Origin: Nitrososphaeria archaeon
Lineage (GTDB): Archaea; Thermoproteota; Nitrososphaeria; JACIWG01
Length of the DNA stretch: 50,910 nt
Assembly (NCBI GenBank): GCA_029776065.1
Contig: JARVJP010000009.1
Location: 1 to 50,910 of the forward strand
Direction of reading: 5' to 3'
Under the pieces are notes generated by a model. It searched no databases and was not told where the DNA came from. It was given only the letters and a program-made list of their open reading frames with translations. The translations under genes were made by a program, and so were the position numbers. This document shows positions 1-50,910 of the stretch, one piece after another; position 1 is the first letter of the stretch, and each line of letters opens with the position of its first letter.

Positions 1-719
1 TCTTATAAGTTTAGAGAGCCTACTGCCAACTCTCTCACATAAATATTTAATTAAACGATCAGCATCTATTTTTCCAACCTACTCCACGCCTTCCATTATT
101 TATGATAATAAAAGGGATAAAAGCACCACCCGTTAATATCATAAACAGGACAAATGGGTATTCAAAGTGTAAAGGCTACAACCAAGCAGATAGTGAAGAT
201 GATATAGGTAGGGGAAAGGGTAAAGGACAGAAAATTTAGGAAAGGTTCCGGAAAGGAAATATAAAATGGAAAGCCTTTATTAGATAAAACAGATAACATT
301 TTGCTAAATGTAGAGTTAAATGGACACCCCACATCCACTTAATTGTCTCAGGAAATTTCCTAAATGCCAGATAAATCTTTAGACAAAAATTTACCAAAGG
401 ATGGAGGCTCAGTAAATGGTAGGATAAAAGATAGGTGTTAAGAAAATTTAGGAAAGAAAAATAATGATTACGGAACCCAAGGAAGTAAAACGGAAAATAA
501 AAACTGGGGAAGTCAGTACTTCTACAGCCTCAGAATAATGAGAGGAAATTACTGAAATCAGGTTTTTGTATAAATTTTAATTCCTAAAGCTTTTTAATTA
601 GAGGACCAAAACAAATTATTTCTAAAGCCTTTTACAAGATATCAACCAAATAGTAGTCACATTAAATTCAGCTTTAACTAAGAAGATTTAAATAGTAAAT
701 TATCGTTCAACGAAGAACA
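1..719. other. AT-rich intergenic region, no gene recognised
   Basis: No convincing coding frame is seen here on either strand. The DNA is A-rich on the + strand with many short purine runs. A perfect 16-bp direct repeat occurs at 229-244 and 441-456, and a 12-bp palindrome (AGGAAATTTCCT) at 350-361 shares its core. No tRNA-like T-arm or CRISPR-like spacing was found. Confidence 0.6.
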
Positions 720-938
720 ATGAAATCCTCTAAACCAACAAACATGAATATTCTCCTTATATCGCTTATACTAGTTATCTTGATCTTTGGCTCATTATCA
801 GTTTACGAATTCATTCAGATCGACGATCTTCAAAATAAAATTGAACAACTGAAGAGTTCACAACTGAATCCGCTACCTGACAAAGGAATAATGTTCATCC
901 AAGGAGTAGGCACTTCGAATACAGGAAGGTCAATATGA
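720..938 (+). CDS. Small membrane-anchored protein, possibly the N-terminal half of a broken gene
   Basis: The 72-residue product has a short basic N-terminus, one hydrophobic segment at about residues 10-28 (signal anchor), then a polar stretch that could start a coiled coil (IDDLQNKIEQL). The family is not recognised. The stop overlaps the ATG of the next frame (ATGA at 935-938), which could mean translational coupling. It could equally be a -1 frameshift inside one gene, because the second frame looks like a soluble beta-rich domain that would suit this anchor. No clear Shine-Dalgarno precedes the ATG. Confidence 0.45.
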   Translation: MKSSKPTNMNILLISLILVILIFGSLSVYEFIQIDDLQNKIEQLKSSQLNPLPDKGIMFIQGVGTSNTGRSI

Positions 939-1201
939 CAGAAATACATGAACCAGTTGATGAACATATTGTCATAAGAAGTGTATCTTTTGATTATCTC
1001 AAACATTCAGGTACAACATTCACAGGCGGTTCCGTGTATATATTCAAAATTAATTTTCCTGACGGTCTTTCAGAGGATTTGTGGGCAGAAGGTTTTCCTG
1101 GAGATATAGTAAAATTCTATTTCACAAACCACAATAATCCTAAAGCAGGAATACTATATCTACCCCAAACCGCAACAATCTATCTTCTAGTCAGTGGTTG
1201 A
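935..1201 (+). CDS. Hypothetical beta-rich protein, possibly the second part of a broken gene
   Basis: This 88-residue product of unknown family has alternating hydrophobic/polar strands and no membrane segment. It overlaps the upstream membrane-anchor frame by 4 nt. The reading frame ends at a TGA (1199-1201), but protein-like sequence continues in the same frame to 1333, so the stop may be a nonsense mutation. Open upstream codons in this frame before the ATG also look protein-like, which supports one original gene split by a frameshift and a nonsense codon. The alternative is a genuine two-gene overlap. Confidence 0.4.
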   Translation: MTEIHEPVDEHIVIRSVSFDYLKHSGTTFTGGSVYIFKINFPDGLSEDLWAEGFPGDIVKFYFTNHNNPKAGILYLPQTATIYLLVSG

Positions 1202-1333
1202 GATAAAATAATTAAAAAATCTTTTCCTGAAGAGTGGGAAGTTTATGAAAGCATTTACAAGGACCCTTGGGAATTCAAGCATCCAAAGCTTGGGTATTCT
1301 TTTCGTTATGAAGGTATTCCTGTTAAAAACTAA
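1202..1333 (+). pseudogene. In-frame coding-like continuation after TGA
   Basis: Directly after the TGA at 1199-1201 the same frame stays open for 43 codons to a TAA at 1331-1333. It reads as a plausible protein C-terminus rich in aromatic and charged residues (for example EEWEVYESIYKDPWEF). It has no obvious start codon of its own. It is most simply the lost tail of the upstream gene or the end of another decayed gene. Its stop overlaps the convergent gene at 1330-1680 by 4 nt. Confidence 0.4.
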
Positions 1334-1680
1334 AGTTTGTCTCTGTAGTATTCGTCTAGGTATTCGTCAAAGCTTTCTTCCGGTACCTTCCAGTCTGAGC
1401 CCTTGATCATCCTGATTCTGGCCAACACTTCTTGGTATTCTTCGTCGAGGGTTGGGGTTCTTGCTAGGTCTTCCTCAAGCTGAAACCTTACTTCTGTAGG
1501 GTTGATCCCAAGTTTTGCAGCTTCCTTGGTTAGGATGCAGAAGAGTGTCTTCTTGATTCTAAGCTTCTGTTCTGGGTCATGTAGGACCTCCTTTAGGATC
1601 GAGCTGAGAAGTTTGTTGATGTCATATCCTCTGGCCTCTTCCTGCAACTTCTTGAACATTATGTCATCGAACTTACCCAT
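1330..1680 (-). CDS. Small protein resembling the C-terminal extension of the adjacent integrase
   Basis: The 116-residue, charged, helical protein has no annotated family that I recognise. The ATG at 1680 is preferred over an upstream start at 1743 because the longer version would overlap the integrase frame by 58 nt; the ATG lies just after the integrase stop. Residues around LGINPTEVRFQL and the following LDEEYQEVLARIRMIKG align by eye with the integrase tail motifs LGIDPMKVRIEL and VDDEIKAIQDSIRKIIG. It therefore appears to be a duplicated, free-standing copy of that tail. It may assist recombination or regulate it; this is inference only. Confidence 0.55.
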   Translation of the reverse strand: MGKFDDIMFKKLQEEARGYDINKLLSSILKEVLHDPEQKLRIKKTLFCILTKEAAKLGINPTEVRFQLEEDLARTPTLDEEYQEVLARIRMIKGSDWKVPEESFDEYLDEYYRDKL

Positions 1681-1685
1681 TCTTG

Positions 1686-2621
1686 TCAGGCCTCTTTTCT
1701 TATGATGATCCTTCCATCTTTGAGCTCGTTGAAGTAGGACCATCCCTGTCTAAGGTAGATGTCAAGCTCCTCCGGCTTGATCACCATCTGAGATGGTGGA
1801 TCCTCTTTCGCTAGGCCGGTTCTGCCGATGATCTTCCTTATCGAATCCTGTATCGCCTTGATCTCATCATCTACTCCGAAGTCTGCGTTCTCCTTGGCCA
1901 GCTCTATCCTCACCTTCATTGGATCGATGCCGAGAGATGAAGCAAAGTTTCTTAACGCCCTGAGATCCATTTCTTTCTTGTCTTCCTCTGAAAGCTGAGA
2001 AGGCCTAGTGATAGTTGAAAGATACCTTTCTAGGTCGATGAAGTCCTTTCTCATCTCCTCAACCTGGGATTCGGAAAGCCTCTTGTGGACGGTGTAGGTC
2101 ATTTCAACTGGCCCAGTGTGGCCCATGTAAAACTGCTGTCTCGTGAACGGTATTACTCGAACGTTGTCTATTGCCGTGGCAAAGTATGATCTTAAGACGT
2201 AGGGTCTGAACTTGAATCCGGCTTGGTCGAAAACTCTCTTAACCATTCTTTGAACAGCCTTTCTGCTGAAGCTCCTTATCCTAGCCCTAGATCCAAAAGA
2301 GATGACAGAGCTTTCTCCAGTTAACACCTCACCTTTCCTCAGCCGATACTCCAGGTAGTCTTTAAGGTAGTCACATCCCTCCTTGATCAAGAATGTGGCA
2401 TAGGGTCTCCCGTTCTTGCTAAGCTGAGCCCTGACATTTATTCGAGTGGGGGCTTTCTCGAAGACGACGATTTTACCTTCTATCCTCAACTCTGGCAAAT
2501 CCTTTAACTGTAGGCCGGCAAGTGTTGAAGGCCTCAACCCTGAAAAGGCCAAGAGCGATATGCATGCTTTAGCTCTGAGGTCTGCGAACCCAAGTATTAA
2601 ATTATTGTGGTTACCAAGCTT
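1686..2621 (-). pseudogene. Tyrosine recombinase (phage/virus-type integrase), N-terminally truncated
   Basis: The frame encodes the catalytic domain of a tyrosine recombinase followed by a helical extension of roughly 110 residues. Visible motifs are the first catalytic Arg in FSGLRPSTL, a YxLR box (PYVLRSYFATAI) in place of the usual HxxR, GH in MGHTG, and the nucleophile Tyr in MTYTVH. The first usable start is a TTG at 2552, but family-like sequence (ADLRAKACISLLAFSG) continues upstream to about 2590. An in-frame stop lies at 2622-2624, inside the 3' end of the lrp-like gene. The N-terminal DNA-binding domain is therefore missing, as in integrase genes split by chromosomal integration. 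Any residual activity is doubtful. Confidence 0.75.
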
Positions 2622-2838
2622 CTATTAGGGTTTCTGTGCTTCTGACACCATCCATTAAATGTATTCTCGCGATTATGTCTAGCACGTCGTCGAAGTCGAT
2701 CGCTTCCATGAAGACGACCAGGTCAGCTCGACCATAGACTGGGAGGACCTTCTTCACCCCCCTCACCTGCGAGATTTCGCCTATGAGGTTATCGCACTTT
2801 GGTGGAACGGTTTTGATGAGTAAACAGGCTTTAACCAT
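2611..2838 (-). CDS. Stand-alone Lrp/AsnC ligand-binding (RAM) domain protein
   Basis: The 75-residue protein consists only of the alpha-beta RAM domain (beta-alpha-beta-beta-alpha-beta) with no helix-turn-helix. In the family such single-domain proteins bind amino acids or other effectors, oligomerise with full-length Lrp proteins or act as small sensors. Typical signatures are the central VLPVYGRADLVVFMEA and a terminal STETLIEAW strand. Its ATG overlaps the stop of the paralogous upstream gene by one base (TAATG), so the two are co-translated. Its 3' end overlaps the truncated integrase frame, which suggests this locus was an integration target. Confidence 0.85.
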   Translation of the reverse strand: MVKACLLIKTVPPKCDNLIGEISQVRGVKKVLPVYGRADLVVFMEAIDFDDVLDIIARIHLMDGVRSTETLIEAW

Positions 2839-3068
2839 TATCTCTCAACCTCTACTAGTGATTCTGTGAATATTACTCCAGCCATGTTACTGATCTTTGT
2901 GATAGTCCTCCCAAGCTCTTTGCTATCGTTTGTTGACACATGCACAACGACGTCGTACCTTCCTAGAACAGGATACACGTCAACGATCTTCTCTAGAAGC
3001 TTGATCTTCTCGATTACGTCCACAAACTTCCCCTTTTCAGTCCTTATCAAAACACAGGCATCTACCAT
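2838..3068 (-). CDS. Stand-alone Lrp/AsnC ligand-binding (RAM) domain protein, paralogue
   Basis: This RAM-only protein is paralogous to the next gene: MVDACVLIRTEKGK aligns with MVKACLLIKTVPPK, and VYPVLGRYDVVVHVS with VLPVYGRADLVVFME. That alignment sets the start at 3068 rather than the longer ATG at 3092. A TATA-like CTTATATAC at 3098-3106 would place transcription start near 3076, in agreement. The pair probably forms a small sensor module, perhaps as hetero-oligomers. No DNA-binding domain is present in either, so any regulatory effect must go through a partner. Confidence 0.82.
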   Translation of the reverse strand: MVDACVLIRTEKGKFVDVIEKIKLLEKIVDVYPVLGRYDVVVHVSTNDSKELGRTITKISNMAGVIFTESLVEVER

Positions 3069-3097
3069 GCTAGGTTCAGAGTCAGTTACCATCTAGA

Positions 3098-3106
3098 GTA
3101 TATAAG
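3098..3106 (-). promoter_or_regulatory. TATA-like promoter box of the lrp-like pair
   Basis: CTTATATAC on the minus strand lies about 34 nt upstream of the ATG at 3068, predicting a leader of a few nucleotides. Confidence 0.55.
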
Positions 3107-3124
3107 ATTTGGTTCTGGAAAAGA

Positions 3125-3132
3125 CTTTTAAG
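3125..3132 (+). promoter_or_regulatory. TATA-like promoter box of the iron dehydrogenase gene
   Basis: CTTTTAAG precedes the ATG at 3165 by about 36 nt, giving a predicted start near 3155. It lies back to back with the promoter of the divergent lrp-like pair. Confidence 0.45.
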
Positions 3133-3164
3133 CAATAGCCCTACTATTGGTCTTTGGTGTTTGG

Positions 3165-4433
3165 ATGATATTTCTCGACCTACCAATAGATCCTGTTTTC
3201 AGCTTTAGAACGGTGCCATTAAAGTTTGGAGTTGGAGTATTATCTGAGATAGGCTACGACCTTTCTACTTTAAACGTTAAGAAAGGGCTTATCATAACAG
3301 ATAAACAGTTAGTGGAAAAGACGAAGGTCATTGAACAGACAAAGGCATGCTTAGAAGAGAAAGGTATTGAAGTTGACGTCTGGGATCATGTAGAGCCTGA
3401 GCCATCAGACACCTCCATCAAAGATGGAATATCTTATGCGAAGGGCAGAAAGTATGATTCCATAGTGGGCATTGGTGGAGGAAGTGCCATTGACACAGCT
3501 AAGATAATAAACCTATACACTTCGTTTCCAGCAGACTTCTACGATTATTTTTCACCACCGATAGGAAGAGGTATGAACATACCTGGTCCGTTAAAGCCTT
3601 TGATCGCAGTCCCAACGACTTCTGGTACAGGTAGTGAGACGACAGGGGTAGCTATAGTAACCTTCAAAGACAAGAAGATCAAGTTCGGCTTATCGAGCAA
3701 ATACCTGATGCCAACACTCGCAGTACTAGACCCTCAGGTAACGCTTTCAATGCCTCCCTCGGTAACGGCTAACACTGGGATGGACGCACTTATGCACGCA
3801 ATCGAATCTTATACCGCAATACCTTATAAGATAAGGCCTAAACCGGAAAGCTTCGAGTCAAGGCCGGTGTATCAGGGGTCAAATCCCATAAGTGACGGGT
3901 TAGCTGAGAGAGCTATTCAGATAATAGGTGATAACCTTCTTTTAGCCTACTCTAACGGTAACAACTTAGAGGCTAGGGCGAACATGCATCTTGCAGCATC
4001 TATGGCAGGGTTAGCCTTTGGAAATGCAGGTACACATATTCCACATGCACTATCATATCCCATAGCAGGAGAGTCAATGAAGAAGGGATCTAAAATCCCT
4101 CATGGGTTGGCTGTTGCGATCACAGGCCCTGCTACTCTAAAGGTCTTCGCACCCTTTCTTAAAGATAGATGTGCCAAGATTGCTTATCTGCTAGGGGAAA
4201 CAGATTTCTCAACCATCTATGATGGGGCGTTAAAGGCTTCAGATGCTGTTATCAAAATGATGAGGGCGCTGAAGATGCCTAATGGAATAAAGGAATTAGG
4301 ATTTGATGCTTCAGATGTTCCAAACCTAGCTGAGAAGGCATTGATCCAACAAAGACTTCTCGCACTCAGCCCGATAACAGTAAATAAAGGACTTCTTGAG
4401 CAGATACTTAATGCGAGCCTTCAATACTGGTAG
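3165..4433 (+). CDS. Iron-dependent alcohol dehydrogenase family, hydroxyacid-oxoacid transhydrogenase (HOT/ADHFE1)-like
   Basis: This is a group III (iron-containing) dehydrogenase of 422 residues from the ATG at 3165; a TTG at 3147 is the alternative start. Cofactor motifs are GGGSAIDTAK (about residue 104) and PTTSGTGSETT. Metal ligands are Asp207, His211 (GMDALMHAIESY), His294 (PHALSYP) and His313 (PHGLAVAI). The insert IPYKIRPKP with RPVYQGSNPISD and FGNAGTHIPHALSYPI is the pattern of the HOT/ADHFE1 subgroup. That enzyme oxidises 4-hydroxybutyrate to succinic semialdehyde while reducing 2-oxoglutarate. The substrate in this organism is inferred. The gene is convergent with the AOR gene and divergent from the lrp-like pair. 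Confidence 0.85.
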   Translation: MIFLDLPIDPVFSFRTVPLKFGVGVLSEIGYDLSTLNVKKGLIITDKQLVEKTKVIEQTKACLEEKGIEVDVWDHVEPEPSDTSIKDGISYAKGRKYDSIVGIGGGSAIDTAKIINLYTSFPADFYDYFSPPIGRGMNIPGPLKPLIAVPTTSGTGSETTGVAIVTFKDKKIKFGLSSKYLMPTLAVLDPQVTLSMPPSVTANTGMDALMHAIESYTAIPYKIRPKPESFESRPVYQGSNPISDGLAERAIQIIGDNLLLAYSNGNNLEARANMHLAASMAGLAFGNAGTHIPHALSYPIAGESMKKGSKIPHGLAVAITGPATLKVFAPFLKDRCAKIAYLLGETDFSTIYDGALKASDAVIKMMRALKMPNGIKELGFDASDVPNLAEKALIQQRLLALSPITVNKGLLEQILNASLQYW

Positions 4434-4460
4434 CTTGGTTTCCATTATTAGAATGATTCT

Positions 4461-6326
4461 TTAAATATCTAATTCAAGCTCTTTCAACTTCTGAGCACTT
4501 GGTTGCCCTGAAACCGGGTCGAGTTCTCTAGCTCTGTAGAATTCAGGTAGCAGTTCTTCGATAGGGCATACAAAGCCTGCTGCTGGCCCTTCCTTCACAG
4601 CCTCCTTTACAAACCTCTCTGGCAGTCTATCGTCCTCAGTCTTAAGACCCAGCTTACCGTTTAACATCCTTTCAAGGTACCATATTCTATCACCAATCTT
4701 AAGTACAGAGTTCTTGTCCTCACTCCTCCCTGTGATGGCGTTGAATGTTTCAGCGATGTGGTTGAAGTCGATTACCCCGAATACTCCGAACTTACATAAA
4801 CCAGCTGAGTCAGCGAAGGCGCAGAGGCTCTGCTGGATCAATTCGGTTCTGGTCTTTGATGCAATATCCTTTGGTATACTGTCGATCCCATATTCAGGTA
4901 ATAGTAGACCCCTTTCAACCAGAACACCCATACCTTGTAGGTGTGAAGCACCTATGTTTGAAACAGCGTAAAGCACGCCCATTGTGTTATAGAGCCTAGG
5001 ATTATGCATAGGAACTTCAAGTCCTTTAACGTGTACCGCAAAACTTTCACTTCCCCTACCGACCTTTTCAGAAGCCGCCTTAACCCCATCCGACAACGTG
5101 GCGCCAAACCCTTCTCTGTAGGCGATCATTCTGATAATCCTAATCAGCGAGCCAACATCACCCCATCTTAATGAGAACCCTGTATCAGATGCGTCCAACA
5201 TGCCTTTTTCATACGCCTCCATAGCCCAAGAGACGACTACTCCAGTAGAGATGGTGTCAAGCCCTAGGTCATCACATAGGTCGTTCGCGCGGATTATGCC
5301 CTCAATATCATCTACTAGAGTCATAGAGCCAAGGGCTGCTAGGGTTTCATACTCTGGCCCCTTACCTTTTGATCGCCCATATTCAGGATCATTCATTTCT
5401 ATTGCTCTTTCGCATTGTATTGAGCAGGTGACGTTTTCTCCGCACACCTTCATCCCTGAACCTAGTTTATACTTCTCCATAAAGGTCTGGGTGGTTATCT
5501 TCTCAGCACCTTCCCAAACACCGAGTGTCCAGTTCTTTATTGGTAGGTTGCCGACTTGCATCCCAGAGATGATTCCTCCACCAGTTCCGTAAGCCTTTAG
5601 TCCTCCACCACGGCTAGTTGTCGGTGCGATAAAGAGATGTCTTTTATTTAGTTCAATGAGCTTCTTTTCATCTAATACAGGTATCTTTAGGTTTCCTGAG
5701 ACAGCTATGCCCTTTAGATTCTTAGATCCCATGACCGCACCTACACCTGTTCTCCCAAAAGCCCGTCTTTCATCCGTAATAATGGAGGATATCTTCACTA
5801 GGTTTTCTCCTGCTGGGCCGATCATAGCGACCTTGACTTTAGAGCTCTTTAACTCTTCTTTTATCAGCTTGGAGGTTTCAAACGTCCCTTTCCCCCAAAG
5901 CGATTTAGCGTCCAATACTGAAGGCTTATTATTTATTATTGAGATAAAAACCGGGGTTTTTGCCTTACCCCTTATTATAACACCATCATATCCTGATCTC
6001 TTCAAAACCGTCCCAAACGAGCCGCTTGACATAGACTTCGCCAAAAAACCGGTAAGAGGAGATCTTGTCGCAACTGCTGTCTTAGGTGATATGGCCGCTA
6101 AACCTGTAAATGGGCCTGTCATAACTATCAATGGGTTCTCTGGGGAGAGGGGGTCTATGGTTTCATCTATTAGGTCGTATAATATTCTAGTTGCATATCC
6201 GCCTCCGCCTACATAGAGCTCAACCCATCTATTATTGAGAGGGGTTGACTTGAAGCGCTCATCTTCCAGATCGACTTCTAAGATCTTACCTGCGTATCCG
6301 TAGAAGCGTGTTTCCAACTTGATCAT
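4461..6326 (-). CDS. Tungsten-type aldehyde:ferredoxin oxidoreductase
   Basis: The 621-residue enzyme has the usual length for AOR, a cytoplasmic pterin tungsten/molybdenum and 4Fe-4S enzyme that oxidises aldehydes to acids with ferredoxin. N-terminal pterin-binding sequence is typical (FYGYAGKILEVDL, YVGGGGYATR, GPFTG, SSGSFG). Both pterin-binding signatures are present: DDLGLD and DSAGLC, the latter carrying the last cluster Cys. The other cluster cysteines appear as CGENVTCSIQC, a Cx5Cx3C spacing instead of the usual Cx2Cx3C. The ATG at 6326 overlaps the stop of the MoaD-like gene (ATGA); longer starts would lie inside that gene. The substrate cannot be told from sequence. Confidence 0.92.
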   Translation of the reverse strand: MIKLETRFYGYAGKILEVDLEDERFKSTPLNNRWVELYVGGGGYATRILYDLIDETIDPLSPENPLIVMTGPFTGLAAISPKTAVATRSPLTGFLAKSMSSGSFGTVLKRSGYDGVIIRGKAKTPVFISIINNKPSVLDAKSLWGKGTFETSKLIKEELKSSKVKVAMIGPAGENLVKISSIITDERRAFGRTGVGAVMGSKNLKGIAVSGNLKIPVLDEKKLIELNKRHLFIAPTTSRGGGLKAYGTGGGIISGMQVGNLPIKNWTLGVWEGAEKITTQTFMEKYKLGSGMKVCGENVTCSIQCERAIEMNDPEYGRSKGKGPEYETLAALGSMTLVDDIEGIIRANDLCDDLGLDTISTGVVVSWAMEAYEKGMLDASDTGFSLRWGDVGSLIRIIRMIAYREGFGATLSDGVKAASEKVGRGSESFAVHVKGLEVPMHNPRLYNTMGVLYAVSNIGASHLQGMGVLVERGLLLPEYGIDSIPKDIASKTRTELIQQSLCAFADSAGLCKFGVFGVIDFNHIAETFNAITGRSEDKNSVLKIGDRIWYLERMLNGKLGLKTEDDRLPERFVKEAVKEGPAAGFVCPIEELLPEFYRARELDPVSGQPSAQKLKELELDI

Positions 6327-6544
6327 CCTCCGTCCACAATTGGGAGGAGCCAAAGCTCGTCTTGATCACATACCTCTGCGTCTGGTTTGACAACCTCTTT
6401 CTTATTCTTTGAGATCAAGTAGTCTTCAAGTTGGACTTTAGAAAGTAATTCTATGTCCTTGATCTTAATCGGAGCAGCTAAGTGGATCTCCTTCTCTTTA
6501 AAACCTAGCTTTTCTGAAAGGGGGCTGAACAGTCTAATCTTCAT
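6323..6544 (-). CDS. MoaD/ThiS-like sulfur carrier associated with AOR
   Basis: The 73-residue ubiquitin-like beta-grasp protein ends in Gly-Gly (IVDGG), the site of thiocarboxylation or adenylation in MoaD. The N-terminal strand MKIRLFSPLSEKLG is typical. It overlaps the AOR start by 4 nt, so it is translationally coupled to it. MoaD-like partners commonly accompany AOR genes, where they are thought to serve pterin cofactor assembly for that enzyme. No MoaE or other cofactor gene is nearby. Confidence 0.88.
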   Translation of the reverse strand: MKIRLFSPLSEKLGFKEKEIHLAAPIKIKDIELLSKVQLEDYLISKNKKEVVKPDAEVCDQDELWLLPIVDGG

Positions 6545-6648
6545 ATGTTATCACCCATCGATTTCCTAAACTAAGATTTTAACCTTTGATCAAGTCTATC
6601 TTAAAGATATATTAATAGCCTTCTTGTACCGCGTACTTTAGACTTATT

Positions 6649-7965
6649 TTGAATGTAGATAGAGATAAGCAGTTAAAGGAGTTTGCGGTAGAACAGCATG
6701 GCTACTATCGCGGGAAGATAGAGGTTACCCCGAAATGTTGGGTTCAGAACTTAGAGGATTTCTCAGTCTGGTACACTCCCGGCGTAGCAGCTGTATGCAA
6801 CAAGATAGTTGAGGATAAAGATAAGGTTTTCGACCTAACTCTCAGATGGAACACCATAGCTGTCGTATCTGATGGCACAAGGGTCCTCGGGTTAGGAAAC
6901 ATAGGCCCTGAAGCAGCCTTACCTGTTATGGAGGGAAAGGCGCTCATCTTCAAATACCTCGGTGGAGTCGACGCTATACCGATCTGTTTAAACACCACCA
7001 GCGAGGACAAAATAGTTGAAATAGTTAAAATCTTAGAACCCTCCTTTGGTGGAATAAACCTAGAAGACATCGAGTCACCAAAATGCTTCTCAGTCCTTGA
7101 TAGGCTAAAACAGGGGCTTACGATACCGGTTTGGCATGATGACCAGCAGGGTACAGCAACAGTGGTATGCGCGGGATTAATCAACGCCCTCAAGATCACA
7201 AACAAGAAGATGAACGAGGTGAGGATCGCGATGATAGGCACAGGGGCAGCCAACTATTGTGTTGAAAGGTTAATCACCACAGCAGGAGTCGACGAGAGGA
7301 AAGTTATTATGGTTGACAGCAAGGGAATACTAAACACCTTAAGAGAAGACCTCAGAAGGAGTAGCTCGTATAAGTGGCAACTTTGCTTAAAGACCAACTC
7401 CGAAGGCAGGGAAGGGGGAATAGCGGAAGCGCTAGAAGGTGCTGACGTCTGCATCGCCATGTCCAGACCAGGCCCTGGGATAATCAAAAAAGAGTGGATA
7501 AAGGCCATGAATGATAAGGCTATCGTGTTCTCTTGCGCTAACCCTGTACCAGAGATATGGCCTTCCGAAGCAGTAGAGGGAGGGGCTTATGTGGTTGCGA
7601 CGGCGAGAAGTGACTTCCCTAACCAGTTGAACAATTCCCTTGTCTTTCCTGGAACGTTTAGAGGGGCTTTAGATGCCAGATCTAAGGGGATTTCGGATGG
7701 GATGTGCCTTGCTTCAGCGAATGAGATAGCTAAGATGGCTGAGGAGAAAGGGATATCGCCTAACTACATAGTGCCTACAATGGATGAATGGGAAGTCTAT
7801 CCTAGGGAGGCAGCTGCTGTAGCACATCAAGCGTCGGTTGAGGGCCTAGCTAGAAGAAGGTTGTCCAAGGACGAAGAGTTGGAGAACGCGCATAAGATAA
7901 TCTTAACCTCTAGAAGAAAGCTTGACAAGTTAAAGGAAGCAGGGCTTATACCGAGGAGACAATAA
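6649..7965 (+). CDS. NAD(P)-dependent malic enzyme (malate dehydrogenase, oxaloacetate-decarboxylating)
   Basis: The product is a 438-residue enzyme of the short prokaryotic malic enzyme class, which converts malate to pyruvate and CO2 with reduction of NAD(P). Signatures are the N-terminal SVWYTPGVAAVC, the DGTRVLGLGNIGPEAALPVMEG segment shortened here, catalytic Lys in GKALIFKY, metal-binding NLEDIESP and WHDDQQGTA, and a Rossmann-like MIGTGAANY that departs slightly from the usual GAGAAG. The start is a TTG at 6649, and an AT-rich ATATTAAT at 6608-6615 may be the promoter. The gene links the C4 pool to pyruvate, next to AOR and the HOT-like dehydrogenase. Confidence 0.9.
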   Translation: MNVDRDKQLKEFAVEQHGYYRGKIEVTPKCWVQNLEDFSVWYTPGVAAVCNKIVEDKDKVFDLTLRWNTIAVVSDGTRVLGLGNIGPEAALPVMEGKALIFKYLGGVDAIPICLNTTSEDKIVEIVKILEPSFGGINLEDIESPKCFSVLDRLKQGLTIPVWHDDQQGTATVVCAGLINALKITNKKMNEVRIAMIGTGAANYCVERLITTAGVDERKVIMVDSKGILNTLREDLRRSSSYKWQLCLKTNSEGREGGIAEALEGADVCIAMSRPGPGIIKKEWIKAMNDKAIVFSCANPVPEIWPSEAVEGGAYVVATARSDFPNQLNNSLVFPGTFRGALDARSKGISDGMCLASANEIAKMAEEKGISPNYIVPTMDEWEVYPREAAAVAHQASVEGLARRRLSKDEELENAHKIILTSRRKLDKLKEAGLIPRRQ

Positions 7966-7971
7966 GAGGGA

Positions 7972-8319
7972 TTAAAGTAGATTAGATGCTTCTGGTAGAA
8001 GCATCTTTTTAAGTTCTCTTACAGCAGTGGGGAAGTCCATGTCTAAGGTGGACACTTCGATATCAAGCTTATCGAACATGTCCCTAATGATGGCCTTCAC
8101 TAGTACGTTAGACCCATACCCGAATAACGCACCTAAAAAGGTTTCGAACTCGCTTGGGTATTCGGAGACTTCATCGAACGTACTTAGGTTGTAGTTCTTC
8201 ATAAAGTGGATTATTATTGCCTTCTTAGAGTTTTCACCAAGGAGTGATAAAGAAGACTCGACGGAGGATCTTACAAAGCTTTTGAACTGTTGATAATCCA
8301 TCTTGAACACCAAATTCAT
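7972..8319 (-). CDS. Small helical archaeal protein, NitrOD5-like (paralogue of 20079-20390)
   Basis: This 115-residue all-helical protein shares a visible pattern with the product at 20079-20390: an SxLGExxKKAxxxxxxxxY helix, then an F..AL..LFGxG followed by a C-terminal helix. The pattern resembles the small NitrOD5-type domain described as an output domain in archaeal signal-transduction proteins; I recognise it only by eye. Two ATG starts (8319 and 8301) are possible. It is convergent with malic enzyme, with only 6 nt between the two stops. No function is assigned. Confidence 0.7.
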   Translation of the reverse strand: MNLVFKMDYQQFKSFVRSSVESSLSLLGENSKKAIIIHFMKNYNLSTFDEVSEYPSEFETFLGALFGYGSNVLVKAIIRDMFDKLDIEVSTLDMDFPTAVRELKKMLLPEASNLL

Positions 8320-8571
8320 AAGTAGACTACGGAGTTTCTCTCATAACGACTCAAATAGTCTTGAAGCGTACTCAGTTGAGGGGAAGGCTCATTGGGAGAG
8401 TAGTTATTTATAGATGTTGTATACATTCTAAATTTTATATTCCCCATCTACTTTTTACTCCTTGTTTGTTGATACAAACTCTTCTCTATATATAAATTTT
8501 GTTTTTATAGTTTACAATAGTGAACATGCGGATTCAAAGATCCCTCAGCTGAGAGTTTAAAGCTGCTTCTA
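8320..8571. other. Intergenic region, promoter-like AT stretches only
   Basis: This region holds the upstream region of the minus-strand small protein gene and the downstream end of the Trm112-like gene. Several TATA-like stretches (for example CTATATATAAAT near 8487-8498) are present but no coding frame, tRNA or clear hairpin. Confidence 0.5.
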
Positions 8572-8958
8572 TTACAAGTGAATCGGTTTGCCTTTAAAAA
8601 GTATCTTTGCTGGGATATGTTTCTCAAAAAGCTTTAAGAAATTTACATCGTCCTTTGGATTTCTTTGGCTGTCAACCAGCATAACAGGGATCTCATCTGT
8701 TATTGGATACCACCTACCACATTTATTGCAAGCCATCAAACCGTACTTTATCTTCACCTTCACACATCTCTCACAGTCTTTAAGAAGATCTTCCTTGGCG
8801 ACCTTTTGAGGGTTAATATTTTTGTACGAACAAAACTGGGTACAGGCCTCCTTTGGAGGCTCAGCCTGCTTCAATTCAGCCATTTCGAAGACGTACAATT
8901 CCAGGGGATAATTTTTACAAGTGGGGCAGATCAAGATATCCATCAAACGATATCTCAT
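8572..8958 (-). CDS. Trm112-like zinc-ribbon protein
   Basis: The 128-residue protein has the Trm112/YcaR arrangement: an N-terminal LMDILICPTCKN and a C-terminal CNKCGRWYPITDEIPVML. It also has a middle insertion rich in Cys (CTQFC, CERC) that could bind a second metal. Trm112 activates several SAM methyltransferases acting on tRNA, rRNA and release factor in eukaryotes and archaea. The Cys-rich insert makes it longer than typical 60-residue bacterial forms. Its ATG overlaps the phosphohexomutase stop (ATGA), so both are co-expressed. Confidence 0.82.
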   Translation of the reverse strand: MRYRLMDILICPTCKNYPLELYVFEMAELKQAEPPKEACTQFCSYKNINPQKVAKEDLLKDCERCVKVKIKYGLMACNKCGRWYPITDEIPVMLVDSQRNPKDDVNFLKLFEKHIPAKILFKGKPIHL

Positions 8959-10367
8959 GCAGCGTTCACGTTCTTGTGAGGAACAGGGTCATCTATTGGA
9001 TGGCCTCTGACCTCGTTTACAGTCTCAGTTATCGCTTTTACCACAAAATTTTCAAGCTGTTCCAGTGTTTGCTGGTCTGTCGCCTCAGTTGTAGTCTTTA
9101 TCTGTGGGAGCGTGTTAGAGGCTCTAATAATGAACCAACCTTTATCCAAGTCCACTCTCACACCATCTAACGTCGTTGCCTTGTATCCTTGGCTGACCAG
9201 CTTAGACTTAAGCTTCTCTATCGTCTCGAATTTAACCTCCTCTGGTACCGTGAAGACCTTCCTTTTCGTGAAGTACTTTGGCAGTGCATCAACCAGGCTG
9301 GAAAATTTAACTCCGGTTTCGGAGAGTAGCTGCGCAACCTTTAATGTAGCGAATATTGCCTCGTCTGCGCCATAGGTTTCCCTAAAGTACAGGTGACTAG
9401 ATATTTCTCCACCCATCAAAGCGTTCTCGTTAACCATCCTCTCAAGGACGAATGTGTGCCCAACCTTCGACATTATCGTCTTCGCACCCTTTTCTTTTAT
9501 GACGTCGTCAACAAGTTTTGAACAGCTTACTTCGTAGACGATCTTCTCCCCTGGTGATTTAACAAAGTGTCTGACAAAGATCGCGAGCATCTTATCTCCT
9601 TCGACAGTTCTTCCCTTGTCGTCTAAGAAGACAGCTCTATCTCCATCCCCGTCATAGGCGACTACGAAGTCATACCTTCCACTCATTGCAGGTTCTTTTA
9701 AATGCTTCAAAGAGGCTTCTGTGGGCTCAGGGGAACGCGATGGGAAGGTGCCATCATAGTAGTTGTTTATTGCTTCGACTTCTAAGCCTGCTTTTTTGAG
9801 TATTTTGTCAGCGAAACCTGAGCATGAACCATTCCCCATGTCGGCTAAAACGCGTAGCTTCTTACTTATCTTCACCTTGTTTAATACGAAATCTTGGTAT
9901 GCTTTAAAGACCTTGTCACCCCAGTCCTCAACCCTGCCTTTTGGGGCAGCTTCGAACTCTCCTTTCTCTGCAAGCTCCTTTATCTTCTCAAGTCCTAGCC
10001 CCCAACCACACAGCATAGATCTTTCCCTACATAGTTTGAAACCGTTCCATTCCGGCGGGTTGTGGCTTGCGCTGACTATGGCGCCTCCATCGAGGTTGTA
10101 GTGAGAGATCGTGAAGTAGACGGTTGGGGTTGGGACGAGCCCGACATCGTATACGTCAACACCTACACCGAGTAAACCAGTTATTAGGGCATCCTTCAGT
10201 GATCTACTGCTCTTCCGTACATCATAGCCTACTGCAACCCTCTTCCCCACACCGCCGAGGTACACCCCCAAAGCCTTTCCAACAAGCTCAGCGACTTCTT
10301 CATCCAGGTCGACGCCATATACCCCCCGAATATCGTATGCTCTAAAAATATGACCCTTAATCTTCAT
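8955..10367 (-). CDS. Phosphomannomutase/phosphoglucomutase
   Basis: The 470-residue enzyme of the alpha-D-phosphohexomutase superfamily interconverts sugar 1- and 6-phosphates for nucleotide-sugar synthesis. Visible motifs in order are the N-terminal FRAYDIRG, the phosphoserine loop SASHNPPEWNG (Ser about 101), metal loop DGDGDR (about 239), sugar-selecting GGEISSH, and phosphate-binding RASNTLPQI. The ATG at 10367 lies about 25 nt from a strong TATA box, so the transcript is likely leaderless; the longer start at 10409 is upstream of that box. It would feed the glycan loci found elsewhere in the window. Confidence 0.93.
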   Translation of the reverse strand: MKIKGHIFRAYDIRGVYGVDLDEEVAELVGKALGVYLGGVGKRVAVGYDVRKSSRSLKDALITGLLGVGVDVYDVGLVPTPTVYFTISHYNLDGGAIVSASHNPPEWNGFKLCRERSMLCGWGLGLEKIKELAEKGEFEAAPKGRVEDWGDKVFKAYQDFVLNKVKISKKLRVLADMGNGSCSGFADKILKKAGLEVEAINNYYDGTFPSRSPEPTEASLKHLKEPAMSGRYDFVVAYDGDGDRAVFLDDKGRTVEGDKMLAIFVRHFVKSPGEKIVYEVSCSKLVDDVIKEKGAKTIMSKVGHTFVLERMVNENALMGGEISSHLYFRETYGADEAIFATLKVAQLLSETGVKFSSLVDALPKYFTKRKVFTVPEEVKFETIEKLKSKLVSQGYKATTLDGVRVDLDKGWFIIRASNTLPQIKTTTEATDQQTLEQLENFVVKAITETVNEVRGHPIDDPVPHKNVNAA

Positions 10368-10386
10368 ACTTTGAAAGTTAAAAGCT

Positions 10387-10397
10387 CTATATAAAAG
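10387..10397 (-). promoter_or_regulatory. TATA box of the phosphohexomutase operon
   Basis: CTTTTATATAG on the minus strand is centred about 25 nt before the ATG at 10367, which fits leaderless transcription. Confidence 0.65.
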
Positions 10398-10503
10398 CTT
10401 TTGCAACATGTTTTATCAAATATCTATGTAATCTACTAGGAGGAAGAGTAGTTATTAGCTGGGATGTTAGACTTTTACCTAACAATGGGCATAAGATAGA
10501 AGT

Positions 10504-10512
10504 CTTAAATAG
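10504..10512 (+). promoter_or_regulatory. TATA-like box of the mevalonate operon
   Basis: CTTAAATAG predicts transcription start near 10534, about 20 nt before the HMG-CoA synthase ATG. A GGGGT at 10545-10549 may serve as a weak ribosome-binding site. Confidence 0.5.
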
Positions 10513-10553
10513 TCCATCCTTTGCGTGCCTAGATTAACAAAATCGGGGTTGAA

Positions 10554-11600
10554 ATGATGAAGGTTGGTATAGTTGGATATGGCGCGTACATCCCCAAGTG
10601 GAGGATCAAAGCAGAGAACATTGCTAAAGTCTGGGGTCAGGACGCGCAGACAATAACAAATGGCATAGGAGTACATGAGAAGTCGGTTCCTTCGTTGGAC
10701 GAGGACACCGCTACCATAGCAGTAGAAGCAGCGAGAAACGCTATGAAGAGGGCTAATGGGGTTAAGCCTTCAGAGATAAGTGCGGTATACGTTGGATCTG
10801 AGTCACACCCTTACGCTGTTAAACCGACAGCTGTGACGGTTGCAGAAGCTTTAGGCTTAACACCCTACGTCACAGCAGCAGACACAGAGTTCGCATGCAA
10901 GGCCGCTACAGCGGGAATACAGGCATGCCTCGGCCTCGTAAAAGGCGGGTATATGAAGTACGGTATGTCCATAGGAGCTGATACAGCGCAAAGCGCACCA
11001 GGGGATGCGCTCGAGTATACCGCAGCAGCAGGTGGCGCAGCATACATCATAGGGGGCGATGGCGTCCTAGCAGAGATAGAGGGAACCTGCTCATACACTC
11101 AAGATGTCCCTGACTTTTGGAGGAGAGAGGGATCCCTATACCCAAAACATGCTGGGAGGTTTACAGGTGAGCCCGCGTACTTCGAACAGATCGTGAAATG
11201 TAGCAAAAGCTTGATGGAGAAGCTTGGGACAAAGCCTAGCGACTACACTTACGTGGTCTTCCACATGCCTAATGGGAAGTTTCCTTTAAAGGCCGCGAGC
11301 ATTCTAGGATTCGATACCAAACAGGTTACTCCAAGCTTAATCGTTCAGAAGATAGGGAACACATACTCTGGCTCCTCACTACTCGGGTTAGCAGCGGTCT
11401 TAGACAGGGCTAAGCCTGGAGAGAGGGTGCTGATGACGTCGTATGGTTCAGGAGCTGGCTCAGACTCGTTCAGCATAACTGTAACAGATCAGATAGAGGA
11501 GAGGAGGAGGCTTGCGCCACCAGTGCAGTACTACATCGAGAGGAAGGGATACCTGAGCTATTCCATATACGCCAAGAACAGGAAACTATTCAGAGAGTGA
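10554..11600 (+). CDS. Hydroxymethylglutaryl-CoA synthase
   Basis: The 348-residue archaeal HMG-CoA synthase condenses acetyl-CoA with acetoacetyl-CoA in the mevalonate route to archaeal lipids. The thiolase-fold sequence has catalytic Cys115 in [11 protein letters not shown], a His in [11 protein letters not shown] and the C-terminal [13 protein letters not shown]. Archaeal length and the operon order HMG-CoA synthase, thiolase, DUF35 protein are diagnostic. The start is one of two adjacent ATGs (10554 or 10557). The known archaeal complex channels acetoacetyl-CoA through the DUF35 bridge. Confidence 0.96.
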
Positions 11601-11603
11601 TAG

Positions 11604-12788
11604 ATGCGCATGCTCAAGAAGAGAGAGGTAGCGGTAATATCAGCTGTTACAACAAAGTGTGGTGAGCACTGGGATAAAGGGATCAAGGACCTAGCTTGGG
11701 AGGCAGGTGTCAAAGCGGTAGAGGAGGCTGGGATCAGCGGGAAGGATATAGAATACCTTGTAGTTGGTAACATGTCAGGTGGGATGTTCGTAGGCCAAGA
11801 GCATATAGGAGCACTCGTTGCAGACTTCCTAGGGCTAAACCCCATCCCATCCCTTAGGGTGGAGGCGGCTTGCGCATCAGGAGGAGTGGCGTTCTATCAA
11901 GGGTATCTAGCGGTTGCTTCAGGGCTATACGATGTCGTCGCAGTAGGTGGGGTTGAAAAAATGACCGATGTGGAGCCTGAGCAGGCGACCAGCGTACTCG
12001 CAGGAGCCATGGACTTCGAATGGGAAGCATACTTCGGAGCAACCTTCCCAGCGTTATACGCTTTGATCGCTACCAGATATATGCACGAGTACAGATTGAA
12101 GCCCGAGACCTTGGCTAAGATCGCGGTAAAGAACCATTACTATGGAAGCTTGAACCCCCTAGCTCATTTCAGAAACAAGATAACAGTCGAGGAGGCGCTA
12201 ACATCCCCCTTGGTGGCAGACCCCCTTCGCAAATACGACTGCAGCCCCATATCCGATGGCGCGGCAGTAGCCATACTCGCACCACTCGACATAGCGAAGA
12301 AGTATACTGACACGCCGATCGTTGTAGAAGCAAGCGCCATAGCCTCAGACACGCTGAGCCTTCTAAAAAGAAGAGACCTCTGCACATTAGATGCAACTGT
12401 GAACGCGGCTAACAAAGCATTCCAACTTGCCCACATCGAGAGAGAGGATGTCGACTTAATAGAGGTTCACGACTGCTTTAGTATAGCAGAGCTCTTAGCA
12501 ATCGAAGACCTAGGATTCTGCAAGAAGGGTGAAGCGCAGAATCTGGTCGAAGAAGGACAGACCTACATTGGGGGAAGGATCCCGGTCAACACCGACGGAG
12601 GTTTGAAGGCGGCTGGGCACCCAGTAGGAGCAACCGGTGTGAAACAGATAGCAGAGTTGGTTAAGCAGTTAAGAGGGGAAGCTGATAAAGGAAGACAAGT
12701 TGACGGCGCAGAGGTCGGTCTTGCACATAACATTGGAGGAACGGGTGCGACAGCTGTGGTAACCATACTTTCTAGGAGGGGGGCGTAG
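11604..12788 (+). CDS. Acetyl-CoA C-acetyltransferase (thiolase)
   Basis: The 394-residue thiolase makes acetoacetyl-CoA for HMG-CoA synthase. The nucleophile is Cys90 in EAACASGGVAF; other catalytic regions are EVHDCFSIAE and GGLKAAGHPVGATG. The last motif reads AHNIGGTGA, with His/Asn in place of the usual second Cys, as is common in archaeal members of this operon. It begins 3 nt after the HMG-CoA synthase stop. Confidence 0.95.
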   Translation: MRMLKKREVAVISAVTTKCGEHWDKGIKDLAWEAGVKAVEEAGISGKDIEYLVVGNMSGGMFVGQEHIGALVADFLGLNPIPSLRVEAACASGGVAFYQGYLAVASGLYDVVAVGGVEKMTDVEPEQATSVLAGAMDFEWEAYFGATFPALYALIATRYMHEYRLKPETLAKIAVKNHYYGSLNPLAHFRNKITVEEALTSPLVADPLRKYDCSPISDGAAVAILAPLDIAKKYTDTPIVVEASAIASDTLSLLKRRDLCTLDATVNAANKAFQLAHIEREDVDLIEVHDCFSIAELLAIEDLGFCKKGEAQNLVEEGQTYIGGRIPVNTDGGLKAAGHPVGATGVKQIAELVKQLRGEADKGRQVDGAEVGLAHNIGGTGATAVVTILSRRGA

Positions 12789-12789
12789 T

Positions 12790-13230
12790 TTGAGCGCAAC
12801 AGCACCACCAGCACATTGGAGAAGGATGAGGGAGAGGTATAGGCTCCTAGGTTCGAGGTGTGAAACGTGTGGGGCGACGTTCTTTCCAACAACGAAGGTA
12901 TGCCCGAAGTGCAGGAGAAAGGGGAAGATAGCTCAAGTAGAGTTCTCTGGCAGAGGGAAGGTGTACAGCTACACGGTGATACATTCCGCGCCGAAGATGT
13001 TCGAACAGTTCACCCCAGCAGTGGTCGCGCTAGTACAGCTGGAGGAAGGGCCGATGGTGTTATCCCAGATCGTCGACACTGACCACAAGGAGCTGAAGGT
13101 GGGGATGGAGGTTGAAGCATGCTTCAGAAAACTCTTCGAGCAGGAGCAAAGCGGGATAATCAGCTACGGCTTCAAATTCAGACCAGTTAACGACCACTGG
13201 GGAAAGTACTACGACAACAAAGACATATAG
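12790..13230 (+). CDS. DUF35 zinc-ribbon/OB-fold protein, bridge of the thiolase-HMG-CoA synthase complex
   Basis: The 146-residue protein has an N-terminal rubredoxin-like zinc ribbon (CETCG...CPKCRRKG) and a C-terminal OB fold. The TTG start at 12790 is supported by a strong purine-rich GGAGGGG just upstream (about 12775-12783). In the archaeal mevalonate pathway this family holds thiolase and HMG-CoA synthase together and binds the CoA arm. It starts one base after the thiolase stop, so the three genes form one tight operon. Confidence 0.93.
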   Translation: MSATAPPAHWRRMRERYRLLGSRCETCGATFFPTTKVCPKCRRKGKIAQVEFSGRGKVYSYTVIHSAPKMFEQFTPAVVALVQLEEGPMVLSQIVDTDHKELKVGMEVEACFRKLFEQEQSGIISYGFKFRPVNDHWGKYYDNKDI

Positions 13231-13252
13231 GTGTGCTCCATCAATTTTTTAA

Positions 13253-14236
13253 TTATCCACTAATAGAGGCTCTTACCCTCTCCTTATATTTTAGGTAATA
13301 ATAGAAACCTAAGAAGAAGGTGTACAAGAACGCTGAGAACCTTGGTAGAAACTTTTTGCGGGAGATTATAATCTGCCCTAGGATGTACTTTGAGAGGTTA
13401 CACTTTAACCCATACATCCTTATTCTCCAAAAATTCATAGCCCTATCATAATTTATCCAAAATTCGTTGGTGAACCCCTTTGATCTAGTTAATGAGTTGA
13501 TCAGTATTGTGTGGTAAACAACTGGTGCAGTATCCCTTCTTCTCATCTTTACAGCATCATATCCCCTAATTACGACATTTAATGCGAGATGATGTTCAAA
13601 CCAGAAAGCTTTTCTTGATCCTGCATATAGAGTCTCTAATGGAACATCTTTTATTAGGAAACTTCTGAAACCCATATTAAGGCCACCAAAAAAGATTGAT
13701 TTCACAATATCTTTGTTCGATTCCAAAAGCTCTCTAGAAGCCCCTCCAAGACCAGAAGTCGACAAGTACTCACCATACTCTCTTAGAATCTTTAAAGGAC
13801 GCCTGTGGAAACCTTCAGAATGCACTTCTTCGTAGAACAACTCCTCCTTAAAAATGACACGCTCTCCTTCTATTTCTGCCTTAAAACTTAAGCCAGTAAT
13901 ACCCCCTATTTTTGGATTCTTATCAAATAGATAAATATATTTTGAAACCCAATATTCTTCAGCTATAGCATCGTCATCTAGGAACAGTAGCACGTCACCT
14001 GAGGCATACCTTATCCCCTGTGAGTAAGCATTGATCGGGCCTACTCCTTGTTGTATCAACAAGTTAATGTTAAGTTTACTAGTAAACTTGTTAACTACTT
14101 CTTCGCTTCCGTCGTTCGAAGGCCTTAACACAACGATTACTTCATCTGGTTGTACCGTCTGTCTGCAAAGCGATTCTAACGCGTTCCTAAGATACTTTGC
14201 CCTTTTATAGGAGATTATTAGCACTGAAACCTTCAA
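13253..14236 (-). CDS. Glycosyltransferase family 2
   Basis: The 327-residue GT-A fold enzyme has an N-terminal VSVLIISYKRAKYLRNAL, the nucleotide/metal motif FLDDDA near residue 90, and a long C-terminal part with hydrophobic helices (FLPRFSAFLYTFFLGF) that may attach it to the membrane. The start is a TTG at 14236. It is monocistronic and divergent from another GT2. Donor and acceptor cannot be told. Confidence 0.85.
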   Translation of the reverse strand: MKVSVLIISYKRAKYLRNALESLCRQTVQPDEVIVVLRPSNDGSEEVVNKFTSKLNINLLIQQGVGPINAYSQGIRYASGDVLLFLDDDAIAEEYWVSKYIYLFDKNPKIGGITGLSFKAEIEGERVIFKEELFYEEVHSEGFHRRPLKILREYGEYLSTSGLGGASRELLESNKDIVKSIFFGGLNMGFRSFLIKDVPLETLYAGSRKAFWFEHHLALNVVIRGYDAVKMRRRDTAPVVYHTILINSLTRSKGFTNEFWINYDRAMNFWRIRMYGLKCNLSKYILGQIIISRKKFLPRFSAFLYTFFLGFYYYLKYKERVRASISG

Positions 14237-14337
14237 TTATCTACACAACTATTCATCCTTTATTACGTTATAAGCTTATTGTAATGTAGATTATTTAACT
14301 TAAAGGTTAAAATACTTTGGCACCTCCACTCAGAACA

Positions 14338-15153
14338 ATGTTAGCACCAACGTCTGTGGACGCAGTAATCCTAACAAAGAATAGTGTGAAACCCTGTTTG
14401 AAGAAGTGCCTTGATTCAATGTATAAGAACATTCCAGTGCATAACATGATAGCCGTTGATGGAGGCAGTACCGATGGCACACTCGAACTGCTTAAGCAGT
14501 ATCCAAGGGTTAAAATCATCATGGATACTAATGGAAATAGGGCTACCTCTAGGCAACTTGGCATCAAAGAAGTACAGACAGATTGGTTCGTCTTCCTAGA
14601 TAGCGATGTGATAATATGCGATAACTGGTTTGAGTATGTAAAACCTTACCTAATAGATCCAAAGGTTGGTGCAGTCTGGGGTGCAGCCCTTCAGAGGTCC
14701 GGTTCAGATCTCGCAAGGTATAGTGCGATGGGAAAACTCTATGGAAAGGATGAATTATGGATTGCAGTAAAGGCTGGGAGAATGAGAGGGCTCACTCATG
14801 ACACGATTGTGAGGAGAAAGGCTGTTGAGGGAATGACCATACCTAGAGATCTCCACGTGTTAGAGGACCATTACATAAGAATGTACGTTGAGAAGCAAGG
14901 GTATAGATGGCTTTCAGTCCCAAGACCGTATTGCTACCATCACGCACATGTAAGGGAGAGACCGAAAGACTACTTTATCTTTGGAAGAGCGGCGAGGAAG
15001 ATAGGTTTTCTTAGGCTGCCGACTGTGCTCATGTACATCTTTTTAGGTGTGCCAAAGTCCTTATGGATATACCTTAATACAAAGAACAGGCAAGCAGCAA
15101 GAGCACAGTATATAACGTACATTTACATAATCAAAGGCTGGCTAAGCGCATAG
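14338..15153 (+). CDS. Glycosyltransferase family 2
   Basis: This short GT2 is about 271 residues from the ATG at 14338; a TTG at 14317 is an alternative. The GT-A motifs are VDAVILTKNS, VDGGSTDGT and the DxD-like FLDSDV. The C-terminal half carries WLSVPRPYCYHHAHV, typical of the acceptor part, and an amphipathic or hydrophobic stretch LPTVLMYIFLGV that may be membrane-associated. It sits back to back with the GT2 at 13253 and upstream of dihydrolipoamide dehydrogenase. Confidence 0.85.
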   Translation: MLAPTSVDAVILTKNSVKPCLKKCLDSMYKNIPVHNMIAVDGGSTDGTLELLKQYPRVKIIMDTNGNRATSRQLGIKEVQTDWFVFLDSDVIICDNWFEYVKPYLIDPKVGAVWGAALQRSGSDLARYSAMGKLYGKDELWIAVKAGRMRGLTHDTIVRRKAVEGMTIPRDLHVLEDHYIRMYVEKQGYRWLSVPRPYCYHHAHVRERPKDYFIFGRAARKIGFLRLPTVLMYIFLGVPKSLWIYLNTKNRQAARAQYITYIYIIKGWLSA

Positions 15154-15187
15154 TAATAATTGTTAAATGTGCAACAACCTTTATTTA

Positions 15188-15194
15188 GAGGAGG
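15188..15194 (+). promoter_or_regulatory. Strong Shine-Dalgarno that fixes the start of the E3 gene
   Basis: GAGGAGG lies 2 nt before the ATG at 15197 and makes that start preferable to the upstream ATG at 15167 (the spacing is short) and the later ATG at 15215. Confidence 0.6.
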
Positions 15195-15196
15195 CT

Positions 15197-16609
15197 ATGC
15201 CTTCACATAATGTTATGGGCTACAAGGTTGTTGTAATCGGCGGTGGACCTGGAGGCTATGTTTCAGCGATCAGATTAAGTCAACTGGGTGTGAAGACGGC
15301 TGTTGTGGAAAGTCATCTTCTTGGGGGGGAGTGTACGAACTACGGCTGTATCCCAACGAAGTCGTTCATAAAATCTGTGAATATATATTGGAATGCTAAG
15401 AAAGGCTCTGAGGTCGGAGTGCTTGGAGATGTTAGGTACGACTTCGCTTCGTTCAAGCTTTGGAAGGATAAAGTTGTTTCAAGAGTTAGGGATGGTGTAA
15501 GGTATCTGTGCGAGGAAAACAATGTGAATATATTAGAGGGTGAAGCGTACATCAAATCCCCGACTCGGGTTGAGGTAAAAGGCAGCGGCCAGGATAAGAC
15601 CCTAGATGTTGAGAAGATAGTTGTCGCAACAGGCTCGTCACCAACCCAGCTTCCTAACATACCCTATGATGGAAGATATATTATCTCATCAAAGGACCTA
15701 CTTCAACTCGACCGACTACCAGACAGAATACTGGTTATCGGTGGAGGGGTGATAGGGATCGAGTTCGGAGTAGCACTGGCCAAACTCGGCGTCCAAGTTA
15801 CTGTGGTGGAAATGATGGACCAGATACTCCCAGGCTTCGACCCTGAAGTCGTTAGATATGCTACTCGCTTCTTTAGCAAGCTAGGTGTGAGGATCCACAC
15901 TAAGTCCATCGTCTCAGACTATAGGGTCTCAGGCAACGAGGTCGAGGCGACCATAAGGAAGCAAGGCGAAGACGTAAAGGTTAACGTTGACAGCGTTCTC
16001 GTAGCTGTAGGTAGAAGACCGAATTCGAACATCGGGTTAAAGGAGATCGGGGTACAGCTAGATCCAAGAGGACATGTTATAACCGATGAAAGTATGAGGA
16101 CAAATCTTCCCAACGTCTACGCTGTAGGAGACGTTGTTGGCGCACCATACTTAGCGCACAAAGCCTTCAAACAGGGGCTGATCGCTGCGGAGTCGATAGC
16201 AGGGGTTGGGAGAGGGTACAGTTATAAAGCGGTTCCAAGCGTGGTATACTCAAGCCCCGAGATCGCCTTTACAGGCTTAACAGAAGAGGAGGCGAAGAAA
16301 GTAGGGTACCAAGTACTAGTTGGAAGATTTCCTTTCACCGCGTCCGCAAGGGCTTTGACAGAGAGTTCAGCTGAAGGCTACGTTAAGATCGTTGTGGACA
16401 AGGAAACTGGGAAGGTTGTTGGCGCGCAGATGATAGGCCCTGAGGTCTCCGAGCTAATCTCTGAGTTGGCTTTAGCCATCGAGTCAGGTATAAATGTAGA
16501 GGAGATCGCTTTAACGATGCACCCCCATCCCACACTTTCAGAGGCGCTTATGGAGGCAGCTGAGGACGCCTTAGGTAGGCCCATCCACACGCTGAAGCGC
16601 AGGGTTTAA
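15197..16609 (+). CDS. Dihydrolipoamide dehydrogenase (E3)
   Basis: The 470-residue flavoprotein disulfide reductase has an FAD-binding GGGPGGYVSA, redox-active Cys46/Cys51 in GGECTNYGCIPTKS, NAD-binding GGGVIGIEFG, the second FAD site NVYAVGDVVG, and the dimer His-Glu pair in HPHPTLSEAL. It oxidises protein-bound dihydrolipoamide of 2-oxoacid dehydrogenases or the glycine cleavage system. None of those partner genes is adjacent, so its complex is encoded elsewhere or the enzyme works with other lipoyl proteins. Confidence 0.93.
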   Translation: MPSHNVMGYKVVVIGGGPGGYVSAIRLSQLGVKTAVVESHLLGGECTNYGCIPTKSFIKSVNIYWNAKKGSEVGVLGDVRYDFASFKLWKDKVVSRVRDGVRYLCEENNVNILEGEAYIKSPTRVEVKGSGQDKTLDVEKIVVATGSSPTQLPNIPYDGRYIISSKDLLQLDRLPDRILVIGGGVIGIEFGVALAKLGVQVTVVEMMDQILPGFDPEVVRYATRFFSKLGVRIHTKSIVSDYRVSGNEVEATIRKQGEDVKVNVDSVLVAVGRRPNSNIGLKEIGVQLDPRGHVITDESMRTNLPNVYAVGDVVGAPYLAHKAFKQGLIAAESIAGVGRGYSYKAVPSVVYSSPEIAFTGLTEEEAKKVGYQVLVGRFPFTASARALTESSAEGYVKIVVDKETGKVVGAQMIGPEVSELISELALAIESGINVEEIALTMHPHPTLSEALMEAAEDALGRPIHTLKRRV

Positions 16610-16630
16610 GCTGCAGGTTGGCTTAAGATG

Positions 16631-16895
16631 TTACTGACTATGGTTAGATAATTCTTCGATCAGATCCTCTGTTGCACGCTCGATGGTCTGATAGCTGTTG
16701 AAAGCAGGCCTCCAACCGAGAGACTTTAACGAGTTTAAACCAATCTTTACCTAAAGAATTCCTTAGGTTCTCTAACCTGCCCTCTTCCAAGTTGTCTAGT
16801 ACCGAGACCCTGTAGCCTTTAGAGATTAGGACTTCGACAAGGTGGCTTCCGATGAATCCTGCCCCACCCGTCACAAGCACATCCATCTTATACAC
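16631..16895 (-). pseudogene. NAD-dependent sugar epimerase/dehydratase remnant with a large internal deletion
   Basis: The first 50 or so codons encode an intact Rossmann start ([18 protein letters not shown]). The sequence then jumps, with a frame change, to the family C-terminus read in another frame ([20 protein letters not shown], ending at TAA 16631-16633). About 200-230 residues of the SDR core, including the catalytic Tyr-Lys, are missing. The gene is dead. It begins 3 nt after the small gene at 16899 and is related to the intact epimerase at 17171-18088. Confidence 0.85.
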
Positions 16896-16898
16896 TAT

Positions 16899-17117
16899 TC
16901 AACTAAAATGAGCTAAGATCGTTTGAACTCCCTGCCTAGTTACGTATATCCTTCCGTCATCAAGCTCTACCACGTAGTTCATTTCCTTCAGAATAGATAG
17001 GCTCTTTAGGCTCTTGAAGACTTTATCCTTTAAAACAGCTCTATCCTCTGACAGAGCTTGATGCGTAAACATCAACTCTTCTAAAAGTGCGAACGCACCT
17101 ACTGAGAGTTTAGACAT
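16899..17117 (-). CDS. Small winged-helix-like protein
   Basis: The 72-residue protein is mostly helical, and its C-terminal half (LKEMNYVVELDDGRIYVTRQG) resembles the recognition helix plus wing of archaeal winged-helix regulators. No other domain is present. It lies between two epimerase loci on the same strand and may be a local regulator or a fragment of one. Confidence 0.55.
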   Translation of the reverse strand: MSKLSVGAFALLEELMFTHQALSEDRAVLKDKVFKSLKSLSILKEMNYVVELDDGRIYVTRQGVQTILAHFS

Positions 17118-17170
17118 TAGTCTTCAACTAGTTTTACCTTCTAATATAAATGTTTACTCTTTAACCTACT

Positions 17171-18088
17171 TTAAGATTCAGCGTGTATGGTCTTCCTCAG
17201 GCCTTCCTCTAGTGTCGTCTGAGGGGCGTAACTTAGAATCTTCTTAGCCTTTGATATGTCAGCACAGCTATGCACGATATCTCCTTCTCTAGGTGGAAGG
17301 TGTAGTGGGACAACTGGTCTACCCATTATTTTAGTGACAAGACCTGCGAGCTCATTTATACTTGTCTGTTTCCCCGAGCCTATGTTATATGTTTCTTCAG
17401 CTTCAGAGACGAGTGCTCTAACGATGTATTCCACCACATCCCCAACATATATGAAGTCCCTAGTCTGATCTCCAGAACCATATATTATTGGAGGCTGGTT
17501 CTGACCTACTCTCCTAATGAACTGGGTGATAACACCAGCGTATTGGTTACGACCCTGTCTCGGACCATACACATTAAACAGCCTTAAGATGGTTGTCTTC
17601 AAAGCCTTCCTTTGGCTATACATCCTACAATGCCGTTCAGCAGCCAGCTTACTTTCAGCGTATGGGGAAATCGGGTTTAACGGGTGGCCTTCGCTAACAG
17701 GTAAGCTTATAGGGTTACCGTATACAGCGCATGAAGAGACGAATACGAACTTCCCCACACCTGCCTTAGATGACTCGTTTAAGAGGGCTAGGGTGCCGTT
17801 CACGTTCACGTCAAAGTATAGGTTAGGAAACTTCATTGACTCGCTTACGCTAACCAAGGCAGCTAGGTGGGCGACATAGTCAACATCCTTAGTGACCCTT
17901 TTTAATACACCCTTATCCCTTACATCACCTTGGACAAAGTTAACGCTTTGCAACACCTTGGAGAGGTTCAACTTCTCCCCTGCGCTTAAGTTATCGACGA
18001 CGATCACATCGTATCCTAAGCCAAGAAGCCTCTCCACTAAATGGCCTCCGATAAAGCCTGCGCCACCGGTTACAAGAACCCTAGTCAA
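17171..18088 (-). CDS. NAD-dependent sugar epimerase/dehydratase (UDP-glucose 4-epimerase-like)
   Basis: This is a 305-residue extended short-chain dehydrogenase. The NAD-binding motif [12 protein letters not shown] is at the N-terminus. The catalytic triad is seen in VSSCAVYG (Ser) and SPYAESK (Tyr and Lys), and the C-terminal RDFIYVGDVV and YNIGSGKQTSI bind the nucleotide sugar. The family acts on UDP- or GDP-sugars; GalE-like 4-epimerisation is the best guess. It lacks the STDEVYG signature of dTDP-glucose dehydratase. It probably serves surface glycan synthesis with the flippase and nucleotidyltransferase nearby. Confidence 0.88.
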   Translation of the reverse strand: MTRVLVTGGAGFIGGHLVERLLGLGYDVIVVDNLSAGEKLNLSKVLQSVNFVQGDVRDKGVLKRVTKDVDYVAHLAALVSVSESMKFPNLYFDVNVNGTLALLNESSKAGVGKFVFVSSCAVYGNPISLPVSEGHPLNPISPYAESKLAAERHCRMYSQRKALKTTILRLFNVYGPRQGRNQYAGVITQFIRRVGQNQPPIIYGSGDQTRDFIYVGDVVEYIVRALVSEAEETYNIGSGKQTSINELAGLVTKIMGRPVVPLHLPPREGDIVHSCADISKAKKILSYAPQTTLEEGLRKTIHAES

Positions 18089-18118
18089 ATTAGATCATAC
18101 CTCTAGGTAGGCTTAAAG

Positions 18119-20071
18119 CTACTTAACCCTACCAGTTCTAAGGTCGTTCAGCAGCTTCAGCATCTCCGAGTACGCCCTAGCCACGTTCTTCCTTTTCGTA
18201 GTCTTCTGCAACTTTTCAACGATCAACTCAGGAGAGCTTGTCCCAAGCTTATTGAACGTGGGCTGCCGGTTTACAATTAGATTCCCCTTTGAATCCACTC
18301 CTGTGGCTTCAATACCGTCGACCCTATACTCCGATCTAAGGTATGGTATGATGTCACCAGCTAAATGTGTGACGAAAAGGGCTAGACTGTGTTTTGGCAT
18401 GTTGTTAAGAAACGCAGCCATTATTCGAGCTATTGCCTTCGGCTCCGTCAAGGCTTCGAATTCATCCATCAGAACCAGCTTCCTTTCCCTCTTCGAGAGT
18501 ATGGGTATGGTTGACCTTAGAGCATGCTCCAAGCTACCGGTCTTCTTGACGGTCCTCCTGCGGTAGAGGTAGATGCTGGACAATGAAACCTCTGCTTCCT
18601 CAGCTGGAACTGGCAGGCCTAGCAAGCTCATCGTTGCTATCTGCGCTACCGTCATTAGAAGTGTTGTTTTACCACCGCTGTTCGCCCCAGTCAACAGCAC
18701 TATGTTTCGGGTTGTCGCGCCAAATATTTCAAGCCCGGTTTTGCCGATGGAGTAGTCCACCTTTTGGACCTTCAAGCCTCCTCTTAACTCGTCCTCTAGG
18801 AGGAGGATGTTTTTACCTCCGATGAAGCCTATACCCTCTTCTATTATCCTTGGAAAACTTAGTGAATAGACCTTGGAGAATTCGTAGATGGCGAGCATTA
18901 GGTCGAATTCGTAGAGCTCCTCCGCGATCTGAGCTAGGTCTTCCACATACTTGGATAGTTCGAACGCTACTCGCCTATACTCTCTGTAAGAAGATTCCAA
19001 GGTCTTCCTTCTAAACTCTTCTATCAACCTCTTAGTCAAGTATGTTGAGAAGGAGAAGGGAGACCTTGCGTTCTCTAAAGCATCCTTAACCAGTGCCTGT
19101 GTGGTTTTTCCATCTAATCCGATTTGTATGCCTAACGATTCAACAGCTTCCTGAACAATGCTCCTGAACTCTTCTGAGTCTCCTCCTGACCTTCTTATTC
19201 TATCTATGCCCTCGCTAATTTTAATCTCTGCCTCCTCCAACGATTTACTGGGATCTAAGGAGTTAAGCTTTAAACTAGAGACGAGGCTAGAAATTTTTAC
19301 AGCACAATTCCAATTTTTAAACAAGCCACCCAGTTGACTACCTTCAAGCAGTTTAGATGCTCTTACATACGCTTCTAGCACCTTCTTGAATGATTCGAAG
19401 ACACCGACAAACCTGTCAGGCACGACGTCGAACAATTCAAATGATTCAGGTAAAGAGACAGCATCTTTAACCTCACCAAACCCAACACAGATAACGAGTT
19501 GCTCTCTCTTCAAGGATTCAACCAACCCCTTCTTTGAGAGAACTTGAACTCTAATGTTTCTAGCAGAACATGTTACCAGGTTCCTTAACTCCTCGTTACC
19601 TACAACCACAAGGGGGTCCAGAGCGCGTCCTACCTTCCCAATACTTGAGCTCCTAAGGATTTCCCTTGCTTCCTTGATAAGTGATTGATTCGAGTCCGCG
19701 AACTTGAAGAACTGTTCCATAGAGTCGATTCGAGCTCTTAAGGCTTCTGGATCAGAGTAAGGAGTCATCGCCAACACCCTATCCTGGGTCACCCTACTCC
19801 CACAAAATGGCGTTAACAGCTTGAGAATGTCCCTCAAAAGATTCTTAGAGTCTAAGGTCCTAAAGACGTCTTTGACATCAGAGCCGGTTCTTGAAGCGTT
19901 ATTCTTCTGAGCCAGCTTAATAGCCCTACGTCGGTCTACGCCTCGAACCTCCGATATGCCCTCGATGTATGGTAGCTTCAAATATATTTCAAGGAGTAGA
20001 CCTTCGATGCTCTTTACCTGCATGCTTAAACCATGACGTGGATTAGAATTAAGTCTTATTCGATCTAGCAC
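18119..20071 (-). CDS. MutS-family ATPase (archaeal MutS-related protein without mismatch-binding domain)
   Basis: The 650-residue protein has a C-terminal MutS ABC-type ATPase: Walker A GANSGGKTT (462-470), Walker B KLVLMDEFEA (531-540) and downstream LALFVTHLAGD. The preceding helical part resembles the MutS core and clamp. The N-terminus carries a helix-hairpin-helix-like segment (LPYIEGISEVRGVDRRRAI) instead of the MutS mismatch-recognition domain, and no Smr nuclease follows. Such proteins may act on branched DNA rather than mismatches (inference). The ATG at 20023 is an alternative start. The small NitrOD5-like gene lies 7 nt upstream, so the two form an operon. Confidence 0.82.
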   Translation of the reverse strand: MLDRIRLNSNPRHGLSMQVKSIEGLLLEIYLKLPYIEGISEVRGVDRRRAIKLAQKNNASRTGSDVKDVFRTLDSKNLLRDILKLLTPFCGSRVTQDRVLAMTPYSDPEALRARIDSMEQFFKFADSNQSLIKEAREILRSSSIGKVGRALDPLVVVGNEELRNLVTCSARNIRVQVLSKKGLVESLKREQLVICVGFGEVKDAVSLPESFELFDVVPDRFVGVFESFKKVLEAYVRASKLLEGSQLGGLFKNWNCAVKISSLVSSLKLNSLDPSKSLEEAEIKISEGIDRIRRSGGDSEEFRSIVQEAVESLGIQIGLDGKTTQALVKDALENARSPFSFSTYLTKRLIEEFRRKTLESSYREYRRVAFELSKYVEDLAQIAEELYEFDLMLAIYEFSKVYSLSFPRIIEEGIGFIGGKNILLLEDELRGGLKVQKVDYSIGKTGLEIFGATTRNIVLLTGANSGGKTTLLMTVAQIATMSLLGLPVPAEEAEVSLSSIYLYRRRTVKKTGSLEHALRSTIPILSKRERKLVLMDEFEALTEPKAIARIMAAFLNNMPKHSLALFVTHLAGDIIPYLRSEYRVDGIEATGVDSKGNLIVNRQPTFNKLGTSSPELIVEKLQKTTKRKNVARAYSEMLKLLNDLRTGRVK

Positions 20072-20078
20072 ATCATAA

Positions 20079-20390
20079 TTACTTATAGATGGCCTTAACC
20101 TTCTCTACGAACTCTGCGAGGTCGAAGTCTTCGTCTCTGGGAAGCTTGACTTTGAACCTTTCCTCTATGCAATGGCTTATATGACGCTCTAGCGCGTAAG
20201 TACCTACCCCAAACAGGAGGTGAAGGGCTTCGTGGAACTTCTCCAAGTTCTTCGGGATCTCTTCCTTTCTTAACCCGTAATACGTTTCAACGTAGTAATA
20301 AACAGCCTTCTTAGCACCCTCACCGAGCACTGAGAGAGCTTTATCAACCGCTTCCTGAACCATCAAATCAAATGGCGAGCTCTCCTTCAC
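20079..20390 (-). CDS. Small helical archaeal protein, NitrOD5-like (paralogue of 7972-8319)
   Basis: The 103-residue protein has the pattern AVDKALSVLGEGAKKAVYYY then EIPKNLEKFHEAL and LLFGVGTYALE, matching the product at 7972-8319. Its C-terminus is acidic. It resembles a small archaeal output-type domain used in signalling proteins but stands alone here. The MutS-like gene follows after 7 nt, so they are probably co-transcribed. The function is unknown. Confidence 0.72.
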   Translation of the reverse strand: MKESSPFDLMVQEAVDKALSVLGEGAKKAVYYYVETYYGLRKEEIPKNLEKFHEALHLLFGVGTYALERHISHCIEERFKVKLPRDEDFDLAEFVEKVKAIYK

Positions 20391-20417
20391 TAATCCACTC
20401 CCCCTTTGATATTATGC

Positions 20418-22001
20418 CTAATTGGATTTATGGATTTTATAGAGTAATCTTAACTCGTAATCAAGAACAGGCTCCATAAGCGACCCGATGAACTTGAACT
20501 TCTTGAACAACCCTCTAATAGTTTCAACATCTGAAATGCTGATCGCACCTATAACTGGGAGCAATGTGATATAGAGGAAGAGGAATAGGAGACCGAAGGT
20601 TATTAACGCGAAAACCCGGTGAGGAAACTGCACAATGGGCAAAAGAAAGACTATCGGGAGCACGCTTAGGATAGAAGCAAGGTATATCAAAGAGGAAGAC
20701 TTGAAGTCAAAGCTCACCCCAACCTTTCTCACAGCAGCCCAAAGGCAGAACGCGAACGAGAACGTGTTAGAGATTAGAATAGCGATAACAAGGCCTACGA
20801 CAAGGTAGTTGGAGGTTAAGAAGTAGGCTAGGGGGAGAAAGACGGTAAAGTTGATTACGCTACTATACAACGAGAGCCTCGTATTCGAGGTTCCATTAAG
20901 CAGATGTGGGATCACAATAGACCCTAAGCCTGCATAGAGGTAGGTTAGAACACTGATGGAAAGAAAGATTGGGGCTTGGGTATAAATCCGCCCATATAAT
21001 GTGAACACCACGTCCCTAGCTAGGACCGAGACCAGAACCGTAGCAGGCACGATCAAAAGAGCAGTATACTTAACAGACATCTTGAACAAGTGGTTAAGCT
21101 CCACGCTCCCAGGCCTCACTTTAGAAAACGCTGGGAAAAGGGAGACGAATGGGAAGACTAGAACGCTGACAAGAGTTAAAAGCCTTACCGCTACATTAAA
21201 GTTACCGATTTCAATGTTGGAGACGAAGAACGCGAGTATTAGGAGTTGGAGTTGGTTGAAGACGGTGCCGATCAAGCTTGAGAGGTACAGGGGGAAGCCG
21301 TACGAGACCATTTCTTTCACGTTATGGAGGAAGTTAAGGCTTGAGTTGTTGCCTAATGCTCTGTATATACCCATGAAGAAGAATCCCCCTGCTAAGATTG
21401 CGAAGAAGTAGCTTAGAATATGGCCTGATACCGCGCCTAGTACACCGAATCCGATCAATATTAGCATAGGGGATAAGATTATCTTCGTGATCGCTTCAAC
21501 GACCATAACCAGCGTGTTTCCCTCCATTCTATCCAAACCACCAAACGAGTCTGTCAGAAAGGTGAAGAAGGCTTGGGCGAGCACCATCAGGGAAGAGGCT
21601 TTAACTATGAAGCCCATATCTGGCCGGTTCAAGATGTAGCCAGCGAGCTGATCAGAGTAGACGAAGCACACTATGGTAGCGGTGGCTGCAACCATAGTCT
21701 TGAACAGGAAAGCTGTCTTAAGAGATTGTATCACAAGGTCTTTCCTACCCTCGGAGTTGAACTTCGCACAGAACCTTGTCAGCGCAGACCCTACGCCAGG
21801 GTCTATTAACCCGTAGACCAGTGTGGGGACTACGAATGCAAGTGAGAAGACACCGTACCCGTCTGGTCCGAGAAGCCTAGCTACTATTATTGAACCTATC
21901 GCTAAGATGACAAGAGATGAGAAGTAGCCTATGAATAGGAAGAGGCTTCCCCTTACTGATGTTTCTGCTATATCTTCCAGGCTTTCTGTCATAAGTGACA
22001 C
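20418..22001 (-). CDS. Polysaccharide/lipid-linked oligosaccharide flippase (MOP superfamily, Wzx-like)
   Basis: The 527-residue integral membrane protein has about 12-14 hydrophobic helices. The N-terminal region GSLFLFIGYFSSLVILAIGS with ARLLGPDGYGVFSLAF is characteristic of Wzx/RfbX-type exporters. The family translocates polyprenol-linked sugars across the cytoplasmic membrane. The start is a GTG at 22001, overlapping the nucleotidyltransferase stop by one base (TAGTG); an ATG at 21992 is possible. It is coupled to the sugar-nucleotide gene, so both serve glycan export. Confidence 0.9.
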   Translation of the reverse strand: MSLMTESLEDIAETSVRGSLFLFIGYFSSLVILAIGSIIVARLLGPDGYGVFSLAFVVPTLVYGLIDPGVGSALTRFCAKFNSEGRKDLVIQSLKTAFLFKTMVAATATIVCFVYSDQLAGYILNRPDMGFIVKASSLMVLAQAFFTFLTDSFGGLDRMEGNTLVMVVEAITKIILSPMLILIGFGVLGAVSGHILSYFFAILAGGFFFMGIYRALGNNSSLNFLHNVKEMVSYGFPLYLSSLIGTVFNQLQLLILAFFVSNIEIGNFNVAVRLLTLVSVLVFPFVSLFPAFSKVRPGSVELNHLFKMSVKYTALLIVPATVLVSVLARDVVFTLYGRIYTQAPIFLSISVLTYLYAGLGSIVIPHLLNGTSNTRLSLYSSVINFTVFLPLAYFLTSNYLVVGLVIAILISNTFSFAFCLWAAVRKVGVSFDFKSSSLIYLASILSVLPIVFLLPIVQFPHRVFALITFGLLFLFLYITLLPVIGAISISDVETIRGLFKKFKFIGSLMEPVLDYELRLLYKIHKSN

Positions 22002-22777
22002 TACATGTTATCTAGGAACTCGCATGCGTCTTTGAAGAATTCACATGCCTCCTTGTAAGACTTGGTTGTTCCAATATCCCACCATTTACCGCCTAATACG
22101 TACCCGTAAACAGGCTCTCTTTTGCTAAGCCATTCTATAAACCTTCCAGGCGCATCCTTGTCCAAGTGCCCATTCAAGTACTCTCTTAATCTTGGGAGAA
22201 TCCTGTTCGGGAGGATGTATAAGCATGCCCCTATGAGTGTGGTTTCAGGCCGTTCAGGCTTCTCTACGAAGCTAACTATCCTATTGCTATCGTCGATTAT
22301 GACGGTGGCGAAGTTCTTAGCGAGATCAACCCTTTTAATATCGTACAATCCGACGATCGGCGATCTTAGCTCATTGAACGCCTCCAAAAAACCTTTTAAA
22401 TCTGATGTGAATAGGTTATCTCCTGCTATCACCATACAGTCCTCTTGAATACCTGAGGTTAGTATTGATAGGGCCTTTATGGCTCCGAGCTTCTCCTTCT
22501 CACTCCTACTCTCTTCAACTTCGAGCCTTATATTGTCCCTACCACTTCTGTTAAGCCATCTCCTAAAATCCGACTCAAACTTTTTGTTGGTGGACAACGT
22601 CACGTCTTTAAGGCCTATGGCATCAAGCTTCTCAATGATGTAGTCGATAATCGGCTTCCCAGATACGGTTAGAAGAGACTTGGGTCTATCCAACGTCAGA
22701 GGCCAAAGCCTCTTCGCGTAGCCCCCTGCTAATATTATAACCTTGATGCTCAACTTGATATGGTTCGGTTCAACCAA
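22001..22777 (-). CDS. Sugar-phosphate nucleotidyltransferase
   Basis: The 258-residue enzyme of the NTP-transferase family activates sugar-1-phosphates to NDP-sugars. The nucleotide-binding loop is ILAGGYAKRLWPLTLDRPKSLL, here with a Tyr where GxGTRL is usual; metal/sugar residues occur in VIAGDNLF and FVEKPER, and the WWDIGT motif near the end is typical. No C-terminal left-handed helix domain is present. It is the first gene of the pair with the flippase. Confidence 0.88.
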   Translation of the reverse strand: MVEPNHIKLSIKVIILAGGYAKRLWPLTLDRPKSLLTVSGKPIIDYIIEKLDAIGLKDVTLSTNKKFESDFRRWLNRSGRDNIRLEVEESRSEKEKLGAIKALSILTSGIQEDCMVIAGDNLFTSDLKGFLEAFNELRSPIVGLYDIKRVDLAKNFATVIIDDSNRIVSFVEKPERPETTLIGACLYILPNRILPRLREYLNGHLDKDAPGRFIEWLSKREPVYGYVLGGKWWDIGTTKSYKEACEFFKDACEFLDNM

Positions 22778-22860
22778 GATTTAAGAAGTTCCTAAACAAA
22801 CTAGAACCATCAAAATCCTACGCATGCAAGTTTACGAGCTTCATACGCTTCTGGTAGGCG

Positions 22861-24402
22861 CTAACCCTGTTTACATGGTAGTTTTATGGTGAAGGTTGTT
22901 CCTGAGTTTACCTTGCTCTCAACTGATATGGAGCCTTTATGGGCTTCAATTATCCGCTTGCACACCGATAACCCTAGTCCATGTCCCTTCGGCTTGGTGG
23001 TGAAAAATGGTCTAAAGATTTCGCTCATGTGCTCTTTAGGGATGCCGACTCCAGTATCACTCACCCTTATGAATAGTTCATGCCCTTCCAATGAGGAGCT
23101 GATCATTATCCTACCGCCATCAGGCATAGCTTGGACCGCGTTGTAAATCAAGTTTACAAACACCCTCTCCATCATCAATGGGTCGACATCCACGTATAGG
23201 TCTCGAGGAACGTTGACCGTTACAGAGACCGTGTTAGGAATGTTAGCCGATAGTAGGACGCTGTGCACTAGGCGGTTGAGATTAACTCTTACAGTCTGGG
23301 GTTTAAGTGGTTGAGCGTAGTCTTGAAGGTCTGATATGATCTTATTCATGTATTCAACCTGCTTGTTTATGCTGTTAAAGTGGTCTTCTATACTCTTCTT
23401 CGTTTCTTGATCCTTGACCTCTAAGGCAGCAGTCCTACACCTATCTCTAATAAGGTAAATTTCATTTAAGAGGGCCTGCAGCGGATTGCGAAGATCATGC
23501 CCGACCATCGCCGCTATCCGTCCTATAGCAGCCATGTGCTCCGCGTCTCTCAGTTGCTCTGTCCGCTCCTTAACCAATTGTTCAAGCTCTTTAGAGTACC
23601 TTTTAAGCTCCTCTTCTACCTGCTTTTGTTCAGAAACGTCTCTGACCATCCCTCCAATCACCATCACCTCCCCTTCATCGTCTAGGAGTGGTAACAGAAC
23701 TCCTTCAACCCAAACAACTTCACCATCCTTACGAATGATTCGTAGATCGAATTTGGAGGGGCTCTTTTTTTCTATTAGATCAACCATTAGCGCTTTTTTA
23801 GGAAGGTCGTCTACGTGCACTATCTTGAACAAGAGGTCTTTATCCGAGTAAAATTCGTCAGGGGTGTACCCTGTCACATTAGCGGAGGCAGGATTTATGT
23901 AGAGATAGCCCTCCCTAGGATGGTATAAGAAGAAGATGTCTTGTAATCCTTCAACAAACCTCTTTAGTATTTCAGTGAGCTTTGATCTATCTTTAACCCC
24001 TTCCACGATACTCTTGATCGCCACTAGGAAACCAGCAGGCTCACCTGACCTAAGGGATAAGGCTTCAACCGACATTCCAGCGATAAGCCTTCTATCATCC
24101 TTCGATTCGATGGCGCATTCGATTTCGCTTAATGTTCGAGCTTGAAGAGTTTTAGCAAAGATCGCCTTAGCCTTCTCTTCACCCTTGCAAGATACCAGGT
24201 TGAACAGGTTTACTCCTATGAAATCCTCATTTGAGTTATAGCCTAGAAGAGTTAGCGCGTTCCTGTTACAGTCAACCACCACCCCATTTAGGTCCACGAT
24301 GATGACAGCATCTCGTGAGAGATTAAGCAGCGCTCTTATTACCTCATCCTTTACAAAGGGGTCGTTGAAGCCTTCTCCAACGCCTATACTACCTAGTGAC
24401 AT
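22861..24402 (-). CDS. PAS-PAS sensor histidine kinase
   Basis: The 513-residue soluble kinase has no membrane segment and is therefore likely cytoplasmic. Two PAS domains (about 20-130 and 145-260) are followed by a coiled coil (EEELKRYSKELEQLV). The phosphoacceptor is His302 in GHDLRNP. The ATPase domain has the N box (VFVNLIYNAVQAM), G1 (DTGVGIP), F (FRPFFTTK) and G2 (GHGLGL) boxes. No response regulator is adjacent. It is followed upstream by the PIN-like gene on the same strand with an 18-nt gap. Confidence 0.93.
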   Translation of the reverse strand: MSLGSIGVGEGFNDPFVKDEVIRALLNLSRDAVIIVDLNGVVVDCNRNALTLLGYNSNEDFIGVNLFNLVSCKGEEKAKAIFAKTLQARTLSEIECAIESKDDRRLIAGMSVEALSLRSGEPAGFLVAIKSIVEGVKDRSKLTEILKRFVEGLQDIFFLYHPREGYLYINPASANVTGYTPDEFYSDKDLLFKIVHVDDLPKKALMVDLIEKKSPSKFDLRIIRKDGEVVWVEGVLLPLLDDEGEVMVIGGMVRDVSEQKQVEEELKRYSKELEQLVKERTEQLRDAEHMAAIGRIAAMVGHDLRNPLQALLNEIYLIRDRCRTAALEVKDQETKKSIEDHFNSINKQVEYMNKIISDLQDYAQPLKPQTVRVNLNRLVHSVLLSANIPNTVSVTVNVPRDLYVDVDPLMMERVFVNLIYNAVQAMPDGGRIMISSSLEGHELFIRVSDTGVGIPKEHMSEIFRPFFTTKPKGHGLGLSVCKRIIEAHKGSISVESKVNSGTTFTIKLPCKQG

Positions 24403-24420
24403 GAACTCACCGGATTAGTA

Positions 24421-25425
24421 TTAATGCCCGGCTTCTATTTCGATCATCTTTATGGAGTTTAGGTTCGAACCAGTTAGCGCTTGGCTCTCTGAGAACTCTT
24501 CGATTACATAGGATTTGAAGACTTCACCTCCTGCCGTGAAGTCGAGCCTCGTCTCCCCGAACACCGCTGAGGAGTCAAGTATTATTTCGAAGAGCTGTTT
24601 GTGGCCTACGTTTTCTATCGTCTTAAGGTTCTTGACCTTCTTTCCGAAGTAGTAGGCTGTGAGCCCTTCAACTTCGACAGCGAAGGCGTTTATGGGGTCG
24701 GTTGTGAGGTAGACGACGGTGTCCTCTCTAAACTCTATGGTCTTGCTTTTAACCCTGCCCATGGCGTCTTGTATCTCCTTTCTGATCCACATGGCAGTAG
24801 ACCTTTCATCAGGGTTCTCAGCGAAGCCAGCGATCAGTGAAGCGTCGAGGCTTGGCAGCATCATGAAGTTCGTGCTACTCTTTAAGAAGCTGATTTCATT
24901 CATGGCGTAAAGGGATAGGCGCCTGTTCAGATCACCTCCTTCCTCGTCGTAACCTAGCTTACCCCTTCTCTCGATTTCGAAGACCGTCAACCTAGGAACC
25001 GCGAACGTTAGGTTCTTAAAGTTGGATCCTAGAAATCGAGCGAGGAGCCTTGAGCAGTAATGTCTGTAGAGAAAGTCGATGTCTGGAACAAGGTACTTGT
25101 ATATTGCCTTTGTGAGAAAGTACTCCCTCCACTCCTTTGACAGGACGTCCCTCCCCTCCTTCTCCCCAGTTATGTAGTTCAGGATGTTGAAGGGGGAGTA
25201 GGTGTCGAAGTAGTTCAACAGCTCTGGGCTGACACCCCTCTGGAATGTGACGTTGTGGGCGGTGTTGTCGTATACCCACACATCCATCTGCCCGCTTGAA
25301 GCCTTCACAATCAGCTTCGCGTTATGTAGGTTAGCGTTGAACTCGAACGCTTCCAACAGCTCCATGAACGTCTTCTGGTCGACTATCTCCATACTAGGCA
25401 AGTTGATTCCGACCCAGTTTAGCAC
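24421..25425 (-). CDS. PIN-like domain protein, putative nuclease
   Basis: The 334-residue protein has an N-terminal region of unknown family (1-110) and a PIN-like core. Four acidic positions fit a PIN active site: Asp115/117 in VPDIDFLYRHY, Glu150/152 in VPRLTVFEIERRG, Asp194 in LPSLDASLIAGF, and Asp243 in YLTTDPINAFAVEVEG. A C-terminal region of about 80 residues is unassigned. It is not a small VapC-type toxin, as it is twice that length and lacks an antitoxin. It lies 18 nt upstream of the histidine kinase, so the two are likely co-expressed. Confidence 0.6.
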   Translation of the reverse strand: MLNWVGINLPSMEIVDQKTFMELLEAFEFNANLHNAKLIVKASSGQMDVWVYDNTAHNVTFQRGVSPELLNYFDTYSPFNILNYITGEKEGRDVLSKEWREYFLTKAIYKYLVPDIDFLYRHYCSRLLARFLGSNFKNLTFAVPRLTVFEIERRGKLGYDEEGGDLNRRLSLYAMNEISFLKSSTNFMMLPSLDASLIAGFAENPDERSTAMWIRKEIQDAMGRVKSKTIEFREDTVVYLTTDPINAFAVEVEGLTAYYFGKKVKNLKTIENVGHKQLFEIILDSSAVFGETRLDFTAGGEVFKSYVIEEFSESQALTGSNLNSIKMIEIEAGH

Positions 25426-25462
25426 ATTGTTCTAAAAAACGTATCTGTTTTGTAGCAGAATA

Positions 25463-25687
25463 TCAGCCTTCTATCCTTGATGTAGTGGTCTTGTAGGTTT
25501 TGTAGACTGCTTTAGCCCTTTCCACAACACTTCTAATCTTCTTTTCGAGGAACATGTCGTATAAGGGTGATTCGGTCGATGCGCCTACCCATCTCTGAAG
25601 GCTGCTGCTGGGCCAGAGCGAGTTATTGCGTATGCGGTTGGGGTCCAACCATACCATTGCCGATCTGAGCGATATTTGATCCATCAT
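25463..25687 (-). CDS. Small hypothetical protein
   Basis: The 74-residue frame has a basic C-terminus (KKIRSVVERAKAVYKTYKTT) that could form a helix. No family is recognised. It is upstream of the PIN-like gene on the same strand with a 37-nt gap, and divergent from the DUF72 gene. It may be real, but the evidence is only length and composition. Confidence 0.35.
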   Translation of the reverse strand: MMDQISLRSAMVWLDPNRIRNNSLWPSSSLQRWVGASTESPLYDMFLEKKIRSVVERAKAVYKTYKTTTSRIEG

Positions 25688-25751
25688 ATTCAGTATATTC
25701 GTTGGCGATGGATTAAGTTTTATAGGCTAAAGGGGTTACAGCTTAGAAGTA

Positions 25752-26483
25752 ATGGAGGTTAAAGTTGGAACCTGCGGGTACTCTTACATGAACCCTAGAG
25801 ACTTTTTCGGAGAGGGTTGGAGGGAGAGGTATGGTTCTATACTGCAGGCATATGCTGCACTCTTCCAAGTCTGCGAGTTGAACAGCACCTTCTACCGCAC
25901 CCCAAGGCTGTCGACGGTTGAGAGGTGGAGGAGAGAGGTCGACAAAGTCAACGAGCAATTCGAGTTCACAGTCAAAGCGTCACAGCAGATAACGCACAAG
26001 ATCAGGTTCTCCAGGGACTCCATCAGCTCATACAACCAGATGAGAGAGGCCTGCGAAAGGTTGAATGCTAAGATCTTAGTGTTCCAGACGCCACCAAGCT
26101 TCAATGCAACAGAAGAAAACGTTGACAGAATGAGGGATTTCTTCGACAAGGTTGACAGAGGCGAACTTACATTCGTCTGGGAGATGCGTGGAGACTGGCA
26201 TCAGAAACCGAAGCTGATAGAGGGGGTCTGCAGAATGTTCGGTCTAATTCCATGTGTTGACCCATTTAGAAACGAGCCTGTGAACCTTAAAGACGAGATC
26301 GCATACTTTAGGCTACATGGACTCGGGAAAGAAAGTATGTACAGATACAACTTCTCCGCCGAGGAGCTGAATTGGCTTAAGAAGAAGATTGAAGAACTCT
26401 ATAGTACAGTCAACATGGTGTACTTGATGTTCAATAATAGTGAATGCTACTCTAACGCAATGCAGTATATGAAGCTAAACTGA
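25752..26483 (+). CDS. DUF72 (YecE-like) family protein
   Basis: The 243-residue TIM-barrel-like protein has the DUF72 signatures VGTCGYSY, FQVCELNSTFYRTP, FTVKASQQITH and YFRLHG. The biochemical role is not settled. A TATA-like TTTTATAGG at about 25715-25723 lies 30-35 nt upstream of the ATG. Length is normal. The gene is monocistronic. Confidence 0.9.
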   Translation: MEVKVGTCGYSYMNPRDFFGEGWRERYGSILQAYAALFQVCELNSTFYRTPRLSTVERWRREVDKVNEQFEFTVKASQQITHKIRFSRDSISSYNQMREACERLNAKILVFQTPPSFNATEENVDRMRDFFDKVDRGELTFVWEMRGDWHQKPKLIEGVCRMFGLIPCVDPFRNEPVNLKDEIAYFRLHGLGKESMYRYNFSAEELNWLKKKIEELYSTVNMVYLMFNNSECYSNAMQYMKLN

Positions 26484-26674
26484 ACGCTTGACATGCTAGG
26501 CCATTCCAGGTTGTCCAACGGCTTCGTATTGGATGCCACACTTTCTAGAGTTCTTCGACCTTTAGTCTTTACTGCCAGTTGTCAAGAAGTTTCATGAACT
26601 TTAAGCTGTTATATGGCATGTCCTAATCAACAAGGTATTAAGGAGTTGGAAGGGGAACACTTTGGTTTAGTCAT

Positions 26675-27025
26675 TCAGACAAAACTATTTATCAAGAGAG
26701 TAAAGAAACTAGCATTGGAATTAAGTCGGCCAAGCCAAGAGGCCTTATAATGTAGGTTTTCAATTTTTCCAACTATATTTGGTGAAGATTTTGGAACAAT
26801 TTTCAATAGGATGATGCCTTTTATTTTTTCTAAACATGAAACTAAAGTCATTGTTAAATATTGTAGTAATTCTTTCTTGCTCGTTTGCCAAATTAATAAT
26901 TCTCCTATGTTAGAAATCATATTGATACTTTTTTGTCTCAATTCTTTGACTGCTTTAAGTTGAATGTTTCCGTCATTCAACATTAACATTTCACACTTGG
27001 AATCAAGTACCCAGCTTAAAGCCAT
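26675..27025 (-). CDS. Fragment resembling the C-terminal half of a RecA/RAD55-like ATPase
   Basis: The 116-residue frame contains SINMISNIGELLIWQTSKKEL followed by a helix and a strand (IKGIILLKIVPKS). This recalls the Walker B region of RAD55-like or DUF835 RecA-superfamily proteins (IDSLSDLLL-type). No Walker A is present in or before the frame, and the last 25 residues look random. It is probably a decayed fragment; a novel small protein is possible. Confidence 0.35.
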   Translation of the reverse strand: MALSWVLDSKCEMLMLNDGNIQLKAVKELRQKSINMISNIGELLIWQTSKKELLQYLTMTLVSCLEKIKGIILLKIVPKSSPNIVGKIENLHYKASWLGRLNSNASFFTLLINSFV

Positions 27026-27299
27026 CTTATTTTTTTCACTTACACCTTAAAGATGAGGCGATGTGCTATTCAAAGTCCATAAACAATTCTTCCACAGGTT
27101 TAAGACGTTTCTTAATAGGGATCAGGTGCAGTCTAGCCCTGAAGGATAAGGGTTTCCTGCCGAATACGTTAAAGGCAAGCGTTTCTACCTGACAAAGGAT
27201 AGGTTTCCTGTTTAGCGAAGGTGATGACCGAAACCGTTAGTAGAGGTATGAGAGCGCACGTGCAATAAACAGGTTTCTGTACAGGAGATGAGCATTCTT
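27026..27299. other. Intergenic region with imperfect repeats
   Basis: No gene is recognised. Two imperfect copies of an AAGGATA(AG)GGTTTCCTG element occur (around 27140-27158 and 27196-27211), followed by AACAGGTTTCTGTACAGG. This may be a remnant of a mobile or repeat element. Confidence 0.35.
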
Positions 27300-27596
27300 C
27301 TATACTTCTATGAACTCCTCTGCGGGAATAAATCTTCTATACCATTTCTCAAGCATATCATCAGTGACAATGTGAAGCTCTACAGGCTCTTCTACACTCT
27401 TATACACTTTAACCATCATTTCATATTTGCGCTCAATCACCCCAGTAACCACCATGATGTCTATATCACTCGTTGCTGTAGATTCGCCCTTGACAACGGA
27501 GCCGAAAACATAAACTCTTGCGGCAGGATCTATTCTACGCACCATCCTCTTAACCCTGTTGACTACTTCCATAAACTTCTGATCTTTGAAACTCAT
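27300..27596 (-). CDS. MNT-type minimal nucleotidyltransferase (HEPN-MNT antitoxin)
   Basis: The 98-residue protein has the nucleotidyltransferase motif VYVFGSVVKGE followed by TSDIDIMVV, with both metal-binding Asp residues. In HEPN-MNT modules this enzyme neutralises the HEPN partner, in known cases by AMPylation. Its ATG overlaps the HEPN stop (ATGA, 27593-27596), so it is translationally coupled. Length is typical. Confidence 0.85.
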   Translation of the reverse strand: MSFKDQKFMEVVNRVKRMVRRIDPAARVYVFGSVVKGESTATSDIDIMVVTGVIERKYEMMVKVYKSVEEPVELHIVTDDMLEKWYRRFIPAEEFIEV

Positions 27597-27982
27597 GTAA
27601 CTTCATCTATAAGCGGCTTAAACGTATCCATCACAAACCTGTACAAGCTTTGAGCTTCTTTCTCTTCATAACTGTATGGAATGTACCTTGAAGCTATGTA
27701 CGCCTCCTCGAGCCGAGCCACATAATGCAACTCGCTCTCATCTTCAACCAGAGACTGTAGCATGGGATATGACTTAATAAGCTCTCGTATGAGCCTTCTA
27801 AGAGAATGCGTCCTAGGATACGACCCTATCTTGATCAACAATTTATACTTCAGAATTAGTTGGCAATACTGCTCTAAATTGAATACTGCTAGATCCCACT
27901 CGCCACTCTTAAGCAGGTACTCGGCGTTCTTTAAGAAAGCCTCAGCCCGCCTCCTAACAACCTCAGCTTCTTCAAAAGACAT
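27593..27982 (-). CDS. HEPN-domain protein partner of the MNT nucleotidyltransferase
   Basis: The 129-residue all-helical HEPN protein contains AEAFLKNAEYLLKSGEWDLA and NLEQYCQLILKYKLL. The family toxin carries an RX4-6H ribonuclease motif. Here the corresponding segment reads ASRYIPYSYEEKEA, with no His at the expected distance, so RNase activity is doubtful. The gene precedes MNT in the usual order. The original toxin role is inferred from the pairing. Confidence 0.82.
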   Translation of the reverse strand: MSFEEAEVVRRRAEAFLKNAEYLLKSGEWDLAVFNLEQYCQLILKYKLLIKIGSYPRTHSLRRLIRELIKSYPMLQSLVEDESELHYVARLEEAYIASRYIPYSYEEKEAQSLYRFVMDTFKPLIDEVT

Positions 27983-28234
27983 TGCAATTCACCATGCGAC
28001 CTACACTCAACTATAACCTAGCAACAATATATACTTCTCGCCAGCCGAAGAGCTGGCAGAGCGTGAAACACATGCAGCATAAGTCGTTGTGACTACGGTC
28101 CACACAAAGCGTTTAACTTCTATTAGATTTCCCCTTTTTTGAAGCCCCATCTTTTCCTCTCATGTAGTTTAAAGTTCCTATTCTTCATTTTTCTATATAG
28201 CCTAAGTATGAAGGACACTTGCTATCTTTGGATC

Positions 28235-28543
28235 TTAAAATTGATTTATAACTCTATTATTTTGTGATAATATCGAAATAACAGGCGGAAACAAAAGTAG
28301 CGAAAAAATGGTCATTCGCCAAACAGTGATGCCTCCTTCTGAGCCTGGAAAACCGCCTACATCAAGGCCGGCATTACTTAGAATATACTCCAAGGATCCA
28401 TTATTGCTCATTACATGAGTTGAAAAAATAACAGGACCGGCTGGCAGATTTCATTCTGGAGGTAAGCCCTCGGGATGCACATACGCTACAATAAGCAATG
28501 AAAAAATCCAAAAGCACCTTGAGATAATTGTAAGACAAGGTTT
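28235..28543 (-). pseudogene. Decayed small membrane protein, one in-frame TGA
   Basis: A minus-strand frame is open from 28543 to the TAA at 28235-28237 except for one TGA at 28451-28453. It reads as hydrophobic helix (IFSLLIVAYV), a soluble part (ILSNAGLDVGGFPGSEGG) and a second hydrophobic helix (WRMTIFSLLLFPPVISIL). The TGA falls where a Trp would be plausible. No start codon was identified with confidence. The family is unknown. Confidence 0.4.
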
Positions 28544-28594
28544 TTATGGCGGCTACTGTTTCGTTCAGGCCGATGAGGGTTGCATCGATTTGGT

Positions 28595-28759
28595 TTAGAC
28601 TGATTTAGATTCCGCAATTTCGGCGACGCTCTTCTTTATTGACTTTATTGTTTCGTTGATATCGCCTAAAACTGTGCTTATGGTTGCCATTTTTCCCTCT
28701 ATATTTGTAATTCGTGATTCAATAACGGCGCTGATAGTGGCTCCTGATATATATTGAAG
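28595..28759 (-). pseudogene. Coiled-coil C-terminal fragment
   Basis: This 54-codon minus-strand frame bounded by stops has a heptad-like pattern (ESRITNIEGKMATISTVLGD and ETIKSIKKSVAEIAES). It looks like the tail of a longer fibrous or surface protein. No start and no upstream continuation were found. Confidence 0.4.
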
Positions 28760-28902
28760 CTAGCTGTGGAAAATGTTTATCGATGTTGGTGAGAAGAAAG
28801 TCCTCTGCTTTCGTGTTGTTGTAAAGCCAAATTTTCCAACAACATTTGAAGTGTTTAATTTACATGCATTTTGATTGTATAAAATATTTTAAGGCTTTTC
28901 TG

Positions 28903-29334
28903 TTACTTTTGGTCGAATTTTCTTTTTAGCGGTGTTTTATCGAAATCCTTGTCGTTTGATATTATCTCTTTCGCCTTGTTTCTTAGTGCGGTAGCTAGGT
29001 GTAGGGCGTCTTCGTAGTCTAGATCGTATTCTGTTATCAGTTTGGTTGCTTGACTTATGTCTTCTATTGTTAAGGGCGTTATTGTTAGGCCTGGAAGGCT
29101 TTTTATCGAGTTCACTATTTCTATGATTAGTTCTTGGACCTTTAGGTTTTTGCCTGTTAAGCCGGCTATTATCACCAGCGTTTGGTATATTGTTAGGGTT
29201 GATGTTACATATTTTCCTCGCGTTGACTTCTCGATTTTCTTTATCCATTCATAGGCTGTTTCGCCGAAGGTGGGATGGTTGCCGAGCCAGTATACGAAAA
29301 CGTTTATGTCTACGTAGCTTTCTGGGTCCACCAT
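28903..29334 (-). CDS. vapC: VapC-type PIN-domain toxin
   Basis: The 143-residue PIN protein is probably an RNase toxin of a VapBC pair. The first acidic residue lies in SYVDINVFVYWLG, the third and fourth in LDYEDALHLATAL and IISNDKDFD. The second position, normally Glu, reads Gln in LTIYQTLVII (CAA codon), so the metal site may be crippled. The gene overlaps vapB by 25 nt. Overall length matches the family. Confidence 0.85.
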   Translation of the reverse strand: MVDPESYVDINVFVYWLGNHPTFGETAYEWIKKIEKSTRGKYVTSTLTIYQTLVIIAGLTGKNLKVQELIIEIVNSIKSLPGLTITPLTIEDISQATKLITEYDLDYEDALHLATALRNKAKEIISNDKDFDKTPLKRKFDQK

Positions 29335-29555
29335 TTATTCATAACCTCAACCACGAACTCATCTAGGTCTTCTGGCCATTTTGTTATTTTGAAGGCTCCA
29401 AAGTATTTGTCGGCTATGGGTTCAAGTGGTTCGATTAGTATGCTTTTCTCGTCAGCCTTTATTTTAACATAGCTTCCTTTTTTCACCTTAGCTTTTTCTC
29501 GGAGGCTTTTAGGAATTATTACTCTGCCTTTCTCGTCTACTTTAACGGTCTCCAT
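29310..29555 (-). CDS. vapB: AbrB/SpoVT-type antitoxin of a VapBC pair
   Basis: The 81-residue protein has an N-terminal swapped-hairpin DNA-binding domain (VKVDEKGRVIIPKSLREKA and GSYVKIKA) and a C-terminal tail that would bind the toxin (WPEDLDEFVVEVMNKWW). Such antitoxins also repress their own operon. The vapC start lies inside its 3' end. Confidence 0.88.
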   Translation of the reverse strand: METVKVDEKGRVIIPKSLREKAKVKKGSYVKIKADEKSILIEPLEPIADKYFGAFKITKWPEDLDEFVVEVMNKWWTQKAT

Positions 29556-29703
29556 TGACTTTTAACCCACTTATATTTTATTGCCCACTTATTTAAGTCT
29601 TCCCACCTTTGCTTATTTTAACATTGTTAGATCCGTGATTCTTAAAATTTTACGTGAAGGGAAATGCCGTTTTGGGTTTTTCGCTGTTGACAATCAATTA
29701 TCT

Positions 29704-30084
29704 TTATTTGCCGAATCCTACGCCATAGCATAGGAAACCTAGTTTGTCTGCTTCTTTTGGGTTTAGTGCTCTTCTTCCATCGATTATGGATGGTTTGCTA
29801 GCCATTAACTTCTTGATTTCTGGGAGGTTTAGGTTTTTGAGTTCTGTTGGATCGTAGACGGTGACGGGGGCGTTTAGGCTTATGAGTTTTCGGATGATTG
29901 GCTTATCTGGACTGAGCCTTGAGTCGTCGACGTTAGCTTTATAGGCGGTTCCTAGTATGGCTATTCTGCTGTTCTTGACGGTTTTTCCTGCATTTTTTAA
30001 TGCTTTTGTAATTAGTTTCACGATGTGGTTAGGCATTTGATCGTTGATTTTTCGAGCGGTTTTGATGATGTGGTGGTCTATGGG
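29704..30084 (-). pseudogene. UDP-glucose/UDP-N-acetylhexosamine 6-dehydrogenase, C-terminal fragment
   Basis: About 125 codons of the C-terminal NAD(P)-dependent sugar dehydrogenase domain remain: ARKINDQMPNHIVKLI, then SRIAILGTAYKANVDDSR and VTVYDPTE. The N-terminal Rossmann domain and the catalytic Cys/Lys part are absent. At its upstream end the frame runs directly into a VapC remnant (after residue 29 of the open frame), so a recombination junction lies near 30084. The fragment is non-functional. Confidence 0.82.
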
Positions 30085-30390
30085 TTTGGATTTGAGGACT
30101 TTGGCTGTAGCGGCTGCGAAGGCGTCTGCAAGGCGATAATGCATGCTTACCTTTGATTTTGGCGACTTCACGCCATAGTTCGTTATCTTCTATTGGAACA
30201 ACCTTTAGGCCGTACAGGCGGAGGTTTCTCTGCTTCTCCCCAGCTAATTTAGGTTCTACTCGATGCAGGATATAGTAGATCTCAGTAAGTTTAGTATATT
30301 CATGTAGCCTTCAGCGTCTCCGTTTCGAACTTTTTCGAGGTTGTCCCTAACAATTTCTTCTCCTTCTACCTAGGCGAAGAAGAAGGTAGA
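30085..30390 (-). pseudogene. VapC-type PIN toxin remnant with several frame lesions
   Basis: Pieces in three frames join into one PIN protein: VEGEEIVRDNLEKVRNGDAE with YMNILNL, then EIYYILHRVEPKLAGEKQRN, then LRLYGLKVVPIEDNELWREV with AKIKGKHALS, and finally LADAFAAATAKVLKSK. Between them lie at least two frameshifts, plus a TAG at 30370-30372. This family-like order is convincing for a dead VapC. Its last piece is fused in frame to the dehydrogenase fragment. Confidence 0.75.
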
Positions 30391-30459
30391 AAAAGTTGAC
30401 TTTAATGAATATCCTAAGAAGTCGATGTTTGAACGTTCATAGAAAGGGCTTAGGGTAAA

Positions 30460-30467
30460 CTTATATC
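30460..30467 (+). promoter_or_regulatory. TATA-like box of the GT2 at 30494
   Basis: CTTATATC is centred about 30 nt before the ATG, predicting a leader of about 5 nt. Confidence 0.5.
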
Positions 30468-30493
30468 ACCACTTCTTATCTATCATATTAGAT

Positions 30494-31498
30494 ATGCGTA
30501 AGGTCGTAATGGTAACAGTCACTTACAATTCAGCTCGTTTTCTGAATGATCTCGTCTCAAGTGTAGGAGAAGCACTAGTTAAGAACAGCGTCGCTCGTTG
30601 GGTTTTCATCGACTGCAATTCCACAGATAGGACAGCAGATTTATTGAGTGACCTAAGATCCGAACACAGGGAGCTTAACATAACTGTGAAAAGAGAGCAG
30701 GAGAACTTAGGCTATGCAAGAGGAATAGAGAAGGCGATTTCCTACACCCGTGATTTTCTAAAGGATGACACGTTGTTGATCATCTGCAACCCAGATGGAT
30801 ATTTCCAATCCAATGCTCTAGACCACCTAATCGACTCTTTCGAATATAGTAGGGAAGACACAGGGATGGTTCAACCACTTATCCTAAAACCTGATGGAAG
30901 CATCGATTCCGCTGGTAACTTGATGAGCATTATAGGGTTGGTCTGCCCCAGCCCATCACTAGAAGCCACCTTCTTCTACACTTCTGGAGCATGTTTCATA
31001 ACCTCTTATGGAATATATAGGAGAGTTGGTGGAATGGATCCTAACATCTTCATGGGCGCCGATGACCTAGACCTAGGATGGCGTGTTAGACTCGCTGGAT
31101 TCGATTTAAAGGTCTGTCCGAAATCGGTGTTCTACCATGTTGGGAGATCTGGTATAAGGCTAGGTCCCAAGAGGCTAGAGTGGAGAACATACAGCATCCT
31201 ATGGAGCATGATCAAGTGCATGCCGTACAAGGCTCTATTATGTAGCGTACCAGCATACTTGTTCCTGCATCTTAATATAGCCTTAGCGCTGTCATTACGT
31301 AGTAGAAAACCGAGCTACATTGCATCTTATTTTAAAGCATTGAACCGAATATTAAGAAAGATGAGAATATTATCTGATTTAAGAACGGTTGTACGTTATT
31401 CGATTAAGAAAACATCGGATAAGGAAGCGTTAACCAATTTAACCCCATCAGGATACGTCCTAAAGATCGCGTTTAGAAGGTACATAAAGAGCGTGTAA
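30494..31498 (+). CDS. Glycosyltransferase family 2 (rhamnosyltransferase-like)
   Basis: The 334-residue GT-A enzyme has VVMVTVTYNSARFLNDLV, FIDCNSTDRT and the nucleotide-binding CNPDGY. Then come YTSGACFITSYGIYRRVGGM and GADDLDLGWRVRLAGF, which form the canonical acceptor/base region of GT2 rhamnosyltransferase-like proteins. The C-terminus has a hydrophobic segment (LLCSVPAYLFLHLNIALAL), suggesting membrane association. It is divergent from the decay zone and convergent with the rml-like operon, which may supply its donor. Confidence 0.88.
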   Translation: MRKVVMVTVTYNSARFLNDLVSSVGEALVKNSVARWVFIDCNSTDRTADLLSDLRSEHRELNITVKREQENLGYARGIEKAISYTRDFLKDDTLLIICNPDGYFQSNALDHLIDSFEYSREDTGMVQPLILKPDGSIDSAGNLMSIIGLVCPSPSLEATFFYTSGACFITSYGIYRRVGGMDPNIFMGADDLDLGWRVRLAGFDLKVCPKSVFYHVGRSGIRLGPKRLEWRTYSILWSMIKCMPYKALLCSVPAYLFLHLNIALALSLRSRKPSYIASYFKALNRILRKMRILSDLRTVVRYSIKKTSDKEALTNLTPSGYVLKIAFRRYIKSV

Positions 31499-31549
31499 AA
31501 CCTACATAGGGACCTAGATTAGATGGAATAATCTGTATTGAAACTTCCA

Positions 31550-32407
31550 CTAAACTATGTGGCCCTTTTCAATTAGGTAGTCGTGAAGAGCTTCTGCCCA
31601 GCCTTTCATTTCGATCCCATATTTGTGAAGTTTCACAGTTGCCAAGGCTGAGAAAAGTGGTCTTCTCGCCTTCATCTGAAGTTGGTAGGTCTTTATCGGG
31701 GTTAGATTCGGGGTTAAGCCTGTTATCTTAAAGATTTCTTGGGCAAACTGGAACCAGGTGCAATAACCGCTGTTTGTGACATGGTAGATGCCGTGTGGAA
31801 CCTCCAACTCTATTATCCTTTTTATGGCGTTAGCGGCTTCCATAGTGTATGTGGGAGTTATCCACATGTCATCGACCACACGTATTGGCTCGCCTTTCTT
31901 AGCCTTCATTACCATCGTTTCAACGAAATTCCCCCCTTTGCCACTCGCTCCCGCTACACCAAATAGGCTTGCAACCCTGACAATGTAATGTTTAGGGTTT
32001 TGCTTTGTATAAAGCTCCCCAGCCAACTTAGAGATACCATAAGTGTTTATCGGGTTCGGAGCGTCTTCCTCTGTGTATGGCAAATTCTTGGAGCCGTCGA
32101 AGACATAGTCTGTACTCACATATATGATTGTGGAACCTATTTCTTTGGAAATTGTGGTTATGTTCTTAGCTCCAACAGCGTTTACGAGGAAAGTCTTCGA
32201 AGGTTCTTCTTCACATTGATCTGTCTTGTGAAAGGCAGCTGTATTAATAATAATATCAGGGCGATGCTGCTTCAAGACGAGGCAGCTATTGTGATCTGTT
32301 ATCTCTAAGTCTTTATGAGCCAAAGCCACCACCTCATGCTCTTTGCTCAGTGTTTTTACAAGGTCTGTACCAAGCTGCCCAGTTGAACCTATGACCGCCA
32401 CTTTCAT
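31550..32407 (-). CDS. rmlD: dTDP-4-dehydrorhamnose reductase (RmlD-like)
   Basis: The 285-residue NAD(P)-dependent reductase has MKVAVIGSTGQLGTDLV at the N-terminus, INTAAFHKTDQCEEEP, VSTDYVFDG and catalytic Tyr/Lys in NTYGISKLAGE. It would reduce the 4-keto group of a dTDP-4-keto-6-deoxyhexose to the final sugar. The ATG at 32407 overlaps the upstream epimerase stop (ATGA); longer starts lie inside that gene. It is the last gene of the four-gene sugar operon. Confidence 0.9.
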   Translation of the reverse strand: MKVAVIGSTGQLGTDLVKTLSKEHEVVALAHKDLEITDHNSCLVLKQHRPDIIINTAAFHKTDQCEEEPSKTFLVNAVGAKNITTISKEIGSTIIYVSTDYVFDGSKNLPYTEEDAPNPINTYGISKLAGELYTKQNPKHYIVRVASLFGVAGASGKGGNFVETMVMKAKKGEPIRVVDDMWITPTYTMEAANAIKRIIELEVPHGIYHVTNSGYCTWFQFAQEIFKITGLTPNLTPIKTYQLQMKARRPLFSALATVKLHKYGIEMKGWAEALHDYLIEKGHIV

Positions 32408-33420
32408 AATATTACCCCATTTATTTCGATGGACTTGATCAGCGCATTCATCTCCAAGAGCTGCTTGTACCACTTTACCGTTATCGTCTTAGGGTCATCT
32501 GCAACTATTCGCCCATCCTTTAGGGCTTCGAATATCTCCTTTGCACCATCCCTTGGCGTGTATTCTGGTTTGAATGATAATTTCTCCTTTATCTTGTTGA
32601 AGTTAACCCTATAACTTCTTTTATCAGGTGAACCATACCATTCATAATTGAATGGTATGTTGATCGATTCTGCTATAATCTTAGCTAAGTCAAATATTTG
32701 AATATTCTGATCGTCACTTCCAACATTAAACACTTGCTCGTTGACCAAGTCTTGTTCTGATTCAAGAACCTCGATAAACGCCTTAGATGTGTCTCTTACG
32801 TGTACGAATGGCCGCCACTGTCTTCCATCTCTCATTATCGGTATTTTGCCATTTTTGTAGAAACCGAGAACCATGCCGTTAACCGCCAAATCGAGCCTCA
32901 TCCTAGGAGAGTACCCGTAGACCGTGGCCTGCCTAAGCACCGTCACCGTAAAAGATTCGTCTGCTAGAGGCAATATTTCCTTTTCAGCTAAAACATTAGC
33001 CTTCGCGTACGTTGTCAACGGGTTTAAAGAGGACTCCTCAGACAACACGTCTTCTTGGAAGCCATAAACACTACAAGTACTTGCGAGCACGTATCTTCTC
33101 ACCCTATACTTCTTTGATAGCTGTGCCACTCTTACTCTTCCCTTATAGTTTATCTCCAATGTTTTCTGTGGGTCAAGTTCACCACTCGGATCATTTGATA
33201 ATGAGGCTAGATCTATGACTGCATCAACACCTTCAAAAACCTCTGGCTTAAACCATCTTATGTCATCCTTAATAATTCGCACTTTATCAGCGATATCCTT
33301 TATGGAGTCCATTCCAAAAAAGAATCTATCAAGACAGGTTACGGTGTGACCTTTCTCTAATAGCATGCCGCATAATATGGAGCCTATGTAGCCTGCCCCG
33401 CCTGTGACTAGGACATTCAT
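32404..33420 (-). CDS. NAD-dependent nucleotide-sugar epimerase/dehydratase with altered active site
   Basis: The 338-residue extended SDR has [25 protein letters not shown] and a WRPFVHVRD sugar-binding motif. It occupies the operon slot where RmlB (dTDP-glucose 4,6-dehydratase) is expected, but RmlB hallmarks such as STDEVYG are missing. The catalytic YxxxK motif reads TTYAKAN, with Asn (AAT codon) at the Lys position, confirmed by reading the DNA. It may be an epimerase using a different base, a reductase with altered chemistry, or an impaired enzyme. The stop overlaps the rmlD start. Confidence 0.85.
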   Translation of the reverse strand: MNVLVTGGAGYIGSILCGMLLEKGHTVTCLDRFFFGMDSIKDIADKVRIIKDDIRWFKPEVFEGVDAVIDLASLSNDPSGELDPQKTLEINYKGRVRVAQLSKKYRVRRYVLASTCSVYGFQEDVLSEESSLNPLTTYAKANVLAEKEILPLADESFTVTVLRQATVYGYSPRMRLDLAVNGMVLGFYKNGKIPIMRDGRQWRPFVHVRDTSKAFIEVLESEQDLVNEQVFNVGSDDQNIQIFDLAKIIAESINIPFNYEWYGSPDKRSYRVNFNKIKEKLSFKPEYTPRDGAKEIFEALKDGRIVADDPKTITVKWYKQLLEMNALIKSIEINGVIL

Positions 33421-33450
33421 AAGTGTTAAACCCCTTTTTTAATCTCTTAT

Positions 33451-33954
33451 CTATTTATGTGGTGGGTGGAACCAGTCCCATGGTCTGTTAACTCTTGGGT
33501 CGTTGGTTTTCCCATTGACCAACTGAGGAATGATGGCTGCGTCGTTCCAAGGCCTTCGTTCTTCATCAGGGTCCTTGTAGTCGTATAGTTTCGTGACAAA
33601 GTATACCGTTAGCGATGGTTTGTTGCCAACGGTCTTTGTTCCATGCCAATAGTGCCCTGGTACTCCGACGATTTGTAGCCTGTGCTCGCTTGATATGACC
33701 TCGTCAAGTTCCTTTGTCTCATCGTCGTATGCGCAGATCTTCATAGCGCCTTCCACTACGATAAAGTAGTCCACCTGGCCTCTTAGATGCCTATGCCAAG
33801 CTCTAACCATCCCAGGGTAACTGTATGAGAGGTTTGCTTGGGCGATCCATTCATCGCCTAGAAGTTCCTTCCAATCTTGGCGGAAGATTTCGCAGAAGAA
33901 GCCTCGTTCATCAGGGAGCCTTTTAAGATCGTACACTTTTATTCCCTCTAACAT
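33451..33954 (-). CDS. dTDP-4-dehydrorhamnose 3,5-epimerase-like cupin (RmlC-like)
   Basis: The 167-residue cupin starts LEGIKVYDLKRLPDERGFF and keeps the catalytic His region (MVRAWHRHLRG) and a YDYKDPDEERRPWND segment like the Tyr/Trp region of RmlC. The usual active-site Lys (QxK following the His motif) is replaced: the sequence reads GQVDYF. It may catalyse a single epimerisation or act on a different sugar. It lies 30 nt upstream of the epimerase start and 52 nt downstream of rmlA. Confidence 0.85.
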   Translation of the reverse strand: MLEGIKVYDLKRLPDERGFFCEIFRQDWKELLGDEWIAQANLSYSYPGMVRAWHRHLRGQVDYFIVVEGAMKICAYDDETKELDEVISSEHRLQIVGVPGHYWHGTKTVGNKPSLTVYFVTKLYDYKDPDEERRPWNDAAIIPQLVNGKTNDPRVNRPWDWFHPPHK

Positions 33955-34006
33955 AGAATCTACCTCACAGCATATATGATTAGGTGAGGGTCTTATATTT
34001 TATGAT

Positions 34007-35062
34007 TCAGATTTCAACCTCTGAATAGTCTCCAACATGAAGCTTTACAGCATTCATATTATTTTTCGAGACTTTTGCATTTTTTCCTACAAGACTGTCT
34101 TCGAGCCTATCAATATCCTTTACTGTTACATTATTTAGTATGATCGAGTTCTCTATTGAACTATTCGATATCTCTACACCATCTCCAATGCTGGTGTATG
34201 GCCCGATGAAAGATTTTTGTATGATACAGTTTTTTCCAACTATTGCAGGACCTCGTATTGTACTGTTTACAAGCTTACTGTCTTCTCCCATAGATACTCT
34301 TCCTTCAGCCCTAGATTCTATAAGTGTTCCCAAGATTTCCCTTTCTATATGCCCGTCTAATATTAGGGCATTAGCGTACAATATATCGTCTTTTTTTCCT
34401 GTGTCAAGCCACCATCCTTCAACAAAAGAGTAGCCAACAGTATAGCCTCCTTCAAGCATAAGCTGAAGCGCGTCAGTAATCTCAAGCTCACCACGCCAAC
34501 TAGGCTTAAGACCCTTAATTATCTCGAATACTATGGGCTTGAAAAAGTATACACCTACAAGAGCGTACCTACTCGGTGGAACCTTAGGCTTCTCAACAAG
34601 ACCAGCAAGCCTATTTCCCTCAAACTTTGCAACACCAAACTTAGTTGGATCATCGACCTCCTTCAAAAGAATAAATGCATCAAAGTTCCCTTCAAGAAAA
34701 ATTTCAAGATATCTTCTAATACCATGCTGTAAAAGATTATCACCCAAATATAGTACAAAAGAATCGTCTCCAACAAGATCCCTACACAAGCTTACGGCGT
34801 GAGCGATACCCAAAGGCTTACCCTGAAAAACATATTTTATGCATACGTTAAATCTGCTACCATCACCATAATGCTGTTGAACAAGCTCAGGAAAAGTTTC
34901 ACCCAAAACAATAACAACGTCTTCAATACCCGCATTTTTTAAATCCTCTAACACATATTGGCTAATTGGCTTGTTAGCGACAGGAATAAGCTGCTTTGGG
35001 CCACTGAAGGTTAGGGGCCTAAGCCTAGTGCCAGCACCACCATGTAATATGATACCCTTCAT
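34007..35062 (-). CDS. rmlA: Glucose-1-phosphate thymidylyltransferase, long form with left-handed beta-helix
   Basis: The 351-residue nucleotidyltransferase has HGGAGTRLRPLTFSGPKQL, YLGDN, GLVEKP, GELEITD and WWLDTG. The C-terminal third is a hexapeptide-repeat left-handed beta-helix (VGKNCIIQKSFIGPYTSIGD). Such long RmlA forms are common in archaea. It is the first gene of the operon, with a strong TATA box at 35085-35093 and a probable leaderless start. Confidence 0.92.
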   Translation of the reverse strand: MKGIILHGGAGTRLRPLTFSGPKQLIPVANKPISQYVLEDLKNAGIEDVVIVLGETFPELVQQHYGDGSRFNVCIKYVFQGKPLGIAHAVSLCRDLVGDDSFVLYLGDNLLQHGIRRYLEIFLEGNFDAFILLKEVDDPTKFGVAKFEGNRLAGLVEKPKVPPSRYALVGVYFFKPIVFEIIKGLKPSWRGELEITDALQLMLEGGYTVGYSFVEGWWLDTGKKDDILYANALILDGHIEREILGTLIESRAEGRVSMGEDSKLVNSTIRGPAIVGKNCIIQKSFIGPYTSIGDGVEISNSSIENSIILNNVTVKDIDRLEDSLVGKNAKVSKNNMNAVKLHVGDYSEVEI

Positions 35063-35084
35063 AACAAAATCTTTTACGGGCCCG

Positions 35085-35093
35085 CCTTAAAAG
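35085..35093 (-). promoter_or_regulatory. TATA box of the rml-like operon
   Basis: CTTTTAAGG on the minus strand is centred 27 nt before the rmlA ATG, indicating leaderless transcription of the operon. Confidence 0.6.
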
Positions 35094-35111
35094 TTTTGAT
35101 CATACGTGAAG

Positions 35112-35339
35112 TTATAGGTCTACTGGAATAGCGAATGGCATAGGACTTGACTTCAATTCTCTATCACCAATAGTCATAATAGATATTTTGTTGAATAATT
35201 CTTTGTAAACTCTCCTCGGAAAGGGTGTCGCATGCTTTATGTATGTGCTAAATCTTTTGGGAACAATTATTGCAGGGTTAAATCTACCAATAGAGGTGAA
35301 GATGATGTTATGCGCCTCAAAGAAGGCTTTTGTTAACAT
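35112..35339 (-). CDS. Small unassigned frame between rmlA and the broken GT2
   Basis: The 75-residue product (AFFEAHNIIFTSIGRFNPAI and PRRVYKELFNKISIM) has no family that I recognise. It follows the decayed GT2 and may be a fragment of an otherwise lost gene. The composition is protein-like but there is no functional clue. Confidence 0.35.
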   Translation of the reverse strand: MLTKAFFEAHNIIFTSIGRFNPAIIVPKRFSTYIKHATPFPRRVYKELFNKISIMTIGDRELKSSPMPFAIPVDL

Positions 35340-35346
35340 TCTACCC

Positions 35347-36209
35347 TTAGTGGCCTGCCAAGGGTCTGATAGGAAAGATGGGAAGGAAGCGAGAGGTTGC
35401 GGGCTTTGAATATATCTTAAGTTTACCCCTGAAATAGTTCTTTATTATAGCGTGCTGTTCCTTGTTAGAAGATATAGTACTAGATTTGAAAACTTAGAGA
35501 ACGACTTTGAACCATAATGAATTCCAACGTCTATTGGGAGAGATGTTGACCTGAAACCGTAGGACCACAGGCTCAAGGCAAGCTCGGTTTCATCCCAAAA
35601 TGAGAAGATTTCTGGCGAAAAAATGCGTTCTCTAAACTTCAGCACAGGTCTAACCTTCACAATAAATCAGGCTCCTAGAACATACGTCACATATGATACG
35701 GCCTTTGGGCAATCTGATTTTTTAAGACCAAAGTATCTTGGAATAAGGTTAGTGAGAGAGTCGATGAAAAATCTGGCATCCGCTATATGAAGGCCGTCTT
35801 CTTGAAGGTTATAGCCGCCAGCGAGCAAAACGTCATCTCGGCTTTTAAGGAAGCTCACTAAGCCTCTCACAAAATCCTCATTTTTGATTACATAGTCGTT
35901 GTTCATAAATATTACATATTTTGGAAGACTCTTTCTAGACACGTAGCTTTGGAAGCCGAACTCGTTGCCTCCCGCATAACCATAGTTCCTATTCAACTTC
36001 AACGCCGTAATATCCTTTCCAAACTTGGCCTCCATGGCCTCAAAGCTTCTGTCTGTAGAACAGTTGTCGACCACCGCGACATCCAAGTTTTGGTAGGTAA
36101 TGCTTAAGGCACTCTCAATAGATTCATAGACGATAGATTTTAAGGAGTAGGCACTATTATAGTTAAGTGTTAATACGACGACTTCAGGGCTTGGAATTAA
36201 ACCATACAC
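35347..36209 (-). pseudogene. Glycosyltransferase family 2 interrupted by a TGA and a frameshift
   Basis: The N-terminal part has VVVLTLNYNSAYSLKSIV, VVDNCSTDRSF, KLNRNYGYAGGNEFG and FMNNDYV, all typical GT2. At 35667-35669 a TGA stands directly after VTYVLGA, exactly where the family has GAC or GAx (Cys codon position). The same frame then continues for another 70 codons with the expected FWDETELALSLWSYGFRS. Near 35450 a second lesion shifts the frame; the tail HAIIKNYFRGKLKIYSK continues in another frame to a stop at 35347. At least two lesions make this a pseudogene. Confidence 0.85.
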
Positions 36210-36387
36210 TATTCCTTTCCATAAATTTAAAGATATTAGTTAATACGTAGTTTTAGTAATAGTAGCTGGAAAAATAAAATTTCATAGCACTATATAATAT
36301 TGTTTGCTAAAAGGCTAGAAGTCACAGCCAGCTACAAAAACATTTTGACATAGCAAACATGGAAAGCAAAAAGCCATAAAAGTTTCT
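36210..36387. repeat. Interleaved inverted repeats between two broken glycan genes
   Basis: Two pairs of perfect inverted repeats are interleaved: GTAGCTGG (36262-36269) with CCAGCTAC (36328-36335), and TGTTTGCTA (36301-36309) with TAGCAAACA (36351-36359). The order a-b-a'-b' would permit a pseudoknot-like RNA fold or reflect rearrangement. No gene is present. Confidence 0.4.
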
Positions 36388-37695
36388 TTAGCTATTCCGA
36401 TCAGTGTTAACTTCCATAAGCTTTTTTGCTTCTAATAATCTCCTTAGTACCTTTATAGTCATCACAGACCTTTGTTTTAACTGTGGACCCTTTTTTTCAA
36501 GATGCCTCTTTACAAGGTCATAGTTCCTCTCTAATAGAGTAAAGCACTTAATCAGTTTGTTTGCATTTATTTCTTCAATTGGTATAGCAAATTCTTCAAG
36601 CCCTACCATTTCTACAAAACCCTTTTGTTTATGCTCATAGTAAATCGCTATGAATGGAACATTTGCTTTTGCAGCATATACAATAGGATGATACCTAATG
36701 CTGATAACGCAATAAAGTTTAGAAACTATTGCTTGTTGAACATAGGAATTCATTTCTTTAGGAAGGATAAAGATCATTTCTTTATTTAACTTCTGAAAAT
36801 TGGTTAGCTGCATAAATTCCTGATATGCGTATTCGTATCGTTCACCAAAAAGGTGGGGGATCAAAAGAACCTGATAGCCTCTGTTTGTTAAATACATAAG
36901 GACCTTCGTAAAGCTTTCAATAATTCTATTCCTTAAATCCGGAAATTGGGAGTATACTACATGCCATCTTAAGTCCGATATGGTAATCCCAATTACCCTT
37001 TCCTTTTTTAGTTTCTCCAATAGACACTTGACTCCATTTCCATTTGAGTAGACCTCCAAAATATAATTAAAGCCAAGAACATCATCTTGGAATACAGAGT
37101 CTAAAGCAACATAGGCCCTTATTCCTAGTTGTTCTTCGAGATATTTAGCAGAGAAAACGTCTCTAACCACTATAGCCATCGCCTTTTTGAGTATAATTTT
37201 TCTGATAATGTTCCTAATTCTATTTAGAAATGGCCCCATTGAAGGAGCATAAAAGAACACCGGCTTCTTTAAAATTTCTGCTAAAAATAGATCATAAAGA
37301 TAAGGAAGCTCCCATTGAAGCTTTCTTCCATAGATATCCCCGATACTTGGGCCACCCGGTGCGTGAATTATTACATCAGCTTCATTCAGGACCTTTAGAA
37401 AATCGCGGAGTTATTTAGTTAATGCCATTTTCCCAAATGTCATTAGTACTATAAATGCATCAATAAGAAGAAAAAGAGAATAACTTAAGTTTCTTCTAAA
37501 GTTCATTTTACTCCAAAATGAAGGTAATAATTCTACATCTCCATAAGAGGTTTGTGGTGTATTTGCCATAATTATTGCTTTAATTTTCTTGAATGGTAAA
37601 TGGGATCTAATAGAATTAACCATTGCACAAAAAGCCGCTTCGTCACCTCTATTATACCAATGAATGTGTAAAATAAGGCAGTTGATCTTTTTAAT
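36388..37695 (-). pseudogene. Polysaccharide pyruvyl transferase family gene, broken start and nonsense codon
   Basis: One frame covers the entire family: LILHIHWYNRGDEAAFCAMV (start region), GDVELLPSFW, then VIIHAPGGPSIGD, VFFYAPSMGP, VRDVFSAKYLEEQLG and ISIRYHPIVYAAKANVPFIA. A single in-frame TAA at 37411-37413 splits it. Where the initiator ATG is expected the codon is ATT (37693-37695, followed by KKIN), and no other start precedes it. The family adds pyruvate ketals to, or modifies, surface polysaccharides. The 290-residue downstream part retains most of the domain but is unlikely to function. Confidence 0.85.
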
Positions 37696-37822
37696 GGGCG
37701 ATCCCTTCCTATGTTATGACACTTTTTTCATCAGATTAACAAAGTTAGCATACTTGAGAAATTCTTTGGGAATTCCATTTAAAACTTTTCATATATGTTA
37801 TGTTTCTGGATTATATTGTCTT

Positions 37823-38857
37823 CTATAAAGATGGTTTCAATTTAAATTTAGTTAAGTGACTATGGAGCTGTTCATGTACTTGAGAAAGTTTGAATGGTAC
37901 TTTTACAATGAAATAGCTTATATGATCCTTCACATGCCTACCGTAGGTTAATCTATATTTTAGTTGCTTTTTTAGATTGCGCATAACATAAACTATTGCT
38001 TTTATATAAAGAAGTACTTCGAGTCTTTGATTGAGATTATTAAATGATTTTAGCATGACATAAAATAGTTCTAAAATGGCACCTAATAACCCTCTAATCA
38101 GGTAACGTTTAGGTAGATATCGGATAGATATGAGCAATCTATTTCTGTACCCTAAGTAGGATCGGAGCCAGACCATACTTTTGATAACACCTCCCCTTTT
38201 ATGAAAATAAATAACATTTGGGAAACCGATGCATTTCCGTCCATAAGCCGATAGTCGAATGCAAAAATCCACATCATCATGATACATAAATAAGTCTGTA
38301 GAAAAACCTTCTAAAGTTAAGAACAACTTTTTGTCAACTATACAAGCTGTGAACGCAACCCATAAAACCTTCAAAGGGAATTGGGGGCGGATATTGATTG
38401 TAAAGGGTCTACTTAAGAGGCTCTCTATTAAGCCTCCTATAATGGGAGGGCCATTAGGTGAGATTTCCAGTCCTTGAATAGCTCCAATCCTATCGTCACT
38501 TTCCATTAATGATATCAGTCTTTCAATATAATCTCTAGATAAGATTGCGTCAGAGTTCATGAACATTACATATTTCGAGTCGGATGACGAGAACTTTACA
38601 CCTAAATTATTTGCTTTACAAAAACCTACGTTCTCGGGTAATTCCACAATCTTAAGCCTATTACCATAAGATTGTTGGACATGTTCTATACTGTCGTCGG
38701 TTGATCCATTATCAATAAATATGATTTCTAAATTTCTATAAGTCTGATTCAAGGTTGACTCAATAGCCTTATCAAGTAAATCACCCAATAAGCTTCTACC
38801 ATTCCAATTCAAGAGTAGTATTGAAATCTTAGGAGAACGTTCTCCATCTAATTCCAT
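37823..38857 (-). CDS. Glycosyltransferase family 2 (rhamnosyltransferase-like)
   Basis: The enzyme is 344 residues from the ATG at 38857. Motifs are ISILLLNWNGRSLLGD, FIDNGSTDDSI, LPENVGFCKANNLG, FMNSDAI and the acceptor-side MYHDDVDFCIRLSAYG. It has a basic C-terminal region with a hydrophobic helix (RGLLGAILELFYVML). It is the downstream neighbour of the DUF2206 membrane protein gene, 24 nt away from that gene's stop, so they are probably one operon. Confidence 0.9.
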   Translation of the reverse strand: MELDGERSPKISILLLNWNGRSLLGDLLDKAIESTLNQTYRNLEIIFIDNGSTDDSIEHVQQSYGNRLKIVELPENVGFCKANNLGVKFSSSDSKYVMFMNSDAILSRDYIERLISLMESDDRIGAIQGLEISPNGPPIIGGLIESLLSRPFTINIRPQFPLKVLWVAFTACIVDKKLFLTLEGFSTDLFMYHDDVDFCIRLSAYGRKCIGFPNVIYFHKRGGVIKSMVWLRSYLGYRNRLLISIRYLPKRYLIRGLLGAILELFYVMLKSFNNLNQRLEVLLYIKAIVYVMRNLKKQLKYRLTYGRHVKDHISYFIVKVPFKLSQVHEQLHSHLTKFKLKPSL

Positions 38858-38896
38858 GAGTTCACCTCTCAATTGTTATTAAATTTGATTGATAGT

Positions 38897-40615
38897 TCAA
38901 TTATTGTAAACTAGAACTTCCTTACATGCATAAACGACATTGTAATCAAGTAATTGTCTCCATAATTTGGTTTCACGTATCTGTGGAAAATGGCTTCTTG
39001 GAACCCCTCCAGCGTCCAAGTATACTCCTTGTACTTCCCCGTTTATAGTAGTTTCTTTTCCTAAATATACTAGGATATGTTTGTTTCTAATGTCTGTTAC
39101 TTCTGGTTCTTTTCCGAAGCTTAATGTTCGCACACCTAACCCTAAGAATAGTGGAAATTTGAATTCACCTAGGTAGATCGTGGAATTAGGTTGTTTATAG
39201 AGGGTTATCCATTTGGCCCCGAATATTTCTTGGGTACTCCAGCTTGGTGAATGCATTTTATCTAACCATTGTGCGGGTTGAGGGTCATGCATAACTTCTA
39301 ACATGAATCCGGAGTTGAATAGAAAGTAAATTACTAGAAACAATGTTAAAGTTTTAGTTATATTCTGAATCCGGAGTTTGTGTACATCTTGGCGAACCAT
39401 AACCTTATGAGCTATCTTACTTAAAGTGATACCTCCAACAATAAAGAATGGGGCTAAGAAGAATAATGTTAGGTGGTATAATCGGGTGGCATTCAGTCTG
39501 TTTGCGAATAGTGGCAGAGCTATACCAGCTACATTATAGAAAAAGAATGTAAGAGATACCACGTAGAATTCGAGATGTTCTTTTACTTGTTCGTACTTTA
39601 CTAGTATTCTGTAGATGATTGCTAGAACTCCTATTGAGATTAGTCCTTGAGCGACCAAGTTTACCCATTTAGCGAGTTCACGCATTATAGTAGTGTTGCC
39701 CATGATTAGTGCAAGACCTTGAGAATACTGTAAGCTTAACATTTCGTCGATCATTAGAAGTGTTTGATAACCAATATTTGCTAGATAATAGAATTCTATT
39801 CCTCCCGCAAAATGCCAGTACCAGATTAAGGTTACAACACAAAACAATATTATATTTGCGTTACTTATCTTCCTCTTTAGGTTGGTTATCGTCAAAGGAA
39901 TTAATGTTAGGAGCGCAAACATTGTTAAATAAGCAGTTGCATAATGGGAAACAGCTAGGGATAACAAAAAAAATGTTAGAATGAGCGGGTTCATCTTCTT
40001 CACCATCGCATAAACAAGAAGTGCCAAAAAGAGTTCTGCAATCATCTGCCTAGCTAAAGCCATCATTTCCGTAAAAAACGTGAATAAAAACATGAAGAAT
40101 AGTACAGAAAGCTCTGCCCAAAGCCTTTGACCAAGAAGCCTTTCATAAGCCTTTAGAAGAATTACTGGAACAAGGGAGAATGTTAGGGGGTACAAGATTT
40201 TAAAGATTGAGATTATATTGGCGTCTAAGATTAAGGAGATTATAGGTGCTAAAAGATTTACGCTAGCTACTGAATTATAGCCAACAGCCATTGACGCGTC
40301 CCAGAATCCCTTTAATAGTACCTGATTTGCGTAATAGTATTCACCATTTATGTCATAGCCCCAAATGTAGTTCCAAGACAATCCAAAGACTGTTGACCAC
40401 ATAAGCGAGATTGCAATTGACCATATAGCGAAAGTTCGGTTAAAGTTTTTAGCTTTAATAAAAATTATAGGAGTTAACGAAATAAGGAAATAGATGAAAA
40501 GAATACACCTACTGTCATTATAAAAACTAAAAGCATAGGAACTACTTAGACTTATGATAGGCAGAATAATAAAGAAGATATTCCAATTCTTCTTTACTTC
40601 GATTAATCCTAACAA
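38897..40615 (-). CDS. DUF2206-type polytopic membrane protein
   Basis: The 572-residue protein has about 12-13 hydrophobic helices and a C-terminal soluble domain of about 110 residues. The pattern SWNYIWGYDINGEYYYANQV and the loop with HFAGGIEFYY is like DUF2206 proteins, which resemble GT-C glycosyltransferases and occur in archaeal surface-glycan clusters. Between its TM segments the Asp-rich GYDINGE could be the catalytic loop (inference). It overlaps nothing and abuts the GT2 at 40617 (1 nt apart). Confidence 0.75.
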   Translation of the reverse strand: MLGLIEVKKNWNIFFIILPIISLSSSYAFSFYNDSRCILFIYFLISLTPIIFIKAKNFNRTFAIWSIAISLMWSTVFGLSWNYIWGYDINGEYYYANQVLLKGFWDASMAVGYNSVASVNLLAPIISLILDANIISIFKILYPLTFSLVPVILLKAYERLLGQRLWAELSVLFFMFLFTFFTEMMALARQMIAELFLALLVYAMVKKMNPLILTFFLLSLAVSHYATAYLTMFALLTLIPLTITNLKRKISNANIILFCVVTLIWYWHFAGGIEFYYLANIGYQTLLMIDEMLSLQYSQGLALIMGNTTIMRELAKWVNLVAQGLISIGVLAIIYRILVKYEQVKEHLEFYVVSLTFFFYNVAGIALPLFANRLNATRLYHLTLFFLAPFFIVGGITLSKIAHKVMVRQDVHKLRIQNITKTLTLFLVIYFLFNSGFMLEVMHDPQPAQWLDKMHSPSWSTQEIFGAKWITLYKQPNSTIYLGEFKFPLFLGLGVRTLSFGKEPEVTDIRNKHILVYLGKETTINGEVQGVYLDAGGVPRSHFPQIRETKLWRQLLDYNVVYACKEVLVYNN

Positions 40616-40616
40616 T

Positions 40617-41621
40617 TTAATAAATTACTCCATCCATTACGCCCTTTATAAAAGCACCAAAATTCATAATGTTTCTATGATATAAGAGCCATATTAAACT
40701 TTTAAACCAAATTTCAATTAAGAAAAAATACAAAAAGAACAATAATAACTGTGCCTTTGATGAATACCTTTTCATAAAGCGAAATCGATTTCTTACCATG
40801 TAATAAGTTTTGATTGTACCTTTAGAAGATGAAGAAATTTTATGCCAAATAATTGAGTTTGGCAGGCATACGCATGTATATTTTGATTTAGATATTCTAA
40901 TACACAAGTCGTTATCATCCCAATAAAGAAAATATCTTGGTTCGAGAAGACCAACTTTAAATAATACTTTTCCTCTGATTAAAAGGCAAGAACCTTCAAG
41001 GTAATCGACATGTACTTTTTTATTATATTGCCCAACATCTAATTCGTTTATGCCTATATGTTGTGACAAGCCCCTCCACCAAGTCAATTTTCCCCCAACA
41101 GAGTAAAGGACTCCTTTTTTGCCATATTGATAAATTTTTGGACCAATTGCTCCAATATTTTCATCGTTTTCAATTTCCTTGACAAGTTCGTTTAAGAAGG
41201 TTTTATCGACAACAGTATCATTGTTTAGGAGAAGGATATAATCGCTTCTTAAGACGCTAAGAGCAAATTTTATTCCTATATTATTTCCACCTGCAAATCC
41301 ATAGTTGTCTTTATTTTTAATTAGAATCAGCCTTCGATTAGGATCATACTTTTCATATAGAGCAAGGTTGAACGAACCGATTTTTGCTTCATTTTCGTTT
41401 ATTTCAAATATTTTAATATAGTCTGAAAAAATGTTTTCCCTATTACCTTTGGCGTATTCCTTAATTTTGTAAATAGAATCATCTTTGGAACCATTATCGA
41501 TAACAATAACATCATAATTAGGATAAATTATCTTATAAATAGAACTTAGACATTCGATTGTATCCCTCCAGCCGTTCCAGTTCAAAATAATAATGGAAAC
41601 TCTTGGCTTTTTAATAAACAT
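40617..41621 (-). CDS. Glycosyltransferase family 2
   Basis: The 334-residue GT-A protein has VSIIILNWNGWRDTIECL, VIDNGSKDDS, LIKNKDNYGFAGGNNIG and LLNNDTVV. The acceptor-side YFLYWDDNDLCIRISKS is typical. The C-terminus ends in a hydrophobic stretch (LLLFFLYFFLIEIWFKSLIWL) that anchors it. Codon use is strongly AT-biased, with Lys/Ile/Asn-rich composition, unlike the genes before 36 kb. Confidence 0.9.
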   Translation of the reverse strand: MFIKKPRVSIIILNWNGWRDTIECLSSIYKIIYPNYDVIVIDNGSKDDSIYKIKEYAKGNRENIFSDYIKIFEINENEAKIGSFNLALYEKYDPNRRLILIKNKDNYGFAGGNNIGIKFALSVLRSDYILLLNNDTVVDKTFLNELVKEIENDENIGAIGPKIYQYGKKGVLYSVGGKLTWWRGLSQHIGINELDVGQYNKKVHVDYLEGSCLLIRGKVLFKVGLLEPRYFLYWDDNDLCIRISKSKYTCVCLPNSIIWHKISSSSKGTIKTYYMVRNRFRFMKRYSSKAQLLLFFLYFFLIEIWFKSLIWLLYHRNIMNFGAFIKGVMDGVIY

Positions 41622-41635
41622 ATTTTAAAATCTCA

Positions 41636-42484
41636 TTATCTTTGCTTATTAATTTTTAAACTCTTTTTAAGTTCAATTAATCCTAAAATTGTACCGTATA
41701 ATGTTGCGATACTTCTAATCAAATGATATGGAATACAATCTACACATTTATATCTAATTACTATAAATAGTCCAAAATAAATTCTAGCTAATGGATAGAA
41801 TAACCATTTCCATGCCCTATGCTTATATGCAAACATAGCACCTCCTTTTCCATACCAAATCATTTGATTTAGAAAGTCTTTTAATGTGCTTCTATGATAA
41901 TGATAAGCAATTTCCCTAGATACCCCAAATTTATGATATCTTCTAACTCGGAACCAAAAATCTAAATCTTCCATAGCATGTTTCATAAACGGATCAAACT
42001 GATATTTTAAGATAATGTCTTTTCTGATCACACAAACTATAGTACCTAAGAAATTAGCTTCACCATATCTGCTAAAGGTGACCTTTCTGTAATATATATC
42101 TTGGCATTTTTCCCATAATGTTTTATTCGATCGTGGATCTATTAGTCTAGCATGTATTGCCACCCAATTATTTTTTTCCATCTCATTTACCATATCAATT
42201 AATAAAGTGTTTTTAGGGAGATAGGTATCTGAATCTATAAAAGCAACATACTTGCCTTTAGCCATTTCTGCCCCCAATTGACGGGCAAATCCTAATCCTT
42301 TACCTTTATCTGAATATATCTTATTTGTATATTTTTTTGCAATCTCCAAAGTCCCATCAGTTGAAACTCCATCGACAACTATTATTTCTTGTATTCCTAT
42401 TTGCTTCTTAATCGATCTTAGTGTACGTTCTATATCATTTTTCCTATTTTTTACACAGATAACAACCGAAATTTGGGAAGACAT
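41636..42484 (-). CDS. Glycosyltransferase family 2
   Basis: The enzyme is 282 residues from the ATG at 42484, chosen because a GGTGA ribosome site lies just upstream; a TTG at 42505 is longer. Motifs are VVICVKNRKNDIERTL, VVDGVSTDGT and AFIDSDTYLPKN. The acceptor region MKHAMEDLDFWFRVRRY and the C-terminal hydrophobic stretch suggest a membrane-associated enzyme. It belongs to the same AT-rich block as its neighbours. Confidence 0.9.
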   Translation of the reverse strand: MSSQISVVICVKNRKNDIERTLRSIKKQIGIQEIIVVDGVSTDGTLEIAKKYTNKIYSDKGKGLGFARQLGAEMAKGKYVAFIDSDTYLPKNTLLIDMVNEMEKNNWVAIHARLIDPRSNKTLWEKCQDIYYRKVTFSRYGEANFLGTIVCVIRKDIILKYQFDPFMKHAMEDLDFWFRVRRYHKFGVSREIAYHYHRSTLKDFLNQMIWYGKGGAMFAYKHRAWKWLFYPLARIYFGLFIVIRYKCVDCIPYHLIRSIATLYGTILGLIELKKSLKINKQR

Positions 42485-42528
42485 GAAATCACCTAAATAA
42501 ATCAATTTAAAAAAGAAATCAAATATAA

Positions 42529-43692
42529 TTACCCAATTAACGAATTGAAGACAGTTTCGTATTGTCTAGCAATTTTGTCCCAGTTGTAGTGTGTTTTTAT
42601 CCTTTCTAACTGTAGTTTTGTAATAAGGTTAAGGTTAAAATTACCTTTTTCAAGCATTTCTATTTTCCTTTTTAAATCCTCTTCATCTCTAAAGCATATT
42701 CCTCCTTCTCTGAGTACTTCTCTGTTGAAGGGCACATCGTAGGTGAGTATTGGTTTCCCGAATTGCATTTGTTCTAGTAGTGAGGGGTTTGTTCCTCCTA
42801 CCTCATATGCGTGGATGTATGCGAAACAGTTCTTTCTTAGAACCCCGAGGATTTGTTTATTATATATTTGGTTTATTAAAAATATGTTTTCATTGTTTCC
42901 TTTTAACTTGAGGAGGTGTTTAGTGTAGGGATCTCTTTCATTTAGGTTTCCTATTATTACTAGTTTTTTATTTGTTTTAGCTTTCTTGAATGCTTTGATT
43001 TCGATGTGTAAATTGTTTTCAGCAACGATACGAGCAACTGTTAGATAGTAAGACTCTCTAAGAAGGTTATATTTATTTAGAATTTCGGCTTCTTTTTCTT
43101 CTGACAGCGAAAGGTTAATTAGCTCTCTTGCACCATAGGGTATGTAAACAATTTTTTCTACTTTATGTTGCTTTTTTAAATACTTTTTTATAGCAATAGA
43201 GTCAGCTACTATTATATTAGGTAGTTTACAGGAGAGCCATTCCATAAAGTACATGTAAATCATTACTGTTAGATAAATTGGAAGCAAATAAAATGGGATA
43301 AAGTAGCTTCTCTTTATAAGGCGTTTCCATTCAATGCCGTCAGGGTTTATAATAGATTTTGCCCCAATTAATCTAGTTAATAATATGCAAACCGAACTGT
43401 CGGGACCTAAAAAGTAGAAAAGTTTGATTTCTTTTTTATGCTTATAAATAATGTAGAGAGTGTTTATTAAATCATTAATAGATGGTATGCTAGTGCTCTT
43501 ATTTTTTATCGCTGGGGAATGAACTCTAATAACTCCATTATAGTTGTCTTCAAAGAAATTGCTGTCTTCGTACATAACATAGAATTGAAATTTATCTTTT
43601 AATCTTTCAGTGAGTTCCTCAACAAAGGTTTCTGTGCCTCCGTAGGCAGAAGGAATACCCCTGAGACCTATTATTGCTATTTTGGTATTCAT
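42529..43692 (-). CDS. Glycosyltransferase GT4-like with DUF1972 N-terminus
   Basis: The 387-residue GT-B enzyme begins IAIIGLRGIPSAYGGTETFV, the DUF1972 signature typical of rhamnosyltransferase-type GT4 proteins. The second domain contains YLTVARIVAENNLH, VIIGN and the nucleotide-sugar site EVGGTNPSLLEQMQFGKPIL. A hydrophobic stretch in the middle (FIPFYLLPIYLTVMIYMYFM) may form a membrane-contact helix. The gene is AT-rich. Confidence 0.9.
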   Translation of the reverse strand: MNTKIAIIGLRGIPSAYGGTETFVEELTERLKDKFQFYVMYEDSNFFEDNYNGVIRVHSPAIKNKSTSIPSINDLINTLYIIYKHKKEIKLFYFLGPDSSVCILLTRLIGAKSIINPDGIEWKRLIKRSYFIPFYLLPIYLTVMIYMYFMEWLSCKLPNIIVADSIAIKKYLKKQHKVEKIVYIPYGARELINLSLSEEKEAEILNKYNLLRESYYLTVARIVAENNLHIEIKAFKKAKTNKKLVIIGNLNERDPYTKHLLKLKGNNENIFLINQIYNKQILGVLRKNCFAYIHAYEVGGTNPSLLEQMQFGKPILTYDVPFNREVLREGGICFRDEEDLKRKIEMLEKGNFNLNLITKLQLERIKTHYNWDKIARQYETVFNSLIG

Positions 43693-43782
43693 TATTATTT
43701 TATTTGTTTATCATAAAAAATTAATGTTGCTTGAACGTTGAATTCTTAAATTTTATGAGCTTTTGTTGTTTATTAATTTGAC

Positions 43783-44472
43783 TTATTTGATCCTTTTACC
43801 AATTATTAAAAACCCAAAGGGAAACTTATACACACGCTCAAAAAAACTAGAGAAAGGCACTCCATAATTTATAATTCTAATTATTTTAAAATTCTTGCTC
43901 AATTGATTAACCACATCATCTATAGAAGGAATACTAAGATATTCATAATAAAAAGCACTATGTAGACTTGACGGAAGATAACCTATTAATGGAAGAAATG
44001 TGTGTTGCTCCAATGGGAAGTAACGATTTGGAAGTTGTATTATAAAAAAACCACCGACCTTTAAAACTTGATGAACTTCATGGAAAAGTTTCTGCCTAAG
44101 GCCTTTAGGTATGTGTTCAATCAAGCTAAAGGCGGTAACCAGAATAAAGGAATTCGGTTTAAATGGCAAATAACAAGCATCAGCAACTAAAAATTCAACG
44201 CTATGACTAGTGGGCACTATGTTTAAATCAATACCTATTGCTTTAAAATGGAGCGCCTCAGAAATTTTTGCGGTTAAATATCCTGTACCACAACCAATGT
44301 CTAGCAAATAGTATTTACTATCGTTAGAAATTTTTAGCATCTCAATAATTTTTTTACAAGAATTTAAAATAAATAAATTTCTCTTATGATATAGTCGTAT
44401 ACCAATTGTTCGCCATAGCTTTTCTTTTATAATTTTGTAAAAAGCCTTGTAAAATAAACCGATATTAACCAT
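43783..44472 (-). CDS. Class I SAM-dependent methyltransferase
   Basis: The 229-residue protein has motif I LLDIGCGTGYLTAKI, acidic loop GIDLN, motif with VADACYLPF, and SLIEHIP. It probably methylates a glycan or a small substrate in the locus (inference from context). It lies 9 nt after the TPR membrane protein stop. AT-rich. Confidence 0.87.
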   Translation of the reverse strand: MVNIGLFYKAFYKIIKEKLWRTIGIRLYHKRNLFILNSCKKIIEMLKISNDSKYYLLDIGCGTGYLTAKISEALHFKAIGIDLNIVPTSHSVEFLVADACYLPFKPNSFILVTAFSLIEHIPKGLRQKLFHEVHQVLKVGGFFIIQLPNRYFPLEQHTFLPLIGYLPSSLHSAFYYEYLSIPSIDDVVNQLSKNFKIIRIINYGVPFSSFFERVYKFPFGFLIIGKRIK

Positions 44473-44481
44473 ATTAAGTCA

Positions 44482-45474
44482 TTAATGTGTCTTCAAGAAA
44501 ATCTTTTTATATGTCTTATATTCTCTTACAGCTTCTTTAGCCTTATCCCTTTCACCCAAACTTTCATATGCCTCTGCTATGTGCTTCCACCACGTTCCAT
44601 CTTCTTGAGCTTGTTTAATACAATATTCTATGAGACGTTCATAGGCATCTTTTGCTTTATTTTTATTACCTAATTTTTCATAAATCTTTGCTACACCTTC
44701 CCAGAAAACTCCTTCTTCTTTTGTTACATTCAGATAATATTCTAGTGCCCGATTCCATGCTTCCCTTGCCTTAACTTGATTATTAGCTTCTTCATATGCC
44801 TTAGCGACTTCTTCCCAAAACCATTGTTCTTTGTTAGCGAATCTTTCAAGGCATTCAGCTGCCTTTTCTATATTTTTTGTTTGCCGCCAACATTCATATG
44901 CTTCTTTTAAGTAGTATATGTCATCTTCTTTTTCATAAAGTTGTTCATATATTTTAGCGGCTTTTGCATACTCTTTTACTTTCATATAGTTTTGAGTTGC
45001 TTTTTCAAGAAAATTGATATGCTCGTATATTTCAGCAGCCTTTTTGAAGTCACCTCTTTTTTCATATTTTATTGCAGCTCTTGCAAATTTATTTTCTTTT
45101 TCAAGTTGTTCAGCACTTTTAAACCTATCAATAACGCCCATATTTGGTTCACTAAAACACCATGTAACGATAAATAATCCAAGAATAAATGTGATTATTA
45201 TCCCTCCGACAACTTCAAGCATTTGCCAAGTTACAGATAAATATGTGGCGTATACACTAAGACACATCATGACAGCCAAACAAAAAACGTATTTCCATAT
45301 TTTACCGAAGATAGCTGCAATAAGAAAAAGTCCAAGCATTAGTGTTATTCCTAAAAAAGTAAGACATAAAATTAATTGAATTAATACCAAGTAACCAAGC
45401 TGCCATATTATTAGTACCGCTAATACTAAGACCATTACTGTTAATAAAAAGGTATAAAGTTTTAATTTATCCAT
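44482..45474 (-). CDS. Membrane-anchored TPR-repeat protein
   Basis: The 330-residue protein has four N-terminal hydrophobic helices (about residues 7-110) and a soluble C-terminal domain of about 220 residues built of TPR-like repeats. These repeats contain FARAAIKYEKRGDFKKAAEI, YAKAAKIYEQLYE and AKEAVREYKTYKK. Repeats near EEGVFWEGVAKIYEKLGNKN and DGTWWKHIAEAYESLGERDK are near duplicates. It is a likely scaffold for the membrane glycan machinery (inference). AT-rich. Confidence 0.75.
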   Translation of the reverse strand: MDKLKLYTFLLTVMVLVLAVLIIWQLGYLVLIQLILCLTFLGITLMLGLFLIAAIFGKIWKYVFCLAVMMCLSVYATYLSVTWQMLEVVGGIIITFILGLFIVTWCFSEPNMGVIDRFKSAEQLEKENKFARAAIKYEKRGDFKKAAEIYEHINFLEKATQNYMKVKEYAKAAKIYEQLYEKEDDIYYLKEAYECWRQTKNIEKAAECLERFANKEQWFWEEVAKAYEEANNQVKAREAWNRALEYYLNVTKEEGVFWEGVAKIYEKLGNKNKAKDAYERLIEYCIKQAQEDGTWWKHIAEAYESLGERDKAKEAVREYKTYKKIFLKTH

Positions 45475-45598
45475 AATAAAAGTATTTCTGAATTATATTT
45501 TGATTGTCGGTATTATTATCAGTAGTAGTGATGTTGTAAGCCCTCGGCTTGTTTACATTGGCGCGTCAAGTGTTTGGAATGTTGAAGTTGGTTGGTAT

Positions 45599-46534
45599 TT
45601 AGTGATCTATTTCTGTTGTGTTTATGTTTCTTCTTATTGCCTGGTTGAATCTTTCTAGTTTCTCGTTTATTCTATACTCGACTCTTTTTATGAAGAGTGT
45701 CATTATTGACAGTAGTAGTGAGATTATGCCTATTCCTGCTAGGTTCACTCCTATTATCGCCCATATGTGGTGGTTTACTCCGTTGAATATTAGTTCATAT
45801 GCTACGTATGCTAGTATTATGTTTGCAGGTATTAGCGTTAGCGCTCCTATAATAAATATTATGAATGTTGGGTTGTATCCCCATGCTAGTTTTATTGCGT
45901 CTAGGGCTATTTGTAGTCCATGTAGTTTTCTTAGTTTTTGTTTTCCTTTTCTTGGTCTATAGTTTATGTCCACGTCGGTTATTTTTCTCGTTGTTGACGC
46001 GACATGTGCTGCCAGCTCCATTTCGATACTGAATCCATTTGATTCGTACCACACTCCTTTTGCTATTTCCGTTTTTATTAGGTACATTCCTGAGCAGATG
46101 TCTTTGACGTTTGTTCCGAATAGTAGGTTGAAGAATATGGTTAGTATCTTGTTTCCGAGTCTGTTGATTGTTGGTATGTTTTCTCTTCCTGTTGCTCTGA
46201 CTCCTATTACCTCGTCGTATTTTGGTGCGAGTTCTGTCATATGGTTGATGTGTCTTGGGTCGTAGGTGTAGTCTGCGTCCATGATGAGCATGTATGGTGT
46301 TTTGACGTGTTCTACAGCTGTCTTTATGGCGTCTGCTTTCCCTCTTCCTTCTTGCGTTATAACTTTCGCACCTTTTGACTCCGCTATCTCCGTGGTGTTG
46401 TCGGTTGAGTGGCCGTCTACTACTATTATGTTCGTGTATCCGAGGGTTTGTAGTTCGTCTATCACTGGTCCTATTGCTTTCTCCTCGTTTAATGTTGGTA
46501 GTATGATCGTTACCTGTTCTTTTGGCACTTGCAT
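45599..46534 (-). CDS. Polyprenol-phosphate glycosyltransferase (Dpm1/AglJ-like GT2)
   Basis: The 311-residue enzyme has VTIILPTLNEEKAIGPV, VVDGHSTDNT, EGRGKADAIKTA and MDADYTYDP, typical for dolichol/polyprenol-phosphate mannosyl- or glucosyltransferases. The C-terminal 90 residues carry two hydrophobic helices (PTFIIFIIGALTLIPANIIL and WAIIGVNLAGIGIISLLLSI), as in the membrane-bound members. It probably makes the lipid-linked donor or first sugar of the surface glycan. It is last in the glycan locus, with a 250-nt gap upstream to the DUF58 gene end. Confidence 0.9.
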   Translation of the reverse strand: MQVPKEQVTIILPTLNEEKAIGPVIDELQTLGYTNIIVVDGHSTDNTTEIAESKGAKVITQEGRGKADAIKTAVEHVKTPYMLIMDADYTYDPRHINHMTELAPKYDEVIGVRATGRENIPTINRLGNKILTIFFNLLFGTNVKDICSGMYLIKTEIAKGVWYESNGFSIEMELAAHVASTTRKITDVDINYRPRKGKQKLRKLHGLQIALDAIKLAWGYNPTFIIFIIGALTLIPANIILAYVAYELIFNGVNHHIWAIIGVNLAGIGIISLLLSIMTLFIKRVEYRINEKLERFNQAIRRNINTTEIDH

Positions 46535-46784
46535 AAAGTTTCTTTTGGTTCTTAGTGTTGGTTAGGTTTATAATGCTGATTTCGTGTTAAGTTTTGTTAG
46601 CTGGAGTGTTAGTTTTTATCGTGCACGGTGTTGTTTTAGATAAGGTTTTCAGGTTGGATTCTTTTAATTTTTAGGATCTTGCATGTTGCTATATGTGGTA
46701 GGTCTAGTGTTTTACTTTGATCCAGTGTCTAAGTCTATTTCCAAGCTTTTTGCTTTAGCCTTTTTAAGGAACAGTTCTGGCATG
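46535..46784. other. Intergenic gap between Dpm1-like and the MoxR/DUF58 operon
   Basis: No large frame is seen. A short minus-strand frame (ATG near 46779, 23 codons, MPELFLKKAKAK) follows the DUF58 stop by a few bases; it is too short to support. TATA-like and T-rich stretches are present. Confidence 0.45.
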
Positions 46785-48035
46785 TTATATCTGCTTTATT
46801 TCTATTCCTCTCTTTTTTAGAGCGGATTGTATTTTGAGTGCCTCCTGATAGTCTTGGTATGATTGTTCTAGGTCTTCGCTGTCTAGCCATGTTTTTGTTG
46901 ACGCGTACACGGTAAGGCTCCTAGAGCTCATTTTTTGTCTTTCATGTAGTTCTATTAGCCAAGATATTTCCCCTAATAGGCAGCTTACTACTATCGAGTT
47001 GGAGTCTTCTAAATCTTTTGTAGTTATCTTCTTTTCTTCCCTTATATGCTCTTTACTTATTGCTTCGAGCACTGCTACTATCTCTTTTTTCGACTTCGGT
47101 TCTAGGTATTCGTATAGGTACTTGTAGTCTACTTCCACTGTCTTCAACGCTTGAGTGATCGCTGTTGCCAAGGCCTCCCTTGGACCCTTATGCTTCTTGA
47201 TTGAGATTCCGTTGGATTCGTCTATTTCGGTTATAGAGTACGGGATCCCCTGCGAGGATAGTGCTGTCGCGGTGTTGAGGAAGGTTGTTGCTATCTCGTC
47301 CCTTGTTATTGGCCCAGCTGCCTTCCTATCGTATACTAGGTTTGTTGCCCCTCCAGTTTCCTGATGATACTGCTTTATCATCGGCTTTTGAAGCCTCGCC
47401 GTCGCCTTCCAGTCCATCCATCTAATGTCGTCTCCTAGCATGTATTCTCTTGTTTCAGCGTATTCTGTTCCCCTTCCTATTAGTTGTATTGGATGCTCGT
47501 AGGCTAGTGCTCCCATCGCTGCCATCAACTTCAATGCCCCTATTAATGCTGGGACTATTCTAGGTATCACGGTTATTTCTGTCTTGTACGGTATCTGTTC
47601 TATTGCTGTGAATGTCTGTAGGGGTGAGGCTACTTGTACGGTAACGGTGTTTGATATATATATTCCTGCGAGCTGTGGTTTTATCTCTAGATCCGTCTGT
47701 TCGTTTGTCAGATGCTCTTCTCTTTTTGGTTTAATGAACCTTATCGGGTGTTCTAGCCTATACCTAATCTTTTTCGGGTTTTCTAGCGATATCTTTGCCT
47801 CCTCCACCGTCCCCGCAACGGTCTTTAGTCTTATTGTCCCCGGTGTTGGCTTGGATTTTCTTAAAAGGCTTCTTGCCCGGAGTATGGCTAGGAGTAACGT
47901 TACCAGTAGTGTTGTGAATGTTGCTATTGTTGCCGTTAATATTATTGGATCTCGGAAGATCACGTAGAATACTGTCAGTGTTGCTAGGGTATAGGAGAGC
48001 GTTTTCCCCTTTGATGTAGGATTTATTTTTGTCAA
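46785..48035 (-). CDS. DUF58 domain membrane protein
   Basis: The 416-residue protein has two N-terminal hydrophobic segments, a beta-rich middle, and the DUF58 core EYMLGDDIRWMDWKATARLQ followed by a vWA-like region. In many bacteria and archaea DUF58 proteins pair with MoxR ATPases. It is the last gene of the operon and lies 11 nt after MoxR. Confidence 0.9.
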   Translation of the reverse strand: MTKINPTSKGKTLSYTLATLTVFYVIFRDPIILTATIATFTTLLVTLLLAILRARSLLRKSKPTPGTIRLKTVAGTVEEAKISLENPKKIRYRLEHPIRFIKPKREEHLTNEQTDLEIKPQLAGIYISNTVTVQVASPLQTFTAIEQIPYKTEITVIPRIVPALIGALKLMAAMGALAYEHPIQLIGRGTEYAETREYMLGDDIRWMDWKATARLQKPMIKQYHQETGGATNLVYDRKAAGPITRDEIATTFLNTATALSSQGIPYSITEIDESNGISIKKHKGPREALATAITQALKTVEVDYKYLYEYLEPKSKKEIVAVLEAISKEHIREEKKITTKDLEDSNSIVVSCLLGEISWLIELHERQKMSSRSLTVYASTKTWLDSEDLEQSYQDYQEALKIQSALKKRGIEIKQI

Positions 48036-48046
48036 GGTTTTCTATG

Positions 48047-48976
48047 TTATCTTTTTGGTACTGGTGTTGTTGCTATGGCTTCTTCTATGACTTCGTCTTC
48101 GCTTACTTCCTCGAATGCTTCTTTTCTCAGTTGTAGGCGGTGTCTTAGCACGTGTGGTGCTACTGCCTTCACGTCGTCTGGTATAACGTAGTCTCTTCCT
48201 CTTACGAGGGCGTATGCTCTGCTTGCCTTCATAGTCCAGATGCTCGCCCTTGTGCTAGGGCCTTCTAACAGCGAGTTGTTGTTCCTTAGGCTCGTTATGA
48301 GGTCTACAATGTACTTTCTTACCGCTTCGGAGACGTACACCTTCTTAGCTTCCTCCACCATCTTTATTATGTCTGATGCGTTAGCAACCTGGTTTACCTG
48401 CCATGCTTCTATGTAGTCTACCTTTTCAAGTATATGCATCTCTTCTTCTGGTGTTGGATGATTAATCTTTATCTTGAACGCGAACCGGTCTACTTGGACT
48501 TCTGTTAGCGGGTATGTTCCTGCTGCACCATATGGTATTTGTGTTGCGAGTATGAGGAAGGGTCTTTCTAGTGGGTATGTTGTCCCCTCTATTGTGACCT
48601 GTTTTTCTTGCATGACTTCTATGAACGCTGCCTGCGTCTTTGGTGGTGCTCTGTTCAACTCGTCTACGAGTATTATGTTTGAAAATATTGGGCCCTTCTT
48701 GAGGTAGAATGTCGATTCTTTCATGTTGTATACCATGGTGCCTAGTATGTCTGCTGGTAAGGTGTCTGGCGTCATCTGTACTCTTTTGAAATTCCCACCT
48801 ATCGCTTTTGAGAATGTCTTTGCTGTTAGGGTCTTTGCTGTGCCAGGTGGGCCCTCCAGTAGTATATGCCCTTCTGAAATCATCGCTGTTAGCATCATTT
48901 CTATGACCTGTTGTTTTCCAACTACATACTTTTGGACTTCGGAGACTATCTTTTCTATTGTGTTATTGTGGGACAT
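48047..48976 (-). CDS. MoxR-family AAA+ ATPase
   Basis: The 309-residue ATPase has Walker A GPPGTAKTLTAKTF, Walker B ILVDELNRAPPKTQAA, sensor region VDRFAFKI and the C-terminal lid. MoxR ATPases are chaperone-like partners of vWA/DUF58 proteins. It overlaps the upstream DUF4350 gene by 14 nt, so the two are co-translated. Confidence 0.94.
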   Translation of the reverse strand: MSHNNTIEKIVSEVQKYVVGKQQVIEMMLTAMISEGHILLEGPPGTAKTLTAKTFSKAIGGNFKRVQMTPDTLPADILGTMVYNMKESTFYLKKGPIFSNIILVDELNRAPPKTQAAFIEVMQEKQVTIEGTTYPLERPFLILATQIPYGAAGTYPLTEVQVDRFAFKIKINHPTPEEEMHILEKVDYIEAWQVNQVANASDIIKMVEEAKKVYVSEAVRKYIVDLITSLRNNNSLLEGPSTRASIWTMKASRAYALVRGRDYVIPDDVKAVAPHVLRHRLQLRKEAFEEVSEDEVIEEAIATTPVPKR

Positions 48977-49955
48977 TCTCTCTCGCCTTCTTTAGTTCTC
49001 TTAATAGTTGGAGACTCCACTGAGGATGCTTCTTGATAAGTTCTTCGACTTCATCTGAGTCCTCCTTAGCCTTTTCCCCTTTTGCCCATATATAGGTTGT
49101 TGCTGCAAAGCATGCGACTAAAGTGTACTTTATTTCTGGCGCCGATGTAGCTTTGTACGTTGCTAACACTATATCTCTGACTGTTGAGTGTGTTGACGGC
49201 TGCCATAGGCTCGTGTCTACGACGAGGGTTCGTTCTTCTACGATGTTCTTTAACAGCTGAAGGTTGTCTCCCTTTTCTATTACTCCGTTTATGAATAGGC
49301 TTGAATCAGAGAAGACGATGATCTTCCCCTTACCGTATGATACTACGGCTGCGAATGGGAATGGGCCAATAGGTTCTTCTTGTGAAGGCTTTAGGTCTTC
49401 CTCTAGGTCTTGGAAGGTGAATGTTGATGAATAGGCTATTATCTTAGTCTTCGGCACTTGTTCTAACATCTTTAGTGTTGAAGGTATGTCTGTCGCGATT
49501 GCTTCCACGTTCTCTGTTTCTGTTGTAGGCTTTATGTCCATTATCTTTGGAAGCCTCCAGCTGCCGTAGTAGAAGACCGGGTCGACCATGATATGGCCTT
49601 CTACTCTTAGGCCGGTGTTCAAATCATCCAGTATCGGGTTGATGGCTCCTGTCTCATCCATTAGGAGTATTGTCCCACCTTCTTCGGCGAATCCTCTTAC
49701 CAATTCGATGTGATCCCGTGTTATGTTCTTGTTTGGGGATATTATTGCAAGTACGGCTGCTTCCGGATCCAGTGCTGTAGCCGGTGTTTGAGTGAATGTT
49801 ATGTTTACGGTTTCCACTAACGTTGAGAAGCCGTTCCAGTAGGGGTTGTCCGGCATAAAGTCCTCTGATGGTGGTATGAGCATGGACAACGCCGCTACTG
49901 CAAGCAATGATACTATAATGGCTACGGTAACAGCTTTAGTGTAAGGACGCAACAT
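48963..49955 (-). CDS. DUF4350-like membrane protein
   Basis: The 330-residue protein has an N-terminal hydrophobic helix (VTVAIIVSLLAVAALSMLI) and an extracytoplasmic part with GGTILLMDE, GLRVEGHI and GKIIVFSDSSLFIN, characteristic of DUF4350. A second hydrophobic segment (YTLVACFAATTYIWA) returns near the C-terminus. It overlaps the next gene upstream by 20 nt and MoxR by 14 nt. The operon order DUF4129-like, DUF4350, MoxR, DUF58 is a known archaeal and bacterial arrangement of unknown function. Confidence 0.82.
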   Translation of the reverse strand: MLRPYTKAVTVAIIVSLLAVAALSMLIPPSEDFMPDNPYWNGFSTLVETVNITFTQTPATALDPEAAVLAIISPNKNITRDHIELVRGFAEEGGTILLMDETGAINPILDDLNTGLRVEGHIMVDPVFYYGSWRLPKIMDIKPTTETENVEAIATDIPSTLKMLEQVPKTKIIAYSSTFTFQDLEEDLKPSQEEPIGPFPFAAVVSYGKGKIIVFSDSSLFINGVIEKGDNLQLLKNIVEERTLVVDTSLWQPSTHSTVRDIVLATYKATSAPEIKYTLVACFAATTYIWAKGEKAKEDSDEVEELIKKHPQWSLQLLRELKKARENVPQ

Positions 49956-50910
49956 GCTTTACCTGAAGTCTTTCCATCGCTTTTCTTGCTACCTCCAGCT
50001 CCTCTTCTATGATTGATGGAGAGTATAACGCCTTCTCTGCCATCTCGGAGAGCTTCTCAAAGCTTTCGTAGACTTCGCCCAGACGTGGTTTCGTGATGTT
50101 CAGGTACTCCCTTATGGTCATCGATGGAGCTATCTCCACTCCCGTAATGTTAGAGACGACGACCACAGCCTGCCAGTACGAGTCCATCAACCATTCGAGG
50201 CCCTTCTCCACATAGTATTCCTTTTGATAGGTTCTCTGTGTCGCAGTTTCGGTCAGAGCTTCTTGTTCCCCCTTTACAGCTTTCCTCCTATCCTCTTTCA
50301 AGAACTTCACCGAAAAAATTGAAATGACCCCCACTGGTATGGAGATCGTTAACGGGTTTACAATCAAGAACGTGCCTTCAACGCTTGATTTGCTATACCA
50401 TGGAAGCTGAGGGTTCACCTGTATGCGGTAGGTTTGATATTCAGTTAGTGTCGTCATTGACGGATTGATCTTTAGGTCGAATTCTTCACCGCTAGTTGCT
50501 TCCCAGTGCTCTTCTCTTCCTAGATCGAGTTTCGCTGTTACGTTAAATCTTTCGATGCCAGGATAGTTCACTTTACCTTTGATGCTTGCTTCTACCCCTG
50601 CGAAGACTACTTGTGGGATATCCAATGTTACGTTTAATGGCATCCTTTGAATGTCTACATAGGATGTGGCTGTGGCTGGAGCGAATATCCCTGATGGGGG
50701 TGCATCCGCCTTTAGCACATACTTTCCTTCTGCAATGGCTTCTGGTGTGTAAAGTATTGCCTTGAATGTTCCGTCTTCTCCCATTTGTAGTACGATAGTT
50801 TCGTTTACCCAGTAAACCCTGACTTGGCGATATGGATAAGGCATTTCAGCTCCCAATGACCCTTCTATGGCGAAGTACTTTCCAGGCAATGCTTTTTCAA
50901 CAGCCTTAAC
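49936..50910 (-). CDS. Large secreted/membrane protein with C-terminal DUF4129-like part (partial)
   Basis: The frame is open to the window end, so the N-terminus is missing; the apparent start at 50889 is a TTG inside the gene. The visible 325 residues contain two Ig-like or beta-sandwich segments (DGTFKAILYTPEAI; LDIPQVVFAGVEASIKG), one hydrophobic helix (LTISIPVGVISIFSVKFL) and a cytoplasmic helical tail with TIREYLN, as in the DUF4129 domain of transglutaminase-like proteins. It shares the operon with MoxR and DUF58. Confidence 0.72.
   Translation of the reverse strand, partial: VKAVEKALPGKYFAIEGSLGAEMPYPYRQVRVYWVNETIVLQMGEDGTFKAILYTPEAIAEGKYVLKADAPPSGIFAPATATSYVDIQRMPLNVTLDIPQVVFAGVEASIKGKVNYPGIERFNVTAKLDLGREEHWEATSGEEFDLKINPSMTTLTEYQTYRIQVNPQLPWYSKSSVEGTFLIVNPLTISIPVGVISIFSVKFLKEDRRKAVKGEQEALTETATQRTYQKEYYVEKGLEWLMDSYWQAVVVVSNITGVEIAPSMTIREYLNITKPRLGEVYESFEKLSEMAEKALYSPSIIEEELEVARKAMERLQVKHVASLH

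Follow-up and report, generated by a model that had tools for sequence, protein, structure and literature searches.

An archaeal rml-type operon with a putative Cj1427-family sugar dehydrogenase in the place of RmlB

Which sugar nucleotide is made by an operon that carries rmlA, an rmlC-like gene and rmlD side by side, with an SDR of another kind where rmlB would be expected? The question is raised by a locus of a Nitrososphaeria archaeon, located in a window of 50,910 nucleotides (the whole stretch of DNA analysed here). A sequence-only reading of this window had described four complete, co-directional genes, the absence of RmlB, an "epimerase" with Lys replaced by Asn and an RmlC-like protein without its active-site Lys, and had proposed that the operon makes a sugar other than dTDP-L-rhamnose or relies on a distant dehydratase. 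Automatic annotation would label such operons as dTDP-rhamnose biosynthesis, since rmlA, the rmlC-like gene and rmlD all match.

Inspection of the open reading frames bears out the described layout: rmlA, the cupin gene, the SDR gene and rmlD are intact, adjacent and in the same direction on the minus strand (Table 1). The gaps are 52 bp between rmlA and the cupin gene and 30 bp between the latter and the SDR gene, which overlaps rmlD by 4 bp, its stop and the rmlD start sharing ATGA; the mechanically called rmlD start (GTG 32473) was rejected in favour of the ATG at 32407, which overlaps the SDR stop. Upstream of rmlA, CAAAAC is followed by a TTTTAA box whose end lies 24 nt from the ATG, an arrangement compatible with a leaderless archaeal promoter. 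The operon is surrounded by a surface-glycan region that encodes glycosyltransferases as well as a flippase and in which several genes are broken. Neither the Rfam nor the tRNA scan of the window returned a match. The SDR shares 67-78% identity with its close orthologues over their full length, which argues that the features of the operon are far beyond chance.

Table 1. Features of the operon, with positions in the window
Feature	Position	Strand	Evidence
rmlA (long form), glucose-1-phosphate thymidylyltransferase, 351 aa	34007..35062	-	TIGR01208 (rmlA_long) 483.7 bits, cut-off 320.25
RmlC-like / CapF-C-like cupin, 167 aa, putative sugar 3,5-(or 3-)epimerase	33451..33954	-	PF14667, PF00908
Extended SDR in RmlB slot, 338 aa, putative NDP-sugar C4-dehydrogenase, Cj1427 relative	32404..33420	-	6vo6/6vo8 matches, conservation
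rmlD, NDP-4-ketosugar reductase, 285 aa, T/Y/K triad intact	31550..32407	-	TIGR01214 (equivalog) 291.2 bits, cut-off 224.05
Putative promoter CAAAAC-TTTTAA	35063..35110	-	Sequence inspection

The SDR in the RmlB position is not RmlB: its score with TIGR01181 is 76.9 bits against a cut-off of 365.1, and T115-C116-S117 (T/SCS in close relatives) stands in place of the TDE of the dehydratases. The nearest solved sequence is that of Cj1427 (6vo6, 128.7 bits; the next scores 75.3), and a Foldseek search with the predicted model (mean pLDDT 90) also returned Cj1427 (6vo8) as the top match. Sequence and predicted fold place the SDR, the "epimerase" of the sequence-only reading, closer to this C4-dehydrogenase than to GalE or RmlB. 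Cj1427 is the C4-dehydrogenase of Campylobacter GDP-heptose synthesis; it binds NADH tightly and requires 2-oxoglutarate for the re-oxidation of this NADH, with formation of L-2-hydroxyglutarate, after which a 3,5-epimerase and then a C4-reductase act, and the 3- and 3,5-epimerases of Campylobacter accept both 6-hydroxy 4-ketoheptoses and the 6-deoxy ones that a dehydratase produces (PMC10680097). The operon resembles the Cj1427/Cj1430/Cj1428 pathway of C. jejuni HS:2 in its proposed logic of C4-dehydrogenase, 3,5-epimerase and C4-reductase, with a separate 3,5-epimerase for the 4-ketosugar; it differs in using an RmlA-type activation rather than a GDP-heptose, and in that its reductase is RmlD (TIGR01214).

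A profile search of the archaeon's genome (1.74 Mb in 16 contigs, with 95.5% completeness) found no RmlB above the TIGR01181 cut-off. Once the SDR and RmlD of the operon are set aside, the three best genome matches were considered as a hidden RmlB and rejected: a GalE-like gene at 17183-18082 of the window, which is the best of them (175.9 bits), reads SSCAVYG instead of the TDE motif, an SDR at C10:477645 reads FTSSGSVYG, without TDE, and a 58-residue SDR remnant at 16719-16880 of the window also lacks TDE. Beyond this genome, the cupin was detected by profile search in 62 of the 398 genomes of the phylum, and in many of them it is directly followed by a gene for a canonical RmlB above the cut-off. 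Two gene orders occur, each in its own set of genomes: rmlA-cupin-RmlB-rmlD and rmlA-cupin-SDR-rmlD. Counted over cupin-bearing genomes, RmlB occurs without the SDR in 42, the SDR without RmlB in 11 and both in a single one (Fisher p 1.5e-6, to be taken as a guide only, as the genomes are related). The exception, G062, has an N-terminally shortened rmlB whose match begins at profile position 45. Furthermore, of the 26 genomes that carry this SDR group, 24 lack any RmlB-like match at E <= 1e-80, which makes the suggested distant dehydratase unlikely; the other two are G062, over the cut-off, and G196, with a fragment at a contig end. The SDR occupies the place of RmlB, and the two are mutually exclusive among cupin-bearing genomes, although this sharing of a slot could also mean that the product is the same. 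Literature searches for RmlB-free rhamnose operons returned nothing decisive.

The exchange extends to the reductase. RmlA and RmlD both exceed the cut-offs of their families (Table 1), and RmlD keeps the T/Y/K triad (STDYVF and YGISK; PMC4832382). On the tree, the RmlD of the window falls in a separate clade; its branch is long and has full support, and its members occur with the SDR only. From the slot replacement, the exclusion between SDR and RmlB and this SDR-only clade, it follows that RmlB was swapped together with its RmlD, while RmlA and the cupin stayed the same. Compared with archaeal dTDP-L-rhamnose operons of the RmlABCD type having the same cupin form (e.g. G313 and G194), the operon shares RmlA, the cupin epimerase, RmlD, the gene order and the slots, but has a TCS/YxxxN SDR for RmlB and an RmlD of a separate clade. 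Haloferax Agl11-14 is an example of an archaeal RmlABCD system (PMC4022621).

The cupin carries the motif HRHLRGQVDYF, with GQVD where RmlC has QGK (pattern HRH-x5-D-x6-G); in an alignment to a solved RmlC (QGKIIFV), Asp62 stands at the position of the active-site Lys, as had been noticed, and the RmlC His is kept. Its best Pfam match is PF14667 (Polysacc_synt_C, the CapF C-terminal cupin; 44.6 bits, cut-off 28.7), followed by PF00908 (41.5 bits, cut-off 27). It falls below the RmlC equivalog TIGR01221 (36.4 bits, cut-off 155.75), as do two cupins from RmlB operons (39.2 and 32.5 bits). It thus has the cupin fold in common with RmlC and with the C-terminal domain of CapF (Cap5F), and differs from them in its Asp for the RmlC Lys, in standing alone and in scoring under the RmlC equivalog cut-off. 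An HxH...D...H pattern is also present, whose residues may form a metal site; literature searches on the CapF zinc cupin gave nothing decisive. The H-x-H...Q-x-D form is found in 41 of the 42 RmlB-context cupins examined (four with a loop one residue shorter), the single exception being the diverged L159, and on the tree the cupins of RmlB operons are interspersed with those of SDR operons, where well supported branches force three label changes or more. Because RmlB operons have the same form and the two sets intermix, the missing Lys tells nothing of the product: the Lys-less cupin is the normal RmlC partner of RmlB-type archaeal operons, and we rejected the idea that its change signals a new sugar.

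In its active site, the SDR reads LTTYAKANVLAE, that is Y138-A-K-A-N142, with Lys replaced by Asn in YxxxK and Tyr138 kept; its key residues are D70, R95, T115-C116-S117 and Y138xxxN142. Cj1427 has YGIDK at the corresponding position and retains the Lys, whereas the SDR of the window has Asn for Lys142 and has gained Arg95. Local damage or a sequencing error was rejected as the cause, the N/S form being constant across dozens of loci in many genomes; YxxxN/S characterizes the whole widespread subfamily that fills the RmlB slot, and it is coupled to Arg95. Among 106 non-redundant members of the SDR family, Arg95 is found in 41, all with Asp70 and with Asn, Ser or Cys at 142, and Lys142 in 60, none of which has Arg95; the remaining five have neither (Asn142 in L238 and L267, Arg142 in three). 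Pro95 and Ala95 are found in two Lys142 members that lie next to, or within, the Lys-less clade. In the Lys-less clade, Arg95 is invariant while position 142 drifts among Asn, Ser and Cys. Arg95 sits at the Thr/Ser of the usual NxxGT motif of helix 4, one turn past the conserved Asn91, on a face which we take to be near the catalytic Lys in SDRs generally. The simplest reading of this residue pattern is that Arg95 has taken over the positive charge; judging from its place on the helix, it probably supplies, with Asp70, the charge of the lost Lys. One or two changes on the tree suffice for this association, and the AU test does not reject one common clade of Lys forms (p 0.111); L238 and L267, with Asn142 but not Arg95, also weigh against it. 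No report of this active-site change was present in the papers searched, and literature searches on YxxxN SDRs gave nothing decisive.

The sequence-only reading had recognized a true pattern and misread its cause. It took the two altered active sites for departures of this operon, when archaeal operons with RmlB have this cupin form as a rule and YxxxN/S is fixed in a subfamily; the operon is a conserved variant of the rml operon and not a local mutation. The suggestion of another sugar stands insofar as the product is likely not to arise by the RmlABCD route, and falls insofar as it relied on the cupin.

Further indications come from the neighbours of the SDR in related operons. The gene lhgO, encoding an L-2-hydroxyglutarate oxidase, is found above its cut-off (316-546 bits, cut-off 299) in four bacterial operons whose SDR lacks the Lys (G616, G435, G436 and G872); rmlA-like and rmlC-like genes stand beside it, and three of these operons have rmlD as well. 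Genes annotated as lhgO are also present in Deinococcus operons that have a Lys-form SDR. The cassettes of Archaeoglobi and of G572 contain genes for LutB/LldF-like LUD iron-sulfur proteins, which score under their equivalog cut-off and, to judge from their family, may act in 2-hydroxyacid oxidation. A dehydratase or an epimerase is redox neutral, so lhgO and LutB-like partners would fit the chemistry of Cj1427 and not that of these enzymes. The inspected gene neighbourhoods of the window and of the Bathyarchaeia cassettes have neither lhgO nor LUD genes, and for this reason the 2-oxoglutarate step is one that we infer in these cases; the archaeon's own genome has a weak LhgO-like match (152.8 bits). 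Literature searches for lhgO in polysaccharide clusters gave nothing decisive.

Taken together, we consider it fairly likely that an NDP-sugar C4-dehydrogenase of the Cj1427 family, with its own RmlD clade, has taken the place of RmlB in this rml-type operon. RmlA would form dTDP-glucose or a related NDP-hexose; the SDR would oxidize C4 without loss of water, and its bound NADH would be turned back into NAD as 2-oxoglutarate, or a 2-oxoacid like it, is reduced to L-2-hydroxyglutarate; the cupin would then epimerize the 4-ketosugar at C3 and/or C5, and RmlD would reduce C4. The expected product is a 6-hydroxy sugar nucleotide, presumably destined for the surface glycan encoded around the operon. 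That it is not made through the RmlB route is the firmer claim; with dTDP-glucose as substrate, our guess for the simplest case is dTDP-L-mannose, the 6-hydroxy counterpart of dTDP-L-rhamnose, or a stereoisomer.

Much more tentatively, the SDR may represent a widespread and undescribed subfamily, marked by the swap of Lys for a helix-4 Arg and by His-to-Asp at position 70, of 2-oxoglutarate-coupled NDP-hexose C4-dehydrogenases providing archaea and bacteria with an RmlB-free route to 6-hydroxy L-sugars such as dTDP-L-mannose, the L-2-hydroxyglutarate being recycled by LhgO or, in some anaerobes, by the LutB-like iron-sulfur protein. If so, rhamnose calls would be wrong in Bathyarchaeia, Archaeoglobi, Nitrososphaeria and several bacterial phyla, and the predicted glycans would change; one of the largest enzyme superfamilies would offer a natural case of a catalytic charge shifted to another helix; and L-2-hydroxyglutarate oxidation would gain a role in sugar-nucleotide synthesis, for which the LutB-like neighbour suggests an anaerobic enzyme.

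Other explanations have to be weighed against the replacement of RmlB by a C4-dehydrogenase. The SDR could be a non-orthologous RmlB, catalysing the 4,6-dehydration by means of a novel acid/base pair, in an operon that still makes dTDP-L-rhamnose, as the unchanged slot, RmlA and cupin type and an RmlD above the rmlD equivalog cut-off would have it. This seems unlikely to us: the Asp/Glu of TDE are Cys/Ser in the SDR, its nearest relative is a non-dehydrating dehydrogenase, a redox-neutral dehydratase would have no need of the lhgO seen in related operons, and the RmlD is distinct from the RmlB-linked one. A C4-epimerase that oxidizes and re-reduces C4 like GalE, with the cupin and RmlD serving another branch, would agree with the top NCBIfam score of the SDR, which is to GalE (100.6 bits); this score is far under the galE cut-off (262.3), rmlC/rmlD-type partners accompany the SDR closely in archaea and bacteria alike, and the link to lhgO would imply a net oxidation, all of which leaves little room for an epimerase.

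We find it very improbable that YxxxN denotes a redox-dead protein, kept as a structural or substrate-binding relic in a pathway that is itself dead or fed by an unrecognised dehydratase. The catalytic Lys is indeed gone and several adjacent glycan genes are broken; against this, the searches above gave no RmlB in the archaeon's genome or in 24 of the 26 carriers, and the SDR retains, over large distances, Tyr138, Ser117, the SPRMR(L/F)DL and QWRP motifs and the high identity of its orthologues.

The glycan cluster that surrounds the intact rml-like operon appears to be decaying, because its polysaccharide pyruvyl transferase gene carries an in-frame stop and other genes are broken as well (table). 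Upstream of that stop the N-terminal part can be read with the frame unchanged, and the remaining domain of the family 2 glycosyltransferase likewise reads on past its stop in the same frame. The nucleotide-sugar dehydrogenase fragment is devoid of the N-terminal NAD domain. The extended SDR remnant is adjoined by an intact GalE-like gene (17171-18088).

Interrupted, shortened and cassette-associated genes
Gene	Location	Strand	Remark
Family 2 glycosyltransferase	window 35667-36209	-	in-frame stop after VTYVLGA
Polysaccharide pyruvyl transferase	window 36388-37800	-	in-frame stop after MALTK
Extended SDR, N-terminal remnant	window 16719-16895	-	58 residues, then frame break
Nucleotide-sugar dehydrogenase (UDP-glucose/UDP-ManNAc type)	window 29704-30171	-	C-terminal fragment only
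rmlB	L051 3444-4316 (G062)	-	N-terminally shortened; TDEVYS
LutB/LldF-like LUD iron-sulfur protein	L269 5758-6966		SDR cassette
Same	L278 3579-4787		SDR cassette
Same	L279 2185-3459	-	SDR cassette
Same	L013 7866-9083		SDR cassette

In genome G062, an intact SDR cassette and the shortened rmlB, which lacks the NAD-binding glycines in the frame read, are divergently oriented; this arrangement is possibly a snapshot of RmlB loss following replacement.

Two members of the wider SDR family (L238 and L267, from G528 and G1015) have Asn in the Lys position with His70 and Thr95, and are not explained by the proposal that Arg95 takes over the positive charge of the missing lysine. An lhgO gene (L-2-hydroxyglutarate oxidase) is found close to L281, a locus of G1015. 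In the tabulated SDR cassettes of anaerobes, a LutB/LldF-like gene is present where other bacteria carry lhgO, and its product is a candidate anaerobic enzyme for the oxidation of L-2-hydroxyglutarate.
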